The position numbers and the translations under genes are program-made. The notes under the pieces are model-generated. The model ran no database searches. It worked only from the letters and a program-made list of their open reading frames with translations, and was not told where the DNA came from. A stretch of DNA of 64,000 nucleotides from the NCBI GenBank assembly GCA_040223695.1, contig JAVKFU010000009.1:1-64000 (forward strand). The letters run 5' to 3'. The DNA comes from Deltaproteobacteria bacterium (lineage in GTDB: Bacteria; Desulfobacterota_D; UBA1144; Nemesobacterales; UBA2774). Positions 1 to 64,000 of this stretch are shown here, in pieces (within the stretch, counting starts at the first letter, position 1; each line of letters starts with the position of its first letter).

Positions 1-170
1 GAGCGTGCGGAAGAACCGGATGCCATTACCTCAAATCTACATAAGCTCGTTAAATCCAGGCAGATCGCTTCTACATTTAAAAGAGATTAAGGGGGGTGTG
101 AAACCTCTCTAACACAACCAGCGGGCGCATTCCGCCCGCTCGTCCTGAGCCTGTCGAAGGATGTCATGTC
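1..170. repeat. Composite intergenic repeat (direct repeat plus palindromes)
   Basis: Positions 2-49 recur without gaps at 2078-2125 with only 4 mismatches in 48. Next come a hairpin with arms AGCGGGC (120-126) and GCCCGCT (134-140) and the short element CCTGAGCCTGTCGAAGG (144-160). The hairpin plus element order recurs, degraded, at 1640-1680, and the element alone at 2145-2161. No coding sequence is supported here. These look like dispersed non-coding repeats of the REP/MITE kind; family identity is not known to me. Confidence 0.7.
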
Positions 171-184
171 AGGGAATAAATGAT

Positions 185-214
185 TTGACATCGGACTTAA
201 TTATTTATTAGTAT
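185..214 (+). promoter_or_regulatory. Candidate sigma-70 promoter of the MFS gene
   Basis: TTGACA (185-190), an 18-nt spacer and TAGTAT (209-214). The start codon is at 221, about where transcription would begin, and no Shine-Dalgarno sequence lies before it, so the mRNA may be leaderless. Confidence 0.45.
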
Positions 215-220
215 CATTGA

Positions 221-1588
221 ATGAAGAATAGAAGTAACCGGTTTGTTGTATTCGCCGCCTGTGTTTCATCTCTGGGCGGTATGATTTATGGTTACGATCT
301 GGCGGGAATTGCGGGCGCCATTCTATTCATCAAGAAGGAGTTCGGTCTTTCAGACTGGATGCAGGAACTCGTGATGAGCTCGACTTTATTCGGGGCTATG
401 ATAGGCGCGGGTTTCGGGGGCAGACTGGCGGATCGTTTGGGACGCCGGAGGATATTGATTATTAGCGCATTGGTTTCGTTGCTCGGGGTTCTGGGCACTG
501 CTCTGACGCCGGATGTCTTTGGGTTGATAATTGCCAGAATAGTCGTCGGTATGGCCTTCGGCGTGCTTTCATTCGCCGTACCGCTCTATATATCTGAAAT
601 ATCCACTCCGAAGAAACGGGGCATGCTTGTTTCTATCTTTGTCGTAGCTATTCTATCCGGGTTATTGCTCTCCTATATTGTGGATTACCTGTTTTCAGCT
701 CACAGGCAATGGCGTTATATGTTTGCTGCGGGCGTTATCCCCTCATTCTCGTTGCTCGTCGGTATGTTATTCCTGCCTGAGAGCCCGCGCTGGCTTGTTA
801 AACACGGCTTTATTGATAGAGCCAGGGACGTATTGATGCGCATTAGGGGAACCCGGGACGTTGAAGAGGAATTGTCAGGGATTAAAAATGCTCTCAAGCA
901 ATCAAAAGCTGACTGGCGGGAATTGCTGAGTCCTGTGATTAAGCCTGCATTAGTACTCGGTTTGGGCCTTGCGCTGATAAGACAGTTAACCGGTCTTTCT
1001 CTGGCTACTTTTTACGCTCCGACCATTTTTGAGCTCGCAGGTTTTCATTCCGCCTCCACGGCGATACTGGAAGCTGTCCTGGTGGGTATTGTGTTCGTAG
1101 TTATGTCAATTGTGGCGATGAACCTTGTGGACAGGCTGGGCAGAAGACCTCTCATGTTATGGGGATATATAGGAATGTTTCTCGGATTGGTCATTCTGGG
1201 GCTCACTTTTTATCTTCCAAAAACCGATGGAAGCATTTTGGGATGGCTGGCTGTTGGGAGCCTGATACTTTTCGTGGCGGCTTGGACGATCGGACCCGGC
1301 TCCGTTGTTCAGCTGGTTATTGCGGAGATCTATCCACTAAGCATCAGGGGATTGGCAATGAGTGTGGCGACGGCGGTCATTTGGGCGACATATTTAATTG
1401 TTACTTTAACATTTCTAAGCTTAGTCGATGTGTTGGGAAGGCCCGAAACCTTCTGGCTCTATGCGGGGCTGTGTATCGTGTCCTACTTCTTCGTTTATTA
1501 CTACATGCCTGAGACGAAGGGGATGAGTCTTGAAGAGATAGAGGATTACTGGCGAAGTGGTAAGCGCGCGCGTGATATGAGGAAATAA
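221..1588 (+). CDS. Sugar porter-family MFS transporter
   Basis: A 455-residue, 12-helix major facilitator of the sugar porter family (the XylE/AraE/GalP type), which typically moves a monosaccharide with H+ across the inner membrane. Family motifs are all visible: GRLADRLGRRR (67-77) in loop 2-3, PLYISEISTPKKRG (121-134), PESPRWL (186-192) after helix 6, DRLGRRPL in loop 8-9 (about 304-311), and PETKG (430-434) before the cytoplasmic tail. Length is normal for the family. The substrate cannot be read from sequence. The gene stands alone, with no sugar kinase or isomerase beside it, and is bracketed by a 48-nt direct repeat and several palindromic repeats. Possible acquisition by transfer is inference. 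Confidence 0.92.
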   Translation: MKNRSNRFVVFAACVSSLGGMIYGYDLAGIAGAILFIKKEFGLSDWMQELVMSSTLFGAMIGAGFGGRLADRLGRRRILIISALVSLLGVLGTALTPDVFGLIIARIVVGMAFGVLSFAVPLYISEISTPKKRGMLVSIFVVAILSGLLLSYIVDYLFSAHRQWRYMFAAGVIPSFSLLVGMLFLPESPRWLVKHGFIDRARDVLMRIRGTRDVEEELSGIKNALKQSKADWRELLSPVIKPALVLGLGLALIRQLTGLSLATFYAPTIFELAGFHSASTAILEAVLVGIVFVVMSIVAMNLVDRLGRRPLMLWGYIGMFLGLVILGLTFYLPKTDGSILGWLAVGSLILFVAAWTIGPGSVVQLVIAEIYPLSIRGLAMSVATAVIWATYLIVTLTFLSLVDVLGRPETFWLYAGLCIVSYFFVYYYMPETKGMSLEEIEDYWRSGKRARDMRK

Positions 1589-2285
1589 CACACATAGTGT
1601 GTCTCTATAGCTACTCCCCCCGCTCCTCCGAATATCATCAGCGGGCAGTTTCCAGCCCGCTCTTCCTGATCCCGTCAAGCATGTCATTGCGAGCGCAGTG
1701 AAACGGAGCGCGGCAATCTTGCCTTTCAAGGATTGTCATTCTGAACTTGTTTCAGCATCTCGTTTTTTATTTTTGCCATCCTTAACTCTTTCTCTTTGTC
1801 ATTGTCAGCTAGAAAAGCAACCGCTGCAATCTCCTCTTTGTCTCTTCATTTCCCCCCTTAGAAAAAGGGGAATTAAGGGGGATTTTCTTTTTGCTTAAGT
1901 CATTCTGAACTTGTTTCAGAATCTAGTATTTAATAAGCGCCCGTTCTTCCGGAGCGTACACAAAGAGTGCAGTCGAGGGATGCATTCGATTAATCAGTCA
2001 TTCCGAAGAGGGCAAATTCCCTGTGGCAATCTCATACCTTTTTATCCTTACCTCCTTTGAAAAGGGAAGCCGTTCCAAGCGTGCGGAAGTACCGAACGCC
2101 ATTACCTTAAATCTACATAAGCTCGGCACATGCAACCCGCTCACCCTGAGCCCGTCGAAGGGTATCACATTTAGTCCAACAGTGGAACTTTCTTCGTTGT
2201 CATTGCGAGGCTCCAAGGAGCCGCTGCAATCTTAAATCAGTCATCCTCAAAAGCCTTTTTCTCCGACATCACAGAATAGGCGTTT
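1589..2285. repeat. Cluster of short palindromic intergenic repeats
   Basis: This gene-free stretch is almost wholly repeats. Seen: hairpin AGCGGGC/GCCCGCT (1640-1661) with a degenerate CCTGATCCCGTCAAG (1665-1679); GTCATTGCGAG...GCAATCTT units at 1683-1720 and 2199-2233; TCATTCTGAACTTGTTTCAG units at 1735-1760 and 1899-1924; a CCCCCTTAG/AAGGGGG palindrome at about 1852-1882; the second copy of the 48-nt direct repeat (2078-2125); and CCTGAGCCCGTCGAAGG (2145-2161). Short open frames that cross the units show no protein-like composition. Confidence 0.7.
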
Positions 2286-2366
2286 AAAAAATCTCATGTT
2301 AAAGCGTAAAAATGTTTTAGGACTGTGGGTGGAATTAAAACATTTTAGCGTTAACATGAGATTTTT
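2286..2366. repeat. 81-bp near-perfect inverted repeat
   Basis: The arms 2286-2319 and 2336-2366 are complementary over about 31 nt with two extra bases and a few mismatches on the left arm; a 16-nt loop lies between. The arms are AT-rich. It could be a miniature inverted-repeat element or a long hairpin terminator; no open frame of interest crosses it. Confidence 0.65.
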
Positions 2367-2449
2367 AGCCATATTCTGTGTAGTCTTGATTTTTGTTTCT
2401 TTTTATCAAGAAAAAGAAAATACGGCATTTGTCTTACCTGCTCTCGACT

Positions 2450-3100
2450 CTATTTCAAAATCTCCCCCGTCTTCTCGCTCCACAGCACGAGATCAAGCTC
2501 GTCCATCGGAATACCTATATCGTCCGCAAATTGCTTCAGGCAATATTCTATGGCTATATATCTGTCCCTGGTGGCGGGCGGTTTCGGGCTTTCTATCAAA
2601 CCGAGCTCGTAGAGTGTATTGAGAATGTGCTTGTCCAGAATACCGTAGCCTGAAAAGCCGATATTCCTCAGGAAATGACTCGCTTCCTTGTACCCTATTC
2701 CCTTTATATCCCTGTTCCCGGCGAAAAAATCCCTTCTTGCGTGCGGGTCTTCGATGGAGGCGGTCAATTCTTTTAATTTGAAGCCGTGCTCTCTTTTCAG
2801 ATAGTCCCTTGTGTGAATTATGTAGGCCGGTCTATAGTTGGGGAACCTGTGGATACCTTTCAGTCTACTTTTGAGCTCCCCGAGACTTCCGTCCAGAAGG
2901 ATATCCCTTATTGCTTCGACTGACTTGAGACCCATCCTGGCGCTTGCCCCTGCCGTGCAAATACAGAACGCAAGCTCTTCAAATATCTTGAGGTCGTCCG
3001 CCTCCCCGTAGATAGTCCTGAAATCGTTCAGTCTTGTTCTGATTAGCTCCTTCTTTTCGTAATAGGAGACTCTGAGCCTTTCGTAGCAATCCTTTGTCAT
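2450..3100 (-). CDS. ogg: Ogg2-type 8-oxoguanine DNA glycosylase/AP lyase
   Basis: A 216-residue bifunctional DNA repair enzyme that excises 8-oxoguanine and nicks the abasic site. It belongs to the Ogg2 branch of the helix-hairpin-helix glycosylases, best known from archaea such as Methanocaldococcus jannaschii. The hairpin segment IKGIGYKEASHFLRNIG carries the catalytic lysine (GYKEASH), and the catalytic aspartate (ILDKHIL) follows 18 residues later, the same spacing I recall for the archaeal enzymes. The C-terminus ends in the family's W-x-K-T-G-x-x-LK tail (LWSEKTGEILK). Length is typical. It is last in a minus-strand series behind the lytic transglycosylase gene, 49 nt away; no functional link to that gene is evident. 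Confidence 0.88.
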   Translation of the reverse strand: MTKDCYERLRVSYYEKKELIRTRLNDFRTIYGEADDLKIFEELAFCICTAGASARMGLKSVEAIRDILLDGSLGELKSRLKGIHRFPNYRPAYIIHTRDYLKREHGFKLKELTASIEDPHARRDFFAGNRDIKGIGYKEASHFLRNIGFSGYGILDKHILNTLYELGLIESPKPPATRDRYIAIEYCLKQFADDIGIPMDELDLVLWSEKTGEILK

Positions 3101-3149
3101 TTTAATTATAAGTTATCTGTTGTGCAGGCAAGGAAAGGAAAAACCGGAA

Positions 3150-5546
3150 TTATTTATAAATCGTCAATCTGTCGCCGGGTGTAAGGCTGGGAGATTCAAG
3201 GTTGTTCCACTTCTTGATACTTGTGACGGATACGTTATGTCTGCTCGCGATTTCCCACAATGTATCGCCTTTCTTGACTTTATATTTTATTACGTCGCTG
3301 CTTGCCGTCTGAGTAGATTTAGAGTGCCCGTTGGGTATTACAAGCACCTGTCCCGATCTTATACTAGTGCCGCTCAGGTTGTTCGCGCTCTTGAGCGATG
3401 CCAGCCTGACCCCGTGTTTTTGAGCAATCCCCCCAAGTGTATCGCCAGGTCTGACCTTATACTTCGAGCTGCCGTTAGTGCTTGCGTACCCGCTTGAGCT
3501 TGTGTGACTCCCGCCGGACGAGCCCGGGATACTCAGCACCTGTCCGTATTTTATAACCGACCCTTTTATGCCGTTGGCGCCTTTTATGGATGCGACCGAA
3601 ACCCCGTGCCTTTGAGCTATGCTGCCCAAAGTGTCGCCGCGCTGCACTTTATACTTCGCCGCGCTTTTCGTGGTTCCGCTCGAGCCTGAGTAACTGCCCG
3701 TAGAGGAGCCGGGAATCGTCAGGACTTGCCCCCGTCTGATAGTTGAGCCATTTATATTATTTGCGCCTTTTATAGATGCGACCGAAACCCCGTGTCTTTG
3801 AGCGATACCGCCCAGAGTGTCCCCTGGTTTTACCTTATAACTGCCGTTGGAAGCGGTTCCGGCGGAATTGTTATTCGAAGCGGCATAGGTACTGCCGTTT
3901 GCGATGTAGGGAATGGTCAGCTCCTGTCCCGCCATAATGGTTGACCCTTTTATTCTGTTTGCCTGTTTTATTGTTGAGATGCTTACGTTGTGCCTGGCCG
4001 CGATGCCTCCCAGAGTATCTCCCGGTCTGACTTTGTATTTCGCCGCTTTAGCGGTATTGGTCGCGCTTGCCTGCGTATCGTAGTAACGTCCGGAAGCGCC
4101 CGGAATTGTAAGCACCTGTCCAGATTTAATTAGCGAGCCCCTGAGGCCGTTTGCGTTCTTGATTGATCCGATGCTCACCCTGTGCCTTGCGGCTATGGCC
4201 CCGAGCGTATCCCCGCGCCTCACCCTGTATTTAGCTGTCGTCGTATAATCCTTTGAAGAAGAATATGAGGAGGATGAGCCGGAACCGCCCGGTATTCTGA
4301 GCACCTGGCCGACTCTTATGGTCGAGCCTCTGAGCCCGTTCGCCCTTTTAATGCTCGATACGCTTACTCTGTAGCGTCCGGCGATTTTGCCGAGCGTATC
4401 CCCCCGCCTTACCTTATGTCTCGAAGCCACGCTTCTCTGAGACACGGCGGGATTAACATCTTTTAGCGCGTAAAGCTCTTTGCTCTTCCTTGAAGTTGCC
4501 GAGGCGTAGCCCAAAGGAACATTTAGTTCGTACATCCCTCCCGGAGGGGTGGCGTTCAATTGTAATGCGGGATTCAGCTCTACAAGCCTCGTCTGGCTCA
4601 TGCCTATTACTTTCGCAATGTCGTTCAGGCTTTTTTGCGGCGGAACCATAACTGTTTCGGATGTTTCGGGATCGTGATAATCAATCCCTACGAATCCGTA
4701 CTTGTCGGGGTTCTTGGCTATAATGAGGGCGGCCATCAGTTTTGGAACGTAGTTTTTAGTTTCCGTCGGTAGTGTGAATTCCGATATTTGCCAGAAATCG
4801 TTAATCTGATATTTGTCTATTGCGGCCTGGACGCGGTCCTCACCGCAATTGTATCCCGCTGCCGCCAGTTCCCAGGATTGAAACATGGCGTAGAGATCGC
4901 TGAGATAGTTTGCCGCTGCTATGGTCGATTTTCTCGGGTCCATTCTTTCGTCAACCCAATTATCCACTCTGAGACCGTATCTTTTGGCGGTAGGTTTTAT
5001 GAACTGCCAGGGACCCACGGCAGCCGCGTGTGATCTGGCTTTTACATTGAATCCGCTTTCTATCATCGAAAGATAAACAAGATCGGGCGGCATACCTCTT
5101 TCTTCCAGTATCTCCTTCATGGACGGTATATATTTCCCCGAGCGGGCCAGCCATATACTGAAAGACTTCCGCCCCCTGTTCTGAAAATAAGACATGTAGT
5201 GGATTACCCTGTCGTTCAAAACTACGGGTATTTCGGTTTCCGTCTCCGGGACTACGTCCGGGAATTGTTCAAAAATGTTTTCAATGTAATAGTATGTTTT
5301 CCAGCCCTGCACCTGAGGATTCAGTATGAAGAAGCTTGATCTTATGTCCTCTGCCTGATTTATGGTGCTCTCTCTATCAATAAATCGTATCTCCGGATCG
5401 GCTTCAGTCTGGCTCATATGAATTCCCGGAACGGATGATCCAGAGGTTTTTGAGGTAAAGGATTTGCTCCCGCATCCGATCAGCAGAAGCGAAATGGTAG
5501 CCGTAAGTAGGAAATACCTGAAAAGCATTGACTGATTTTTTATCAT
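3150..5546 (-). CDS. mltD: MltD-like lytic transglycosylase lipoprotein with seven LysM repeats
   Basis: A 798-residue membrane-bound murein transglycosylase that cleaves glycan strands of peptidoglycan to give 1,6-anhydro ends. A lipoprotein signal ends at lipobox LIGC (Cys25), so it should be anchored to a periplasm-facing membrane. The SLT domain (about 145-260) has catalytic Glu163 in MIESGF and the HAAAVGPWQFI block. Seven LysM peptidoglycan-binding repeats follow, starting near residues 378, 439, 502, 569, 630, 695 and 752, each opening with a GDTL motif; a degenerate LysM-like segment (about 300-345) precedes them. Linkers are Ser/Gly/Thr-rich. Escherichia coli MltD has far fewer LysM units, so this copy is unusually extended. 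The very similar repeats suggest internal duplication. Confidence 0.93.
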   Translation of the reverse strand: MIKNQSMLFRYFLLTATISLLLIGCGSKSFTSKTSGSSVPGIHMSQTEADPEIRFIDRESTINQAEDIRSSFFILNPQVQGWKTYYYIENIFEQFPDVVPETETEIPVVLNDRVIHYMSYFQNRGRKSFSIWLARSGKYIPSMKEILEERGMPPDLVYLSMIESGFNVKARSHAAAVGPWQFIKPTAKRYGLRVDNWVDERMDPRKSTIAAANYLSDLYAMFQSWELAAAGYNCGEDRVQAAIDKYQINDFWQISEFTLPTETKNYVPKLMAALIIAKNPDKYGFVGIDYHDPETSETVMVPPQKSLNDIAKVIGMSQTRLVELNPALQLNATPPGGMYELNVPLGYASATSRKSKELYALKDVNPAVSQRSVASRHKVRRGDTLGKIAGRYRVSVSSIKRANGLRGSTIRVGQVLRIPGGSGSSSSYSSSKDYTTTAKYRVRRGDTLGAIAARHRVSIGSIKNANGLRGSLIKSGQVLTIPGASGRYYDTQASATNTAKAAKYKVRPGDTLGGIAARHNVSISTIKQANRIKGSTIMAGQELTIPYIANGSTYAASNNNSAGTASNGSYKVKPGDTLGGIAQRHGVSVASIKGANNINGSTIRRGQVLTIPGSSTGSYSGSSGTTKSAAKYKVQRGDTLGSIAQRHGVSVASIKGANGIKGSVIKYGQVLSIPGSSGGSHTSSSGYASTNGSSKYKVRPGDTLGGIAQKHGVRLASLKSANNLSGTSIRSGQVLVIPNGHSKSTQTASSDVIKYKVKKGDTLWEIASRHNVSVTSIKKWNNLESPSLTPGDRLTIYK

Positions 5547-5614
5547 AATTTGAATGTTAAGTCAATGGTTTAAGCTGAAAATCTAAGTATTTTTCTTAAA
5601 AAGCCGAAGATTAC

Positions 5615-5638
5615 GCTGTATCTGATAAAGTATACAGC
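5615..5638. promoter_or_regulatory. Dyad in the mltD leader region
   Basis: A perfect 7-bp inverted repeat, GCTGTAT and ATACAGC with a 10-nt gap, lies 69-92 nt upstream of the mltD start. On the minus strand it includes TATACT, a good -10 hexamer, but no matching -35 is seen. It may be an operator overlapping a promoter, or chance. Confidence 0.25.
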
Positions 5639-5710
5639 CAAATTTACGATAATTGCTTAAAACATGAATTATTTAACACAAGACCCGAAAAGGGCCGCGA
5701 TTAAATCTAT

Positions 5711-6976
5711 TTATCTGAGTATTGCGTCTGCAAAATACGATTTAAATTCACCCGGTTTCATATTCGCCGTTTTCGCTAGTATCTTCAGTTTTGCCTTATC
5801 TTCAAGATCGTCCCTGTTGAGTTTGATCATATACTTCTCCGCTACCTCATAGGACTCGGTGTTTATATCTACGTAACGTATCCTGCTTTTTTTTGTTTTT
5901 GGGTCTATAAATTTATCCAGTTTAATCGGGACCATTTTGGCTCTCTGTATGCTGATTAAATCTCCCGAGCCTCCGCCGGCCAGGTACTTTACCGCGCTGT
6001 AGCCCAGGCTTCTCGTGTAATTCGCGTCGAAAGGTATCGGGGGGGCCGACCTGAGCTCGTATCCTATGGTCTTATCTACTATTCTCAGTTTAATTCCCTT
6101 CTCTCCCAGAAATTGTGTGACTTGTCGTTTGAGCAGTTGTCCCAGATCGACTTCGGACAGTCTTATCCTGCCGAGCTCGTCCAGGTTTAAATCTTTCAGG
6201 TTCTTTAGTTCTTCCTCGTCGAGTTTCTCGGTTAGTCCCTCCGCCAGAATGACGACCCCGTCTTCCCTGCCCATAGAGAGCCGTTTTATTATTGAGCCTT
6301 CAAGTACTGTAACGAGCTTTCTGAGTGATATTTTACCTCTGCCGAACTCTTCGGGGATCAATGTAAGGGTTGCTCCCGAGGCCTTGCCGATTCCAAGGGC
6401 GAGGTGGCCGGTTCGCCTGCCCATGGTTACCACAAAATACCACCTGCTCGTTGTTCGGGAATCTTCCATCAGGTAGTCAACGAGGCTTGTTCCTATATGC
6501 CGCGCGCTCTCGAATCCGAATGTCGGAATGCGTCCGGGAAGCGGTATATTATTATCTATCGTTTTGGGCACATGGGCTATCTGAATTCTTCCCTTCATAT
6601 CCTTCGCTAGCCTCTCGGCAAGGTAAATCGTGCCGTCTCCCCCGACGGTTATGAGGTACTTCACGCCGAGTTTTATCAGACTGCTTATGGTATTTTCAAT
6701 CCTTTGCGCGCTTGTCGTGGGGTTCGCCCTCGAAATCCCGATTACGGAGCCCCCCCTGTTGTGGATACGGGAGGTGTTAGCTATGGTCAGATTTTCAATG
6801 TGCTTTGTATCCCCTTCGCAAATCCACTTGAATCCGTCCCTTATGCCGATCACTTCTATTCCTCTGTTGACAGCCTCGATCGTAGCCGCGCTTATCACCC
6901 CGTTTATTCCAGGAGCGGGACCTCCGCAAACGACGATTGCCAGTTTGTTTCTCTTTTGTTTCTTCGATTTCGCCAT
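5711..6976 (-). CDS. pfkA: 6-phosphofructokinase (probably ATP-dependent)
   Basis: A 421-residue PfkA-superfamily enzyme phosphorylating fructose 6-phosphate to the 1,6-bisphosphate in glycolysis. Seen: nucleotide loop CGGPAPGINGVI (17-28), GGDGT (112-116), substrate/catalytic PKTIDNN (137-143, base Asp141) and a MGRRTGHLA block. The phosphoryl-donor signature is mixed. The glycine after GGD is typical of ATP enzymes, since PPi enzymes usually have Asp there, whereas Lys in PKT is typical of PPi enzymes and of the long ATP-dependent group that includes trypanosomatid PFKs. ATP use is therefore favoured but not proven. It is longer than E. coli PfkA (320). It lies between rhomboid and mltD genes on the same strand with gaps of 86 and 164 nt. 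Confidence 0.9.
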   Translation of the reverse strand: MAKSKKQKRNKLAIVVCGGPAPGINGVISAATIEAVNRGIEVIGIRDGFKWICEGDTKHIENLTIANTSRIHNRGGSVIGISRANPTTSAQRIENTISSLIKLGVKYLITVGGDGTIYLAERLAKDMKGRIQIAHVPKTIDNNIPLPGRIPTFGFESARHIGTSLVDYLMEDSRTTSRWYFVVTMGRRTGHLALGIGKASGATLTLIPEEFGRGKISLRKLVTVLEGSIIKRLSMGREDGVVILAEGLTEKLDEEELKNLKDLNLDELGRIRLSEVDLGQLLKRQVTQFLGEKGIKLRIVDKTIGYELRSAPPIPFDANYTRSLGYSAVKYLAGGGSGDLISIQRAKMVPIKLDKFIDPKTKKSRIRYVDINTESYEVAEKYMIKLNRDDLEDKAKLKILAKTANMKPGEFKSYFADAILR

Positions 6977-7062
6977 CGCTTAAAAACCCCTTGCGGGAAA
7001 CTGTGAGAAACCTCTTTACCGGTAACTCTTGTAAAGTGATATTTTACAAGAAACGGGAAGAT

Positions 7063-7764
7063 TTAGTGATAATATCTCCCGGTTGATTCCCTTAAATCAT
7101 AGCGTCTTTTTACAAAATAACGCGCCAAAATCAGTCCCGAGATAAATCCCCCGATATGCGCCCAGAAGGCGACCCCTCCCGTTTCTACAGGGCCTCCGAG
7201 TGCGCTGACGCCGCTCAGAAATTGTATTATAAACCATATAAATATAAATACAGCGGCGGGTACGTGTATAAGTTGTATAAAGAAGAAAATCGGCACCAGA
7301 GTCAATATTCTTGACCTCGGGAAAAAGATAATATAAGCGCCAAGAACGCCCGATATGGCGCCGCTTGCTCCCACCATCGGTATCTCGGAGTGAATGTTCG
7401 TTATAAATTGAAACACGGCCGCCGCAAGCCCGCATATTATATAAAAAAGAAGATATTTGAAATGGCCCATTCTGTTTTCGACATTGTCACCGAATATGTA
7501 GAGGAACAGCATGTTCCCGATCAGATGAAGCCATCCCCCGTGAAGAAACATGGAGGAGAGGAAGGGATACAGGCGGTCATAAATCCCGGAACCCGAAGCC
7601 GAAGAAATTACTTTCTCCGGAACAAGGCCGTACTCGTATATGAAAATTATCATATCTCGGCCGAGCGAGACCTGGTAGAGAAAAATTAGAACGCTTATAA
7701 TTATCAGTGTTATGTTGATGAATGGGAACCCTGCCGATTTGGTCGTATCCCGAAGCGGTATCAT
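7063..7764 (-). CDS. Rhomboid family intramembrane serine protease
   Basis: A 233-residue inner-membrane protease that cleaves transmembrane segments of other proteins. The catalytic dyad is present: Ser134 in GASGAISG and His203 in AHIGGFISG, with the oxyanion Asn84 in HLIGNMLFL. Six or seven hydrophobic helices fit the bacterial rhomboid core, and the N-terminal MIPLRDTTKS stretch is typical of the subfamily common in many bacterial phyla. It heads the minus-strand series rhomboid-pfk-mltD-ogg, divergent from the KdsC-like gene 105 nt away. The substrate is unknown. Confidence 0.92.
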   Translation of the reverse strand: MIPLRDTTKSAGFPFINITLIIISVLIFLYQVSLGRDMIIFIYEYGLVPEKVISSASGSGIYDRLYPFLSSMFLHGGWLHLIGNMLFLYIFGDNVENRMGHFKYLLFYIICGLAAAVFQFITNIHSEIPMVGASGAISGVLGAYIIFFPRSRILTLVPIFFFIQLIHVPAAVFIFIWFIIQFLSGVSALGGPVETGGVAFWAHIGGFISGLILARYFVKRRYDLRESTGRYYH

Positions 7765-7868
7765 GACTTTTAAAATTATACATAGCTGAGTTCTCTCTCT
7801 CTACTTGCAATAACTGATTAATGGCTTACAATGCTAGGCTGACAATCTGCTTGTTATAAATAGACTAA

Positions 7869-8366
7869 ATGTTTCAGAAACTCAGGTCCGACCTCTTTTT
7901 AAAGTTCTCTCAAATTAAGCTGGTTCTGGTTAATGCGGACGGCTTCGTCACCGATGGCCCTGAATCCGCAAACGGGAGTTTTATTAACGGCAACCACATA
8001 GAAGAGTTAAGGGAGTACGATGTGGAATTGATTGCGTTCTCAGAAACAAAGTCTCAGACGGTATCTTCCGTTGCGGAAAAACTTGGCATAGTTCTGCATC
8101 AGGGGATATCCGAAAAATCACTGTTTTATACAAAAATTAAGGAAGAATATTCCGTATCGGACAATGAGATCGCTCTTATTTGCAGGGACGATGCTGATTT
8201 GCCTCTCGTGCGCAAAGTAATTTTCTCGGCGGTCACTCCCGAAGCGCCCCTTCCTGTAAAGGCTCAGGCTTATTTTGCCACCTATAGCGCCGGCAGCGGA
8301 GCGGTAGGCGAGATTGCCGCCTTGATAGTGAAGGCAAAGAAATACCCGGGCGGATGGTCCGAATGA
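7869..8366 (+). CDS. KdsC-like HAD-family protein lacking the nucleophile
   Basis: A 165-residue protein of the KdsC branch of the HAD superfamily, whose active members remove phosphate from 3-deoxy-octulosonate 8-phosphate. The fold-level signatures are recognisable: LVLVNADGFVTDG (18-30) aligns with the DxDG(V/I)LTDG block, the SETKSQTVSSVAEKLGI segment with the second motif, CRDDADLP (105-112) with GDDxxDLP, and AGSGAVGEI with the C-terminal GGxGAVRE block. The first, nucleophilic Asp is replaced by Asn22, and the conserved Gly before DD is Arg106. Such a protein should not form the phospho-Asp intermediate, so phosphatase activity is unlikely; a binding or regulatory role is inference. 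No other lipopolysaccharide Kdo genes are nearby. A TATAAA lies 9 nt before the ATG, with no Shine-Dalgarno. Confidence 0.8.
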   Translation: MFQKLRSDLFLKFSQIKLVLVNADGFVTDGPESANGSFINGNHIEELREYDVELIAFSETKSQTVSSVAEKLGIVLHQGISEKSLFYTKIKEEYSVSDNEIALICRDDADLPLVRKVIFSAVTPEAPLPVKAQAYFATYSAGSGAVGEIAALIVKAKKYPGGWSE

Positions 8367-8427
8367 TACTTGGCTGAATGCCGGTCGCGTGTTCACATGT
8401 TCCCCGGTACTGGGTGTTCCAAAGCTT

Positions 8428-8871
8428 ATGCCCAATGAAATAGACTTTAAATCGCCGGTTGAGGCCGGCTTCTCTTTCGAAAAACCGGTTCGGCTTTCAG
8501 TTGACGATATATCCGAATTCGCGACACTTTCAGGCGACCTCAACCCCCTTCACCATAAGGCGCGGATTGCGGGAGCCAGCCGATTCGGGGGAATCATCGC
8601 AAGCGGCACCCATAGCGGCTCTCTCCTTATGGGCTCGGTCGCGACATATCTTGCCCCGGGATTTCTGACTCTGGGACTCTCGTTTGAGCTGGAATTTAGG
8701 GCCCCTGTGCGTCCGGGTATTGAACTGCTGATTCACTGGGAGGTTAAAACCGTCGAGCCCAAACCGAGCCTCGCAGGGTACATCGTGACCGTAGAGGGCG
8801 GCATAGCGGATAAAGGGAAAGATTTGGCTTGGTGCAGGGGCGCCTGTCTTATAGTAAACGAATCAACTTGA
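8428..8871 (+). CDS. MaoC-like (R)-specific enoyl-CoA hydratase
   Basis: A MaoC/hot-dog-fold protein. The hydratase-2 signature is complete: an A-x-x-S-G-D-x-N-P-L-H block holding the catalytic Asp and His, then RFGGIIASGTH. Active relatives hydrate trans-2-enoyl-CoA to (R)-3-hydroxyacyl-CoA, which can feed PHA synthesis; the PHA genes of this window lie 26 kb away, so a link is only possible. I start it at ATG 8428 because MaoC domains begin close to this residue. An in-frame ATG at 8389 would add 13 residues unlike the family. Neither start has a clear ribosome site. It sits between the KdsC-like gene (61 nt upstream) and queG (59 nt downstream). Confidence 0.82.
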   Translation: MPNEIDFKSPVEAGFSFEKPVRLSVDDISEFATLSGDLNPLHHKARIAGASRFGGIIASGTHSGSLLMGSVATYLAPGFLTLGLSFELEFRAPVRPGIELLIHWEVKTVEPKPSLAGYIVTVEGGIADKGKDLAWCRGACLIVNEST

Positions 8872-8930
8872 AAAGAATCGGCCACAAGCGTCTGGAATGC
8901 CTCTTTTCCTTTGTGATACAATTAATCCTG

Positions 8931-10061
8931 ATGGGTATTAAGGAGCTGACCGATTCCATAAAATCCGAGGCGCTCGCGTTGGGATTTAATCTGGTGGGTA
9001 TCTCTCCGGCCGATAAATTTCCGGAAAATCAGTTTTACAAGCAGTGGCTTTCAAAGGGATACGCGGGGCGGATGAAGTACATGGAGAGAAATCCCGAGAG
9101 GCGCCAGGACGTGCGGCAAATAATTCCAGACGCGAAATCCGTTATATCCTGCGCTCTCAATTACAATACGGATCACCCCTATTCGATCCGGGAAACCGAT
9201 AAGACAAAAGGCTGGGTAGCCCGTTACGCCTGGGGGGACGATTATCACGATGTAATGGATCGGAAGCTCGGTTCACTTGGGGAATTTATAAGTGAGAAGA
9301 TATCACCGGGGGCTGTTTCCCGCCACTACGTCGATACGGGCCCGGTACTCGAAAAGGTGTACGGAAAATACGCCGGTATAGGCTGGGTCGGAAAGAACAC
9401 CTGCCTTATCAATCAGGAAATCGGTTCCTGGATATTTCTGGGGGAGATTATAACGAGTCTTGAGCTCGAGTATGACAACCCTGCGCCCGACAGATGCGGC
9501 ACGTGCACGAAATGCCTGGACGCATGCCCGACAGACGCGCTGCCGGAGCCGTATGTGCTTGATTCGAGGCGGTGTATATCCTACTTGACGATCGAGCTAA
9601 AGGATAATATCCCTTTTGAATTAAGAGATAAAATTGACAATAACATTTTCGGCTGCGATATCTGTCAGGACGTATGTCCCTGGAATAAAAGGGCGGAGAA
9701 AACCGATGAGCCCGCGTTCCTCCCGCGGGAGGGGATATACAATCCTGACCTGGGTTCACTTTCGCAATTAAGCCCGGAGGATTTCAGAAATTTTTTTAAG
9801 GGTAGTCCCGTAAAGCGGGCCAAGAGACGGGGGCTGCTGAGAAATGTTCTCACCGCCATGGGAAATTCGGGAAACAGGAGTTTTGTACAGCTTGTAAAAG
9901 ACTGCTTGTCGGACGAGGAGCCTCTCGTTAGAGTGCACGCCGCATGGGCACTATGGAAGCTCGAAGGGCAGGGCGCAAGGGGTACTCTCCTCCGTCAAAG
10001 GGAGAACGAAGATGCTCCCGAAGTTCTGGAAGAAATCGATTTTCTTTTAAACAATATCTGA
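8931..10061 (+). CDS. queG: Epoxyqueuosine reductase QueG
   Basis: About 376 residues. QueG performs the last step of queuosine synthesis in tRNA, reducing epoxyqueuosine with cobalamin and two [4Fe-4S] clusters. Seen: the N-terminal GFNLVGISPAD and GRMKYMERNPERR segments, HYVDTGPVLEK and AGIGWVGKN, then the ferredoxin-like cysteines CGTCTKCLDACP and CDICQDVCPWN, and a C-terminal HEAT-like repeat (VRVHAAWALWKLEG) used for tRNA binding in the family. The ATG at 8931 fits the family N-terminus; an in-frame start at 8829 would overlap the MaoC-like gene. The enzyme is cytoplasmic and oxygen-tolerant. Confidence 0.94.
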   Translation: MGIKELTDSIKSEALALGFNLVGISPADKFPENQFYKQWLSKGYAGRMKYMERNPERRQDVRQIIPDAKSVISCALNYNTDHPYSIRETDKTKGWVARYAWGDDYHDVMDRKLGSLGEFISEKISPGAVSRHYVDTGPVLEKVYGKYAGIGWVGKNTCLINQEIGSWIFLGEIITSLELEYDNPAPDRCGTCTKCLDACPTDALPEPYVLDSRRCISYLTIELKDNIPFELRDKIDNNIFGCDICQDVCPWNKRAEKTDEPAFLPREGIYNPDLGSLSQLSPEDFRNFFKGSPVKRAKRRGLLRNVLTAMGNSGNRSFVQLVKDCLSDEEPLVRVHAAWALWKLEGQGARGTLLRQRENEDAPEVLEEIDFLLNNI

Positions 10062-10156
10062 CCCATAAATTTTCATTAAATGGATACAATTTTAATATTT
10101 GGTTAAAATTAAGAGCCTGAATATCCTGGCAAAGTTTTTTGCCGTCGATAGTAAAA

Positions 10157-10585
10157 ATGACAGGACAACTTAAAGATCAGGTCTTGAAGGCTAATGAAAA
10201 GTTTTATAGCGCTCTCGGGTCAGGTGATCTGGAGCTCATGCGGGAGGTCTGGGTCAGGGACTCCAAAGCCAGGTGTGTCCATCCCGGCTGGCCGATGCTT
10301 TACGGGTGGGATGCGGTAATGGAGAGCTGGAAAAAAATCTTCGAGGAAGGCGGGCCTGCGGGTATCGAGGTGTCCGACGTCAGGATTCGGATTTCGGGAA
10401 ACCTGGCATGGGTTGTCTGCATTGAGAAAATCAGTCAGAGGGTAGATGAGGAAATAAGGTCCGGTTATGCCCAGTCCACCAATGTATTTGAGTACCGGGA
10501 TTCATCCTGGCTGCTCGTTATCCATCACGCTTCGCCCGTACCGGTGCCCCGCGGGGAAGGAGCGTCCGACCACAGTTTGCAGTGA
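10157..10585 (+). CDS. NTF2-like (SnoaL/DUF4440-type) protein
   Basis: About 142 residues with an NTF2-like cone fold. An N-terminal helix (NEKFYSALGSGDLELM) leads to W-x-x-D-x-x-x-x-C-V-H-P-G-W, then GWDAVMESW and beta strands ending in W-L-L-V-I-H-H-A-S-P-V. This matches small proteins annotated as nuclear transport factor 2 or SnoaL-like. Members bind small hydrophobic ligands or have very diverse activities, so none is assigned. The start is taken at ATG 10157; a TTG at 10139 is in frame. It stands alone, convergent with the TamB-like gene. Confidence 0.8.
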   Translation: MTGQLKDQVLKANEKFYSALGSGDLELMREVWVRDSKARCVHPGWPMLYGWDAVMESWKKIFEEGGPAGIEVSDVRIRISGNLAWVVCIEKISQRVDEEIRSGYAQSTNVFEYRDSSWLLVIHHASPVPVPRGEGASDHSLQ

Positions 10586-10681
10586 GACTGTGACAGGCCC
10601 GGCGTGATCTTTAAAAGCGCCTGCCATTTCACATGATAATCATTACGGGTGGAATGCGGAGGTAATAAGTGGAACTTCGAT

Positions 10682-13600
10682 TTACTTGTAATTAAAGTTA
10701 TAGAAGATATCAACTCCCGGATTTTCACCGCCGACATCGGCGTCTAGGGTTACGTTGTTAAAGATATTATACTCCACCAGGACCTTGTTTGTCGTTATTG
10801 TCGTAGAATCAAGAATTGAATCCGATGTGCCTCTTTCATAGGCTATGTAGAGGTCTTCTGTTAGGTATTTACCCACTTCGATTTGAGGGCCGTTCGTGCC
10901 GCCCCCGATGCTGACAACGTCCAGAGCGAGCTTGTCTCCAAAGACTTTCTCCAGTTGGGCTGCCGCTATACCTCCGGCAAGCCCGGTGGCGACACCCTGG
11001 ATGGACGCCCTGTCTCCGGAGCCTATCTGGTCCGAAGGCGCCCCGAAGACGACATAGGAGACTATATCGGTTTGAGTCATCGGGGGATTGCTCGTCAGCT
11101 TTATTTGCGGAGAATCCGCCGTACCGCTTATGTTGACATAGATCTGGACATTGGAAACACGGTACACTGCTCTTATATCGAGATTCGGATTTATGTTTTC
11201 GCTGCCCGAGAAGCTCACCCTGCCTCTTTCTATCCTGAAAAGCTTTCCGAGGGTCTCGTATGTGCCCCTTACGGTGCTTATAATACCGCTAATTCTCACA
11301 GGTCTGCCGAATTCCTTACCTACATCGAGATCACCCTTAAGCTCTATATTGGCGCCGCGCCCCCTTACCCAGTTGTTTCTTGTCATTTTTACCTGCAGGT
11401 CAAGAGCGAAGTTTTCTTGAAAAAAGTCTGTGTCATTACCGCTTTTGACAACGAATTCCTCTTCTCTTTCATCGGCGAATTTAATCTCTTCTAATTGCTT
11501 CTCCTCCTGATCGGGAATTGTTATTCGGCTCTTTGCGACGGTTATCTTTCCTGATGCCTTGATTTTGCTCCCCTCACCCTCGACATTTATATCCCCGTCC
11601 AGATTTGCCGAAATTCTTTCCGGCTTGATAAGGAAATTTTCCATATTGCCCGTCAGGTTATAAGACATGTCCGAAACATCGATCTGTCCCTCGAATGTTC
11701 CTTTCCCCTTGCCTGACTGAATTTCAAGCTGCCTGAGAATCCCCTTCTGTCCCTGGAGCTCGACCAGGGCGTCGGCTACCTTAAACTGGTTGCCGAGCGA
11801 CTGTATTTTAAAAACGGCGTCTTTTAAGCTTATCTGTCCGGTCGCCGCAGGGTTTTTTATGCTTCCCGTTACCTTAACGTCCACTAAAAGGGTGCCTTCA
11901 GATTTTTCGATCTCCTCGCTTATACTGGCGAGCGGGCTCAGGTCGACCCCGGCAGAATTTACCGTAAGGCTGATGCTGGCTTTATCGATATTCTCGTTCA
12001 GCTTTTTGAAATTGAGGTCAATATTGGAGTTTCCCGTAGCCTGCATTACTGTGGCCGTGTCGTCCGTGATTAACAGCTTGAAATTTAGGTTCTGATTTAG
12101 ATAGGTGAGGTCGAAAGTTACCGTGTCGTTGTCGAATCCTCCGTAAACAAGGTCCCGGGTTGTTATGTTCGCGTTTAATTGCGGAGCTTCCATCGTGCCC
12201 TTGAGGTTAACGGTTGCCGAGATATTACCCTCAACAGAGGTTTTGACCTGAAACGGTTTGGTGATGTCGTCCAGGTTGAGATTGTTGAGCTTCAGGTCCG
12301 CATCGAGAGAGCCGTCATAAAAAATCCTTGCGTCGGCGAGCGCCGATGAGTCGCCGTAATAAAGATTGAATGAATCTATTATAAGTTTTTCGGGAGCTAC
12401 TGTTATGAATATCGTATCCTTGTTTTTGAGTTCCGTATCCTCAAGGTCGAGTTTTATTCTGCTTATTTCTATATTTTTCTCGCGCCCGCCCAGGTTTTTT
12501 AGAGTTGTGTTTATTTCATAGTTTAATTGATCGTTTTCGACTATCTTGGCGTTAAGGTTGACTCCCTCCCCCTCGCTTTCAGCGTCGACCTCGATGCTTT
12601 CGATCTCCCTCTCTTTTACCTTCACGTCCTCGGCCTTTATTTCCGCTTTTAGCTCAGGATTGTCGAGATTTATTAATCCCTCTCCGTTTATTTTTACCGA
12701 TTCCGCTGCGAAATCCTCATTTACCTCAAAGCCCTTCGCTTCAGCGTCGATTGTTACTTTGGGGCTGCTTATATCTCCCGTCACATCCCCCCGGGCTTTC
12801 AAAGAGCCGGCGAATTCCGTGCCGGACACAATAGCCGAGATGAAGCTCAAGTCCTCCACTTCGAGATCATAGCTGAAATCGAGACCCCTGGTTCCCGCGC
12901 TTCCGTCCTCGACCTTTAGATTAAAGGAGTCTCCGACGATGGACAGTGCTTTTATATCGAGGAGCTCGTTTTCATATGATAAGTCAACCTCTCCCTTCTT
13001 AATGTCAATCTTGTAGATTTTAGATGGACTTATTTCTCCCTTGACGCTCAAGGACGACTGCTCCATTATGTCTCCCTCGAGGGGAATCGTTCCTTTTATA
13101 TCGAGTTCTGACGTTATATTGCTCTCGAGGTTTTCTTTGCTCAGGATGATTCCCAGGTCCACCTGCTTCAGGCTTGAGTTAATGTCGAGACTGAGACCGG
13201 AACTCGAATAGCCGGCCGTGCCCGAGAGCTTCAAGTCCCCCGCTTCCTTGCCCTTGATTTCGAGACTCTCGATTTTGGCGTCGGCGGTTAAGTCGCCGAA
13301 TTCAACCCAGCTCCCCTCCGCGCGGATCTGAGTGTTGAGCACGGCCCCGAGCTCAGTGTTTATCGCCTCTGTCGTTGTACCTGACTTTTCTTCCAGGAGG
13401 GAAAATACCTCGGTTGTTTTTACATCCTTTAACGCAAGATTGATATTGAAATTATTGGCTCCCTCTCCCGCGATTATTCGGCTTAGGTCGGCGTTGCCCC
13501 CGATGGACAGTTCTCCGAGCTCTGTCTTGATATTCCCTTCGCCGATCTCAATTGTAGTGCCCGACATGGTGATTTTTTCGAGAGAGCCTGTTAGCTTCTT

Positions 13601-14512
13601 TCCGTATGCTTCCGATTCGGGAATTTTTATAGTGGCGTTCGCCCTTATGTCCTTCGGGCTTACGAATTTACCCTCACCCTTTGTCTCCAGATTGAAAGTG
13701 CCCACATCCTCGAGCTTGTAATTATGAGCTGACAGGTTAAATGAGAACTCGGGGTTGTCCTTCAGGTTGTCCGCTTTGGCGTCTATCTTTATCTCGGCTC
13801 CGTTGAGTAAAACCTGGAGATTGTCAATCTCCGCTTTTTCTTCTGAGTAAACGGCTTTTGCGGATAATCCTCTTACGCTTAAGTCCTGTGAAGGGGCGTC
13901 TAGGTCGGCGTTTTTGAGATCGACCTCTATCTTTTCTGTTATATGGGTAAGCGTGGCGGAGAGACCGGTTTCATGTATCTCATACCTGGTGACCTTATCG
14001 TTCTCCCGGTCGTCCAGGGTTATTTCAGCGTTCTTAAGCAAAGCGTCACGGATTATTATGTTCCAGACAGGGGGAGCCTTTTTTTCTTCGTCCTTTTCTT
14101 TGTCCTCGCCGCTTCCTATTTTGCTGAAGTTCCACGTACCGTCCTCGTATTTAATGAGATTTGCATTGACTCCCTTTATGTAAATTTTATCTACAGGAAC
14201 CACCTTGCTGAAAAGCATAGTTCCGTCCAGCATGTGCGGTATGGAGTAATTGAGTGAAATTTCCTCTATGGAAACGAATTTTTCGTCTTCGACTGTGAAA
14301 GAGACGTCTTCGAGTTTTATATTGTAAAAGAAGTTGCCCTCTATTCTCCCGATCGAAAACTGTTGACCAGTGGAGGAGCTGACAATACTTTCGGCTGTTC
14401 TCCTGACAAGGCTCCTGAAGTATTCGGTCTGCGTGAAAAAGAACGCCGCTACAATAAGGACAATTAATACGGAGAAGAAAACGCCTATTGTTATGAGAAT
14501 TTTATTACGCAT
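10682..14512 (-). CDS. tamB: TamB/AsmA-like translocation and assembly module protein
   Basis: A 1276-residue inner-membrane-anchored periplasmic protein. It has one N-terminal membrane helix (about 5-27), a long stretch of repetitive beta-rich sequence and a C-terminal DUF490/TamB domain ending in an aromatic YNFNYK tail. TamB-family proteins form a hydrophobic groove spanning the periplasm, and are implicated in phospholipid transport to the outer membrane and in assembly of some outer-membrane proteins. No TamA/BamA partner gene is next to it here. Abundant Lys/Glu/Asp and Val/Ile alternation is typical. It is convergent with the NTF2-like gene, with 96 nt between stops. Confidence 0.9.
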   Translation of the reverse strand: MRNKILITIGVFFSVLIVLIVAAFFFTQTEYFRSLVRRTAESIVSSSTGQQFSIGRIEGNFFYNIKLEDVSFTVEDEKFVSIEEISLNYSIPHMLDGTMLFSKVVPVDKIYIKGVNANLIKYEDGTWNFSKIGSGEDKEKDEEKKAPPVWNIIIRDALLKNAEITLDDRENDKVTRYEIHETGLSATLTHITEKIEVDLKNADLDAPSQDLSVRGLSAKAVYSEEKAEIDNLQVLLNGAEIKIDAKADNLKDNPEFSFNLSAHNYKLEDVGTFNLETKGEGKFVSPKDIRANATIKIPESEAYGKKLTGSLEKITMSGTTIEIGEGNIKTELGELSIGGNADLSRIIAGEGANNFNINLALKDVKTTEVFSLLEEKSGTTTEAINTELGAVLNTQIRAEGSWVEFGDLTADAKIESLEIKGKEAGDLKLSGTAGYSSSGLSLDINSSLKQVDLGIILSKENLESNITSELDIKGTIPLEGDIMEQSSLSVKGEISPSKIYKIDIKKGEVDLSYENELLDIKALSIVGDSFNLKVEDGSAGTRGLDFSYDLEVEDLSFISAIVSGTEFAGSLKARGDVTGDISSPKVTIDAEAKGFEVNEDFAAESVKINGEGLINLDNPELKAEIKAEDVKVKEREIESIEVDAESEGEGVNLNAKIVENDQLNYEINTTLKNLGGREKNIEISRIKLDLEDTELKNKDTIFITVAPEKLIIDSFNLYYGDSSALADARIFYDGSLDADLKLNNLNLDDITKPFQVKTSVEGNISATVNLKGTMEAPQLNANITTRDLVYGGFDNDTVTFDLTYLNQNLNFKLLITDDTATVMQATGNSNIDLNFKKLNENIDKASISLTVNSAGVDLSPLASISEEIEKSEGTLLVDVKVTGSIKNPAATGQISLKDAVFKIQSLGNQFKVADALVELQGQKGILRQLEIQSGKGKGTFEGQIDVSDMSYNLTGNMENFLIKPERISANLDGDINVEGEGSKIKASGKITVAKSRITIPDQEEKQLEEIKFADEREEEFVVKSGNDTDFFQENFALDLQVKMTRNNWVRGRGANIELKGDLDVGKEFGRPVRISGIISTVRGTYETLGKLFRIERGRVSFSGSENINPNLDIRAVYRVSNVQIYVNISGTADSPQIKLTSNPPMTQTDIVSYVVFGAPSDQIGSGDRASIQGVATGLAGGIAAAQLEKVFGDKLALDVVSIGGGTNGPQIEVGKYLTEDLYIAYERGTSDSILDSTTITTNKVLVEYNIFNNVTLDADVGGENPGVDIFYNFNYK

Positions 14513-14660
14513 GGTACGGAGTTAAAGGGAATCGGAGCTCAATGGCAATTATAAGTTCCTTTTGTAAAAAATGCTCAACTCCACTTATAGCTCATTACTG
14601 TCAAGTATACCCAAATGTGTATTCAAAATGAACTTTTAATATACGGTTTCAAATTTTGAT

Positions 14661-15530
14661 TTATTTTCTGGAAATCCTGTAAATTCCGGCGATTATGAGC
14701 ACCCCGCCCAGAACGGTTCCCGGGTCGAGCCTGTTCCCCAGTATAATCCAGTCGAAAATGAGTCCGAAAACGGGAACGAGCATCGATGAAAAGGTCGTAA
14801 TGTTTATATCCAGCTTTTTTATGAGGTAAAACCATATCGTAAAGTCAACAGCCGAGGCGACGAGCCCCGTGAAGACAAGTATATATATAGAGTAAGCGGT
14901 CCACTCGATATTAAATATTCCGTGCGTCGGTATAGCCAGAATAATAAGCCCGACTGTCCCGAATGTGAGCTGTAGAGTGCTTACCTTGTAAACATCCTCC
15001 CCGGACATCCGTTTCTTGACCCATATGTTTGCAATCGCCCACGAAATCGCCCCTGTTATGATCATCAGTTCCCCCAGAAAAATTTGCAGATTCTGGTTTA
15101 TGATAATGTCCCATCCCAGGATTGAGAGGATTCCGGCGCTTCCCAGCACTACGCCAGCCCACTTACCCGCGGTAAGTCTTTGCTTAAGGTAGAAGTGAAC
15201 AAGCAGGATGGTCCAGATGGGCATCGTATAGAGGAGCACCGATGTTTTGCCTGCGGTAATCCGCTTCATCCCGAAAAGCATGAAGCCGAACATGAGCGTA
15301 GTCTGGAAAAGCCCGACCATGATATAGTCGGGCCAGCTTTTGACTGCGGGCCATTCGAGTCCCCGGAATTTCATGTATGCGATCAGGGCCGCCGCCCCTA
15401 TTGCGCAGCGCCACGCGGCGAATGTAAGGGGTTCTGCGTAACCGAGGCCGATTTTCATAAGCACCCATGAATATCCCCAGGTCAGGATTACAAAGACGAG
15501 CAATATGATGTTTATCGCAGTATTATTCAT
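14661..15530 (-). CDS. EamA-family (DMT superfamily) transporter
   Basis: A 289-residue inner-membrane protein with about ten hydrophobic helices arranged as two EamA repeats. The N-terminal W-G-Y-S-W segment and the R-C-A-I-G-A block after helix 2 are typical of the drug/metabolite transporter superfamily. A conserved family pattern (SWAIANIWVKK) starts the second half. Members export amino acids, metabolites or drugs; the substrate cannot be inferred. It is 148 nt upstream of tamB on the same strand, a gap large enough for separate expression. Confidence 0.9.
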   Translation of the reverse strand: MNNTAINIILLVFVILTWGYSWVLMKIGLGYAEPLTFAAWRCAIGAAALIAYMKFRGLEWPAVKSWPDYIMVGLFQTTLMFGFMLFGMKRITAGKTSVLLYTMPIWTILLVHFYLKQRLTAGKWAGVVLGSAGILSILGWDIIINQNLQIFLGELMIITGAISWAIANIWVKKRMSGEDVYKVSTLQLTFGTVGLIILAIPTHGIFNIEWTAYSIYILVFTGLVASAVDFTIWFYLIKKLDINITTFSSMLVPVFGLIFDWIILGNRLDPGTVLGGVLIIAGIYRISRK

Positions 15531-15634
15531 GGCCGTTCAGGTAGCCGCGACTGCCGCTATCTTCAGGTTTCTTTTCGGAGTTGCCGCTCGAAATCACTAC
15601 AAGTCCGTCCTTAATCCTAAGCGGTTTTACCGTC

Positions 15635-15662
15635 TTGACAAGGAATGGCCGATAATTATAAT
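15635..15662 (+). promoter_or_regulatory. Sigma-70 promoter candidate for etfBA
   Basis: TTGACA (15635-15640), a 16-nt spacer and TATAAT (15657-15662): both hexamers are consensus. It would give a leader of about 195 nt before etfB. I saw no known riboswitch in that leader, nor any gene in the 335-nt gap 15531-15865. Confidence 0.6.
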
Positions 15663-15865
15663 TACTTACCTTTTTGAATAAAAGTTGAATCCGGTCTTTA
15701 TTCTTTTTGAGTTTTTAGTTATTTTACATATCCGGTCTGGGTAGCAAAGAGTTCCTGGAATGCCAAAGTAAGCTGGTCTTAAGTGCTCTAATTGAATCGC
15801 TTTTCTTTAATTATTTTGCTGCGCCGGGCTTGTAGGTTAATCCAAAAATCGGAGGTAGGCTAAAG

Positions 15866-16705
15866 GTGAAGATTTTAGTAATAGTAAGTCAGACCCAGGA
15901 TACGGAGGCTAAAGTTAAGGTCTCCTCAAGCGGTGATTCGATAGATACCGACGGTATGAAATGGATCATGAATCCATACGACGAGTTTGCCGTCGAGGAA
16001 GCGATTCAGACCAAGGAGAAGCACGGGGGCGAAGTTATAATAGTAGCGATGGGACCCGGCAGGGTGATTGAGACGATCAGGCAGGCACTTGCTATGGGAG
16101 CCGACAGCGCAGTTCACATTAAGGACGAAGGATTCGCGGACGCCGATTCTTTCGCGATAGGGAAAGTAATCGCGAGCGAGATTAAGAAGCTGGGCGAATT
16201 CGACATTATTTTTACGGGTATGAAGATTATAGATTCGGAGTCGGGGCAGATAGGAATTCAGGTAGCCGAGGAATTGGGGATTCCCCATGTTTCCCTTGTA
16301 AGTAAAGTCATGGAAGTCGATCCGGACGAGAAAAAGGCGGTTTGTCAAAAGGAGATTGACGGAGGGCATGTTGTCGAAGAGGTTCAGCTCCCCTGTATGA
16401 TTACTTGTCCTGACGCAATGAACGATCCCCGTTACGCGTCCCTTCCCGGAATTATGAAAGCCAAGAAAAAACCGCTTACCGAGGTCGCTCTTGCCGACAT
16501 CAACGTACAAGAGTTGGGATTATCCGCGGATGCCCTAGGCAAGGAAGGCGCCAGGATTAAGACCGTAGAGATAAAGGTTCCTCAAATCGAGAGAAAGCTG
16601 AAGATTATTAAAGGACAGGACGAGCCCATGGTTAAGGGGGCTGAAGTCGAGCAGTCGGCTGAGGAACTTATAAAGCTTCTCAGGGAAGAAGCCAAGGTAA
16701 TATAG
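15866..16705 (+). CDS. etfB: Electron transfer flavoprotein, beta subunit
   Basis: A 279-residue subunit of the soluble FAD-containing heterodimer that takes electrons from acyl-CoA and other dehydrogenases. Family blocks: N-P-Y-D-E-F-A-V-E-E-A near the N-terminus, the nucleotide-binding segment GPGRVIETIRQALAMGAD, and F-T-G-M-K-I-I-D-S-E-S-G-Q-I-G. The start is a GTG at 15866 with a GGAGGT ribosome site ending about 9 nt before it. The gene is followed 34 nt later by etfA. Without ETF-quinone oxidoreductase or Bcd genes nearby, the electron partner is unknown. Whether it is a classical or a bifurcating ETF is not decided by the sequence alone. Confidence 0.95.
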   Translation: MKILVIVSQTQDTEAKVKVSSSGDSIDTDGMKWIMNPYDEFAVEEAIQTKEKHGGEVIIVAMGPGRVIETIRQALAMGADSAVHIKDEGFADADSFAIGKVIASEIKKLGEFDIIFTGMKIIDSESGQIGIQVAEELGIPHVSLVSKVMEVDPDEKKAVCQKEIDGGHVVEEVQLPCMITCPDAMNDPRYASLPGIMKAKKKPLTEVALADINVQELGLSADALGKEGARIKTVEIKVPQIERKLKIIKGQDEPMVKGAEVEQSAEELIKLLREEAKVI

Positions 16706-16739
16706 GGCCTGAGCTTACTTATATTTTAGGAGGAATAAA

Positions 16740-17735
16740 ATGAGCAACGAAGTCTGGGTAGTAGCGGACATGAAAATAGACGGCAGCGTCAGGCAGGTAA
16801 CCTTTGAGGCCCTGTCGGAAGCGAAGAATAAAATCGCGGGAAAACTCGGAGGGAAGCTGTGCGCTGTCCTCATTGGCTCCGGGGTTTCCGGCCATGTAGC
16901 TGAATTGGGGAAATACGGGGCTGAAAAGGTCTATGTAGTCGATAACGAGCTTTTGAAAAACTTTAACACCGAAGGATATACGATCGCGCTCAGTGAATTA
17001 ATAAAAAAACATGAACCTGCGGTAGTGCTGGCCGGAAACACGGTTTTCGGGCAGGACTATTTTCCGAGGGTTGCCGCGCGCGTGGGCGCGGGCGTTTCAA
17101 TGGACGCTATAGAAATCGATCTCACAGACGACAATACTCTCAAGGTGCAGCGTTTTTCCCACTCCAGTAAGGCCATCCCGACCGAGGTATTCCACGCCAA
17201 TTATCCCATGATGGCCACGGTCAGGCCGAATTCTTTTAAGGCTGTGGAGGACCCCAGGGAGCCCGAAGTCGTCGAAGGGGGGATCGAAATAAATCCAGCC
17301 GATATAAAGACCAAGGTCATTGAGCTAAAAACCAAGGAATCCGACCGGCCGGAGCTGACCGAAGCCGAAAGGGTTGTTTCGGGCGGCAGGGGTCTCGGAA
17401 GTGAAGAGAATTTCCAGTATATATATCAGCTTGCCGACATACTCGGAGCCGCCGCGGGAGCGACCCGCGCCGCGGTTGACGCGGGTTACTGCCCCTATGA
17501 TATGCAGGTGGGTCAGACCGGAAAGGCGGTTTCCCCCAATCTTTACATCGCAATAGCTATTTCAGGCTCGGTCCAGCATTTTGCCGGAATGGGTTCATCG
17601 AAGGTTATTGTCGCGATTAATAAAGACCCGGAAGCCCCCATTTTCGAGAAGTGTGATTACGGCATCGTAGGCGATCTTTTCGACGTGCTTCCTCCTTTTA
17701 CGGAGAAAGTAAAGTCTATTCTATCTCAAGGTTAA
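16740..17735 (+). CDS. etfA: Electron transfer flavoprotein, alpha subunit
   Basis: A 331-residue partner of EtfB that holds the redox-active FAD. The C-terminal FAD domain has the signature in order: SGGRGLGSEENF, ADILGAAAGATRAAVDAG, MQVGQTGKAVSPNLYIA, AISGSVQHFAGMGSSKVIVA, and INKDPEAPIFEKCDYGIVGD. A strong AGGAGG lies 5-10 nt before the ATG. It is co-transcribed with etfB and convergent with murI, with only 19 nt between their stops. ETF may serve fatty-acid or amino-acid oxidation; the crotonase and PHA genes at 34-38 kb are compatible with an acyl-CoA-using metabolism. Confidence 0.96.
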   Translation: MSNEVWVVADMKIDGSVRQVTFEALSEAKNKIAGKLGGKLCAVLIGSGVSGHVAELGKYGAEKVYVVDNELLKNFNTEGYTIALSELIKKHEPAVVLAGNTVFGQDYFPRVAARVGAGVSMDAIEIDLTDDNTLKVQRFSHSSKAIPTEVFHANYPMMATVRPNSFKAVEDPREPEVVEGGIEINPADIKTKVIELKTKESDRPELTEAERVVSGGRGLGSEENFQYIYQLADILGAAAGATRAAVDAGYCPYDMQVGQTGKAVSPNLYIAIAISGSVQHFAGMGSSKVIVAINKDPEAPIFEKCDYGIVGDLFDVLPPFTEKVKSILSQG

Positions 17736-17754
17736 CGATAATCTCCGGGGGCGG

Positions 17755-18579
17755 CTAAATCGCCGTCCCTATTATGTCGACCATATCTATCTTTTCTATA
17801 TTTTCCCCGAGGAACCTTCCCGCGACCGACAGGAAGCTGTCCGAGACGTCCGTCAGAAAATACTGTCTTGACGGCGAGCCGGACCCCCGGTTCACAATAT
17901 CATTCTCGCTCAGAATTTTCTCTATCTCCTTCGCGGTCTCCTCGGCGGAGTCTACGAGCGTTATGTCCTCACCCACGACTTTCTGTATTGTCCGCTTTAA
18001 AAGAGGGTAGTGTGTGCATCCGAGGACGAGTACGTCGATTCCGATCTGCCTGAACGGCTCGAGGTACTGTTCGGCTATGAGCTCGGTTATTTCCCCCTCT
18101 GTCCATCCTTCATCGGCCAGAGGCACGAAGAGGGGGCAGGCGCTCGAGTGAACTTTTATGTCCGGCGATATTTCCTGAATGGCTTTTTTGTAAGCGCCGC
18201 TCTTTATTGTAGAAGGCGTTCCTATGACACCGACATTTTTAGTCCCGGTTGCCGCGGCCGCTTTCTTCGCGCCCGGCTCTATAACGCCCAGCACGGGTAT
18301 ATCGAATTCGCGTCCGAGGCTCGGGAGCGAAACAGCCGAGGCCGTGTTGCATGCGACCACCAGAAGTTTTATCCCCTTCTTGATCAGGAACTCCGAATTG
18401 CTGTGGGAGTAAGCTATAACCGTCCTGCTTGATTTTGTCCCGTAGGGAACCCTGGCCGTGTCCCCCAGATAGATGATATTCTCCCGGGGCAGTCTTCCGA
18501 TGATCTCCCTTACTACGGTCAGCCCCCCGATCCCCGAATCAAATACACCTATCGGCGCGCTGTTTGTTTCGTTGCTCAT
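17755..18579 (-). CDS. murI: Glutamate racemase
   Basis: A 274-residue cytoplasmic enzyme converting L- to D-glutamate for peptidoglycan. Both catalytic cysteines are present in their motifs: VVACNTASA and LGCTHYPLL. The N-terminal PIGVFDSGIGGLTVVREI block and the GDTARVPYG segment (Asp/Ser and substrate loop) are canonical. Length is normal. It lies 35 nt downstream of radA on the same strand, so the two are probably co-transcribed. Confidence 0.96.
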   Translation of the reverse strand: MSNETNSAPIGVFDSGIGGLTVVREIIGRLPRENIIYLGDTARVPYGTKSSRTVIAYSHSNSEFLIKKGIKLLVVACNTASAVSLPSLGREFDIPVLGVIEPGAKKAAAATGTKNVGVIGTPSTIKSGAYKKAIQEISPDIKVHSSACPLFVPLADEGWTEGEITELIAEQYLEPFRQIGIDVLVLGCTHYPLLKRTIQKVVGEDITLVDSAEETAKEIEKILSENDIVNRGSGSPSRQYFLTDVSDSFLSVAGRFLGENIEKIDMVDIIGTAI

Positions 18580-18614
18580 AATATCTCTCGAGTGAAATGA
18601 TATACGGTTATCCG

Positions 18615-19997
18615 TCAGAAAAATACTTCGATTGCACTTTCCACGGAATCAACTCCGATAAGGGAAATAGAATCATCCCCGGAGCCGATTCTGTCAAGAT
18701 TTATCCTGGGCAGAACGCACTTTTTAAATCCGAGCTTCCGGGCCTCGTTTATTCTCAGATCAACCTGAGACACCCCCCTTATTTCCCCCGCGAGTCCCAC
18801 CTCCCCGAATACTACCGTATCCGGTCCAACCGGTTTGTTGAGGAAGCTCGAGACAAGCGCCATCGATATGGCGAGATCAATCGCGGGCTCCTCTATCTTT
18901 ACTCCCCCCGCGACGTTCATAAAAATGTCCTGTCCCAGTATCTGAAGCCCCGCTCTTTTTTCCAGAACCGCTACGAGAAGGGAGACCCGGTTATTGTCGA
19001 GTCCGATAGTCGTTCTCCTCGGCACCCCGAATCCGCAGGGGGAGACGAGCGCCTGTATCTCCACCAGTATGGGCCGTGTACCCTCGATGCTCGGCGTCAC
19101 AATAGAGCCCGAAGCGTTCTCCGGTCTTTCGGATAGGAATATCTCGGACGGATTTGCTACCTCCCTGAGCCCGCTGTCCAGCATCTCGAACACCCCAATT
19201 TCGTTAGTAGATCCGAATCTGTTTTTGACCGCTCTCAAAATCCTGTACGGGTGGTCCTTTCCCCCCTCGAAGTAGAGCACCGTGTCCACGAGATGCTCGA
19301 GAACCTTCGGGCCCGCTATAGTCCCTTCCTTCGTCACGTGGCCTATAAGAAAAATCGCGGTACCCCTGGACTTGGCGTGCTGCATCAGCTTGGCCGTGCA
19401 TTCCCTTATCTGCCCCACGCTCCCCGGCGCAGAGCCGAAATCCTCCGTAAACATGGTCTGAATCGAATCAATCACCGCTATTTCAGGTTCGAGCTTCTCT
19501 ATTTCCTCGAGTATCGTCTCGACCGAAGTTTCCGTAAGCACGAACACCGTATCCGAGGACACCCCTGTCCTCTCGGCTCTCATCCTGACCTGCTGCGGCG
19601 ATTCCTCGCCGGTTACATAGAGGAGTCTGTAATCAGAGGAATTACGGCCCTCTTTTTTCCCGCCTATATCGTTCAGCATCTGAAGGGCCAGAGTCGATTT
19701 CCCGATTCCGGGATCGCCCCCTACGAGTATCACGGAACCCGGGACGAACCCTCCCCCGAGCACCCTGTCGAGCTCCTTATTCCCCGTCGAGATCCTGTCC
19801 TCCTTATCGGTCACGATTTCCGTAATGGCAACGGGCTCGACGGAATGCGCTTTTCGTGCTTTTCTCTTTCCCTTTTGGGTCTTCTCCTCGACGTAAGTGT
19901 TCCAGCTCCCGCATTCCGGGCATTTCCCGAGCCACCTGGGGGAGGAGTTGCCGCAGTTCTGGCATACGAACTGAGAGTGTGTTTTTGTTTTCTTCAT
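18615..19997 (-). CDS. radA: DNA repair protein RadA (Sms)
   Basis: About 460 residues. RadA is a RecA-like hexameric helicase that processes recombination branches. Order: a four-cysteine zinc finger (CQNCGNSSPRWLGKCPEC), a RecA-type ATPase core with Walker A GGDPGIGKST, the RadA-specific KNRFG motif, and a C-terminal Lon-like domain. The start is taken at the ATG at 19997, directly before the zinc finger; an in-frame start at 20069 would add 24 residues not seen in the family. It is first in a likely radA-murI operon, divergent from the DUF5993-like/dsbB pair. Confidence 0.95.
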   Translation of the reverse strand: MKKTKTHSQFVCQNCGNSSPRWLGKCPECGSWNTYVEEKTQKGKRKARKAHSVEPVAITEIVTDKEDRISTGNKELDRVLGGGFVPGSVILVGGDPGIGKSTLALQMLNDIGGKKEGRNSSDYRLLYVTGEESPQQVRMRAERTGVSSDTVFVLTETSVETILEEIEKLEPEIAVIDSIQTMFTEDFGSAPGSVGQIRECTAKLMQHAKSRGTAIFLIGHVTKEGTIAGPKVLEHLVDTVLYFEGGKDHPYRILRAVKNRFGSTNEIGVFEMLDSGLREVANPSEIFLSERPENASGSIVTPSIEGTRPILVEIQALVSPCGFGVPRRTTIGLDNNRVSLLVAVLEKRAGLQILGQDIFMNVAGGVKIEEPAIDLAISMALVSSFLNKPVGPDTVVFGEVGLAGEIRGVSQVDLRINEARKLGFKKCVLPRINLDRIGSGDDSISLIGVDSVESAIEVFF

Positions 19998-20112
19998 CGG
20001 GCTGGCTTTAATCCACTCAGTCAGGGAAATTATACTATAAAAATTGAGACTGTCTTGAAGGCTTTTCATAAAAACAGGATGTATCCTTTATGGGAAAGGG
20101 AGATATCGGGTT

Positions 20113-20268
20113 ATGATGGCTGCGCTTTTTCTACTGTTCGTAGTTACGATGCTGCTTGCATGGTACGGCAAACGAAGAGCATCGATTTATTTATTCTTTA
20201 TTACGCTCGTTCTTTGCGCGTTGTGGTTCAGGCATCATATAACCGAGCATTTAAATATTAATTTGTGA
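20113..20268 (+). CDS. Small membrane protein, DUF5993-like
   Basis: A 51-codon gene: ATG at 20113, TGA at 20266-20268. The product opens MMAALFLLFVVTMLLAW, has a GKRRAS turn and a second hydrophobic helix, and ends WFRHHITEHLNINL, so it should be a two-helix hairpin in the inner membrane. This pattern (two short helices, a basic turn, a W-F-x-H-H motif and an L-N-L tail) is what I recall for DUF5993 proteins, which occur next to DsbB-like genes. Here dsbB starts 15 nt later. Its function is unknown; a partner role for DsbB is inference. A weak GGGAGAT precedes the start by about 10 nt. Confidence 0.75.
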   Translation: MMAALFLLFVVTMLLAWYGKRRASIYLFFITLVLCALWFRHHITEHLNINL

Positions 20269-20283
20269 ATAAGAGCTTAAGTC

Positions 20284-20835
20284 ATGAATCCTGCGCTTGC
20301 CAGAAACTTAAACGCCCTCGGCGTGCTTGGAATTTGCGGCGTTCTCCTGGGGGCCTACTTTATACAGTTCGTTAAAGGGGAGTTCCCGTGTCCGCTCTGC
20401 CTGCTCCAGAGACTAGGCATGCTGGGCGTCGCCTTCGGAGCAATGCTCAATCTGAGATTCGGGATTCGCCCCTCGCATTACGGTATTTCTCTCTTGAGCG
20501 CCGTATTCGGAGCCTCGGTCTCAGTCCGTCAGATACTTCTTCATATTGTGCCTGGTACGGGAAGCTACGGGTCCCCTGTCCTGGGTCTTCACCTCTACAC
20601 ATGGGCGTTCGTCGTCTTCGTTGCGGCCATTTTCCTTATCGGACTCATGATGCTCTGGGAGCGGCAATTCAGGGAAAATCATGAAAGTAATTCTCCCGAA
20701 AATATGAGCCGGTTCATTAAAACCGTATTCTTTCTGGCGGTTTTCATATCGGCCTCAAACGTAGTTACGACTTTTCTCGAATGCGGACCCGGTCAGTGTC
20801 CCGATAATCCCGTATCCTATGAAGAGCTTCGTTAA
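20284..20835 (+). CDS. dsbB: DsbB-like disulfide bond formation protein
   Basis: A 183-residue inner-membrane protein with four or five helices that in DsbB reoxidises periplasmic thiol oxidases and passes electrons to quinone. The quinone-proximal pair is present: FPCPLCLLQRLGM (Cys36, Cys39). The second, DsbA-interacting cysteine pair of E. coli DsbB is absent from the long periplasmic loop, which reads HIVPGTGSYGSPVLGLHLYTWA and matches a cysteine-free subgroup loop. Two further cysteines sit near the C-terminus (Cys167, Cys172; ECGPGQC) and might take that role. It follows the DUF5993-like gene by 15 nt. No dsbA is nearby. Confidence 0.85.
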   Translation: MNPALARNLNALGVLGICGVLLGAYFIQFVKGEFPCPLCLLQRLGMLGVAFGAMLNLRFGIRPSHYGISLLSAVFGASVSVRQILLHIVPGTGSYGSPVLGLHLYTWAFVVFVAAIFLIGLMMLWERQFRENHESNSPENMSRFIKTVFFLAVFISASNVVTTFLECGPGQCPDNPVSYEELR

Positions 20836-20912
20836 GGCTTCCCTGGCTAAACACGGTCGGCTGAGACGATAGCGGGATTCAGGATATAACTGAATTCGTT
20901 CCCGACAGGATG

Positions 20913-20940
20913 CTGACTTCTACAGTTTTAGCAGTATAAT
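20913..20940 (+). promoter_or_regulatory. Promoter of the carbonic anhydrase gene
   Basis: CTGACT (20913-20918), a 16-nt spacer and a perfect TATAAT (20935-20940), 35 nt upstream of the start codon. A dyad overlaps its last base and the probable transcription start. Confidence 0.5.
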
Positions 20941-20960
20941 TAGTGACAAATATTCACTAA
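20940..20960. promoter_or_regulatory. Candidate operator dyad at the carbonic anhydrase promoter
   Basis: TTAGTGA and TCACTAA form a perfect 7-bp inverted repeat with a 7-nt gap. It lies between the -10 box and the AGGAGG ribosome site (20961-20966), the usual place for a repressor site covering +1. It could also form a weak 5' mRNA hairpin. Confidence 0.45.
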
Positions 20961-20975
20961 AGGAGGAATTCATCA

Positions 20976-21713
20976 ATGTCAGACGGTTCAGCTTTTTCCA
21001 GACGCAGGTTTTTGCAAATAGGCGGAGCAGGAGTATTGGGCGCGGGATTTATTGATCCTTTGGGGAATTTTCTCCTGACCGGGGAAGCGAGGGCGGAGGA
21101 TGTTAAGACTCCTAAAAACGGTGATGAATCTTTAAAGAAGCTGATGGAAGGCAACAAGCGCTTTGTCAATGCCACAAAAGAGGGTTATACGAGAAGAACT
21201 CCCGAACGCAGAGAGATCACGGCTCAGGGGCAGAATCCGTTTGCCGTAATTCTAGCTTGCGCCGATTCCAGGGTCGCGCCCGAGATTCTTTTCGATCAGG
21301 GCATAGGTGATCTGTTCGTCGTAAGGGTTGCCGGGAATATCGTCAATCCTCAGAACTACGGAATAAAGGGCAGTATCGAATTCGGTGTAAAGGCTCTGGG
21401 AGCGAATCTGATAATGGTGCTCGGACACAGCGCCTGCGGGGCTGTGGCGGGGGCAATCCAGGCTTTGGAGTCGGGGACCAGTTTTCCGGGCTCTATAGAA
21501 AATATAGTCAAAACAATCGAGCCCGCCGTGAAAAAGGTCAAAGGCGAGCCCGGAGACCTGCTCGAAAATTCTATCGTTTCCAATGTGAAGTTCGGAGTCC
21601 GGAAATTAAATAACTCCGAGCCGGTTATAGCTCCGATGGTGAAAGAGGGGAAGGTGAAAATCGTAGGAGGCAATTACGATTTAAAGACCGGCGAAGTCAC
21701 GATTGTGACGTAG
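20976..21713 (+). CDS. Tat-exported beta-class carbonic anhydrase
   Basis: A 245-residue beta-carbonic anhydrase interconverting CO2 and bicarbonate. Zinc ligands and the Asp-Arg dyad are in place: Cys95-x-Asp97-x-Arg99 in ACADSRVAPE, and His151-x-x-Cys154 in GHSACGAV. The N-terminus has a twin-arginine signal, SRRRFLQIGG (8-17), a hydrophobic region and an ARA cleavage site near residue 40, so the folded zinc enzyme should be exported to the periplasm. Most beta-class enzymes are cytoplasmic, although Tat-bearing relatives are known. A good AGGAGG precedes the ATG by 9 nt. It is probably monocistronic, with a promoter and operator-like dyad directly upstream. Confidence 0.93.
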   Translation: MSDGSAFSRRRFLQIGGAGVLGAGFIDPLGNFLLTGEARAEDVKTPKNGDESLKKLMEGNKRFVNATKEGYTRRTPERREITAQGQNPFAVILACADSRVAPEILFDQGIGDLFVVRVAGNIVNPQNYGIKGSIEFGVKALGANLIMVLGHSACGAVAGAIQALESGTSFPGSIENIVKTIEPAVKKVKGEPGDLLENSIVSNVKFGVRKLNNSEPVIAPMVKEGKVKIVGGNYDLKTGEVTIVT

Positions 21714-21822
21714 AATTTTTTGTTGATTGCGTGTTTCAGGTTAATTATTATTACTCAAGTGACGGGAGCGTTTTGCGTACTCTATTTAATCCATCTCACC
21801 TAAAGGACAGGAGTATTCGAAG

Positions 21823-22752
21823 TTGGCGTCGTCGTCCAAAAAAGTCATTTACGCGGCCCTGGTCGGCAACGCGCTCATTGCAGTTACGAAATTCATAGCG
21901 GCTATATTAACAGGAAGCTCCGCAATGCTGTCGGAGGGCATTCACTCGGTTGTCGATACGGGCAACCAGATGCTCATACTTCTCGGACTAAGGAGGGCTA
22001 CAAAACCGCCCGACAAGAATTTCCCCTTCGGCCACGGAAAGGAGGTTTATTTCTGGAGCTTTGTTGTTGCGATTCTGATATTCGCCCTGGGCGCGGGAAT
22101 ATCCATTTATGAAGGCGTCCTCCACCTGATGCATCCCGAGCCCGTCGAGAGTCCTTACATAAACTATATTGTTCTGGGGCTGGCGATGCTCTTTGAGGGA
22201 GCCGCATGGTACTTCGCGTTTAAGGAGTTCAGCAGCGCCAGGGGCAAGTGGAGTTATCTCACGGCCGTTAAGCGCGCTAAAGACCCTACCGTATTCGTAG
22301 TGCTCTTCGAGGATTCGGCGGCTCTTCTCGGACTTGCCGTTGCTTTTCTGGGGATTTTTCTCGGCCAGATTACAGGTGTGGTTTATTTTGACGGAGCGGC
22401 GTCGATTGCAATCGGCATAATTCTCGGAGGAACGGCGGTATGGCTTGCCTACGAGACAAAGGGACTCTTGATAGGCGAGAGCGCCAATGAGTACATAGTG
22501 GAGGGGATACGCCAGATTGCGGGTAAAAATAAGATAATAGATCATGTAAATGAAGTTCTCACACTCCACATGGGGCCGGAGTTCATATTGGCCAATATAA
22601 GCATTGATTTCAGGGACGACGCCAGGGCCGAGGAAATTGAGATTGCCGTAGAGAAACTGGATAAAGAGATAAAGGGGCAATTCCCTCTTGTTAAAAGAAT
22701 ATTTGTTGAAGGCGAGGCGAGAAGAGAGCGTACCGGGAAGCGTAATAGCTGA
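21823..22752 (+). CDS. Cation diffusion facilitator (CDF) transporter
   Basis: A 309-residue inner-membrane metal exporter of the CDF family, typically Zn2+/Fe2+/Co2+ against H+. Six helices are evident. The metal site is suggested by HSVVDTGNQ (His41, Asp45) in helix 2 and by a second acidic motif, LFEDSAALLG, in helix 5. A short cytoplasmic C-terminal domain (about 205-300) follows. The HxxxD pattern in helix 2 is typical of zinc and broad-range CDF members. The start is a TTG with AGGACAGGAG upstream. It is the next gene after the carbonic anhydrase, 109 nt away; a role in zinc supply to that enzyme would be speculation. Confidence 0.92.
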   Translation: MASSSKKVIYAALVGNALIAVTKFIAAILTGSSAMLSEGIHSVVDTGNQMLILLGLRRATKPPDKNFPFGHGKEVYFWSFVVAILIFALGAGISIYEGVLHLMHPEPVESPYINYIVLGLAMLFEGAAWYFAFKEFSSARGKWSYLTAVKRAKDPTVFVVLFEDSAALLGLAVAFLGIFLGQITGVVYFDGAASIAIGIILGGTAVWLAYETKGLLIGESANEYIVEGIRQIAGKNKIIDHVNEVLTLHMGPEFILANISIDFRDDARAEEIEIAVEKLDKEIKGQFPLVKRIFVEGEARRERTGKRNS

Positions 22753-22895
22753 TCGGGCGTATCGACATGTCCCCTGTAATCCTGTGAGTTAAACCCTTGA
22801 AATTCTACCCGTGATGAATATCTTTCTATCGAATTATTGAGATACTGCAGGTTACTTAATCATCATTAGATATAGTCGGGAGGTTTTAATCGAAA

Positions 22896-24749
22896 ATGGC
22901 CGGGAAATCCGCTAAAAAACATGAATTCCAGGCAGAGGTGAAGCAGGTCCTGGATATCGTTATCAACTCACTGTATACGGATAAAGAGGTATTTATACGG
23001 GAGCTTGTCTCAAACGCCTCTGACGCCCTGGAAAAAATGAGATATTTACAGCTCACTGAAAAAAATATATACGACGAAGAGCTTCCGCTCGAGATTAATA
23101 TAAGAACTGACGAAAAAGAGAATACTATAGCGATAGAGGATCACGGTATAGGCATGAACGCCGAGGAGCTTGTAGAAAACCTCGGCACTATAGCTCATTC
23201 AGGCTCGAAGGCTTTTTTAAACGCCGTAAAGGAATCGGGGGAGGTGAATGACAACCTGATCGGGCAGTTCGGAGTGGGGTTTTACAGTGTGTTTATGGTC
23301 GCAGGCTCAGTCGAGGTTTATACCCACAGCTGGAAGAAGACGGGCAAGAGCCTTTTATGGAAGAGCGACGGCTCCGGGACGTACGAAATAGAGACGGTAA
23401 AAGGCGCAAGGCGGGGAACCAGAATAGTTGTCCGTCTCAAGGAAGATGATAAGGAATTTTCAAACGCCGAGCGTGTAAAAGAGGTTCTCACCCACTATTC
23501 GAGCTTTGTCCAGTTCCCCATAAAGCTGAACGGCGAGCAGATTAACAATGTTCAGCCGATATGGATGCGCGGCAAGGGTGAAATAACGGACGAGGAATAT
23601 ACGGAGTTCTACAAATTTCAGGCAAACGCGTTTGATGAGCCTCTCTATAGACTGCATTTCAGCTCGGACGCTCCCCTCGATATTAACGCGCTGATTTTCG
23701 TTCCCGGGGAAAACCCCGAGCGCTGGGGCCTGGGCAAGACAGAGCCCGGAGTGAGCCTCTACTGTAAGAAAATACTTATCGACTCCAAACCCGAGGGTCT
23801 CCTGCCCGATTGGATGCGGTTCTTAAAAGGCGTGGTGGACAGCGCCGACCTGCCGCTTAATATCTCGCGGGAGACCATGCAGGACAGTGCGCTTGCGAAA
23901 AAGATAGGGCAGGTAATAACGGGGCGCTTCATCAAGTTTCTGGAGGACGAATCCAAAAGGGACGCCGGGAAATTTGAGGAGTTCTACAAGGGCTTCTCGA
24001 TATTTATCAAGGAAGGGGTCGCTGCAGATTTCAAAAACAGGGAGCAGCTCGCAAAGCTCCTTCGCTTTGAGTCCTCCAGTACCGAAAAAGGGAAGCTTGC
24101 AACATTAGACGAATATGTCTCCCGCATGAAAGAAGATCAAAAGGAAATCTACTATCTTTATGCGCCGAACCGGGAAACTCTGGAAGCGGGACCTCAGCTG
24201 GAGGCTTTCAAGGCGCAGGGGCTTGAGGTCCTTTACCTCTACGACCCGGTGGACGAGTTCGTAATGACGAGCCTCAAAAAGTACGGCGACAAGGAGCTAG
24301 TATCCGCCGACAACGCCGATATCAGGCTCGACGAGGCGTCGCCCGAATCGAAAGAGGAGGCGATTCCCGAGGACGAAGCAAAAGCCCTCTGCCAGTGGAT
24401 AAAGGAAGCCCTGGGCGAAAACGTAAACGAGGTGAACGTGAGCAAGAGGCTCGTGGACAGTCCCGCAATCGCGCTTAACGCGGATAAGTTTTTGACGCCC
24501 TCGATGAGAAGGATGATGAAAGCCATGAAGCAGGACGTCGATATGAAAGACTCGGTTAACCTGGAGATCAACCCCGGCCATAAACTGATTAAGAACCTCA
24601 GCTCGCTCAAAGATAAAGATTCGGAGACGGCCAAGCTGGTTGCGGAGCAGATTTTCGACAACGCTCTAATTTCAGCGGGTTTTCTCGACGACCCGAGAGT
24701 TATGGTCAGCCGCGTTTATCAAATTCTCGAGCGGGTCGCCGAATCCTGA
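22896..24749 (+). CDS. htpG: Molecular chaperone HtpG (Hsp90)
   Basis: A 617-residue cytoplasmic ATP-dependent chaperone. The GHKL ATPase domain has SNASDALEKMR, DHGIGM and GTIAHSGSK, and IGQFGVGFYSVFMVA; the middle domain has the catalytic Arg segment LPLNISRETMQ; the dimerisation domain ends the protein. Length is normal for bacterial Hsp90. GGGAGG lies 12-18 nt before the ATG. I found neither a CIRCE element nor a convincing sigma-32 box in the 143-nt gap upstream, so heat control is not shown by sequence. Confidence 0.97.
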   Translation: MAGKSAKKHEFQAEVKQVLDIVINSLYTDKEVFIRELVSNASDALEKMRYLQLTEKNIYDEELPLEINIRTDEKENTIAIEDHGIGMNAEELVENLGTIAHSGSKAFLNAVKESGEVNDNLIGQFGVGFYSVFMVAGSVEVYTHSWKKTGKSLLWKSDGSGTYEIETVKGARRGTRIVVRLKEDDKEFSNAERVKEVLTHYSSFVQFPIKLNGEQINNVQPIWMRGKGEITDEEYTEFYKFQANAFDEPLYRLHFSSDAPLDINALIFVPGENPERWGLGKTEPGVSLYCKKILIDSKPEGLLPDWMRFLKGVVDSADLPLNISRETMQDSALAKKIGQVITGRFIKFLEDESKRDAGKFEEFYKGFSIFIKEGVAADFKNREQLAKLLRFESSSTEKGKLATLDEYVSRMKEDQKEIYYLYAPNRETLEAGPQLEAFKAQGLEVLYLYDPVDEFVMTSLKKYGDKELVSADNADIRLDEASPESKEEAIPEDEAKALCQWIKEALGENVNEVNVSKRLVDSPAIALNADKFLTPSMRRMMKAMKQDVDMKDSVNLEINPGHKLIKNLSSLKDKDSETAKLVAEQIFDNALISAGFLDDPRVMVSRVYQILERVAES

Positions 24750-24914
24750 GTCGCGCTTCTTCGTGGCATAGAGGACTCTGCGGGTATGCGCCCCCGTTCC
24801 GCGTCCGGACGACGGGATCCATCTGATAAGATTTGACGGTTCAGTACCCCCTCTGAATCGCCGGTTGAGCCGCTATCCGGAATTCTGTTAATCGTGATGC
24901 GGTTTCCCGACAGT

Positions 24915-24943
24915 TTGATATACACCTTTATAAAAAGTATACT
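24915..24943 (+). promoter_or_regulatory. Sigma-70 promoter of the MoxR/VWA pair
   Basis: TTGATA (24915-24920), a 17-nt spacer and TATACT (24938-24943). It would give a leader of about 85 nt before the MoxR gene. The rest of the 287-nt gap after htpG shows no gene. Confidence 0.55.
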
Positions 24944-25036
24944 TTTATTACTTAGGGGACTGATACGGCTCGGATTGCAGTTAAGTATAATTCCTAATCT
25001 GAATTCAACTCGATAATAAATTAAGGGGTCAGAGAA

Positions 25037-25873
25037 ATGAAATTCGAAGGCACAGAAAACTATATTTCGACAAGGGATTTGAATCTTGCGGTTAACGCTT
25101 CAATTACTCTGCAAAGGCCGCTCCTCATAAAGGGGGAGCCGGGCACGGGAAAGACCATGCTCGCTTTCGAGGTGGCTGAAGCCATCGGAAAGGAGCTGAT
25201 AACATGGCACGTGAAATCATCTACGAGCGCGCAGCAGGGCCTTTACGAATACGACGCCGTCTCGAGGCTGCGTGATTCCCAGCTGGGTGACGAAAGGGTC
25301 AATGACATATCGAATTACATAAAGAAGGGCAAGCTGTGGCAGGCGTTTGAGTCTGAAGAACAGGTTGTATTGCTTATAGACGAAATAGACAAGGCCGATA
25401 TCGAGTTTCCGAACGACCTCTTGCTGGAGCTGGACAGGATGGAGTTCTACTGCTACGAGCTTCGGAAAACGATAACAGCTAAAGAACGCCCTATAATAAT
25501 AATCACTTCCAATAACGAAAAGGAGCTCCCCGACGCATTTCTCAGAAGGTGCTTCTTTCATTATATCAGCTTCCCCGACAGGGAGACACTGAAAGCCATA
25601 GTCAAGGTCCATTATCCCGACCTGGAGGACAAGCTCATAGAAAACGCCATGAATGTGTTTTACGATATCAGGGAAATCGACGGGCTCAAGAAAAAGCCTT
25701 CTACGAGCGAATTAATCGACTGGCTCAAGCTTATAATGGTCGGCAAGATTACGGAATCCGAGCTCGGGTCAGTGGACTTGTCCGAAAAGCTTCCTCCGTT
25801 CGCAGGCGCTTTGTTGAAGAATGAGCAGGATCACGAGCTTCTCACCCGCATCAGGCTCAGGTACAGGCGATAG
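25037..25873 (+). CDS. MoxR-family AAA+ ATPase
   Basis: A 278-residue AAA+ ATPase of the MoxR group. Walker A is GEPGTGKT (33-40), Walker B is VVLLIDEIDKAD, and the sensor/arginine segment is ITSNNEKELPDAFLRRC. MoxR proteins act as chaperone-like ATPases with VWA-domain partners to insert metals or activate enzyme complexes; the group with a CoxE-like partner includes CoxD of carbon monoxide dehydrogenase maturation. The VWA partner follows 55 nt downstream. No CO dehydrogenase or methanol dehydrogenase gene is in the window, so the client is unknown. Confidence 0.92.
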   Translation: MKFEGTENYISTRDLNLAVNASITLQRPLLIKGEPGTGKTMLAFEVAEAIGKELITWHVKSSTSAQQGLYEYDAVSRLRDSQLGDERVNDISNYIKKGKLWQAFESEEQVVLLIDEIDKADIEFPNDLLLELDRMEFYCYELRKTITAKERPIIIITSNNEKELPDAFLRRCFFHYISFPDRETLKAIVKVHYPDLEDKLIENAMNVFYDIREIDGLKKKPSTSELIDWLKLIMVGKITESELGSVDLSEKLPPFAGALLKNEQDHELLTRIRLRYRR

Positions 25874-25928
25874 CATTAATCCATTTACTTTATATTGGTA
25901 GATTCGGCGGTTAATCAAAAAAAGGTGC

Positions 25929-27134
25929 ATGATGTTTTTGGATTTTTTTCTACTGCTTAAAAATGACGGCATTCCGGTTACGATAAGGGAGTATCTCACC
26001 TTCCTTGAGGCCCTGGACGAGGGCATAGCCGAGTACAGCGTCGATGATTTCTACTTCCTGAGCCGAACCACGCTTATCAAGCACGAGCATCATCTGGACA
26101 GGTTCGACCTACTTTTCGGATATTACTTCGAGGGGGTGGAGAAAATCGACACGGAAGATTTCATTAAAATCCCCGAGGAGTGGCTCCGCAAGAGCTTCGT
26201 AAACGCCCTGACCGAGGAAGAGAAGAAAATGATAAAAGCCATGGGCGGGCTTGATAAAATCCTCGAACGGCTTAAAGAGCTCATGGAGAAGCAGAAGAAA
26301 AAGCACCAGGGCGGAAACAAATGGATAGGCACGGGAGGGACATCTCCATTCGGAGCTTACGGCTACAATCCCGAGGGGATAAGGATAGGGCAGGAGGAGA
26401 GCAGGCACAGAAGGGCGGTCAAGGTCTGGGACAAGAGAGAGTTCCGCGATCTGGACGACGGAGTGGAGCTTCAGACGAGGAATATGAAGATGGCGCTCAG
26501 GAGACTCCGCATATTGACCCGGGAGGGAGTGGACGAGGAGCTCGACCTCGATAAGACTATCGACAGGACGTCGAAGAACGCAGGACTGCTCGAGCTTGAG
26601 ATGGTTCCTGCCAAGAAGAACAATGTTAAGGTGCTCCTCTTTCTCGATATCGGGGGTTCGATGGACGACCATATCGAGCTCTGCTCAAGACTGTTCTCGG
26701 CGGCCAGGTACGAGTTCAAGCATTTGGAGTACTACTATTTTCACAACTGCCTATACGAGTTTGTCTGGAAAAACAACCAAAGGAGATGGCAGGAAGCCAT
26801 TCCCACCTTCGAAGTTCTTCATACGTACAACAGCGATTACAAGGTAATCATGGTGGGTGACGCTTCAATGTCCCCTTACGAGCTGCTCTACCCGAACGGC
26901 AGCGTCGAGCACAATAACGACGAGTCCGGCTTCGTCTGGCTCGAGCGGCTCAAGACTCAATACCCCGACATTGTCTGGCTTAACCCCGTGCCCGTCCAGC
27001 AGTGGCGTTACACGGAGTCTATCGGCATGGTGAGGGAATTTATGGACGACCGCATGTTCCCCCTTACTCTGTCCGGGCTTCAGCAGGCAATCAAGGCGCT
27101 TAAAAACAAGAAAGTGAAATTTGACCAGCACTGA
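25929..27134 (+). CDS. CoxE-like VWA-domain protein
   Basis: A 401-residue partner of the MoxR ATPase. The N-terminal part is helical, followed by a Lys/Gln-rich and Gly-rich linker (about 118-150) and a C-terminal von Willebrand factor A domain. Its metal-ion-dependent adhesion site reads FLDIGGSMDD, with the DxGxS motif at 240-244; a later VGDASM segment supplies the second acidic site. The N-terminal frame (FLLLKNDGIPVTIREYLTFLEAL) is typical of the CoxE-like family. It is cytoplasmic, with no signal. The pair probably forms a MoxR-VWA activation complex; the client is unknown. Confidence 0.9.
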   Translation: MMFLDFFLLLKNDGIPVTIREYLTFLEALDEGIAEYSVDDFYFLSRTTLIKHEHHLDRFDLLFGYYFEGVEKIDTEDFIKIPEEWLRKSFVNALTEEEKKMIKAMGGLDKILERLKELMEKQKKKHQGGNKWIGTGGTSPFGAYGYNPEGIRIGQEESRHRRAVKVWDKREFRDLDDGVELQTRNMKMALRRLRILTREGVDEELDLDKTIDRTSKNAGLLELEMVPAKKNNVKVLLFLDIGGSMDDHIELCSRLFSAARYEFKHLEYYYFHNCLYEFVWKNNQRRWQEAIPTFEVLHTYNSDYKVIMVGDASMSPYELLYPNGSVEHNNDESGFVWLERLKTQYPDIVWLNPVPVQQWRYTESIGMVREFMDDRMFPLTLSGLQQAIKALKNKKVKFDQH

Positions 27135-27165
27135 TCTGCTTTAAGCACTATGTTCTTCAAAACTG

Positions 27166-27624
27166 ATGATCCGCGCAATAGACCATATTAACTTCGTCGT
27201 TTCAAACCTCGAAAAATCCGTCAAGTTCTACACAGAGCTTCTCGGTTTTAAAGAGTCCAAAAGGGCGCACCTGGAAGGGGACTGGATAGAGTCTATCGTG
27301 GGCCTGAAAGGGGTTGTCGCGGACGTGGCATTTATTATAGCGCCTGCCGGCGAGCCGAGAATAGAGCTGCTGTGCTATAAGACTCCAACGGGAGAAGCAC
27401 TGCCCGCTAACTCCCTCGCCAACACTATCGGAATAAGGCATCTGGCTCTCAGGGTGGACGACATAAACGGCATGGCTGAGAAACTGAAAAATGCCGGGGT
27501 CAGGCTTCTGAGCGACCCCGTCGTAGTTCCCGAGACGGTTGTCACTCACGACGCCGGACACAAGATGCTTTGCTACTTCCATGACCCCGATGGTGTGCTT
27601 CTCGAAATCACCGAATATAAATAG
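27166..27624 (+). CDS. VOC-family (glyoxalase/dioxygenase-like) protein
   Basis: A 152-residue single-copy vicinal oxygen chelate protein. It has two beta-alpha-beta-beta-beta modules, with metal-ligand candidates His at DHINFVVSNLEKSV (near residue 6), Glu in RIELLCYK, His in GIRHLALRVDD, and a C-terminal Glu in LLEITEY. The FHDPDGVLLEITE ending is typical of methylmalonyl-CoA epimerase, glyoxalase I and related enzymes. The substrate cannot be chosen from sequence. It starts 31 nt after the VWA gene and is convergent with the CPBP protease gene, 13 nt away. Confidence 0.85.
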   Translation: MIRAIDHINFVVSNLEKSVKFYTELLGFKESKRAHLEGDWIESIVGLKGVVADVAFIIAPAGEPRIELLCYKTPTGEALPANSLANTIGIRHLALRVDDINGMAEKLKNAGVRLLSDPVVVPETVVTHDAGHKMLCYFHDPDGVLLEITEYK

Positions 27625-27637
27625 CCCGTGAGTTGAT

Positions 27638-28273
27638 TCACAGGAAGCTGATGAAAGCCTTGTTCGAGACGTTGATCACAAGGTGCATTATATAGGCGGG
27701 CCAGAACGAGTTTCCCCTGTAGCAGATATAACCCCAGACGATGCCGCTCAGTATGGTGCTTATGGTTTCGATCTCGGGCTTTCCGATATGAAGGAGCGCG
27801 AAAGGGATCATCTGAATCAGAATGCTTCCCTCCCTGAATTTGTCCTTTAGACCGAAGAGCATGAATCCGCGGAATAAAAACTCCCACCCCAGGAAATAGA
27901 CCGCCATCTGAACCGCGTACCATGCAAATTCTGTATGCCGCTTTGTATAGTATCTTTGTACCGATGACACGTCCGATGCCAAATAGAGTATCGGGATTGC
28001 TATTAGGAGGAATATCAACGCGTAAGCCGACCATAGCCTTACGTTTCCAATCCTGAGGCCGAAGTTGAGGGGATTCTTCCTCAGCACTATTAAAATCGTG
28101 GCTATCGGCAGAGCGGCAAAATAGATCAGAGAGCTTACCCAGAAGCTCCCTATTTGATGGTACTCATTGAGTATCATAAAGAGAGTGGCCGATGCGACGA
28201 CGATTATTTCGGAAGAATAGGTAACGAGGAAGCTTCTCAGATTCTTGAGGTCGGAGGGGAATGAGTCGGACAT
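27638..28273 (-). CDS. CPBP-family intramembrane metalloprotease
   Basis: A 211-residue membrane protein of the CPBP/Abi (CAAX protease) family with about six helices. The metalloprotease motifs are WEFLFRG (130-136) in place of the usual EExxxRG, F-A-L-L-H in PFALLHIG, and HLVIN near the C-terminus. The first Glu of the pair is Trp130, while Glu131 and Arg135 are kept. Bacterial members act in bacteriocin immunity, membrane protein processing or unknown roles. It is the last gene of a minus-strand run, 73 nt downstream of the thioredoxin-like gene. Confidence 0.85.
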   Translation of the reverse strand: MSDSFPSDLKNLRSFLVTYSSEIIVVASATLFMILNEYHQIGSFWVSSLIYFAALPIATILIVLRKNPLNFGLRIGNVRLWSAYALIFLLIAIPILYLASDVSSVQRYYTKRHTEFAWYAVQMAVYFLGWEFLFRGFMLFGLKDKFREGSILIQMIPFALLHIGKPEIETISTILSGIVWGYICYRGNSFWPAYIMHLVINVSNKAFISFL

Positions 28274-28346
28274 GGCTTAATACTGATTGAAACTTTAAGC
28301 CGGGTCAAATTGAGAAATCATACGGGGTATTCAATAAAACAGAAAG

Positions 28347-28931
28347 TCAGTCTGTTCTGGATATTGCTCTCATGGTTTCGTTCGTTATGGCGGGTCCCCT
28401 CTCGATGAATTCCCCCTCCGGGCCGTAAATAATGAAATACGGCAGCGAAGGCAAATTGTAGTATTTCGGGAGAGGATTCTCCCAGTTGATAATATCTATC
28501 TCCCTGAGGGCGAGTGTGTCGCCGTCTCGCGCGAATTCTTCGAGCTTCGGTTTTAGTGTCTTACATGGCGCGCACCAGTCGGCGTAAAACATGAAGGCAG
28601 TATATTTGCCCGGCTCAATATAATCTATAACATTGATCAGTCTTCCCCTGCTGATTATTTTTACCTTATCGTAGCTGCCGTGCTGCTGCTCGTAGTCGTA
28701 ACCGTCATGCGTGCTCGACGGGGGAGTGGAGTCGGTGTCGGTTCGCGATTTTGCTTCGCTCTTTATAATCTCGCTTTTGTGCCCGGAAGGGCAGGGGCTT
28801 GTCTTATAAGTCACACTGCCTTCTTCGTCCGTACACATATAGGTATCCGAAAGCGCATCGAACGGTTGCGAAGATAATAAGAGGAGAATTATGCTGATGC
28901 GGCATATGGTTTCGATTGCAAGGTCTTTCAT
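28347..28931 (-). CDS. Exported DUF4124-thioredoxin fusion protein
   Basis: A 194-residue secreted protein. After a signal peptide (about 1-29) comes a DUF4124-like segment (about 30-55; MCTDEEGSVTYKTSPCPSG, with one cysteine pair), a low-complexity linker, and a thioredoxin domain whose active site is DWCAPC (Cys120, Cys123). The cis-Pro is expected in LPSLPYFIIY. It is probably a periplasmic thiol-disulfide oxidoreductase. DUF4124 occurs in small cell-envelope proteins and its own role is unknown. dsbB is in the window but 8 kb away on the other strand. Confidence 0.85.
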   Translation of the reverse strand: MKDLAIETICRISIILLLLSSQPFDALSDTYMCTDEEGSVTYKTSPCPSGHKSEIIKSEAKSRTDTDSTPPSSTHDGYDYEQQHGSYDKVKIISRGRLINVIDYIEPGKYTAFMFYADWCAPCKTLKPKLEEFARDGDTLALREIDIINWENPLPKYYNLPSLPYFIIYGPEGEFIERGPAITNETMRAISRTD

Positions 28932-29027
28932 CTGAAGCGTCCTGTTGATTGATACCCGGTCTAACTATACATTTATAAAGATGTGTAACGATAATTGTGT
29001 TGAATTCAGGCGTACCGGTTTACGCTC

Positions 29028-29909
29028 TCAGTCAAAAATGAGAGTCCTGTTTCCATAGACGAGTATCATCCTTTTCAGGTGGTACCAGATCGCCTGCGAA
29101 AGGACTACCTTTTCCAGGTCCCTTCCCTTCCTGACCAGATCCTCAATACTGTCCTTATGGGATACGCGTACGACGTTTTGTTCTATTATCGGCCCCGCGT
29201 CGAGATCGGCTGTGACGTAATGGCTTGTCGCGCCGATAATTTTGACCCCTCTCTCATAAGCCGAGTGGTAGGGCCGCGCGCCCGGGAAAGCCGGAAGGAA
29301 GGAATGGTGGATATTGATTATCCTGTTCTGATAGTGGCTTACGAAATCCTCGCTCAGAATCTGCATATATCTTGCGAGGACGACGAAGTCTATCTCATAT
29401 TCCCTCAGAAGGTCGAGCTGCTTTTTCTCCGCGGCCTTTTTGTCCTCTTTCACATTCGGGGTAACGTGAAAATCGATCCCGAATGTCTTTGCTATCGGCT
29501 CCAGATCGCCGTGGTTACTGATAATGAGCGGCACCTCGACTTTCCATTCATCCGGATGGCATCGGGACAGTATGTCGTGGAGGCAATGAGGGAGCGTGGA
29601 GACGAAGATAGCCATCCGTGGGGTGTAGTCTGAGAAATAGAGATTCCACTTCATTCCGAATTTCTCCGCTATTAAGGTCTGGAAGTACTCCCCGATCTTC
29701 CCGGCTGGAATCGAAAAGTTAGTAAGATCCCATTCCACACGCATGAAGAACACCTTTTCCTGAGTATCCACGTGCTGATCGAGATATATGATGTTGCCGT
29801 CGTTCTTGAATATGAACTCCGTAATCGCGGCGACAAGCCCCTTCTTGTCCGGGCAGTGAATTAACAGTATTGCGGAGGGGCTTTGCTCTATATTGTTTTC
29901 TATGCTCAT
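29028..29909 (-). CDS. purU: Formyltetrahydrofolate deformylase
   Basis: A 293-residue enzyme hydrolysing 10-formyl-THF to formate and THF, balancing one-carbon pools and supplying formate for purine synthesis. An N-terminal ACT domain (about 12-95) is followed by a formyltransferase-type catalytic domain with the Asn/His/Asp centre: INIHHSFLPAFPGA and TADLDAGPIIEQ. The length (E. coli PurU, about 280) and layout fit. It sits in the minus-strand run between a zincin-like gene (28 nt upstream) and the thioredoxin-like gene. Confidence 0.95.
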   Translation of the reverse strand: MSIENNIEQSPSAILLIHCPDKKGLVAAITEFIFKNDGNIIYLDQHVDTQEKVFFMRVEWDLTNFSIPAGKIGEYFQTLIAEKFGMKWNLYFSDYTPRMAIFVSTLPHCLHDILSRCHPDEWKVEVPLIISNHGDLEPIAKTFGIDFHVTPNVKEDKKAAEKKQLDLLREYEIDFVVLARYMQILSEDFVSHYQNRIINIHHSFLPAFPGARPYHSAYERGVKIIGATSHYVTADLDAGPIIEQNVVRVSHKDSIEDLVRKGRDLEKVVLSQAIWYHLKRMILVYGNRTLIFD

Positions 29910-29937
29910 TTATTTATTTTCCGGCTTGTAAATAGAT

Positions 29938-30309
29938 TCAGTCCCTTCCCATAAGCTCGTAGATCTCATCATCGGACAAGCCGAAGTAATGAGCGATCTC
30001 ATGCTTGAGAACTTCATTTATCCTCTCTTCGATTTCCCTGTCGTTCCTGCAAACCTTTTCAATGTCTTTTTGAAAAAGCACTATTTCATCGGGGAGCCTC
30101 ACGCCCTGCCAGACGCTTCTCAGGTGAAGCGGGGTTCCCCTGTAAAGACCTAGCAGGAGGCTGTCGCCCCGTACTTTAAGCTTTTCCAGATCGTCCCTGG
30201 TGGGATAGTCCTCTACTCTTATAACGACGTTATCGATTTTTTTCTTAAATTCTTCGGGAATTCTCTCGTAAGCCTTATCTACCAGTTCTTCAAACTTTTT
30301 TCTATTCAA
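29938..30309 (-). CDS. Small zincin-like metallopeptidase
   Basis: A 123-residue cytoplasmic protein of the small HExxH zincin family found widely in bacteria. The zinc motif HEIAHYFGLSDDE is near the C-terminus (His103, Glu104, His107), followed by the family's characteristic G-L-S-D-D-E. Its natural substrate is unknown and activity is inferred from the motif alone. It is probably co-transcribed with purU, whose start is 28 nt downstream. Confidence 0.85.
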   Translation of the reverse strand: MNRKKFEELVDKAYERIPEEFKKKIDNVVIRVEDYPTRDDLEKLKVRGDSLLLGLYRGTPLHLRSVWQGVRLPDEIVLFQKDIEKVCRNDREIEERINEVLKHEIAHYFGLSDDEIYELMGRD

Positions 30310-30413
30310 ATCAGTTGGGCGGTATCCGTTCGGGAATTTATAGTTGTAGTAATATTATAATAAGACGGAGCAGCTTTCAATCAGAATTAATTCGGAATTG
30401 AATTTGATTCGGT

Positions 30414-31022
30414 TTAATTATCCCCTGATCCGTTTTGCCTGTAATTCTCGACGAAGCTTATGACCTGCGGGAAAAATTCATGGAAGCTGTCCTCGAGCCG
30501 GTCGTAATTCGATTCGATTTCCTCGACCGCGCCCGCGAGTGTGTTTTCCCTGTTAAAACGTCTCCTGAGCCTGCCGGAGATTCTGTCGAGAGTCCTGCCT
30601 ATTCCGTCAAGCTCCCTGTATGATCCGAGCCAGTCCTCGTCAATCATCCTGGGGAGAAAATACTGAAGTTTCTCAGGAAGAATTTCTCTGTGCCTCATTA
30701 AAAGCTCGTACGTATTTCCTATGAAGCCGGTTAATTCCGAACTTGAGTAGTCGGACCAGTTCTTTGCGAGGAAATGATCGAAAGTGAGGTCGATAATGAC
30801 TCCGGCGAACCTGCGCCTCTCAGCGCCTATCATTCTTTTACTGGTGAGAAAATTTTCGTGGGAGTCCGTGAAGAGATCGACTTTCCTGTGAGTCTTTATC
30901 CCTTTGATTATCTCAGGCCCGTATTCGTCCCTTAGCGGGCCCTTGACGAAATCTCCGAGCAGATTGCCGAGAATCGACTCGTCCGAGTCCTCGGCCAGAT
31001 ATAAGTGCGCCAGATAGTTCAT
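30414..31022 (-). CDS. acpH: ACP phosphodiesterase-like protein (AcpH/DUF479)
   Basis: A 202-residue protein. AcpH removes the 4'-phosphopantetheine arm from acyl carrier protein. Family blocks: NYLAHLYLA at the N-terminus, GNLLGDFVKG, G-I-K-T-H-R-K-V-D-x-F-T-D-S-H, and RRFAGVIIDLTFDHFLAKNW. These supply the His/Asp metal-binding set of the HD-like fold. Length matches the family. Turnover of holo-ACP fits general fatty-acid metabolism, but no fab genes other than the FabG-like reductase are nearby. Confidence 0.9.
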   Translation of the reverse strand: MNYLAHLYLAEDSDESILGNLLGDFVKGPLRDEYGPEIIKGIKTHRKVDLFTDSHENFLTSKRMIGAERRRFAGVIIDLTFDHFLAKNWSDYSSSELTGFIGNTYELLMRHREILPEKLQYFLPRMIDEDWLGSYRELDGIGRTLDRISGRLRRRFNRENTLAGAVEEIESNYDRLEDSFHEFFPQVISFVENYRQNGSGDN

Positions 31023-31107
31023 GATGAATTAACGGGCCTTTTCCTGGTATAGAGCGGCTTGTCCCTGCTATATTGAAACGCCGCTGCGGGGATTTTGACA
31101 GGAATGA

Positions 31108-31560
31108 TTATTTCGATATATCTACCAGCTCCACGTCAAATATCAGTGTCGAGCTTGGCGGAATTACGGGCGGGTATCCCCGTTCACCGTAAGCCAGGTC
31201 CGGAGGTATTATCAATTGACGTTTGCCTCCCACCTTCATGTCTGAAATGCCCTCGTCCCAGCCCTTTATTACCTGTCCCACTCCGAGTACGAACTCGATA
31301 GGCTCCCCTCTTTTTACCGAGCTGTCGAAAACCGTTCCGTCCTCTAATTTTCCCGTGTAGTGGACGCTTACCGTTTGTCCCTTCTCGGGCTTGGTTCCAT
31401 CCCCTTCCTCAATTACTATATATTGCAATCCTGATTCTGTCTTTTCGATTTTGGGTTCCTCCTTTTTTTCGTCTGCGTCCGCATAGAAGCTCACCAGGCT
31501 GGGAGCTATAAATGCCAGTAATAAAAAAACGGCGGTGCTTGTTTTCATAATCTTTGTCAT
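31108..31560 (-). CDS. FKBP-type peptidyl-prolyl isomerase, exported
   Basis: A 150-residue FKBP-fold prolyl isomerase. A signal peptide (about 1-29) is followed by a charged Glu/Lys linker and one FKBP domain with the canonical [16 protein letters not shown] block, VIKGWDEGI and LAYGERG. Putative location: periplasm, where such proteins aid folding. It is the first gene of the minus-strand run acpH to CPBP, and lies 85 nt upstream of acpH. Confidence 0.93.
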
Positions 31561-31643
31561 ATAGATGTCTCCGGGGGGCGGGTTATTTTGTCTGTTTACG
31601 CGACTGGGTTATCAATTTACCTGATTTTATTTAACAGAGCTAA

Positions 31644-32061
31644 TTATTTTTGCTCTTGTTGCGGGCCTTCTTCAAATAACGGATTTATGTCTATATAACT
31701 GTAGAGCTTCTGAATCCTGTCGTCCCTTAAGTTATATATATCCGCGAATATCCTTTTTTTCTGCTTGTCTTCGGTCTATATATTCTGTGCGGTTCTGACG
31801 CGGAACGTATATTCTCCAAGCTACATAATGATGCGGTCTTGGTTCTTTCCCGCGTTGTTTATCGAGGAGTTCCCTCTCGGCAATGAGTATATTGAGAGGA
31901 CCGGACAGCGGAAGACGGTCATAACCTGAGTTCTGTTGATCTACGTGAATATTACGACGGCAATAACGTGAATAATTTATATAAGTATACACAGCCTGTT
32001 TGTTAATTCCCCAAATCTCAAAATCCGGAGAATTCACGTTAGAGCCTCCGTTCAGGTGCAA
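31644..32061 (-). pseudogene. Decayed NTF2-like gene (paralogue of 33762-34127)
   Basis: The 3' end, read on the minus strand, encodes FADIYNLRDDRIQKLYSYID and a short tail to a stop at 31644-31646. It closely matches the C-terminus of the intact NTF2-like protein (33762-34127); 51 nt (31671-31721) are identical to 33777-33827. Upstream in the same frame, residues such as I-I-M-stop-L-G-E-Y-T-F still align, but two in-frame stops interrupt the frame. A middle portion (AERELLDKQRGKE-like) survives only in another frame, implying a frameshift as well. The gene is broken and unlikely to make a functional protein. It is separated from the intact paralogue by the beta-helix lipoprotein gene. Confidence 0.7.
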
Positions 32062-32149
32062 ACTAACACCGGGAATATATCTTCCGTGTATTTAACAGTA
32101 GGCTCCATTTTCGGATACTCGGAGTGAGTAGAGAGAGGGGGAGAAAGAA

Positions 32150-33223
32150 TCAACCGCATCCAATGCATATATTGCTGTTCAGGTCCCAGCCGGTAATATC
32201 CCTGTAATTCTGCCAGTCCGAGCGCTTATCGCCATTCCATATCCAGAGGGTGCCTGCAACCCTCCAGATATTATTGTCAACGAAACTGTCCTCTGATTCG
32301 GAATCATAGACCTGAACCGCCGCAAAGTCAGGGAGACTGGTATGGAATTCATTATTTGTAATCGTATTATCTTGACTTTTCCAAATGCCGATAAAAGTCC
32401 AATCAACGTCATCAGTATTCGGCCTTGAGTCACCTATGAATATATTGTTAGTTATCACCGCACCTTCCACGTTGTAGTAGAGAGCTAGTCCCCATGAGTT
32501 GTTCTCAATCAGATTCCCGTCAACCAGCGTATCCGTCATTTTGCTCTGGCAGCCCTGACCGTTCCACTGAATCCCTCTTCCGCCATGGCCGAGAATATAA
32601 TTATTGCGTATAACGATATTATCGATTCCCGAGCACTCGAAGTCGCTCATGTATATACCGTGGCAGTGTTTCGGGGATGACACACCATCGAATTGACATT
32701 CACCTGGATCAACCCCGTTATAAGCTATAGTATTGCTTTCTATAACGATATTGTCGGTAGAAATTATCAATATCCCCTGATAAAGATTATCATGTATGTA
32801 GTTGTTCCTTATGGTGTTATTCCCCTGATAAAACTTCACTCCGTCATATCCGCCTCTTATCTCGAAACCTTCGAGCACTACGTAATTGGCATTAAACTCC
32901 ACACGGTTCCCTCTCTCGGTACCGGGGACAATAACAGGGTTGTGGTCGGGAAAGTTCGCTATCGTAATCGGATTCCCCGGGGCGCCACTCGTCATGATAT
33001 TGATTTTACCCCTGTAAGTTCCGTTCTTAACGAGAATGACCGTGCCCGGTGAAGCGCCGTTCAGGGCCGATTGTATATCCCTGAAATCACCGCCCCCGCT
33101 TGCATCAACTATCCTTTCCGCGGAATCAGGAGTACCTGTAGACGACCCACCACCACTGCACGTGATACACAGAAAATACAATAATAGAACTGAAAAAACC
33201 GAAACTACCCTTTTCATTTGCAT
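32150..33223 (-). CDS. Beta-helix repeat lipoprotein
   Basis: A 357-residue exported protein. A hydrophobic signal (about 5-20) ends near Cys19 or Cys22, followed by Ser/Gly residues, so it is probably a lipoprotein, though the lipobox is imperfect. It is then made of right-handed parallel beta-helix repeats rich in N-x-I and N-N turns (FRDIQSALNGASPG, IVIESNTIAYN, DNIVIRNNYILGHGG). Such folds are common in polysaccharide lyases and glycoside-binding proteins. Catalytic residues cannot be identified from sequence, so enzyme activity is not claimed. It is flanked by an NTF2-like gene and its decayed copy on the same strand. Confidence 0.82.
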   Translation of the reverse strand: MQMKRVVSVFSVLLLYFLCITCSGGGSSTGTPDSAERIVDASGGGDFRDIQSALNGASPGTVILVKNGTYRGKINIMTSGAPGNPITIANFPDHNPVIVPGTERGNRVEFNANYVVLEGFEIRGGYDGVKFYQGNNTIRNNYIHDNLYQGILIISTDNIVIESNTIAYNGVDPGECQFDGVSSPKHCHGIYMSDFECSGIDNIVIRNNYILGHGGRGIQWNGQGCQSKMTDTLVDGNLIENNSWGLALYYNVEGAVITNNIFIGDSRPNTDDVDWTFIGIWKSQDNTITNNEFHTSLPDFAAVQVYDSESEDSFVDNNIWRVAGTLWIWNGDKRSDWQNYRDITGWDLNSNICIGCG

Positions 33224-33761
33224 ATTCCCCCTCGAAGCAAAGCACTTTAAAGCACTACCCTGAAAACTAATCCTTTTATCAAGGCGGAAGAAACACGGTC
33301 TTCATATTTCTCTTTCCAGCCTGATGCCTTACTTCGACCCCCCCATCCGATCGGTTGAATATAATACATCAGGAGTGTCGGAATAACCAAGGGGAAATCG
33401 CAAATTATATAATCGATAGGATGTAATTACTAATCATCACGGCTGGTTAAACAGCCTGCTTGATAGTTGTATTTTGCTGAATAAGGGGATAAGGGGTGAC
33501 AACCGGGGGAAGTACGCGTTACGTGGTTGAAGATCCTCCCAGTTCATGAGACGGGTGGCGTAGACTTATCGCCAATCTGCTCCAAGGATTCACGCTTCCG
33601 AAATTGGTAAGTAATAATGCCCCTAATATAAGTAAGCTAAATCTCGGCTTCAAATTAGCAGTTACGTCTCTCTCGTTTGGTTGGGGTTATTTGTTGTTTG
33701 TCTAGAGTTCGGAGGTTAGATAAAACGTTACTAAAATGTTTGAGCTAATTCGGGTTCTGTT
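33224..33761. other. Gap with no recognisable feature
   Basis: I see no coding frame with protein-like composition, no tRNA and no strong palindrome in these 538 bases. The 3' part is AT-rich. The decayed NTF2-like copy lies on the other side of the beta-helix gene, so this may be relic DNA of the same rearrangement. Confidence 0.5.
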
Positions 33762-34127
33762 TTATGCACTGTCCCGTTCAAATAACGGATTTATGTCTAT
33801 ATAACTGTAGAGCTTCTGAATCCTGTCCTCTTTAAGGTAATAAATGTCCGCGAAAGGCAGGGTTATTTCGCTGTCGTCAAGCCTTGTGAACGTTACCTCC
33901 CCCTGAACTATTATCGAGTCCGGATGAATCCATCTTCTTATGACGTTAAATTTCACCCCTCCGATAAGCTCGAAGAAATCGCCTACCGCCTTTCCTATGG
34001 CCTCTCTTCCGACCAGGGGTTCGTTGTTCCCGTCCTGCAAGATAGCGTCATCGGTCAGAAACTTTATCAACTTGTCCGCGTCTTTAGTTTCAAAAGCGTT
34101 TAAAAATTTATCGAGATTGAAAGCCAT
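33762..34127 (-). CDS. NTF2-like (SnoaL/epoxide hydrolase-like) protein
   Basis: A 121-residue NTF2-fold protein: N-terminal helix FLNAFETKDADKLIKFLTDDA, then L-V-G-R-E-A-I-G-K-A-V-G-D-F-F, and strands ending in FADIYYLKEDRIQKLYSYID. The fold resembles limonene epoxide hydrolase and ketosteroid isomerase relatives; which one, if any, is not clear. It is the intact member of a pair with the pseudogene at 31644-32061. It is unrelated in close sequence to the NTF2-like gene at 10157. Confidence 0.8.
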   Translation of the reverse strand: MAFNLDKFLNAFETKDADKLIKFLTDDAILQDGNNEPLVGREAIGKAVGDFFELIGGVKFNVIRRWIHPDSIIVQGEVTFTRLDDSEITLPFADIYYLKEDRIQKLYSYIDINPLFERDSA

Positions 34128-34283
34128 TATGAATCCCCGGCCAGTAGCGTAACTACTTCTTTTTATCTAATAAACTAACATAACGACAAGCGAATTTCAT
34201 GGTCAGGCTATTTTAAGCCTCGGATTAAGTATATGAGAGTTCGAATGTGCCTGGGCAATCCGATTTGCCGGCGTGTCCGGGGA

Positions 34284-34311
34284 TTGACAACCCCCGTTTA
34301 CCCTGTATTAA
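34284..34311 (+). promoter_or_regulatory. Sigma-70 promoter of the crotonase gene
   Basis: TTGACA (34284-34289), a 16-nt spacer and TATTAA (34306-34311). GAGGAG follows about 40 nt later, just before the ATG at 34361. Confidence 0.5.
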
Positions 34312-34360
34312 TATCAGCTTTACGTAGAGAAGCTCAATTAACCTGTCGAGGAGGAGTCAA

Positions 34361-35146
34361 ATGGGATTTGAATTTATCGGCTACGAAAGAGAACCGAACG
34401 ATATAGGAGTTCTTACAATTAACCGTCCGAAAGTTCTGAATGCGCTTAACTGGGATACACTCAGAGAGCTCAAAGTTTTCCTGCAGGACGTAATGCCGAA
34501 AGAGGATTTGAAAGCCCTGATTGTAACCGGGGCGGGCGAAAAGGCTTTCGTAGCGGGCGCTGATATAGCGCAGATGAACGAAATGAAAGAACGGGATTTT
34601 CAGGATTATGTCGATTATGCTCACGGGGTTTATCAAATGATTGAAAACGATCCGTGCCCGTCTATCGCCGCTATTAACGGTTATGCTCTGGGGGGAGGCT
34701 GCGAGCTTGCGCTTGCCTGTGACATAAGACTGGCGTCGGATAAGGCGAGGTTGGGGTTTCCTGAGGTGAAGCTCGGAATATTTCCGGGATGGGGCGGGAC
34801 ACAGAGAATCACAAGGATACTCGGTCTCGGTAAAACGAAAGAGCTTGTGTTTACCGGGGAAATGATAACCGCTGAAGAGGCTCTCAGGATAGGCCTTGTC
34901 GAACGTGTGGTGCCTCATGAGGAAGTAATGAATGAGGCGAAAAAACTCGCGGGTGCTATTGCCAAAAGAGGTCCGATTGCTGTCAGGTTATCTAAAACTG
35001 CAATCAATGCGGGCTCCGAAATGGACTTACAAAAGGCGCTTCTGCTTGAAAAAACGCTGGTTTCACTGTGCTTTGACTCTAAGGACAGGGTAGAGGGCAT
35101 GGAAGCCTTTCTGCAAAAGAGGGAGCCTGAGTTTACGGGCGAGTGA
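34361..35146 (+). CDS. Enoyl-CoA hydratase (crotonase family)
   Basis: A 261-residue crotonase-fold enzyme hydrating trans-2-enoyl-CoA. The oxyanion-hole segments are KAFVAGADIAQM and GYALGGGCELALACD, and both catalytic glutamates are present, in GGGCELAL and FPEVKLGIFPGWGG. Length and pattern match short-chain enoyl-CoA hydratase (Crt or FadB-hydratase type). It is the first gene of the PHA region: a dehydrogenase-compatible 3-hydroxyacyl-CoA product could feed PHA synthesis, but such (S)-specific hydratases serve beta-oxidation as well. Confidence 0.93.
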   Translation: MGFEFIGYEREPNDIGVLTINRPKVLNALNWDTLRELKVFLQDVMPKEDLKALIVTGAGEKAFVAGADIAQMNEMKERDFQDYVDYAHGVYQMIENDPCPSIAAINGYALGGGCELALACDIRLASDKARLGFPEVKLGIFPGWGGTQRITRILGLGKTKELVFTGEMITAEEALRIGLVERVVPHEEVMNEAKKLAGAIAKRGPIAVRLSKTAINAGSEMDLQKALLLEKTLVSLCFDSKDRVEGMEAFLQKREPEFTGE

Positions 35147-35289
35147 GAAGTTAGCAGACGCCCCAAATACTCCCGGGTTTCTAACTGCCCTGAATCCTTG
35201 AATATAACTTATACGCTTATATAAATTCCGTATGCCGGAGAAAGGCTTTTCCATTTCCGGGCACTGTTTCTAATCCTCCCCTCTTCAAG

Positions 35290-35317
35290 TTGACAAAAGA
35301 GCTATTAGGAATAAAAT
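35290..35317 (+). promoter_or_regulatory. Sigma-70 promoter of the FabG/PhaB-like gene
   Basis: TTGACA (35290-35295), a 16-nt spacer and TAAAAT (35312-35317), 53 nt before the start. The 224-nt gap behind the crotonase gene shows no other feature. Confidence 0.5.
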
Positions 35318-35370
35318 CTATAATCTTTGTTTAATGGGACTGTAAATTCTCAAGCTCTAGGAGGTGCTTT

Positions 35371-36126
35371 ATGCTGGAACAGTTGCACGATTTAACTGAC
35401 AAGGTTGCGGTAGTGACCGGAGGATCAAGGGGAATCGGCAGGTCTATATGCCTCGCTTTGGCCGAGGCGGGCGCCGATATATTACTCAACTATTCGCGTA
35501 GTGACAAAGAAGCCGATAAGGTGAAAAAAGAAATAGAAAAAATGGGCAGGAAATGCGTTACTTTGAGAGCCAATGTAGGTAATTTTCAGCAGGCGCAAAA
35601 CCTTGGAAAAGCCGCCATGAACCATTTCGGAAAAGTCGACATTCTAGTCAATAACGCGGGTATAAACCGGGACAGGACTCTCAAAAGAATGACCTTCGAG
35701 CAGTGGAACGAAGTAATACAGACCAATCTTTCAAGCGTATTCAATTGTACCAAAGCCGTAATCGATCCTATGATGGAAAACGGCGGGGTAATTGTCTCAA
35801 TATCTTCAATCATAGGTGAGATGGGAAACATGGGACAGTGTAACTACGCTTCTACAAAGGCAGGAATAATCGGTTTTACCAAAACTATGGCAAGGGAGCT
35901 TTGCCGGAATAATATACGCGTTAACGCCGTTGCCCCGGGTTTTGTTGAAACGGACATGCTCGGTACCGTGCCGGAGGATATCAGGGAGGGGATAAAGAAG
36001 GAGATAGCTCTCGCCAGATTCGGCACGCCCGAGGAGATAGCTCTTGCCGTTGTTTATCTTTGCTCTCCGGCCGCCTCCTGGATAACGGGAGTGACCTTAA
36101 GAATAAACGGCGGTCATTATATATAA
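35371..36126 (+). CDS. fabG: 3-oxoacyl-ACP/acetoacetyl-CoA reductase (SDR)
   Basis: A 251-residue short-chain dehydrogenase. The NADPH loop TGGSRGIG (17-24), N-N-A-G, the catalytic Ser in SISSI, and the Y-x-x-x-K in CNYASTKAG are all present. The sequence is of the FabG/PhaB type that reduces 3-oxoacyl groups to (R)-3-hydroxyacyl groups. Its location directly before the class III PHA synthase operon suggests it makes (R)-3-hydroxybutyryl-CoA for the polymer, the role of PhaB; a FabG role in fatty acid synthesis is not excluded. AGGAGG precedes the ATG by 5 nt. Confidence 0.88.
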   Translation: MLEQLHDLTDKVAVVTGGSRGIGRSICLALAEAGADILLNYSRSDKEADKVKKEIEKMGRKCVTLRANVGNFQQAQNLGKAAMNHFGKVDILVNNAGINRDRTLKRMTFEQWNEVIQTNLSSVFNCTKAVIDPMMENGGVIVSISSIIGEMGNMGQCNYASTKAGIIGFTKTMARELCRNNIRVNAVAPGFVETDMLGTVPEDIREGIKKEIALARFGTPEEIALAVVYLCSPAASWITGVTLRINGGHYI

Positions 36127-36143
36127 GACTCATTTTGGAATCG

Positions 36144-36193
36144 TCCGTATTTGTGAACATTTAACGGCGATTTCACATGTTCACAAATACGGA
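36144..36193. terminator. Perfect 17-bp inverted repeat between fabG and phaC
   Basis: Arms 36144-36160 and 36177-36193 are perfectly complementary over 17 bp with a 16-nt loop. It lies between convergent genes (stops at 36126 and 36219) and so could act as a bidirectional terminator. A T-tract is missing on both strands, so Rho-independent function is uncertain. A protein-binding site is the alternative. Confidence 0.6.
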
Positions 36194-36218
36194 TCATCTA
36201 TGTTTTTCTTCAATCCTG

Positions 36219-37286
36219 TTAAGAAGATCTCTTTATCAGCCAGTCGGCTACTTCCGGCCATAATCCCTTCAGCGACCTGCTGCTTACAGAGAGGCCGATA
36301 TGACCTGTGGGGTATACAATTGTTTCCTTGTCTTTACTGGATATAAGATCGTTAAAAACAAGGCTCGAGGCAGGGGGGACAAGGTGGTCGTGTTCCGCGA
36401 TCAGGTTCAAAACTGAACATTTAATCTCTTTAAGGTCAATCAGCTTGCCGTTAATCCTCAGCCTGTTTTCTGCCAGCTGATTTTCCTGATACAGATATTT
36501 TACGAATTCCCTGAATACCTCCCCCGCGACAGCGATGTTATCGTTGAGCCATTTCTCCATAGCGAGGAAATTATCGACAAAAGCCTCGTTATCAACATTT
36601 TCATAAAAGTTCACGTATTTTGAAACGAGGTTTTGCACCGGCTTCATAAATAAAAATCCCGATTGAAGAAATTCAGCCGGAGCGTTACCGTAGGCTTCGA
36701 TGAACTTGTCTACATCGAAATTCGACTTGTCGCCCCAGAGGTTTAAGGTGCCATCCACCTTAAAGTCGATACCCGCCGTCATGAGTACGAGGTTTTGTAC
36801 GTCCTCCGGGTAGAGAGCCGTGTACATCGCGGACATGGTGCCGCCCATGCAGTAACCGAGAATGCTTACCTTATCGGAACCGGAGTCTTTTTTAACCTTC
36901 TCGACCACTTTTTTGATATATCTGTTTATATAGTGGTTGAAACCGAGGTCTTTATCTTCATCCCCGGGGGCGCCCCAGTCAATCAGGTAAACATCGATTC
37001 CCTTTTTGAGAAGCACTTCCACAACGCTTCTTCCTGGTTTTAAATCGAGAATGTAAGGGCGGTTGACGAGAGCGAATATCATTATAAGCGGAACCGGCTG
37101 AGTCTTTTTCGCGACCGGATGGTAATGAAGCAGTTTAAGCTTGTTTTCAGTGAATATTACCTCATGGGGTGTTGTGCCGACTTCAACGTCAGGCGGATTG
37201 ACCAACGCTAAATCAATAGCCTTGCTGAATTTGTCTTTCGCCTTCTCGGCTTTTTTCAATGCTGAATCAAGATAATTATTTTCCAT
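36219..37286 (-). CDS. phaC: Class III poly(R)-hydroxyalkanoate synthase, PhaC
   Basis: A 355-residue polymerase that joins (R)-3-hydroxyacyl-CoA units to PHA granules. The lipase-like box with Cys nucleophile is GYCMGG (Cys146); the Asp is Asp300 (EHDH) and His329 (TGHIG) completes the triad. This spacing agrees with what is known for Allochromatium vinosum PhaC (149, 302, 331). The short length is typical of class III (PhaC plus PhaE), unlike the roughly 590-residue class I. Genes for PhaE-like partners lie upstream on the same strand, starting 73 nt away. Confidence 0.95.
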   Translation of the reverse strand: MENNYLDSALKKAEKAKDKFSKAIDLALVNPPDVEVGTTPHEVIFTENKLKLLHYHPVAKKTQPVPLIMIFALVNRPYILDLKPGRSVVEVLLKKGIDVYLIDWGAPGDEDKDLGFNHYINRYIKKVVEKVKKDSGSDKVSILGYCMGGTMSAMYTALYPEDVQNLVLMTAGIDFKVDGTLNLWGDKSNFDVDKFIEAYGNAPAEFLQSGFLFMKPVQNLVSKYVNFYENVDNEAFVDNFLAMEKWLNDNIAVAGEVFREFVKYLYQENQLAENRLRINGKLIDLKEIKCSVLNLIAEHDHLVPPASSLVFNDLISSKDKETIVYPTGHIGLSVSSRSLKGLWPEVADWLIKRSS

Positions 37287-37359
37287 AACTATTATGTCCC
37301 TCCTCGTTTGCTCGCATCAAATCTTGCAGAAGTCAAAATTGATAGGATGTTGTCAGGAT

Positions 37360-37803
37360 TTATTTTTTAGATCTGCGTGCGGGTTTGCTTAAATCGTCGA
37401 CTTTGTCGACTAGGTCGTTTATTTTTTCTTCCAGTTTATTTATGGAAGTTAACATTCTGTCCATGTCGCTTTTTGTCGGAAAGCGCATGTTCTTTAAAGT
37501 TTTCTCAACGGCTTCGTCGAAATGCTTTTTGAACTCGGAGGATTTTTCGATCGCCTTGCCCACGTTAGCGGCAAAAAGAGGGCTGTTGACCCATTTCTCC
37601 ACTACTTCGGAAGATGACTTTTCCCATGTTTCGTAAAACTTTTTATACAGTTCCGCGGGGTCATAATCCTGATCCTCGTCCTTTGAATTACTGTTTACAA
37701 GTGGATTCTTTTTCCACATATCCATCGCTTCGGACATGGTTTTCTCCCAGGCTTCATAAAACTTTTTATAATGTTCCGTATAGTCGAATGCTTCTTTGCT
37801 CAT
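37360..37803 (-). CDS. phaE: PhaE-like PHA synthase subunit, copy B
   Basis: A 147-residue helical protein. The two W-E-K-(T/S)-(M/S)-S-E-(A/V) segments (EAWEKTMSEAMDMW and ETWEKSSSEVVEKW) and a C-terminal amphipathic coil (DRMLTSINKLEEKINDLVDKV) with a basic tail resemble the PhaE subunit of class III synthases. It is shorter than classical PhaE (about 300-360 residues). Its start overlaps the stop of the upstream paralogue by ATGA (37800-37803), so translation is probably coupled. PhaE binds PhaC and is needed for its activity. Confidence 0.78.
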   Translation of the reverse strand: MSKEAFDYTEHYKKFYEAWEKTMSEAMDMWKKNPLVNSNSKDEDQDYDPAELYKKFYETWEKSSSEVVEKWVNSPLFAANVGKAIEKSSEFKKHFDEAVEKTLKNMRFPTKSDMDRMLTSINKLEEKINDLVDKVDDLSKPARRSKK

Positions 37804-38168
37804 TGTTTTTTCTCCTTAACTTTTTTTCTTGTACCGGCTGTCCTCGGTTTAGGTGTACTCTTTCTGGGGCTCGATTGAATCTTCTCGATTTTCATTTCGA
37901 GTTCCGATACTTTTTCCTCCAGAGACTCTATGGTGTCGATCAACCTATCAATATCCACTTTCTGAGGAATGTATCTTTTCTCAAGCGACTGATCTATAAA
38001 ATTGTGGATGTAGTTTTTAAATTCCGAAGACTTCTCGACCGCCCTTTCCATAAGAGGGCTGTTCATCCAGACATCCATCATTTTGTTCGTTGATTCTTCC
38101 CATGACTCGTAGAGCTTTTTGAAATATCCGAAATAAACTATTTCATCGTACTCTTTTTTATTGCTCAA
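37800..38168 (-). CDS. PhaE-like PHA synthase subunit, copy A
   Basis: A 122-residue protein similar to the downstream copy B: LYESWEESTNKMMDVWMNSPL repeats the W-E-x-S motif once, followed by SSEFKNYIHNFIDQSLEK, a heptad region (DRLIDTIESLEEKVSELEMKIEK) and a Lys/Arg-rich, Pro-containing tail. It lacks the first half of copy B, so the pair may represent a duplicated or split PhaE. The start is a TTG with AGGAG 8 nt before it. The pair likely forms the PhaE-like part of the synthase complex; alternatively copy A is a granule-bound phasin-like factor. Confidence 0.72.
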   Translation of the reverse strand: MSNKKEYDEIVYFGYFKKLYESWEESTNKMMDVWMNSPLMERAVEKSSEFKNYIHNFIDQSLEKRYIPQKVDIDRLIDTIESLEEKVSELEMKIEKIQSSPRKSTPKPRTAGTRKKVKEKKQ

Positions 38169-38281
38169 ACCGGATCTCCTGAAACCAGAAAACAGAATAT
38201 TTATATAAATTTTAAGCTTATATTAATATTACATGCTTCTGCCCTTAAATTATAGGGCATCGTTCTTCCTTCCGTTTAGCG

Positions 38282-38719
38282 TCATTGACTAAGATGGCTA
38301 ATGTATCTCTCGAAGGCTGAAAAGGCTCTTTCTGCGGACTTTTGGTTGAGATCCAGTACTTCCTTCGAATAGTTGTCGGATGCCTTTTTGATGATTCTCA
38401 GGTAATTGTTCTGGAATTCAATCACACGATCAAGCCCCTCTGCAAAACCGAAGCCCGAATACTCTTTTGGCAATTTCCCGAAGAAGCTCTTCATCCGAGT
38501 TGTGTATTCTCTCTGAATTTTACCCAGCTGTTCGAACTGGGCATCAACGAGCCTCTTATTTTCCTCAAGCACCGAGTGAGCCGTGTCAAGCCCGATAAGA
38601 TAGTTCTCTCTTACAAAGCCGCTAAGGCCGTTAACCGTGTCATCGGTGTTTTTTACCTTTGCTTCTTTTCTTGCCGATGTTTTTCTCCTTTGTGGAGATG
38701 TTTTTCTTTTTTGAGCCAT
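38282..38719 (-). CDS. phaP: Phasin-like PHA granule protein
   Basis: A 145-residue helical protein. The N-terminal region is basic and low complexity (Lys/Arg/Ser/Thr, residues 3-25), then a long amphipathic helical domain with SVLEENKRLVDAQFEQLGK and FQNNYLRIIKKASDNYSKEV. The pattern fits phasins, which coat PHA granules. The basic N-terminus recalls nucleoid-binding granule proteins such as PhaM or PhaF tails, so binding of DNA is possible but unproven. A good AGGAGG lies 5 nt before the ATG and a TTGACA promoter is upstream. It is followed after 113 nt by the phaE-like genes. Confidence 0.75.
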   Translation of the reverse strand: MAQKRKTSPQRRKTSARKEAKVKNTDDTVNGLSGFVRENYLIGLDTAHSVLEENKRLVDAQFEQLGKIQREYTTRMKSFFGKLPKEYSGFGFAEGLDRVIEFQNNYLRIIKKASDNYSKEVLDLNQKSAERAFSAFERYISHLSQ

Positions 38720-38749
38720 TTTTTCCTCCTTTTTGAATCTTTTAACATT

Positions 38750-38777
38750 AATATAATTATTCTGAGATTTTTGTCAA
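38750..38777 (-). promoter_or_regulatory. Sigma-70 promoter of the phasin gene
   Basis: On the minus strand, TTGACA (38772-38777), a 16-nt spacer and TATATT (38750-38755). It may also drive the phaE-like genes and phaC, as no clear promoter was seen in the 113 nt before them. The remaining bases to 39042 hold no gene I can support. Confidence 0.5.
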
Positions 38778-39042
38778 GCAAATTTGTTAGCAATTGCACA
38801 ATTATAATATCTAATAGTATAAGTCGGTTGTAGCGTTATATGATTTTTTTCGATAGCATTAGCGTAACAGTTTTATCCGATGTAAAAACAGTACTTGCTT
38901 CGTATCAAACCGTGCATCAACTATTCCCCGCGCGTCTGTATATTGGAGGTTTCATAAGGCCGATACCGGGGGGGTTTTGTAATTCCGAATATTCTTTTAA
39001 TATTAAGAGCGCTAATATTCTTAAGCAGGGAGGCTCCGATAA

Positions 39043-40197
39043 TTGATACTTTTCCGGCTATTTTGCCTGTTATTGCTATTGACCGCTGTTTCAAAGAATG
39101 TTCGTCCCGAAGAGCTGTCTGCGGATGATGGTTCCGGGAAAAAGTACTCGGCGCATACCCGGACATTCGGCTGCCTGCTGCCTCTGAGCGGAAGGTACAG
39201 GCTTATAGGGGAGAAGGCTCTCAGGGGAATCCTAGCTGCCGCCGGGGCCGGAACCCCGGGGGTCGAGTATAAAGTCATCGTAAAGGATATAGGTGAGGGC
39301 AAGGGAAAATTAGACGAGGCGTTTGAGAGCCTCGGTAAAACGGAAAATTTATCGTTCATCGTAGGTCCGATACCGAGCAAGTTCATTTCTACGATCAGTT
39401 CCCGGGTGAACTCGGCAAAAATACCCGCCGTCGTATTTCCTATATCCGAGAGCGAATCGTCGGGCGGCCCTTACTTCATTAAATATTATTATCCGCTTGA
39501 GGATCAGGTCGAGGCCCTTTCGCGATACGCTGCGCGGGAGCTCGGTGTAAGAACATTCGGAGTTCTATATCCCCGGACGGCGCTTGGGGAAAGATTGAGC
39601 CGGTCATTTGCCGAGAGCGTCAGGGGAACGGGCGGGAAGCTCGTCTATCAAGGCTCGTATAATCCCGAATCGAGGGATGTATCCGGTGAGGTAAGCTGGA
39701 TAGCTTCAGTAAGTCCCGACGCCATTTTTATACCAGACGGAGCGGCATCATCGGCGGAGGTAATTTTAAAGCTCAAGAGAAACCCGGATCTGAGGGATGT
39801 GCTCTTTATAGGGCCCAGCACCTGGAACAGCCCCGTTTTTTTTGATCTTGTCGGGAAGGAAATCGACGGATTCGTATTCAGGGCAATCTTTACGGATGCC
39901 CTCTTCTACGGCGATGACGAATGGAAGCAATTTTCCCGGCTTTTTGAAATGGAATTCGCTCACCAGCCTGATTTCCTGGAGTTTCAGCTTTATAAAGCGG
40001 TAAGATTGATCCTTTCCTTACAAGGTTCGGATGGCGGTCCCGGAAGAAAGACGTTAATCGATTCCCTTATGAGCTTGAAAAATAATCCGGCGTATGAAAT
40101 ACGAAGGGACAAGAGCGGCAGCGTTCAGGTCTCGCCCAGGTATCGCATCATGTCGGTCAGCGACGGCGAGCTGATAGATATCATGAAGGCAAGGTGA
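39043..40197 (+). CDS. ABC-type branched-chain-like periplasmic binding protein
   Basis: A 384-residue exported protein with a type I periplasmic binding fold (Peripla_BP_6/LivJ/LpoA-like). After a signal peptide (about 1-20) come GCLLPLSGRYRLIGEKALRG, an internal domain with F-I-V-G-P-I-P-S and PVVFPISESES-like motifs, and a hinge followed by the second lobe (FGVLYPRTALGERL). Such proteins either feed ABC permeases or, like LpoA, activate penicillin-binding proteins. No permease or ATPase is beside it, so a non-transport role is possible. Start TTG with GGGAGG 9 nt upstream. Confidence 0.8.
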   Translation: MILFRLFCLLLLLTAVSKNVRPEELSADDGSGKKYSAHTRTFGCLLPLSGRYRLIGEKALRGILAAAGAGTPGVEYKVIVKDIGEGKGKLDEAFESLGKTENLSFIVGPIPSKFISTISSRVNSAKIPAVVFPISESESSGGPYFIKYYYPLEDQVEALSRYAARELGVRTFGVLYPRTALGERLSRSFAESVRGTGGKLVYQGSYNPESRDVSGEVSWIASVSPDAIFIPDGAASSAEVILKLKRNPDLRDVLFIGPSTWNSPVFFDLVGKEIDGFVFRAIFTDALFYGDDEWKQFSRLFEMEFAHQPDFLEFQLYKAVRLILSLQGSDGGPGRKTLIDSLMSLKNNPAYEIRRDKSGSVQVSPRYRIMSVSDGELIDIMKAR

Positions 40198-40199
40198 AT

Positions 40200-40227
40200 A
40201 ATCCCTGATTATGGCCCCCAGGGGATT
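40200..40227. terminator. Bulged hairpin between convergent genes
   Basis: AATCCCTG (40200-40207) pairs with CAGGGGATT (40219-40227) with one bulge, leaving an 11-nt loop. It lies between convergent stops at 40197 and 40244. A short T-rich stretch follows on the plus strand. A bidirectional terminator is the likely role. Confidence 0.4.
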
Positions 40228-40243
40228 TGTTGTGAATTTTTCT

Positions 40244-41059
40244 TCAGAATTCCCCCAGGAAATCGTGCTGCCCGGGGGCAACGTATCCGATCACAAACAG
40301 GGTAAAAAGGACTATTCCGAATCCGAGCACCGCCCCAAGGGCCGCTTTACGGCCCTTCCAGCCGGATGAGAGCCTTCCGTGGATCAGCACCGCATATAAT
40401 AGCCATGTAACGAGCGACCAGGTTTCTTTCTGTCCCCACACCCAGCTGGCCCCCCATATCTCCTTTGCGAGCAGCAGTCCCAGCGCGAGCCCTATAGTCA
40501 TAAACGGAAAACCGACCATTAAACAAATATGGTTAATTCTGTCGAGTGTGGTAAGAGAGGGGAATTTCTGAAGCATGCTTCCAAGTTGCTTCGATTTTAT
40601 CTTCTTTTCCTGAAATATGTATAACAGGCCGGAAATGAAGGCTATCGCGAATAAGGCCTGTCCGAACAGTATCAATATTATATGCACTACAATCCATGGA
40701 TTACTCAGTGAGGGCTCGTGCTCTATTATTCCCTGAGGCAGGATTACGTGCGGGAGGGTCATTATAAAGGCCAGAGGAGAGACGAACGCTCCCAGGAGGG
40801 GTTCGTTAAATTTGATTTGCGATCCGATGAACACGAGCGTGATGAACCAGGCAAAGAGATAGAGGGTGCTGTCCAGATCACCCGCAATCGGAATTCCTCT
40901 GAAATAAACTATTACCAGGCTTATTGACTGAACAACCGTGCCGAGAGTAATGGTATAGAACCCAAGTTTGGGACCGCTTTTATTGTTGGTCCAGATGTGG
41001 CTCATATAAAAGATCGTGGAGACTAAGTAACAAAGAGCGGTTATCCAGAATAAATCCAT
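40244..41059 (-). CDS. ccsA: CcsA/ResC-like cytochrome c assembly protein
   Basis: A 271-residue inner-membrane protein with about eight helices. The tryptophan-rich WWD-type haem-handling motif is WGASWVWGQKETWSL, of which WGxxWxWxxKETWSL is the family pattern (here Gly replaces the usual Asp); His residues in helices and after it (AVLIHGRL) are the likely axial ligands. System II cytochrome c maturation uses CcsA with CcsB/ResB to attach haem to apocytochromes. No ResB partner is in the window. It indicates that c-type cytochromes are made, fitting a respiratory metabolism. Confidence 0.9.
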   Translation of the reverse strand: MDLFWITALCYLVSTIFYMSHIWTNNKSGPKLGFYTITLGTVVQSISLVIVYFRGIPIAGDLDSTLYLFAWFITLVFIGSQIKFNEPLLGAFVSPLAFIMTLPHVILPQGIIEHEPSLSNPWIVVHIILILFGQALFAIAFISGLLYIFQEKKIKSKQLGSMLQKFPSLTTLDRINHICLMVGFPFMTIGLALGLLLAKEIWGASWVWGQKETWSLVTWLLYAVLIHGRLSSGWKGRKAALGAVLGFGIVLFTLFVIGYVAPGQHDFLGEF

Positions 41060-41632
41060 TTCTATATTTTATTTATGATGGGGGATAAATACAATAAAAG
41101 CTTCTAAACTTCTTCAGAACTGTTGCACGCCCAAAGATACTCCCAACGGGCGCACACATTCGAAATGACGGGGTGGTGGGTGAGCGGCACATAACATGTG
41201 CCCGTATTCGGGAGTAACGGAACTGAAGAGGATGATAGGTCAGGCTGGGGAGGCAGGAGGAAATCGTCCTTCGACTACACACTTCGTGTGCGCTCAGGAT
41301 GAGCGGCGCACAGACTCTGTGCAGAGTTCTTGGAATCACAACGTCTCAATGCATGTTGTAACCGCGGGCCTTTTTCCGATAACCTCACCCGTCTTGCATG
41401 AGAACGGTCCCGACTTATTCTTCTTCATGGCAAGCCCCGCGGTTAATTCACTGGTTCTCCCGAATATCTTTTGTCCGGCAATTTAGTTAATATTAAACTG
41501 GTTAATGTGTTTAAATATCACCAAAGATCCTGATTACAGCCAGAAGAAAATATCCGGGAAATTATTTTTAACCCGCCTTTAGCTCAGTCCTTTCAATAAC
41601 TTATACACTTCATAGGTTCTTCATGAGCGCTC
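41060..41632. repeat. Repeat-rich gap with nested palindromes
   Basis: No gene is supported. Seen: GGCACAT/ATGTGCC (41186-41202); CCTTCGAC (41268-41275) and GCTCAGG (41292-41298) with a nested CACAC/GTGTG hairpin (41278-41290) between; GCACAG/CTGTGC (41308-41322). The CCTTCGAC...GCTCAGG pair is the reverse complement of the CCTGAGC...GTCGAAGG element at 144-160 and 2145-2161, with the hairpin inserted in its middle. Confidence 0.55.
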
Positions 41633-41648
41633 TGGCATGTGATTTGCA
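41633..41648 (+). promoter_or_regulatory. Sigma-54-type promoter before the SDR gene
   Basis: TGGCATGTGATTTGCA: the -24 GG and -12 GC are 10 nt apart, as in the RpoN consensus TGGCACG-N4-TTGCW. It nearly equals the element at 60636-60651. Transcription would start near 41660, giving an 85-nt leader. No activator site was recognised. Confidence 0.55.
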
Positions 41649-41743
41649 CTTCCAATATGGATGTATTGAAAAGCGTCAGGGTGACGATTGGCATATCTGA
41701 TGACTGAAGCGAAACCCTGAGAAACGTAACGAGGAGGCAGTAA

Positions 41744-42475
41744 ATGAATGAAAATATAGCCGGAAAGACGGTGGTAATCACCGGTGGCAGCAGCGGCATC
41801 GGGGAGGTAACAGCGCGCCATCTTGCCCGGGCTGGCGCCAACCTGATGCTGTCGGCAAGGAGCGAGGACAAGCTTAAAGCGCTCAAGGATGAATTGGGTG
41901 ACCGTGTGCACTATCAGAAGGCCGACGTAACCAGGCGTGATGATGTGGAGAGGTTATTTAAGTCTGCGAAAGAGCGGTTCGGCGCCGTCGATGTCATCAT
42001 TAATAACGCCGGTATTATGCCCTTGTCACCTCTGGCTGCCGCCAAAGTCGATGAATGGGACAAGATGATAGACACGAATATAAAAGGAGTGCTTTACGGC
42101 ATAGCGTCCGCACTCCCTGATATGCTTGGGCGGGAGTCGGGTCATATCATTAATCTATCCTCGGTCGCGGGCCATGTAAGCTTTCCGTCGGGAGCCGTCT
42201 ACTGTGCTACCAAATATGCTGTCAGAGCAATTTCAGAAGCGCTGAGGAAAGAAACGGCGGGCAAAATCAGAGTCACCATAATATCCCCCGGAGCGGTCGG
42301 CACGGCACTGACGGAAACAATAACTCATCAGGATACAAAGGAATTTGTCGAAGAGTTATATGAAGACGCCATCTCGCCCGATGCGATAGCCCGCGCTATA
42401 TGCTACGCGATAGCCGAGCCCGATGACGTCGGGGTAAACGAAATACTGATTCGTCCCAAAGAGCAGGAGTTGTAA
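41744..42475 (+). CDS. SDR-family NAD(P)-dependent oxidoreductase
   Basis: A 243-residue classical short-chain dehydrogenase: cofactor loop TGGSSGIG (14-21), NNAGIMP, catalytic Ser in LSSVAG, and Tyr-x3-Lys in YCATKYA. The arrangement resembles YdfG/serine dehydrogenase-type enzymes; substrate unknown. A strong GAGGAGG precedes the ATG. It is monocistronic, preceded by a sigma-54-type promoter, which would put it under an RpoN activator, unusual for a single SDR gene. Downstream, 161 nt separate it from the convergent prfA. Confidence 0.88.
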   Translation: MNENIAGKTVVITGGSSGIGEVTARHLARAGANLMLSARSEDKLKALKDELGDRVHYQKADVTRRDDVERLFKSAKERFGAVDVIINNAGIMPLSPLAAAKVDEWDKMIDTNIKGVLYGIASALPDMLGRESGHIINLSSVAGHVSFPSGAVYCATKYAVRAISEALRKETAGKIRVTIISPGAVGTALTETITHQDTKEFVEELYEDAISPDAIARAICYAIAEPDDVGVNEILIRPKEQEL

Positions 42476-42636
42476 TGCGCTTTGAATAAGTTAAAAGCTT
42501 AGCTTACCGAGTCTGAGGAATAACAGATAGGTAAAACGATAGAGAAAAATAGTCCAGCACGCCTGTTTTGTGGTATGTTGAGCTGTTAACTGGAATTATT
42601 GGATATTTCAATCCAATCTGTGCAAACCAGTTTTTC

Positions 42637-43710
42637 TCAGGAATACACGGCTTCCTTTAGAAGCTCGGTCTGATAAAAGGTTGTTAGCGAATCCACCAGT
42701 TCGTCTAGCTCTCCGTTAAGAATAGATTCAATCTTATAGAGTGTAAGCCCGATTCTATGGTCTGTTATTCGCCCGTCCCTGAAGTTATAGGTCCTTATCT
42801 TTTCACTCCTCTCGCCGCTCCCCACCAGACTCTTTCGGGTGCTGGCTATTTCACTCTGCCGTTTTTGTTCTTCAATCTCGTACAGCTTAACCCTCAGCAT
42901 CCTCATCGCGTGGAGGCGGTTCTTGTGCTGAGACCTCTCATCCTGACACTGCACTACGATGCCGGTCGGCAGGTGAGTGATCCTGATAGCGGAGTCCGTT
43001 TTGTTTACATGCTGACCGCCGGGGCCCGAAGCACGGTAGGTGTCGATCTTCAAATCCTTTTCATCAACCTCTACCTCGACTTCATCCGGCTCCGGGAGCA
43101 CCGCTACCGTAGCGGTCGAAGTATGAATTCTTCCCCCTGTCTCCGTGGTAGGGACCCTTTGAACCCTGTGCACTCCGCTTTCATACTTGAGCCTGCTGTA
43201 GACATTTTTGCCTTCGATCGAAACAATAATTTCCTTAATTCCGCCGATTCCGGTTTCGCTCATGCTTATTATTTCCACTTTCCAGTTCTTCGCCTCGGCA
43301 TATTTCGAGTACATTCTATATAGATCCGCCGCGAAAAGAGCGGCTTCGTCCCCCCCGGTTCCCGCTCGTATCTCAAGGAAAACGTTTTTGGAATCGTTTG
43401 GGTCTTTCGGCAACAGCAAAAACCGTAGTTTATTTTCTATATTTTCGAGTTCCCCGCCAAGCTCCGCGTTTTCCTCGCGCGCGAGATCCCCCAGTTCCTT
43501 GTCTTTGAACAGGGACCTGTTTTCCTCGATCTTATCCAGGATTTTCTTGTATTCACGGTAAAGCTCCACAATCTCGTCAAGGTCCGAAAGCTCCTTTGAA
43601 TACTTGTGGATTTCGGGCGGACTAATATCCGGATTATTCAAACTTTTTTCAATTTCTACGTATTTTTTCTCGACTTCTTCAAGTCGTTTTAGCATGCCCG
43701 CTTCAGCCAT
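42637..43710 (-). CDS. prfA: Peptide chain release factor 1
   Basis: A 357-residue class I release factor reading UAG and UAA. The stop-codon-recognition P-x-T motif is in [16 protein letters not shown], and the GGQ catalytic motif is in GPGGQHVN (about residues 230-237). The N-terminal coiled region ([17 protein letters not shown]) is typical. Length is normal. No prmC/hemK gene follows directly, which is common in other genomes; it is divergent from the zapB-like gene. Confidence 0.96.
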
Positions 43711-43778
43711 TTCTGATTAATATCTTCACACATCTTGCAAAAATTTCAAGATAAGATTAAACTTGTGTTGGTAAGACA

Positions 43779-43988
43779 ATGGAAACAATGGATATTCTGG
43801 AAGGTAAGATAAAAGAGGCTTTGTCGAGGAAGACAAAGCTTGAGGTGGAACATAAAAACCTTATGGAGGAAGTAACAAAACTTCGAGAGAGCGTTAAGGG
43901 TCTCGAGAAGGAAAGGGATGATATTAAACAGAAGTTAGACAGAGTCATCGAGAAGGTAGAGATTTATCTAAGCAGGTCCGAGGCATAA
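43779..43988 (+). CDS. ZapB-like coiled-coil cell division protein
   Basis: A 69-residue protein that is one continuous coiled coil with heptads (KTKLEVEHKNLMEEVTKLRE, then KGLEKERDDIKQKL). Size, coil and position directly before zapA fit small ZapB-type division proteins found in this order in deltaproteobacteria. It is weakly conserved, so identity rests mainly on context. An alternative in-frame ATG is at 43788. It overlaps nothing; zapA begins 1 nt after its stop. Confidence 0.7.
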   Translation: METMDILEGKIKEALSRKTKLEVEHKNLMEEVTKLRESVKGLEKERDDIKQKLDRVIEKVEIYLSRSEA

Positions 43989-43989
43989 T

Positions 43990-44352
43990 ATGAAACGTCT
44001 GAAAATTAAATTCTTTGATATCGATTATATGATTAAGACGGACGCTGAAGAAGATTATGTCCGGGAAATAGCTTCATATCTGGAGCAGAAGGTAAAAGAA
44101 ATATCCCAGCAGGAAAGTTCTTTGGCCGTACCCCGATCATTTCTTTTGGCTATGCTGAAGATTACCGATGACTACTTCAAAGTATTGAAAGACTTCGAGG
44201 ACTTTAAAGACGGTGCTGAAGAGAGATCAAAGAGATTGGTTGGAATATTGGACAACTCCCTTAAAGAAAAAGAAGCCGCTGGTTTTGACGAAGGAGTCAT
44301 TAGAGAGGAACTCGGTAGAGAGGAATTGGAAGACTCTTATAAATACAGATGA
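43990..44352 (+). CDS. zapA: Cell division protein ZapA
   Basis: A 120-residue protein stabilising the FtsZ ring. The N-terminal ZapA domain (about 1-80) includes IKFFDIDYMIKTDAEEDYV and EIASYLEQKVKEI, with a C-terminal helical tail. It starts one base after the zapB-like stop, so the two are co-transcribed and probably coupled. Its 3' end overlaps the region where fau may begin. Confidence 0.88.
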   Translation: MKRLKIKFFDIDYMIKTDAEEDYVREIASYLEQKVKEISQQESSLAVPRSFLLAMLKITDDYFKVLKDFEDFKDGAEERSKRLVGILDNSLKEKEAAGFDEGVIREELGREELEDSYKYR

Positions 44353-44986
44353 TCTGGACAAACCTGAAGCGTTTCTTTCCCTTTCAGAGGCAGGGGGTTT
44401 TAATCTTTCCGAACAAAAAGACTACGTACGCTCATATATCTATGAGAAGAGAACGTGCCTTTCAGATGACGAAATAGAAGAAAAAAGCCGTCGTATATCC
44501 GAGAACCTGACCGGCCTCGAGCTTTTTAAAAATTCTCGCAGTATTGCTTTATATTATCCCTTCCGGAAAGAAGTAACGACCCGGCAAATATTCTATAAAT
44601 CTCTGGAATCGGGGAAAAAGGTTTATTTCCCCAGGGTGAACGGTACATCCCTCTCGTTTCACCGGGTGGACAGACTAGATCAACTGGAAGCCGGCAGGTT
44701 CGGGATTCCCGAACCCCGTCCCGGTTCATTTTCCATAGAGCCCGAGAAGCTGGACCTTGTAGTTGTGCCCGGTGTCGCGTTTGACTCCGGCGGGAGAAGG
44801 CTCGGATACGGCAAGGGGTATTACGACCGTTATCTCCCGAGGATTCCTTCCCGAAAGAGAATTGCACTTGCCTTCGGTATTCAGATAGTGGAATCTGTCC
44901 CGGCCGGTGAAGGAGACCAGGGGGTGGGTCTGGTGGTTACCGAGTTTGGTATAATTTTTTGCAGGAGCATAAAAGGAGGAAATTGA
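44213..44986 (+). CDS. fau: 5-formyltetrahydrofolate cyclo-ligase (start uncertain)
   Basis: The enzyme converts 5-formyl-THF to 5,10-methenyl-THF with ATP. Family blocks are clear: Y-Y-P-F-R-K-E-V-T-T, VYFPRV, GRFGIPEP, DLVVVPGVAFD, GGRRLGYGKGYYDRYL (ATP/Mg loop), and a C-terminal IVESVPAGEGDQ. Homologues usually begin just before the segment SEQKDYVRSYIYEKR, about residue 65 of this frame. There is no ATG near there; the GTG at 44213 is the most upstream option, inside zapA, and TTG or CTG codons occur between. The true start is therefore open, between 44213 and about 44400. It is followed directly by rny. Confidence 0.85.
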   Translation: MLKRDQRDWLEYWTTPLKKKKPLVLTKESLERNSVERNWKTLINTDDLDKPEAFLSLSEAGGFNLSEQKDYVRSYIYEKRTCLSDDEIEEKSRRISENLTGLELFKNSRSIALYYPFRKEVTTRQIFYKSLESGKKVYFPRVNGTSLSFHRVDRLDQLEAGRFGIPEPRPGSFSIEPEKLDLVVVPGVAFDSGGRRLGYGKGYYDRYLPRIPSRKRIALAFGIQIVESVPAGEGDQGVGLVVTEFGIIFCRSIKGGN

Positions 44987-44987
44987 C

Positions 44988-46547
44988 ATGTCTTTATTGA
45001 TAGCTGCCGTGGCGGCGCTGATAGCTTTCGTACTCGGCTATTCCGCCCATCACATATACAACAAAATAAAATTGAATAAAAGAATCGGCATCGTAAAGGA
45101 CGAGGCTGAGATCATTATAGACGATGCGAGAAAAGAAGCGGAAAAAATTAAGATTCAGGGTGAGCTGAGGGCAAAAGACATTGTAGAGAAGAAAACCGCG
45201 GAAATCGAGCATGATTCGAGAGAAAGGCATAGAGAAATATCCAAGGTAGAAAAGAGGCTTCAGAAGCGCGAAGAGGCGCTGGATAAAAAATTTGAAGGCC
45301 TTGAGAAAAGAGAATCCGAAGTATCGAGAAAGGAACGGGATTTGACTCAAAAACAGCAATCGCTTTCGGAGAGGGAGAGCGAGCTTGATGCAGTTATTGA
45401 GGAAGCCAAGAAGAAGATCGAGGATATTGCGGGGATGACGCAGGAAGCCGCGAAAAACGAGCTTATAAATATTATTGAGGACGAGGCAAGACACGAGGCT
45501 GCCAAGAAGCTCAAGCAAATAGAGGACCAGCTTCATGAGGAAGCCGAAAGGAAGGCCAAGGATATAATAGCCCTTGCGATGCAGAAGTATGCGGGAGAGT
45601 ACACGAGCGAGAAAACAATCTCTGTAGTGAATCTTCCGAACGATGACATGAAGGGAAGGATCATAGGCAGGGAAGGAAGGAATATCAGGTCCATTGAGGC
45701 GAGAACGGGCGTGGATATTATTATTGACGACACCCCCGAGACGGTTGTCGTCTCCTCGCTTAATCCTATAAGAAGGGAAGTCGCAAGGGTCTCTCTTGAA
45801 AAACTTATCGACGACGGAAGAATTCATCCGGCGAGGATTGAGGAGATTGTTTCCGATGTCGAGAAGGAAATAGAACGTCAGATACAAAAAGCCGGGGAGG
45901 AGGCGCTCTTCGATCTCGGCATTCCCACTATGCATCCGGAGCTTGTAAAGCTCGTGGGGAGGCTGAAATACAGGACCAGTTATTCGCAGAATATTCTCAA
46001 TCACTCTATAGAGGTGGCCTTTATCTGCGGCATACTGGCCTCCGAGATAGGATACGACATCAAGCTCGCCAAGCGCGCGGGTCTTCTCCATGATATAGGT
46101 AAAGCGGTTGACCATGAGATAGAAGGCTCACATGTCGATATAGGCGAGGACCTGGTGAGGAAATATGGCGAATCCAAGGCTATTATCGAATCCGTGGCCC
46201 TTGCCCATGACCCGCAGCCGCAGTCTTTGCTGGCAATTTTAGTTCAGGCAGCGGATGCGATTTCCGCCGCCAGACCGGGCGCGAGAAGAGAGACATACGA
46301 AGCCTACGTCAAGAGGATTCAGGACATAGAGAATATCGCAAGCTCGTTTAGAGGAGTGGAGAAATGCTATGCCATTCAGGCGGGCAGGGAAGTAAGAGTG
46401 ATAGTCGAAAGCTCGAAGGTCAACGACGAGGAAGGGGCGCTTCTCTCTCACGAAATCGCCCAGAAAATAGAGAGGGAGGTCGCGTATCCGGGCCAGGTCA
46501 AAATTACAGTGATCAGAGAGGTGAGATCCACCGCCTACGCGAGCTAG
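44988..46547 (+). CDS. rny: Ribonuclease Y
   Basis: A 519-residue membrane-anchored endoribonuclease initiating mRNA decay. An N-terminal transmembrane helix (3-22), a long coiled coil (about 30-200), a KH RNA-binding domain (MKGRIIGREGRNIRSIE), and a metal-dependent HD domain with LLHDIGKAVDHE (His-Asp about 368-369). It begins 1 nt after the fau stop, so zapB-like, zapA, fau and rny probably form one transcription unit. Confidence 0.97.
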   Translation: MSLLIAAVAALIAFVLGYSAHHIYNKIKLNKRIGIVKDEAEIIIDDARKEAEKIKIQGELRAKDIVEKKTAEIEHDSRERHREISKVEKRLQKREEALDKKFEGLEKRESEVSRKERDLTQKQQSLSERESELDAVIEEAKKKIEDIAGMTQEAAKNELINIIEDEARHEAAKKLKQIEDQLHEEAERKAKDIIALAMQKYAGEYTSEKTISVVNLPNDDMKGRIIGREGRNIRSIEARTGVDIIIDDTPETVVVSSLNPIRREVARVSLEKLIDDGRIHPARIEEIVSDVEKEIERQIQKAGEEALFDLGIPTMHPELVKLVGRLKYRTSYSQNILNHSIEVAFICGILASEIGYDIKLAKRAGLLHDIGKAVDHEIEGSHVDIGEDLVRKYGESKAIIESVALAHDPQPQSLLAILVQAADAISAARPGARRETYEAYVKRIQDIENIASSFRGVEKCYAIQAGREVRVIVESSKVNDEEGALLSHEIAQKIEREVAYPGQVKITVIREVRSTAYAS

Positions 46548-46619
46548 CGTGAGGGAGCGGGGGGATTTAAATTCAGCGTTAAAACATTGATCGGGATACA
46601 ACTCTGAAAATCTTGACCG

Positions 46620-46648
46620 TGCCGCCGGATAAATAGGTTTCGGCGGCA
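46620..46648. terminator. Hairpin between convergent rny and ppdK
   Basis: TGCCGCCG (46620-46627) and CGGCGGCA (46641-46648) form an 8-bp GC-rich stem with a 13-nt loop, partly extendable. It sits between the convergent stops at 46547 and 46730, so it may terminate both. Only a weak T-run follows on plus. Confidence 0.5.
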
Positions 46649-46729
46649 TTACCCTTATAAGTAATTCAGTTGTAAAACGGGTTACCCGACGGCGCTCCGG
46701 ATGGAATTCGCCTGAAGATTGAGATATCA

Positions 46730-49453
46730 CTACTTGCTATTGAGCGCCGCCTTGGCCGCTGCGAGTCTTGCTATGGGCACCCTGAAGGGGGAGCAGCTCA
46801 CATAGTCCATCCCTATGGAATTTGAGAATTCGATAGACTGAGGGTCCCCTCCGTGCTCGCCGCAGATTCCCACCTTGAGGCCCGGACGGGTTGTCTTTCC
46901 CTTTTCCATCGCAATTTTAATCAGCTCGCCTACACCCTTGTCCAGGGTCAGGAACGGGTCCTTTTCGAGTATCATTACATTTTTCCCGTCGATCGTCACT
47001 TGATTATTCATGTACGTCTTGATGATTTTCCCCGAATCGTCCCTGGAGAGGCCGAACATCATCTGGGTCAGGTCGTTCGTCCCGAAGGAGAAGAACTCCG
47101 CCTCCGTTGCTATTTCGTCAGCCGTGACAGCGGCTCGCGGGACCTCTATCATGGTCCCGATTTTATATTTTACTTTTTTCTTGTATTTACCGACTACCTC
47201 TTCGGCTACTTCCTGAATTACATCTTTCTGGGCCTTCATTTCCGTAACCATCGCCACGAGCGGCACCTTTATCTCGGGAACGGCCTTGCCCCCTTCCTCG
47301 ACCACTTCGCAGGCCGCCTCCATAATGGCTCTCACCTGCATTCTGGTTATCTCCGGGATTAATATGCCGAGTCTGCAGCCCCTCAGTCCGAGCATGGGAT
47401 TGAACTCGTGAAGCTCGTCCACCTTTTCAAGAAGGAGTTTCTTTCTCTTAAGAATCTTCGGGGATTGTTTTTTCAGCTCGAGCTCTTTTATCTCGAGCAT
47501 GAGCTCTTCGAGCTTCGGGAGGAATTCGTGTAACGGAGGGTCCAGAAGTCTTATTGTCACGGGGTGCCCCGCCATATTGCGGAAAAGCTCTTTAAAGTCC
47601 CTTTTCTGCATGGGCAGGAGCTTTGACAAAAATTTGTCCCTTTCCTTTTCATTTTGAGAAAGGATCATTTTCTGCATTATCATTATTCTGTCCTTTGCGA
47701 AAAACATATGTTCCGTCCGGCAGAGCCCTATGCCTTCGGCCCCGAAACTAAAAGCGATTCTCGCGTCCTCCGGGGTATCCGCGTTAGTTCTTACCCCGAT
47801 AGTTCTTATTTTATCCGCCCATTTCAGCACGCTTGAGAATATTTTGTAATTCGTCGATTTCTCCGGTTTTATCTTTCCCTCTACGGCCTGTATTATTTCA
47901 GATGGAATTACGGGGATGTCGCCCTTGTAAACCTTGCCCTCGAAACCGTCGAGCGATATGAAATCGCCTTCTTTGACCAGGGCGTCTCCGGCGTAAAAGC
48001 ACTTTTTCCCTTCGTCGATACTTATCTCCTCGGCCCCCACAATGCAAACTTTGCCCATCTGTCTTCCGACTACGGCCGCGTGGCTTGTTCTCCCCCCCCT
48101 CGCCGTGAGCACGCCTCTTGCCGCCGCCATGCCCTTAATGTCGTCGGCGCTCGTCTCCTTCCGTACAAGAATAGTTCTACGGCCTTCGCCGCTAAACCTG
48201 ACCGCCGTATCGGCGTCGAGCGCCACTGCGCCTGAAACAGCGCCGGGCGAGGCCGCAAGCCCGCTCGCTATCTCGATGTGATTCTCCTTTTCCTCCGGAT
48301 TGAAGATGGGAAACAGAAATTGCTCCAGATGTTCCGGTTCAATCCTGGACAGAGCCTCCTCCTTGGTTATAAGTCTTTCCCTGACCATATCGTACGCGAT
48401 TCTGAGCGCCGCGATACCGGTTCTCTTGCCGTTACGGGTCTGGAGGAAGTAGAGCTTCCCCTTCTCGATCGTAAACTCAAAATCCTGCATGTCCTTGAAA
48501 TGTTTCTCGAGTATTGTCGCTATCTTTGCAAGCTCCTTATAAACCGCGGGCAGCTCGGCTGCGAGGGCATCTATATGTTTCGGGGTCCTTATTCCCGCCA
48601 CCAGGTCTTCGCCCTGCGCGTTCATCAGGCACTCTGCATAAAGGCTCTTTTCCCCGCTAGCCGGGTCTCTTGTGAAACCGACCCCGGTTCCCGAATCCTC
48701 GCTCATATTGCCGAAAACCATAGCCTGTACGTTCGTCGCCGTTCCTAGGTCGTCCGGTATTCCGTACTGCTTTCTGTAGAATATCGCCCTCGGATTATTC
48801 CACGAGAGAAATACTGCGCGTATGGCCATATACAATTGCTCGCGCGGGTCCTGGGGGAAGTCGTTTCCCGATTTCTTCTTTACAATTTGTTTGGATTTCC
48901 CGATTGCATCTTTCAGGGCGGCAACCGTGAGTTCGGAGTCCTCTTTCACGCCTGATTTTTTCTTCACGTCCGCGAATATGCTCTCGAACTCCTCTTTATC
49001 TATTCCGAGTACCACGTCCGAGAACATCTGTATCAGTCTTCTGTAAGCGTCCCACGCGAATAACGGATTATCCGTTCTCCGGGATAATTTTTCCGCCGTC
49101 CGGTCGTTCAGTCCCAGGTTGAGGATGGTATCCATCATTCCGGGCATGGAAAACTTTGCGCCTGAGCGGACGGATACAAGAAGGGGGTTATCCAGGTCGC
49201 CCAGTTTTTTGCCCATTATTTTTTCAAGCTTGGATAGATTGAGCTCAATCTCCTTTTTGATATCCTCGGGTATGTGTTTATTATGCTTATAGAATTCGGC
49301 GCACGCCTCAGTGCTTATCGTAAATCCCGGCGGCACGGGAATACCTATTCTAGTCATTTCGGCAAGTCCCGCTCCCTTGCCTCCGAGCAGGTCTTTCATG
49401 CCTCCCTCTCCCTCTGCCTTTCCATTGCCGAATAGATATACGAATTTCTTCAT
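46730..49453 (-). CDS. ppdK: Pyruvate, phosphate dikinase
   Basis: A 907-residue enzyme interconverting pyruvate and PEP using ATP/AMP, Pi/PPi. Order: an ATP-grasp domain (N-terminal GGKGAGLAEM and VRSGAKFSMPGMMDTILNLG), a swivelling phosphohistidine domain with GGRTSHAAVVG (catalytic His near 456), and a PEP/pyruvate barrel ending in the G-I-C-G-E-H-G-G-D motif (catalytic Cys near 865). Length is normal. It is 39 nt downstream of glyS, the order glyQ-glyS-ppdK being frequent in deltaproteobacterial-type genomes. It permits gluconeogenesis or PPi-linked glycolysis with phosphofructokinase. Confidence 0.97.
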   Translation of the reverse strand: MKKFVYLFGNGKAEGEGGMKDLLGGKGAGLAEMTRIGIPVPPGFTISTEACAEFYKHNKHIPEDIKKEIELNLSKLEKIMGKKLGDLDNPLLVSVRSGAKFSMPGMMDTILNLGLNDRTAEKLSRRTDNPLFAWDAYRRLIQMFSDVVLGIDKEEFESIFADVKKKSGVKEDSELTVAALKDAIGKSKQIVKKKSGNDFPQDPREQLYMAIRAVFLSWNNPRAIFYRKQYGIPDDLGTATNVQAMVFGNMSEDSGTGVGFTRDPASGEKSLYAECLMNAQGEDLVAGIRTPKHIDALAAELPAVYKELAKIATILEKHFKDMQDFEFTIEKGKLYFLQTRNGKRTGIAALRIAYDMVRERLITKEEALSRIEPEHLEQFLFPIFNPEEKENHIEIASGLAASPGAVSGAVALDADTAVRFSGEGRRTILVRKETSADDIKGMAAARGVLTARGGRTSHAAVVGRQMGKVCIVGAEEISIDEGKKCFYAGDALVKEGDFISLDGFEGKVYKGDIPVIPSEIIQAVEGKIKPEKSTNYKIFSSVLKWADKIRTIGVRTNADTPEDARIAFSFGAEGIGLCRTEHMFFAKDRIMIMQKMILSQNEKERDKFLSKLLPMQKRDFKELFRNMAGHPVTIRLLDPPLHEFLPKLEELMLEIKELELKKQSPKILKRKKLLLEKVDELHEFNPMLGLRGCRLGILIPEITRMQVRAIMEAACEVVEEGGKAVPEIKVPLVAMVTEMKAQKDVIQEVAEEVVGKYKKKVKYKIGTMIEVPRAAVTADEIATEAEFFSFGTNDLTQMMFGLSRDDSGKIIKTYMNNQVTIDGKNVMILEKDPFLTLDKGVGELIKIAMEKGKTTRPGLKVGICGEHGGDPQSIEFSNSIGMDYVSCSPFRVPIARLAAAKAALNSK

Positions 49454-49492
49454 GGTTGTTTCCTTTTAAAAGTTCTTTATGAGACCATCCCT

Positions 49493-51595
49493 TCAGGTCT
49501 TATCATTTTGAGTGCTCAATTTTGAGAAATCGGCGATTTTAAAGAACAGGTCCCTTATTGCCCAAAGCATCGAAAGCCTGTTTTGCCTTATTTCGGGATT
49601 CTCGTCCATTACGAGAACGTTATCAAAGAATTTATCCACCGGTTCTTTCAGGTCTTTCAGTATGGAAAGCGATTCAGAATAATTCCTGTCCGAAATTTCC
49701 CGGCCCACCTTTTTCTGAGTTTCGACAAAAGATTCGAACAGCTCTTTCTCCACCGGTTCCATCAGGAGCTCTTTATCGACCTCGTTTTTCGGCTGGCCTT
49801 TTACGATATTGACCACGCGTTTAAACGCGACGCCGAGCGGTTCAAATTCAGGCGCGGTGCGGAAATCTCCGAGGGCTTCGATTCTTCTTTTCACTTCAAC
49901 GATATCGTCGAACCCCGCGCTTATCACGGCATCAACTACATCGTGTGAGAAACCTTCCCCTATCATGATGTGTCTGACCCTTTCCTTGATGAATTCCATT
50001 ATCTCGTTCAGGGTTTTTCCTTCCGGGTCGTCGAATTTCCCCCCGGTTTGCTCGGTTATTGAATCAAGACTCAGTCTGAACAGATTGTCCAAATCCAGGT
50101 GAAACGTTTTAGCGATAACTATATTTATGATTGCTATAGCCTGCCGCCTTAGCGCGTAGGGGTCGGAAGTTCCGGTCGGTATCAGCCCCGATATGAAGCA
50201 CGCGGAAACCGTATCCACCTTGTCCGCAATACTGATTATCGAGCCGTAATCCGTCGCGGGCAATTCGCCCTCCCGGGATGTGGGCATGTACTGCTCTTCG
50301 ATCGCCCGTGCTACTTCTTCCTTCTCACCCGAGAGCCCGGCGTAGTATTTTCCCATAGTTCCCTGAAGCTCCGGGAACTCGAATACCATTTGTGTCGCGA
50401 GGTCAGATTTGGAGATCTCTGCCGCGCGAACAATATCTGTAAGCTCGTCCTTTAATCCGAGATCCTGTCCGATTGCTTTCGCCAGTATTTTTATTCTTTC
50501 CGTCTTGTCGTAATATGTTCCCAGGTCGGATAGAAAGACCATCCCTTTCAGATCTTCTGTTCTGTCCGAAAGCGGGACGCTTTTGTCCTCCTCGTAAAAG
50601 AACCTGGCGTCAGTGAATCTCGCCCTTATTACCCTCTCATTCCCTTTGACTACGACCGCTGTGTCTTTTACACGCGTTCCGCAGACGAAAATGAAATGCG
50701 GCAGCAGTTCACCGTCCCCGGAATTGGAGAAAACCGGGAAATATTTCTGGTGATTTTTCATGACGCTTACGAGGACCTCTTTGGGCAGCTTGAGAAAGTC
50801 CTCTTCAAAGTCGCCCTTTAAAACTACGGGATACTCGACCAGATACGTCACGGTTTCGAGAAGCTCTTCGTCCTCGTAAACGGTTCCGCCGATTCTCCGG
50901 GCCAGCTCCTTTATGCCCCCGGCGATGGACTCTCTCCTCTTTTCCTGGTCCAGCACCACGTATCCGTTTTCAAGCCCCGCCGCATAGTCTTCCCAGCCTG
51001 AGACCTTAAACCCCTTCGGATGCATGAACCTGTGGCCGTAGCTCTTTCCTCCGCTTTTCACTTCCTCTACGCTGAAGGGGACCTTTTTACCGCCGTAAAG
51101 AGCCAGTATCCATCTTATGGGCCGCGCGAAGGTCGTCTCGCCCTCTCCCCATTTCATTGATTTCCTGAACGGGAGCGAGGTTATGATTTCAGGCAGCATG
51201 TCTATCAACAGTTTTTCCGTTTTCTGTCCCTTAATGTGTTTGACTGCGGCGAGAAATTCTCCCCTGTCTCTTTCCACCCTCACCAGTTCGCCGACTTCCA
51301 CTCCCTGAGATTTGGCGAATCCGACGGTCGCCCTGGTCGGGTTCCCGTCCTCGTCGAACGCGATGCGGACCGGGGGGCCGTAGAATTCCTTAAATTGATC
51401 CTCCTGCTTCTCGCTCAGGTCTTTTATTCTGAGGGTCAGTCTTCTCGGAGTGCCGAACGTTTCTATTTGTCCGAAGGAGAGCGCGTTTTCATTTAACTCC
51501 TGCTTCGCAATCTCGGCCAGGTTCGTGATCGCGTCATTCATGAATCCCGCAGGTATTTCCTCTGTCCCGATTTCCAGTATCAGCTCTTTGCCCAT
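49493..51595 (-). CDS. glyS: Glycyl-tRNA synthetase, beta subunit
   Basis: A 700-residue subunit of the alpha2-beta2 glycyl-tRNA synthetase, which carries the tRNA-binding and editing-like domains. N-terminal [15 protein letters not shown], then an HD-like domain and a C-terminal anticodon-binding part ([21 protein letters not shown], the DALR-type ending). Its start overlaps the 3' end of glyQ by 16 nt, implying coupled translation. Length is normal. Confidence 0.97.
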
Positions 51596-52467
51596 GGATT
51601 GTTTTTAACTAGGGGAAAACCCATTTCCTCCCTTTGCGCGAGATATCCCTCGGCGCATGATTTTGCGAGAGCCCTCACTCTGCCTATATAGGAAGCGCGC
51701 TCCGCAACCCCTATGGCTCCCCGTGCGTCAAGCAGGTTAAACGCGTGAGAACATTTGAGACAGTAATCATAAGCGGGGAGGGGGAGCTTCTTCCGGACGA
51801 GCTTTTTGCACTCCGCCTCGAATTTGTCGAACAGATCTCTAAGCATTTCGGGATCCGATTCCTGAAAGTTATAGGTCGAGAATTCGTACTCGTCCCGGTG
51901 GTGGATCTCGCCGTATGTTATCCCCCTGGTCCATTCGAGATCGTAAACGCTTTCCACGCCCTGAAGATACATAGCGATTCTTTCCGTGCCGTATGTGATC
52001 TCGGCTGAAACGGGTTTGAGGTCGATGCCTCCCGCCTGCTGGAAATACGTGAACTGGGTTATCTCCATCCCGTCGAGCCACACTTCCCAGCCAAGTCCCC
52101 ACGCTCCCAGTGTGGGGGACTCCCAATCGTCCTCAACGAACCTTATGTCGTGTGCTAGGGGGTCGATGCCGAGGTGCCGCAGGCTGTCCAGATAAAGCTC
52201 CTGTATGTCCTTCGGCGAGGGTTTTATAATCACCTGAAACTGATAGTAGTGCTGGAGCCTGTTCGGGTTGTCTCCGTACCTCCCGTCGGTAGGGCGCCTG
52301 GAGGGCTCTACGTACGCGACGTGCCAGGGCTCGGGACCGAGGCATCTGAGGAAGGTCGCCGGGTGAAACGTCCCCGCCCCCTTCTCCACGTCGTAGGGCT
52401 GCATTACGATACAGCCCTTTTTAGCCCAGTAGCTTTGGAGTGAGAGAATCAATTCCTGAAAAGTCAT
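51580..52467 (-). CDS. glyQ: Glycyl-tRNA synthetase, alpha subunit
   Basis: A 295-residue class II catalytic subunit that activates glycine. Motifs: [13 protein letters not shown] near the N-terminus, [33 protein letters not shown] and [15 protein letters not shown]. These match bacterial GlyQ throughout. First gene of the glyQ-glyS-ppdK unit. In the 233 nt to the divergent purM, a TATAAT lies on the minus strand (52510-52515) about 45 nt upstream, but the matching -35 is poor. Confidence 0.97.
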
Positions 52468-52700
52468 TCATGTACCTTTAACTACAAAAATCAGACGGAA
52501 AATAATACCATTATATAAGTTTTTTGGAAATTTGAGTAATTGAATATCAAATTTTCAGAAGGTTCCGTTCTAATCACCCTTTGATTATTTTTACTCGTGG
52601 TTTTTTCCCCGGATGCTTATTTTCCGGATAATATCGGAGATGCGTGGAGAGCTTCTATTCGTAGACAAAAAACTCCCCTCAGGTATCTTTCCAGCTTGTC

Positions 52701-53741
52701 ATGCCGAAAACCACTTATAAAAGCTCTGGCGTAGACATTGACGCCGGCAGCCGGTTGATCGAGCTTATAAAGCCGCTCGCCAAATCGACCTCGAATAAAA
52801 GAGTGCTCGGTAAAATCGGGGGCTTTTCCGGAGCGTACGAGCTGCCGGAGGGAGAGTACAAAAAACCTGTCCTCGTCGCCGCTGCGGACGGGGTCGGAAC
52901 GAAGCTCAAAATCGCTTTTATGACCGGAAGGTTGGACACAGTCGGTATCGACCTTGTTGCCATGAACGTGAACGACCTGGCCGCGTGCGGGGCCGCGCCG
53001 CTCTTCTTTCTAGACTATCTCGCCACGTCGAAACTCGACCCCGAGCAGGGGGCGGAGATCATAAAGGGCATTGCGAAGGGGTGCAAGCTCGCCGGGTGCG
53101 CTTTACTGGGGGGCGAGACCGCCGAGATGCCGGGATTCTACCGGAAAGAAGAGTTCGATCTTGCCGGGTTTGCCGTGGGGATAGTGGATAGGGATGACAT
53201 GATAGACGGCTCGGATGTTGTGCCGGGAGACGCCGTAATAGGCCTTACGTCGAGCGGCCTCCATTCAAACGGCTACTCACTCGCGAGAAAGGTCCTCTTA
53301 GAGAAGAAGAGGTATCAGCTCTCGGATACGCCGGCGCCGCTCAAGCGCTCTCTCGCCGATGAGCTCTTGGAGCCGACACGTATATACGTAAAGACTATAG
53401 AGAAGCTCAGGAAGCAATTCAAAGTAAAAGCGATCGCTCATATTACCGGAGGAGGACTCGTGGAAAATATCCCGAGGGTTATCCCGAAAAACTGCGCCGC
53501 TTTTCTTGAGAGCTCTTCCTGGACTGTTCCCCCGGTCATGGAGCTTATCAAAAAACAGGGACGGGTAGATACGGAGGAAATGTTGAGAACCTTTAACTGC
53601 GGCATAGGCATGGTGATTATCGTATCGTCAGGGGATGCGGATTCGGTCATAAAAAGACTTCGAGGGCTCAGGGAAAAAGCCCGTATCATCGGGGAAATTA
53701 AAAAGAGAGCCGGGAAAGATGATCCGGTGATTATCGCATGA
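52701..53741 (+). CDS. purM: Phosphoribosylformylglycinamidine cyclo-ligase
   Basis: A 346-residue enzyme making aminoimidazole ribotide in de novo purine synthesis with ATP. PurM-type blocks: TTYKSSGVDIDAG at the N-terminus, VAAADGVGTKLKIA, the DLVAMNVNDLAACGA ATP site, GCALLGGETAEMPG and GLHSNGYSLARKVL. Normal length. It is a single gene, divergent from glyQ and convergent with tonB, with 26 nt between stops. No other pur genes except purU are in the window. Confidence 0.97.
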   Translation: MPKTTYKSSGVDIDAGSRLIELIKPLAKSTSNKRVLGKIGGFSGAYELPEGEYKKPVLVAAADGVGTKLKIAFMTGRLDTVGIDLVAMNVNDLAACGAAPLFFLDYLATSKLDPEQGAEIIKGIAKGCKLAGCALLGGETAEMPGFYRKEEFDLAGFAVGIVDRDDMIDGSDVVPGDAVIGLTSSGLHSNGYSLARKVLLEKKRYQLSDTPAPLKRSLADELLEPTRIYVKTIEKLRKQFKVKAIAHITGGGLVENIPRVIPKNCAAFLESSSWTVPPVMELIKKQGRVDTEEMLRTFNCGIGMVIIVSSGDADSVIKRLRGLREKARIIGEIKKRAGKDDPVIIA

Positions 53742-53767
53742 CGCCGGTTTTCAGTCTTTCGCCGTCC

Positions 53768-54775
53768 CTATCTGATAAACCCGCCGAATTGATATATGAA
53801 GGTTGCTTTTATGTGCAGCTTTTCCAGTGAGCCCCAGTCTTTGGGAAACGGTGGGTAAGGAGCGGCCACGCGTATGGCGCGCACTGCCTCGTTGTCAAGG
53901 CGCGCGTAGCCTGATGAGGTCAAGAGCTCTATATTCTCGAGCTCTCCGTTGCTTCTGATTGTAAAAATGAGAAACAGCTGCCCCTCTTCTCCCTTGTATC
54001 GCGATTCCTGCGGATAGTTCCATACCCCTTCAATCTGTCTTTTGAGCTTTGCGAAGTAGGAAATGTACTTGTATTCCGTCGTGCTCAACTCGACGGTGTC
54101 TTCTTTCTTATTTACATCCCTCGCTCCCAGATAATCGGGCGTATTCTGCGCGACCTGCGGAAACGAGCTCGGCACGTTGCTGAACAGCTCCTCTTTGGAT
54201 ATATCGGGTGTCTCTTTTGTGCGCTGCTCCGCCTGTGGTTTCTTCGATTCCTCGGGTTGTTTTTGGTATTGCTCTCTCCGCAGCGAGTCGAGGGTTTCCT
54301 TCCGGAGCAGATCCGCCCTCGATATCTCCTGCTGTGTTTTATCCTTTTTCGGCTCTTCGGCTACTTTTGGTTCGGGTTTTTTCTCTACTTTCTTTTCCGT
54401 TTTTTTGGTTTCCTGCTTTTGGGCCTCGGGCCTTGGTTTTTGCTGCGGGACCGGGTCCGGAAGAGGGGGTGTATTTACGGACCTCTTAGTGAATTCGTCT
54501 CTTGTCTTTTCTTCCGGCACGTCTCTAGACCTTTCCGCGAGCCGCCTGGTTTTCTCCGGAGGCTTGGTCTCTTTTTCCTTGGGTACAGGCAGCTCGGTTA
54601 TTTCTATGAATTCCGGCTGTTTCTTTTCATCTTTGGCCCGCCTGTCTAAGAAATCGAACTGGTATACGACGAACAGAAGCAGCAAAAGCAGATGGAATAA
54701 TACGGAGCCCAGTATGTAGGGCATGATTTTGCTTTTACGCCGTCTTCGTTTGGGGCTGATCTGTATTTGCTTCAC
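53768..54775 (-). CDS. tonB: TonB-family energy transducer
   Basis: A 335-residue protein of the TonB/TolA type. A basic cytoplasmic start (KRRRRKSK), one membrane helix (about 20-40), a long periplasmic linker rich in Glu, Lys and Pro (about 45-210), and a C-terminal TonB domain with GQLFLIFTIRSNGELENIEL and L-D-N-E-A-V-R-A-I-R-V-A-A-P-Y-P-P-F-P motifs. TonB couples proton-motive force, via ExbBD, to outer-membrane receptors; TolA does similar work for envelope integrity. No exbB/exbD or tolQR genes adjoin it, so which role applies is open. A Glu/Lys-rich linker is frequent in deltaproteobacterial TolA-like forms. Confidence 0.85.
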   Translation of the reverse strand: MKQIQISPKRRRRKSKIMPYILGSVLFHLLLLLLFVVYQFDFLDRRAKDEKKQPEFIEITELPVPKEKETKPPEKTRRLAERSRDVPEEKTRDEFTKRSVNTPPLPDPVPQQKPRPEAQKQETKKTEKKVEKKPEPKVAEEPKKDKTQQEISRADLLRKETLDSLRREQYQKQPEESKKPQAEQRTKETPDISKEELFSNVPSSFPQVAQNTPDYLGARDVNKKEDTVELSTTEYKYISYFAKLKRQIEGVWNYPQESRYKGEEGQLFLIFTIRSNGELENIELLTSSGYARLDNEAVRAIRVAAPYPPFPKDWGSLEKLHIKATFIYQFGGFIR

Positions 54776-54809
54776 CGACTATAAGGATACCATTCGGATT
54801 TTTTAATTT

Positions 54810-55649
54810 CTATTTCTGTTTAGCGCCTTTTTCTTCAAACTTTATAAAATGCTTTAATATTGCCGAGTTCCACCCGCGCGGGCCTGCCCCGTCTGCGAGC
54901 GTGATGTTATCGAGCCTGATTTCAGCGTCATATTGCCCGTTCGGTTTCTGGACCAGAAGGGGAACATCTACCGTCTCGAGCATCGGCAGATCATTCAGGC
55001 TGTCCCCTATCCCGACCGTTTCAATATGCCCCGCTTCGTTTTTATATAATTCTGTCAGGATTCGCACCGCCTTACCCTTGTCATTCGCGCCCAGTATATG
55101 ATGAAACCTGCCGCCCCGTGTATATCCGTAACCTTTATTGTATATCCGATCTTTAACGATCTCAGCCGCGCCTTCATCTCCCTCTATAAGAAACGGCTCC
55201 CCGTAGTCCCTTTTTGAGGCCGATTTCGCGGACTCCTCGTCCAGCCCTGTCTTTTTCATTATTTCGGAGACCCCCATTTCGGAGATGCCCGTTATCTGAA
55301 TCCCCGTTTCCCTTGAAATTGATTTTAGCGCGTCTTTCAATTCCGCATGAGGCGTTCCGAGTTCAATCACCAGGTATCCTTCTCCTCTGGTGTCGAAATC
55401 GAACCCGCGTGTGAAGTAGCCTTCCGGTATGAAAATCGCTCCCCCGTTTTCCGCTATGAACGGATGCTTGTTCCGGAGAAGCTTTCGGTATCTTTCGATT
55501 TCGGCGCGCGTTTTACTCGTGCAGATGACAAGCGGGATTTCATTTGACTCCAGAAGCCTGAGGGCGGGTAGCGCCGGTTCAAAAGAATATGTATCGTGGT
55601 CGAGGAGGGTCCCGTCGAGGTCCGTAAAAATTACCAGTCTATAACGCAT
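54810..55649 (-). CDS. mpgP: Mannosyl/glucosyl-3-phosphoglycerate phosphatase
   Basis: A 279-residue HAD phosphatase of the MpgP family. The active-site DxD is FTDLDGTLLDHD (Asp10, Asp12); motif II lies at LVICTSKTRAEIERYR, and IAENGGAIFIP is the MpgP cap segment; motif IV is GIGDSLNDLPML. It dephosphorylates glucosyl- (or mannosyl-) 3-phosphoglycerate to the free compatible solute. Its start overlaps the gpgS stop by 11 nt, so expression is coupled. It lies 34 nt upstream of the tonB start on the same strand. Confidence 0.93.
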   Translation of the reverse strand: MRYRLVIFTDLDGTLLDHDTYSFEPALPALRLLESNEIPLVICTSKTRAEIERYRKLLRNKHPFIAENGGAIFIPEGYFTRGFDFDTRGEGYLVIELGTPHAELKDALKSISRETGIQITGISEMGVSEIMKKTGLDEESAKSASKRDYGEPFLIEGDEGAAEIVKDRIYNKGYGYTRGGRFHHILGANDKGKAVRILTELYKNEAGHIETVGIGDSLNDLPMLETVDVPLLVQKPNGQYDAEIRLDNITLADGAGPRGWNSAILKHFIKFEEKGAKQK

Positions 55650-56850
55650 TATCCTTTTCTACCGCGTCTTTTAACTGGTCGAGGAAATCGGGTATCGCCG
55701 AGGTTACCCTGCTCCAGTTGGGAATTAAAGGCGAACCGAGGGGGTCTTCAAGAAATTGCTGACTCGCGATTCTTATTCCTCTGGCGAATGTTTCAACCGC
55801 CAGGCCCTCCGCGTGCCTGTCGAAAAACAGTCCGTTGATTGCGGCGTCGTCGTTGTACATTTTTATCGTATCCTGCGCTATTCTCAGATAGGTTACGAGG
55901 AGGGTATTGAACAGGCTCTCGGAAAAGGTTACGCCCTCTGACGACAAGGTTCTGAATAGCGCCTTTGAAATGTCCGCGCACATTTTCAAAAGCCCTCCGG
56001 AAGGATCGTCGGCCGATACTTCCTGGTGCTTGTGATCGTAAGTGTCCGCAAGGTCAACCTGGCATACCCTTTTCAGGGATACGTTGCGGAATACCTCCGC
56101 CAGTGAGCCTATCTCGAGACCCCAGTCGGACGGAATTCTGTTTATCCTGACAAGGTCCGTTTTCATTGAGAACTCGCCAGCGAGCGGGTATCTGAAGCTG
56201 TCCAGATAAACGAGAAACGGGAGATGCCCGACGATTTTTGTGAGCGCCCGTATTACAGGGGTTATGAAGAGTCTCGTAACCCTGCCGTACATCCTGTCCG
56301 TCACCCTCGGATAGTAGCCCTTGCAGAACTCGTAATCCATATTCGGGTTCGCGAGCGGGTAGCACAGTCTTGCCAGAAGCTCGCGGCTGTAGGTCAGAAC
56401 GTCGCAGTCATGAAGCGCTATAACCTCACTTGAATCCTGGGCCAGCACGTATCCGTAGGCGATCCAGGCGGCCCTTCCTTTTCCGGGGTCCCCGATTTCA
56501 AGGCCGTTTTCCCTCAGAAGATTAAAGAGCGAAGTAATTCTCTCTCCGTCGTCCCAGATAAGCCTGTAGTTTTGAGGGAGTATTGAAAAGTAGTCCTGAG
56601 CGTGTTTGAATTCGTCGAGGTTCGCCCTTCCGAGTGTAATCACTATTTCGTTCAGGTAGGTAACGTCCTTGAGTTTCTCCAGAATGTCTTTCAGTGCTTT
56701 CCTCTTAAGCTCCGAATAGAGGCACGGGAGCACAAGCGCAATAGGGCGGTTTTGACAGTATTCGTTTAGCTGATCTTCCAGTTGCTCGACATTTTTTCTG
56801 TTCAGCCTGTGAAGTGTGGAGATGGTTTCTGTCTGATGAAAATCGCCCAT
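55639..56850 (-). CDS. gpgS: Glucosyl-3-phosphoglycerate synthase
   Basis: A 403-residue GT81-type glycosyltransferase that joins NDP-glucose to 3-phosphoglycerate. Family signs: ALVLPCLYSE at the N-terminal sugar-nucleotide site, GKGRAAWIAYG, an aspartate metal motif IALHDCDVLTYS (Asp148/Asp150), and the P-L-A-G-E-F-S segment near residue 225. With the phosphatase next door it completes a two-step route to glucosylglycerate, an osmolyte used under salt, heat or nitrogen limitation (known in Persephonella marina and mycobacteria). A mannosyl specificity is less likely, as MpgS sequences belong to GT55. A short intergenic region (111 nt) precedes it. Confidence 0.9.
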   Translation of the reverse strand: MGDFHQTETISTLHRLNRKNVEQLEDQLNEYCQNRPIALVLPCLYSELKRKALKDILEKLKDVTYLNEIVITLGRANLDEFKHAQDYFSILPQNYRLIWDDGERITSLFNLLRENGLEIGDPGKGRAAWIAYGYVLAQDSSEVIALHDCDVLTYSRELLARLCYPLANPNMDYEFCKGYYPRVTDRMYGRVTRLFITPVIRALTKIVGHLPFLVYLDSFRYPLAGEFSMKTDLVRINRIPSDWGLEIGSLAEVFRNVSLKRVCQVDLADTYDHKHQEVSADDPSGGLLKMCADISKALFRTLSSEGVTFSESLFNTLLVTYLRIAQDTIKMYNDDAAINGLFFDRHAEGLAVETFARGIRIASQQFLEDPLGSPLIPNWSRVTSAIPDFLDQLKDAVEKDNAL

Positions 56851-56961
56851 TTTATTGTTCTCCCGGAACTAAATATATTATCATAACGGTATTAAACTAC
56901 ATAATCCTGATAGAGTGTTCATTGGTTCTGAGGACAGGGCGATAGTTCGTAAGCAGCATGT

Positions 56962-57549
56962 TTATAATAGGTATTTAACGGCCACGAAACCCAGCACCAG
57001 GAGTATAAAGAACAGGGTTACGAGTAAATTAAAGTATTTGTCGATGAAGGATTTGATTCTCGCTCCGTAAAAATGGATTAGTCCCGCTTCTATAAAAAAT
57101 CTCGCCGATCTGCCGATAACCGAGGCCGCAATCAGTACCAGAAGATGTATCTTGAATACGCCCGCGGCTATTGTAAATACCTTGTAAGGTATAGGGGTAA
57201 AAGCCGCTCCCAGTATTGTCAAAAAGGCGTTCTCCTCATATTTGCCGCTAACATACAGGAAGGTGTCCTGGCTGAAGACATACGTAAAGAAATAGCCGCT
57301 TACGAGCTCCCATATTCCCCACCCGATAAAGTACCCGAGTATACCTCCAAGGACGGACATCACTGAGCAAACCGCCGCGTACCAGAAAGCTCTCTCCGGC
57401 TTGCCCAGGGATAAGGCCATCAAAAGCGTATCGGGCGGGACGGGGAAAAAAGAGGATTCAAGAAAGGATGCGACGGCCAGTGCCGGGACGGCGTACCTCG
57501 TGTTTGCCCAGCCCAGGACCCAGTCGTAAAGTTTTCTTATCATACTCAT
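56962..57549 (-). CDS. YqaA/DedA-like membrane protein
   Basis: A 195-residue integral membrane protein of the VTT (SNARE-associated/DedA) superfamily, YqaA subgroup. Hallmarks: ASFLESSFFPVPPDTLLMAL near the N-terminus, G-G-I-L-G-Y-F-I-G in the next helix, and L-G-A-A-F-T-P-I-P-Y-K-V-F-T-I. About five helices. Members act in lipid or small-molecule flipping; the function of this subgroup is not established. Its start overlaps the surE stop by ATGA (57546-57549), so they are probably one unit. Confidence 0.88.
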   Translation of the reverse strand: MSMIRKLYDWVLGWANTRYAVPALAVASFLESSFFPVPPDTLLMALSLGKPERAFWYAAVCSVMSVLGGILGYFIGWGIWELVSGYFFTYVFSQDTFLYVSGKYEENAFLTILGAAFTPIPYKVFTIAAGVFKIHLLVLIAASVIGRSARFFIEAGLIHFYGARIKSFIDKYFNLLVTLFFILLVLGFVAVKYLL

Positions 57550-58304
57550 AAACTCCTCAGGAGGTCTTCCCTCAATTTTTGGAGAAAACCGTAGTTCGTA
57601 AGATCCAGGCTTATGGGGGTAACCGAAACGTATCCGTCCCTGACCGCCGCTATGTCCGAGTTTTCAATATCCAGAAATCCGAGTTCATCCCCTCCAATCC
57701 AGTAGTATTTCTTTCCCCTCGGATCGATTTTTTCAACTATCGGCTCTCCGTATACACGCTTGCCCTGCCTCGTTACCTTTATGCCCTTTATCTCATCCCG
57801 TTGGAGACCGGGGATATTCACGTTCAGTATAGTGTCCTTGGGCAGCGCCGTTTCCAAAACGAATTTCGAGACTGATTCTGAATAATATGAAGCGGCATCG
57901 AATTTGAAATTATTTTTGCCCGCGAGAGAAACCGCTATCGAGGGCACGCCCAGCAGAGCTCCCTCCATGGCGGCGCTAACGGTTCCGGAATATGTAATAT
58001 CGTCCCCCAGGTTTTCCCCCTTGTTAATGCCCGATACGATCAGATCTGGCTTTTGATCCTTCATTATGCCGTTTACCGCGAGGTTTATGCAGTCGGTAGG
58101 GGTTCCGTCAACCGTGTACACAGAGTCCGATACTCTCTCGATCCTCAGCGGCCGGTACAGGCTGAGCGAATGGCTCACCGCGCTTTGATCGCGGTCGGGC
58201 GCCACCACTACGACCTCGCCGAGCGCCTTCAGGGTTTCATGCAGCTTGTGAAGCCCCTCTGAGTTTATACCGTCATCGTTAGAAATAAGAATCGTTGCTG
58301 ACAT
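57546..58304 (-). CDS. surE: 5'/3'-nucleotidase SurE
   Basis: A 252-residue metal-dependent survival-protein phosphatase acting on nucleoside 5'- and 3'-monophosphates. Motifs: ISNDDGINSEGL (Asp10, Asp11), VVAPDRDQSAVSHSL, SGINKGENLGDDITYSGTVSAA. Normal length. It leads the yqaA-like gene by an ATGA overlap and begins 20 nt after the tRNA-Pro terminator hairpin. The tRNA-Pro/surE neighbourhood recalls deltaproteobacterial genomes. Confidence 0.96.
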   Translation of the reverse strand: MSATILISNDDGINSEGLHKLHETLKALGEVVVVAPDRDQSAVSHSLSLYRPLRIERVSDSVYTVDGTPTDCINLAVNGIMKDQKPDLIVSGINKGENLGDDITYSGTVSAAMEGALLGVPSIAVSLAGKNNFKFDAASYYSESVSKFVLETALPKDTILNVNIPGLQRDEIKGIKVTRQGKRVYGEPIVEKIDPRGKKYYWIGGDELGFLDIENSDIAAVRDGYVSVTPISLDLTNYGFLQKLREDLLRSL

Positions 58305-58323
58305 TATCTATATTCGGTTTGAA

Positions 58324-58346
58324 AAGGGGTTGTAAACCAACCCCTT
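58324..58346 (-). terminator. Rho-independent terminator behind tRNA-Pro
   Basis: A perfect 9-bp stem AAGGGGTTG/CAACCCCTT with a 5-nt loop. On the minus strand it lies 71 nt downstream of the tRNA 3' end and is followed by a short TTTTC, so it should end the tRNA-Pro transcript before surE. It could also attenuate surE expression. Confidence 0.6.
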
Positions 58347-58416
58347 AGAAAATACACAAATAACTCTCGCGGGCAAGTATTGGAGGCAATATTATTGAGG
58401 ATATTGGTAAAATTTA

Positions 58417-58493
58417 TGGTCGGGGTGGCCGGACTTGAACCGGCGACCTCCGGTCCCCCAGACCGATGCGCTACCAAGCTGCGCTACACCCCG
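58417..58493 (-). tRNA. tRNA-Pro (GGG anticodon), CCA encoded
   Basis: Read on the minus strand, the 77-nt cloverleaf has a 7-bp acceptor stem CGGGGTG/CACCCCG, a D-arm with AGCGCAGCTTGGTAGCGC, an anticodon arm with stem TCGGT/ACCGG and loop CTGGGGG (anticodon GGG), a T-arm with GGTTCAAGTCC, the discriminator base A and an encoded CCA. It lies downstream of the merR gene (58544-58888) on the same strand, with a hairpin terminator after it. Confidence 0.95.
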
Positions 58494-58543
58494 TATAAGT
58501 ACTTTTTGAAAAATTCAAAGAGAAATAAGGAAATGCGGACTAT

Positions 58544-58888
58544 TTATCCCAGGTTTTGCTTTATGGATTTTAATTCGCCCAGGATCTCGTGCAGCAGAAC
58601 ATTTACCTTGGTGCTGACCCGTTTCTGACTGGCTTCTTCTTTGAGCTTCTTTTTAGCCCCGGCTATAGTGAAGTTCTGCTCGTAAAGCATATTCTTGATT
58701 CTCATGATAGTATGTATGGCTTCCCTGTCGTAAAGCCTCTGGGACTTCCTTCTGATAGGGTTGATTTCCTCGAATTCACTCTCCCAATATCTTAACACGT
58801 AAGGTTTGATCCCGGTGAAATCGCTGACCTCGCCAATTCTGAAATATATTTTATCCGGTAAATTTACCTCGGCTCTGTTCTGAAGCAT
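58544..58888 (-). CDS. MerR-family transcriptional regulator
   Basis: A 114-residue regulator with a winged helix-turn-helix at residues 14-80: YFRIGEVSDFTGIKPYVLRYWE, then the wing with R-R-K-S-Q-R-L-Y-D and the I-H-T-I-M-R-I-K-N-M-L helix. The C-terminal part is a short coiled helix. No effector cysteines of metal-sensing MerR proteins are visible. This small MerR type is found next to ihfA/pheT and tRNA-Pro in deltaproteobacteria; only the tRNA is seen here. Target unknown. Confidence 0.9.
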   Translation of the reverse strand: MLQNRAEVNLPDKIYFRIGEVSDFTGIKPYVLRYWESEFEEINPIRRKSQRLYDREAIHTIMRIKNMLYEQNFTIAGAKKKLKEEASQKRVSTKVNVLLHEILGELKSIKQNLG

Positions 58889-59001
58889 CAGTTAAAAATT
58901 AGACCAATTTTTACTAATTGTCAAGCGGAATTCATGACGCGTTTCAATTGAAAGGGATGTACGGGCCCGGCCGAAAAAAATCAATTTTCGTATCCTCCTC
59001 C

Positions 59002-60339
59002 CTATCGGGTGTTCATGGCCGGATTTGATAATAAAAAGGGCTCAAAACCTGAGATCAGGTCAAGGGCTCTCCGGGCTATAATCTTTTTCTTCTCCGCTTT
59101 TCTTATTCGCCCGGACGGGGGCGGAAAAAGACCGAAGTTAATGTTCATAGGCTGAAAATTTTTGATGTTTTGATCCGTAATGTAATTGAGCAGCGAGCCT
59201 ATGGAGGTCTCCGGAGGGGGTACGACGGGTTCTCTGTCAAGGCGGATTCTGGCCGCGTTTATGCCCGCGATTATCCCCGTCGCCGCGGACTCGGCGTATC
59301 CCTCAACCCCCACTATCTGCCCCGCGAAGAATATCCTGTCATGCCCGAGGGTCTGAAGCGTGGGTCTGAGCAGAGCGGGTGAATTGATATAAGTATTTCT
59401 GTGCACGCTTCCGAGCCTCATGAACTCAGCTTTCTCGAGACCGGGAATCATTCTGAACACCCTCCTTTGCTCGGGATATGTGAGCTTGGTCTGAAATCCG
59501 ACCATGTTGTACATGGAGCCCTCCCTGTCCTCGGACCTCAATTGAACCACCGCAAAAGGGGTATTACCCGTGCGGGGATCCTTCAGCCCCACGGGTCTTG
59601 CGGGCCCGAATCTTAGCGTATCCCTTCCGCGTTCGGCTATAACTTCTACAGGGAGGCAGCTTTCAAAATATATTCCCTTCTCGAAATCCCTCGTTTCGAT
59701 CTTTCCGGCGTTCATGATTTCGTCTATCAGACGGTAGTACTCCTCTCTGTTAAGGGGACAATTCAGGTAATCTCCCTCGCCGTCCTCATATCTCGAAGCC
59801 CGGTAAACCTTCGAGCAGTCAATCGAATCTCCGTCAATTATCGGAGATATGGCGTCGTAAAAATACAAGTGAGACGAATCGGATAACTCCGCTATTTTCT
59901 CTGACAGCGTGTCCGAGGTGAGGGGTCCGGTGGCGATTATGAAAGGGTTATCCGGATTTGAGGGGATATCCGTTAGTTCTTCCCTCCGTAACTCGATGAG
60001 AGGGTTTTCTTCAATCTTCTCGGTTATATACCGGGCGAATTTAATCCTGTCGACGGCAAGCGCCTTTCCTGCGGGGACACTGTTTTTATCCGCCGCCTCG
60101 ATTATAAGGGAGCCCAGCCGTCTCATCTCCTCTTTCAGAATTCCGCTCGCGTTATCAAGGGAGTCGGATTTAAGCGAGTTGCTGCATACGAGCTCCCCGA
60201 GATCCCCCGAGTTATGCGCGGGGGAAACGCGGTGGGGCCTCATTTCGATAAGCCTCACCTTCACGCCGAATTTTGTAATTTGGTGGGCGGCTTCAGTGCC
60301 CGCGAGCCCGCCGCCCGCTACTGTGATTCTGTCCGACAT
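59002..60339 (-). CDS. trmFO: Methylenetetrahydrofolate-tRNA-(uracil-5-)-methyltransferase TrmFO
   Basis: A 445-residue FAD- and methylene-THF-dependent enzyme making ribothymidine at U54 of tRNAs. N-terminal FAD site [16 protein letters not shown], the catalytic-Cys segment [18 protein letters not shown], and a C-terminal [12 protein letters not shown] block typical of GidA-like flavoproteins. TrmFO replaces SAM-dependent TrmA in many bacteria, including Firmicutes and several deltaproteobacterial lineages. It stands alone, divergent from the pilB operon. Confidence 0.96.
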
Positions 60340-60635
60340 GACCGATATTCTACCTGAATAAATTCCACCGTTTATTAATCCTCTTATTTTCCGCCTCGTA
60401 GCCGCGGCACGGAGTAGACAGCGGGCGCGCTCAACAAGGCTTTAGCAATTCCCACAGTGAATTCGGGTGTTTATATTTCCTGTTCTGAATCAAGCCGGGC
60501 ATGATGACAATTTTAGTCCCATTTATACAATATTCGTCAACTTAAAACGCCAGTAATAACTGAAGGTTACGCCTCATTTTTAATAAAATATTGTAATTAT
60601 AATGACTTAGGGGGTGAGATGTCGGGAACACCATA

Positions 60636-60651
60636 TGGCATACAATTTGCA
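60636..60651 (+). promoter_or_regulatory. Sigma-54-type promoter of the pilBTC operon
   Basis: TGGCATACAATTTGCA: the -24 GG and the -12 GC are separated by 10 nt as in the RpoN consensus TGGCACG-N4-TTGCW. Transcription should start near 60662, about 70 nt before the riboswitch core. Type IV pilus genes are known RpoN targets in several bacteria. Confidence 0.6.
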
Positions 60652-60727
60652 CAATTTATACTCTGCGTAATTGAAATAAATTGACTACTAAGGGGAATAA
60701 CAGTATAAATTGTTTAAGGACTTTAAA

Positions 60728-60835
60728 CGGAAAAGGGCAAACTATTTGAAAGGATAGGGCGCAAAGTTTCTGGCCTAAATCTACCCGGCGTCAGTTTTGA
60801 CTCCGGCACGGGATACGGCGGCAGGGCTACCCGCT
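60728..60835 (+). ncRNA. Cyclic di-GMP-I (GEMM-I) riboswitch
   Basis: Conserved parts in order: GGGCAAAC (60735-60742), a hairpin CTATTT-GAAA-GGATAG with GNRA tetraloop (60742-60757), the G-x-C-G-C-A-A-A-G block (60758-60766), GGCCTAAA (60772-60779), a variable stem with CCCGGCGTCAG/TGACTCCGG (60784-60806), and the 15-nt 3' arm (60817-60831) matching GGTAGCGGGGTTACC at 11 of 15. The third G of GGG, the position known as G20, is G, as in c-di-GMP-binding members; cGAMP-selective ones have A. A leader of about 160 nt separates it from pilB. I found no obvious terminator, so an expression platform acting on translation is possible. Confidence 0.85.
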
Positions 60836-60994
60836 TAACGGATATGCCGACTATTTACTATCCTGTCTGATTGTTCTCTACCGGTTTGATCGTCCGAAAA
60901 ACAATTTAAGCAGGCATTGCTGAGATGGGTGTGACCGGAAATGTGCCAATGGCTTAGGCGGTAAATCGAAAACCACGGGTCTCAAGAAGAGAAC

Positions 60995-62749
60995 ATGAAA
61001 GAACAGCGAGTCAGCGCACAGATGGGAGATATTTTGATCAAGGAAGATGTAATAAACCTTGATCAGTTAAAAACTGCGATACAGGAGCAGAAGCAGACCG
61101 GAAAGAGGCTTGGAGAAACGCTTCTCAACCTGGGGTACATAGACGAGCATCAGCTTGTGGCGTACCTGAGTAAGCAGTACGGTGTGCCCGCCATTAATCT
61201 GGACCAGTTCAACATATCCGGGGACATCCTTAAATCCATATCCAGAGAAACAGCCACAAAGCATAAACTCATACCTATTAATAAAACGAACTCGACACTT
61301 GTGGTGGCGATGTCCGATCCCTCTAATATTTTTGCGGTCGATGATCTCAAATTTGCGACAGGATACAACATCGAGGTAGTCGTAACATCGGAGAGATCCG
61401 TCAGAAACGCGATAGAGAGATTTTACGGCTCCCAGCAGGAGTGGGAAGACGCCCGGAAAGCCCAGGAGAGCACCGCAGCGGTGGACAGACTGCTCGGAGA
61501 CCTGGACGACTTCATGATAGAAATAAGCGGTGAAGAAGACGTGGATATTAATGATCTGGAGAAGGCGTCCGAAGAGGCTCCGGTAATAAAGCTTGTCAAT
61601 CACCTGCTAATGGATTCGATACGAAAGGGCGCAAGCGACATACATATTGAGCCCTATGAGAAAGAGATGCGGGTCCGGTACAGGATCGACGGCGTTCTGT
61701 ACGATTTCATGCACCCGCCGCTGAAGCTGAAGAATGCAGTTTCTTCCAGGATAAAGGTAATGTCCAACCTTGATATAGCCGAAAGGAGGCTTCCGCAGGA
61801 CGGCCGTATCAAGGTAAAGCTTCCCAATAATAAGGCAATGGAATACCGGGTATCGGTAGCGCCTACGCTGTTCGGGGAAAAAGTCGTAATGAGAATTCTT
61901 GATAAGGATTCCCTGAAGCTGGACTTGACGAAGCTGGGTTTCCACGACGATCAGCTCAAGGTTTTCAGGGACTCAATTTACCAACCCTACGGAATGGTTT
62001 TGATTACGGGCCCCACCGGTAGCGGTAAAACCACGACGCTTTATTCGAGCTTGATGGATTTAAACCGGGCGGACGTAAACATATCGACGGCGGAAGACCC
62101 GGTGGAGTACAGCCTTCCGGGTGTAAATCAGGTACAGGTGCACGAAGAGATCGGGCTTAGCTTCGCCGCTTGTCTCAGGGCATTTTTAAGGCAGGATCCC
62201 GATGTAATATTGGTCGGAGAGGTAAGAGACTATGAGACGGCGGAGATTGCGATAAAATCCGCGCTAACCGGCCACCTTGTGCTTTCGACCCTTCATACCA
62301 ACGACGCGCCCTCAACGATAACCAGGCTCCTTAACATGGGGGTTGAACCCTTCCTCGTTACCGCTTCTCTCAACTGCATAGTGGCGCAGCGTCTTGTAAG
62401 GGTGATTTGTCCCGAGTGCAAGCGCGAGCAGGAAGTCGCCCCTCAGGTGTTAATCGATCTCGGAGTTTCTCCGAAAGAAGTCTCGGACTACATAATTTAT
62501 AAAGGCGAGGGCGAGGGCTGCAAGGCTTGCTCCGGCACGGGCTACAGGGGCAGGCTTGCCGTATTTGAGGCAATGGATATAAACGAAGAGCTGAAGGAAT
62601 TTATACTGAGCGGCGCTTCCGCTCTTGAAATTAAGCGCGAGGCGATAAGGCAGGGGATGAGGACCTTGAGGAAGAGCGCGCTCGACAAGTTGAAGCAGGG
62701 ACTTACCACAATCGAGGAAGTTGTAAGAAATACCGCAGCGGACGATTAA
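60995..62749 (+). CDS. pilB: Type IV pilus assembly ATPase PilB with N-terminal MshEN domain
   Basis: A 584-residue AAA-type extension motor that powers pilin polymerisation. An N-terminal MshEN domain carries two 24-residue motifs: 9-32 (QMGDILIKEDVINLDQLKT...), partly degenerate, with a 5-residue spacer, and 38-61 (RLGETLLNLGYIDEHQLVAY...), intact with RLG. MshEN domains bind c-di-GMP in several T2SS/T4P ATPases. The catalytic core has Walker A GPTGSGKT (339-346), a Walker B LVGEVRDYETAEIA, the His box LSTLHTND, and a zinc tetracysteine CPEC (about 472) and C-K-A-C (about 509). It is the first gene behind a c-di-GMP riboswitch and precedes pilT by 14 nt. An alternative start at residue 10 is possible. 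Confidence 0.95.
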   Translation: MKEQRVSAQMGDILIKEDVINLDQLKTAIQEQKQTGKRLGETLLNLGYIDEHQLVAYLSKQYGVPAINLDQFNISGDILKSISRETATKHKLIPINKTNSTLVVAMSDPSNIFAVDDLKFATGYNIEVVVTSERSVRNAIERFYGSQQEWEDARKAQESTAAVDRLLGDLDDFMIEISGEEDVDINDLEKASEEAPVIKLVNHLLMDSIRKGASDIHIEPYEKEMRVRYRIDGVLYDFMHPPLKLKNAVSSRIKVMSNLDIAERRLPQDGRIKVKLPNNKAMEYRVSVAPTLFGEKVVMRILDKDSLKLDLTKLGFHDDQLKVFRDSIYQPYGMVLITGPTGSGKTTTLYSSLMDLNRADVNISTAEDPVEYSLPGVNQVQVHEEIGLSFAACLRAFLRQDPDVILVGEVRDYETAEIAIKSALTGHLVLSTLHTNDAPSTITRLLNMGVEPFLVTASLNCIVAQRLVRVICPECKREQEVAPQVLIDLGVSPKEVSDYIIYKGEGEGCKACSGTGYRGRLAVFEAMDINEELKEFILSGASALEIKREAIRQGMRTLRKSALDKLKQGLTTIEEVVRNTAADD

Positions 62750-62763
62750 CGGGAGCCAGACTT

Positions 62764-63867
62764 ATGGGAATAGCTATTGACAATCTTTTAAAGCTGATGG
62801 TTGATAACGGGGCGTCTGACCTGCATATCACTGCGGGCGTGGCTCCTATGCTCAGAATCGACGGCAAGCTGGTTCCGGTCAAGCATCCGCCTCTTACACC
62901 TCCCGAGACGAAGGAGGTGTGCTACAGCGTGCTTACGGATGTGCAGAAGCACAGATTCGAGGAGAATTGGGAGCTCGATTTTTCTTTCGGCAAGGAAAAT
63001 CTCGGACGTTTCCGCGGCAATATTTATACCCAGAGAGGCGCGGTCGCGGGGGCTTTCAGGCTTCTCCCTTTTGTGCTTAAGTCCTATCAGGAGCTCGGAC
63101 TCCCGCCCGTTCTGGCGGAGTTAGCCAGAAAACCCAGAGGATTGATTTTGATTACGGGGCCAACGGGCTCGGGTAAAACCACGACGCTCGCCAGCGTTGT
63201 CGATCAGGTCAATCAGGAGCGCCATGAGCACATCATAACTATCGAAGACCCCATCGAATACATATTCAAGCATAAAAATTGCATAGTAAACCAGAGAGAA
63301 GTCGGCAGTGATACGAAGGGCTTCACGAACGCCCTTAGGAGCATTCTGCGTGAAGACCCGGACGTTGTCCTCATAGGCGAGATGAGGGACCTGGAAACGA
63401 TTAAAGTAGCGCTTACTCTCTCGGAGACGGGTCACCTGACACTCGCCACACTCCATACTAATACAGCCGTTCAGACAATAAACCGTGTGATCGACGTCTT
63501 TCCGCCTCACGAGCAGTCTCAGGTAAGGGCGCAGTTATCGTTCGTACTGGAGGGCATTCTTTGCCAGAACCTGATTCCTAAAATCGGAGGCGGCAGGGTG
63601 CTCGGGGTGGAAGTCCTTGTTCCCAATCCCGCTATTAGAAATCTTATTCGTGAGGATAAGGTGCATCAGATTTATTCTCAACAGCAAATCGGTCAGGAAA
63701 AATGGAAGATGCAGACCCTTAATCAGAGCCTTGCTGATTTATATCTGAGAAAACTCATTACTTACGAAGATGCGATATCCAAATCACAGGAGCCCGAGGA
63801 AATGAAGAGGATTATATCCGAACGCTCTCCTTCCGGCGATGCCAGGGAACGGGCGGTGAGGCAGTGA
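62764..63867 (+). CDS. pilT: Type IV pilus retraction ATPase PilT
   Basis: A 367-residue AAA-type ATPase for pilus retraction and twitching. N-terminal PAS-like domain (SDLHITAGVAPMLRIDG), Walker A GPTGSGKT (about 132-139), Walker B IGEMRDLETI, His box LATLHTNTAVQT, and the PilT-specific AIRNLIRE segment (about 288-295). Length fits PilT, not PilU. It starts 14 nt after pilB, and the partial pilC follows at 63935; this is the common pilB-pilT-pilC order. Confidence 0.97.
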   Translation: MGIAIDNLLKLMVDNGASDLHITAGVAPMLRIDGKLVPVKHPPLTPPETKEVCYSVLTDVQKHRFEENWELDFSFGKENLGRFRGNIYTQRGAVAGAFRLLPFVLKSYQELGLPPVLAELARKPRGLILITGPTGSGKTTTLASVVDQVNQERHEHIITIEDPIEYIFKHKNCIVNQREVGSDTKGFTNALRSILREDPDVVLIGEMRDLETIKVALTLSETGHLTLATLHTNTAVQTINRVIDVFPPHEQSQVRAQLSFVLEGILCQNLIPKIGGGRVLGVEVLVPNPAIRNLIREDKVHQIYSQQQIGQEKWKMQTLNQSLADLYLRKLITYEDAISKSQEPEEMKRIISERSPSGDARERAVRQ

Positions 63868-63934
63868 GGTCCGGTCTCGGGATGCATGAGCGGGGAATCA
63901 CTGTCGTAATAGTTAAAGAAGGGAGGAGTTTGTA

Positions 63935-64000
63935 ATGCCGGTATTTGTTTGGCACGGAAGAGCAGAGGGCACCCTGAAGAAGGGTGAAATGGAGGCACCT
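63935..64000 (+). CDS. pilC: Type IV pilus inner-membrane platform protein PilC (partial)
   Basis: The first 22 codons, cut by the window edge, starting MPVFVWHGRAEGTLKKGEME, resemble the PilC N-terminus (MPxFxWKGR-x-G-x-x-x-KGE). GGGAGG lies 8 nt before the ATG. PilC is the inner-membrane platform on which PilB and PilT act. Confidence 0.8.
   Translation, partial: MPVFVWHGRAEGTLKKGEMEAP

Follow-up and report, generated by a model that had tools for sequence, protein, structure and literature searches.

Two PhaE-like genes, E1 and E2, stand in tandem before a class III PHA synthase gene (phaC) in the window, the whole 64,000-nucleotide stretch of DNA analysed here, and the first of the two is retained in a sister genus (g3) where no PHA synthase was found. 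With confidence evenly poised, we read E2 as the partner of PhaC and E1 as what may be a PhaF- or PhaM-like adaptor whose role outlives PHA synthesis. The survival of E1 where a PHA synthase was not found came as a surprise from outside the coordinates covered by an earlier, sequence-only reading of this region.

The window lies on contig C9 of a 3.03-Mb draft genome that is 95.6% complete. Its open reading frames and translations placed a phasin-like gene, E1, E2 and class III phaC in a row, all on the minus strand, in the tandem order and at the positions given by the sequence-only reading. That reading had also named two tandem PhaE-like genes in the operon of a class III PHA synthase, which was confirmed by the TIGR01836 match of phaC and by the profile alignment (hhalign) of E1 with E2. 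The features of the region are as follows.

38750..38777, minus strand: predicted sigma-70-like promoter before the phasin-like gene (11/12, spacer 16)
38282..38719, minus strand: phasin-like protein, 145 aa, with a basic N-terminus
37800..38168, minus strand: E1, diverged PhaE paralogue, 122 aa, TTG start, sharing 4 bases with E2
37875..37952, minus strand: E1 residues 73-98, heptad coiled coil (a/d hydrophobicity; helix in the AlphaFold2 model)
37803..37874, minus strand: E1 residues 99-122, basic tail (10/24 K or R; low confidence and no helix in the AlphaFold2 model)
37360..37803, minus strand: E2, most likely the PhaE subunit proper, 147 aa (PF09712 35.8 bits vs cut-off 25.7)
37702..37770, minus strand: E2 residues 12-34, first YKKFYExWEK...W...P unit, read from the sequence
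37579..37647, minus strand: E2 residues 53-75, second unit, common to E1 and other PhaEs (hhalign and alignment)
37465..37479, minus strand: E2 residues 109-113 (P-T-K-S-D), putative PhaE box (P then T/S in 15/15 E2 rows)
36219..37286, minus strand: phaC, class III PHA synthase catalytic subunit, 355 aa (TIGR01836 421 bits)
35371..36126, plus strand: phaB- or FabG-like reductase (SDR), divergent neighbour (NF009466 above cut-off)
34361..35146, plus strand: enoyl-CoA hydratase (crotonase)-like gene, divergent, named by eye; a relative lies directly after E1 in genus g3

The synthase was assigned to class III with a TIGR01836 score of 421.3 bits against a curated cut-off of 365.3, and its sequence contains C146, D300 and H329, which we take to be the positions of the catalytic triad. 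Its nearest relatives among the matches listed with names, from which records of its own genome were possibly excluded, were Candidatus Dadabacteria MAGs with 83% identity. The divergent reductase matched the FabG model NF009466 with 263.9 bits (cut-off 222) and TIGR01829 and TIGR01830 below their cut-offs. Eight sigma-70-like sites were found where 6.6 were expected from shuffles, and the site before the phasin-like gene is only suggestive of a promoter. The phasin-like gene itself was difficult to place in a family: one of ten members matched Phasin_2 (PF09361, 4.9e-4), the window protein gave no such match, and the commonest weak match was the unrelated family Cor1 (4/10). Of the 15 genomes with an E1-E2 pair, 13 (all but G042 and G013) yielded relatives of this gene, as did G001 and G006; the matches in G010 and G039 were weak or partial. 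The window's genome holds three more relatives (G000:C18:283809-284222, G000:C15:465920-466327 and G000:C15:637995-638390), four in all.

The order E1-E2-phaC was found in 15 genomes of the taxonomic order to which the window belongs, the window included, with a broken or gapped phaC match in two of them (G013 and G041). E1 and E2 overlap by four bases (ATGA) in the window; measured in 14 relatives, the overlap is 1, 4, 8 or 17 bases, depending on the start codons chosen. The overlap before phaC in all 15 pair genomes suggests that the two proteins work jointly there. Across 57 genomes of the window's phylum, all of them drafts, the pair was present in 15 and E1 alone in six, all of genus g3; G006 had an orphan E-like gene as well as a second, weak match, and the only matches in G009 and G014 were weak, short ones to E1. 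The orphan gene of G006 (L142:5449-5874) adjoins genes that by eye resemble cytochrome bc1 subunits, in a genome without a PF07167 match. Copies of phaC about 73% identical to that of the window, without E upstream, were seen in G001, G002 and G004 (L015/L039, L019/L038 and L020); the copy at L150:6472-7527 of G001 is the same place as L015/L039, and neither the E1 nor the E2 profile found any match in that genome. Three of the four genomes of genus g2 (G028-G030; L026-L028) additionally contain a frame of 589-595 aa that matches PhaC_N at full length and may encode a class I synthase.

We then compared these loci with phaC loci elsewhere, using the best 80 of 487 confirmed loci, a set chosen by phaC similarity that hardly includes classical PhaEs of at least 300 residues. 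Nine of the 80 (L032-L040) grouped with the window at a phaC identity of at least 71%; eight are titled Dadabacteria and L035 is Bacterium HR37. Seven of the nine carry the E pair, and no E-like ORF was found in L038 and L039. All of the other 71 loci, from archaea, Planctomycetes, Verrucomicrobia and others, had one PhaE-like ORF upstream, searched for with HMMs of the two window families (E1 and E2; E up to 0.05) within 1500 bases on the phaC strand. Two PhaE-like genes per phaC are thus unusual. The lengths of the 71 PhaE-like ORFs, some over-long because the longest-frame starts were used, were 138-309 aa, with 67 of the 71 at 250 aa or less. The premise of the sequence-only reading, that PhaE is normally a protein of 300 residues or more, therefore did not hold among these loci; the view of a short PhaE as an oddity was rejected and is corrected here, short single PhaEs being common there.

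The nearest likeness to the pair elsewhere was found in the phylum of G058 (39 genomes, 29 with a match), where eight arrays had two E-like matches close by (L169-L173 and L175-L177), but these arrays do not have two E genes per one phaC. Seven of them (L169-L173, L175 and L176) have two E-like and two phaC-like ORFs each, for example in the order C-E-E-C in L170, and possibly represent a two-synthase system. L177 has two phaC-like ORFs with only a single separately called E-like ORF, and in L178 two phaC-like ORFs flank a single E-like one. Among 119 genomes from the larger group forming the phylum of G063 (18 with a match), two close matches occurred only in G163, in a stretch with one E-like frame of 351 aa.

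E2 is most likely an ordinary PhaE and the partner of PhaC, as judged from its family matches. PF09712, TIGR01834 and the PhaR model TIGR02132 each matched 15/15 E2 members at E up to 0.01; the window protein aligned to the last third of the PhaE family (PF09712) and scored below the cut-off of 155 bits for TIGR01834 and below the equivalog cut-off for TIGR02132. By direct reading, the unit Y-K-K-F-Y-E-x-W-E-K occurs twice in E2, with 12 of 23 residues identical between the copies, and once in E1. The P-T-K-S-D proline motif of E2 is presumably the published PhaE box; what PhaE does for PhaC is, to our knowledge, poorly understood. No PDB sequence matched E2 below E 0.07 in a phmmer search, and the structure model of E2 was poor (mean pLDDT 57).

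Family models reached E1 far less well. Even at E up to 10, the window E1 matched neither PF09712 nor TIGR01834; the latter was reached by one of 15 E1 proteins (0.0036), and PF09712 was absent among the 25 of 47 families listed as matches of E1 members. At E up to 0.1, E1 proteins reached TIGR01837 (6/15), TIGR02132 (5/15) and unrelated coiled-coil families, and these weak matches are partly generic, because the family reached by most members was a conjugation protein (TraP model, 7/15). The Phasin family PF05597, to which PhaF and PhaI presumably belong, was matched by the window E1 with 19.6 bits (E 0.001, cut-off 28.8), and by 5/15 E1 members at E up to 0.1. The sequence-only reading had regarded a phasin match of one of the two proteins as evidence against its proposal; such a match was thus seen in E1, weakly and below cut-off, but it is unspecific, E2 matching the same family better (23.3 bits, 7e-5, likewise below 28.8; 14/15 members at E up to 0.01).

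The relation of E1 to PhaE was instead established through E2. The E1 and E2 profiles aligned over 98 columns (hhalign probability 99.8, E 1.8e-29), which makes E1 a homologue of PhaE lying outside the reach of the PhaE family models, and since the alignment spans 98 columns, the two proteins are paralogues of one module of about 100 residues rather than halves. A chance resemblance was ruled out by this alignment and the tree. The notion of a split PhaE, one long gene broken into two complementary parts, draws on the presence of two short adjoining genes where one is expected; as each gene holds the whole module, not a complementary part of it, and short single PhaEs occur in other lineages, we regard this proposal of the sequence-only reading as hardly credible.

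In the tree (53 rows, 90 columns), the 21 E1 rows grouped as a single clade (99/94), and a split with 97/94 set E1, E2 and the G006 orphan apart from 16 other PhaEs; with so few columns, several forks were unsupported, and E1_G013 and the G006 orphan had long branches. E1 arises out of a background of E2 rows on a longer stem of 0.29 changes per column. E1 thus has a single origin, and one duplication of a single short PhaE, in the ancestor of the phaC-bearing Dadabacteria, explains this pattern.

The two copies have diverged unequally. T or S follows the box proline in 15/15 E2 and 15/16 other PhaEs, while in the 21 E1 this position is never T and twice S, the two S rows adjoining an insertion where the alignment is unsure. 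A Phe two residues past the S-P proline is present in 15/15 E2, 16/16 other PhaEs and 6/21 E1; 14 E1 rows, every one from family f1, have lost it in a deletion that includes its neighbours. In six g2 pairs, dN/dS was low for both genes, 0.06-0.21 for E1 and 0.00-0.04 for E2, with E1 the faster in all six. If E1 were a redundant second PhaE with overlapping function, kept for dosage, one would understand why both copies have the same module, but not the long E1 stem, the class-specific losses, the longer tail, the faster change of E1 in every g2 pair or its survival where phaC was not found, and we consider this improbable. The box is named in the accessible parts of PMC2939530 and PMC7137286, the former describing the PhaE of Haloferax mediterranei (about 20 kDa) as lacking it and yet indispensable; loss of the box alone is for that reason no proof of a lost partnership with PhaC. 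The E1 of G013 is strongly degraded (25% identity), in a genome with a broken phaC, as if E1 depended on PHA there. The phaC match in question (L017) carries stops and frame changes, which could be decay or poor assembly, while the E1 and E2 frames are open.

From sequence features and the structure model, E1 runs from an amphipathic helix through a coiled coil to a basic tail, an arrangement not unique to E1. The AlphaFold2 model (mean pLDDT 78, pTM 0.31) shows two helices (2-36 and 38-99) and a disordered tail. In five E1 proteins tested, the strongest moment of the N-terminal helix within the first 60 residues was equalled by 0-5 of 200 shuffles, while in the two E2 tested the maximum falls in the coil. 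The tails of E1 are 12-54 residues long with 32-59% K or R. Basic tails were also found on single PhaEs of Planctomycetes and Verrucomicrobia, and an equally strong amphipathic helix on the single PhaE of L041 (0/200 shuffles), so tail and helix alone are no mark of a new job. A PDB search with the E1 profile returned varied coiled coils (best E 0.001), with no PhaE entry by the E1 profile or E2, and of the four Foldseek matches to the E1 model at an E limit of 10, none reached 0.001.

The coil positions bear on whether E1 and E2 could form one mixed PhaE complex, such as a heteromeric coiled coil, that PhaC needs, with g3 reusing E1 after PHA loss. The two proteins share a heptad register, with hydrophobic residues at 163/168 a/d cells over 21 E1 rows and at 120/120 in E2; their fixed order with overlapping frames before phaC in 15/15 pair genomes and the low dN/dS of both in the six g2 pairs would also fit such an obligate hetero-subunit. 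A crude count of g-e' charges, averaged over 15 genomes, was highest for E1:E1 (2.13), followed by E1:E2 (0.87) and E2:E2 (-0.40). This score favours self-association of E1 rather than an obligate E1:E2 heterodimer, and charge pairing as a sign of such a heterodimer was left unsupported. Further against a mixed complex are the conserved PhaE positions gone from E1 and the single PhaE-like ORF of the 71 other loci.

Further evidence on this point came from genus g3, sampled as seven draft genomes of 83-97% completeness. In none of the seven was phaC detected, by protein search or by PF07167, or a phasin-like gene, or E2, the sole E2-profile match in six genomes being E1 itself. E1 is kept in six of the seven. 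Because E1 persists there without a detected phaC or E2, it is not simply half of an obligate hetero-subunit, and we consider that reading rather unlikely; from the hetero-subunit form that the sequence-only reading had offered, the tandem of two PhaE-like genes stands, and the rest is weakened by the lone E1 of g3, the lost positions and the charge score. Because g3 keeps E1 where phaC, E2 and phasin-like genes were all undetected, the E1 core would have a job independent of PhaC, and E1 probably does something besides helping PHA synthesis.

Whether the g3 gene is a non-functional relic on its way out was also considered, given that its operon partners are gone. The g3 E1 members are 71-87% identical in amino acids to each other, and adding the six g3 rows left unchanged all ten residues that do not vary among the 15 other E1. 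Two g3 pairs with dS below 1 gave dN/dS of 0.122 (dS 0.59) and 0.079 (dS 0.77), and a third gave 0.033 near saturation (dS 3.96); of the 15 pairs, 11 had saturated dS and one was unusable (dS 26). A relic is very improbable in light of this conservation, and in the few pairs that can be used E1 is retained at low dN/dS.

In four g3 loci (L143, L144, L146 and L148), prfA, a ccsA-like gene, E1 and a crotonase-like gene follow each other on one strand; the contig of L145 ends before the crotonase-like gene and that of L147 before prfA. These three gene names were given by eye from the sequences, not by a family scan. In the window and in L032, L033 and L036, relatives of these same ccsA-like and crotonase-like genes flank the phasin-E1-E2-phaC-phaB set, which has a gene like that at 39043-40197 of the window on its outer side; the crotonase is on the opposite strand. 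L034 is alike except for the phasin-like gene, and in L035 and L040 no crotonase was found within the stretch.

In the mechanism that we propose, a single short PhaE gene was doubled in the ancestor of the phaC-bearing Dadabacteria, and E2 would have kept the ancestral work of binding and activating PhaC. E1 has lost conserved PhaE positions and, in the order seen in PhaF, bears an aromatic amphipathic helix, then a coiled coil, then a tail rich in lysine. In PHA-making cells, its helices would most likely attach it to the synthase or the granule surface and its tail would tether synthase or granule to DNA or another acidic surface; its core would have a second, PhaC-independent job, the one used in g3. 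A further account of E1, which we hold tentatively and with slightly less than even confidence, is that a former PHA synthase subunit first added a side job and in g3 works without any PHA synthase, where it would probably act as an organiser that self-associates through its coiled coil and carries a polycationic tail, encoded in a row and perhaps co-transcribed with ccsA-like and crotonase-like genes. Comparison of the copy that retains conserved PhaE positions with the copy that has lost them provides a residue list for testing PhaC activation, and the presence of E1 where no PHA synthase was found raises the possibility that PhaE-type proteins may work outside polymer synthesis.

The papers listed from the freely accessible literature on class III PhaE, PhaE duplication and PHA in Dadabacteria, as distinct from subscription papers, showed no description of the E1-E2 pair; for Dadabacteria, the accessible text of PMC8312272 tallies two PhaC, one of class I and the other of class III, and does not mention such a pair. 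Compared with known systems, E2 resembles class III PhaE (PF09712, TIGR01834) in matching the C-terminal third of the family, in standing directly upstream of phaC and in keeping the proline-Thr, but the window has two paralogues per phaC, an E2 of 147 aa with an extra repeat and an E1 outside the family model. E2 is also similar to PhaR of class IV synthases (TIGR02132), another short helical partner that all 15 E2 match at E up to 0.01; unlike PhaR, it additionally matches PhaE, and the PhaC of the window is class III by TIGR01836. PhaM of Ralstonia eutropha goes with another synthase class than that of the window and has a different genomic setting from E1. The likeness of PhaM to E1, drawn by description alone, lies in the proposed way of working, with contacts to synthase and granule as well as to DNA (accessible part of PMC3556143). 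For the PhaF/PhaI pair of Pseudomonas, the available portion of PMC5658603 describes an operon of two similar proteins, of which PhaF has an amphipathic helix, a leucine zipper and a basic DNA-binding tail and ties granules to DNA, while the other has no tail; it also describes a phasin as protective in cells making no PHB. The Pseudomonas pair differs from E1 and E2 in consisting of phasins that accompany class II synthases, and the window E1 matches PF05597 below cut-off, yet the order of helix, zipper and tail in PhaF is the arrangement to which we liken E1.
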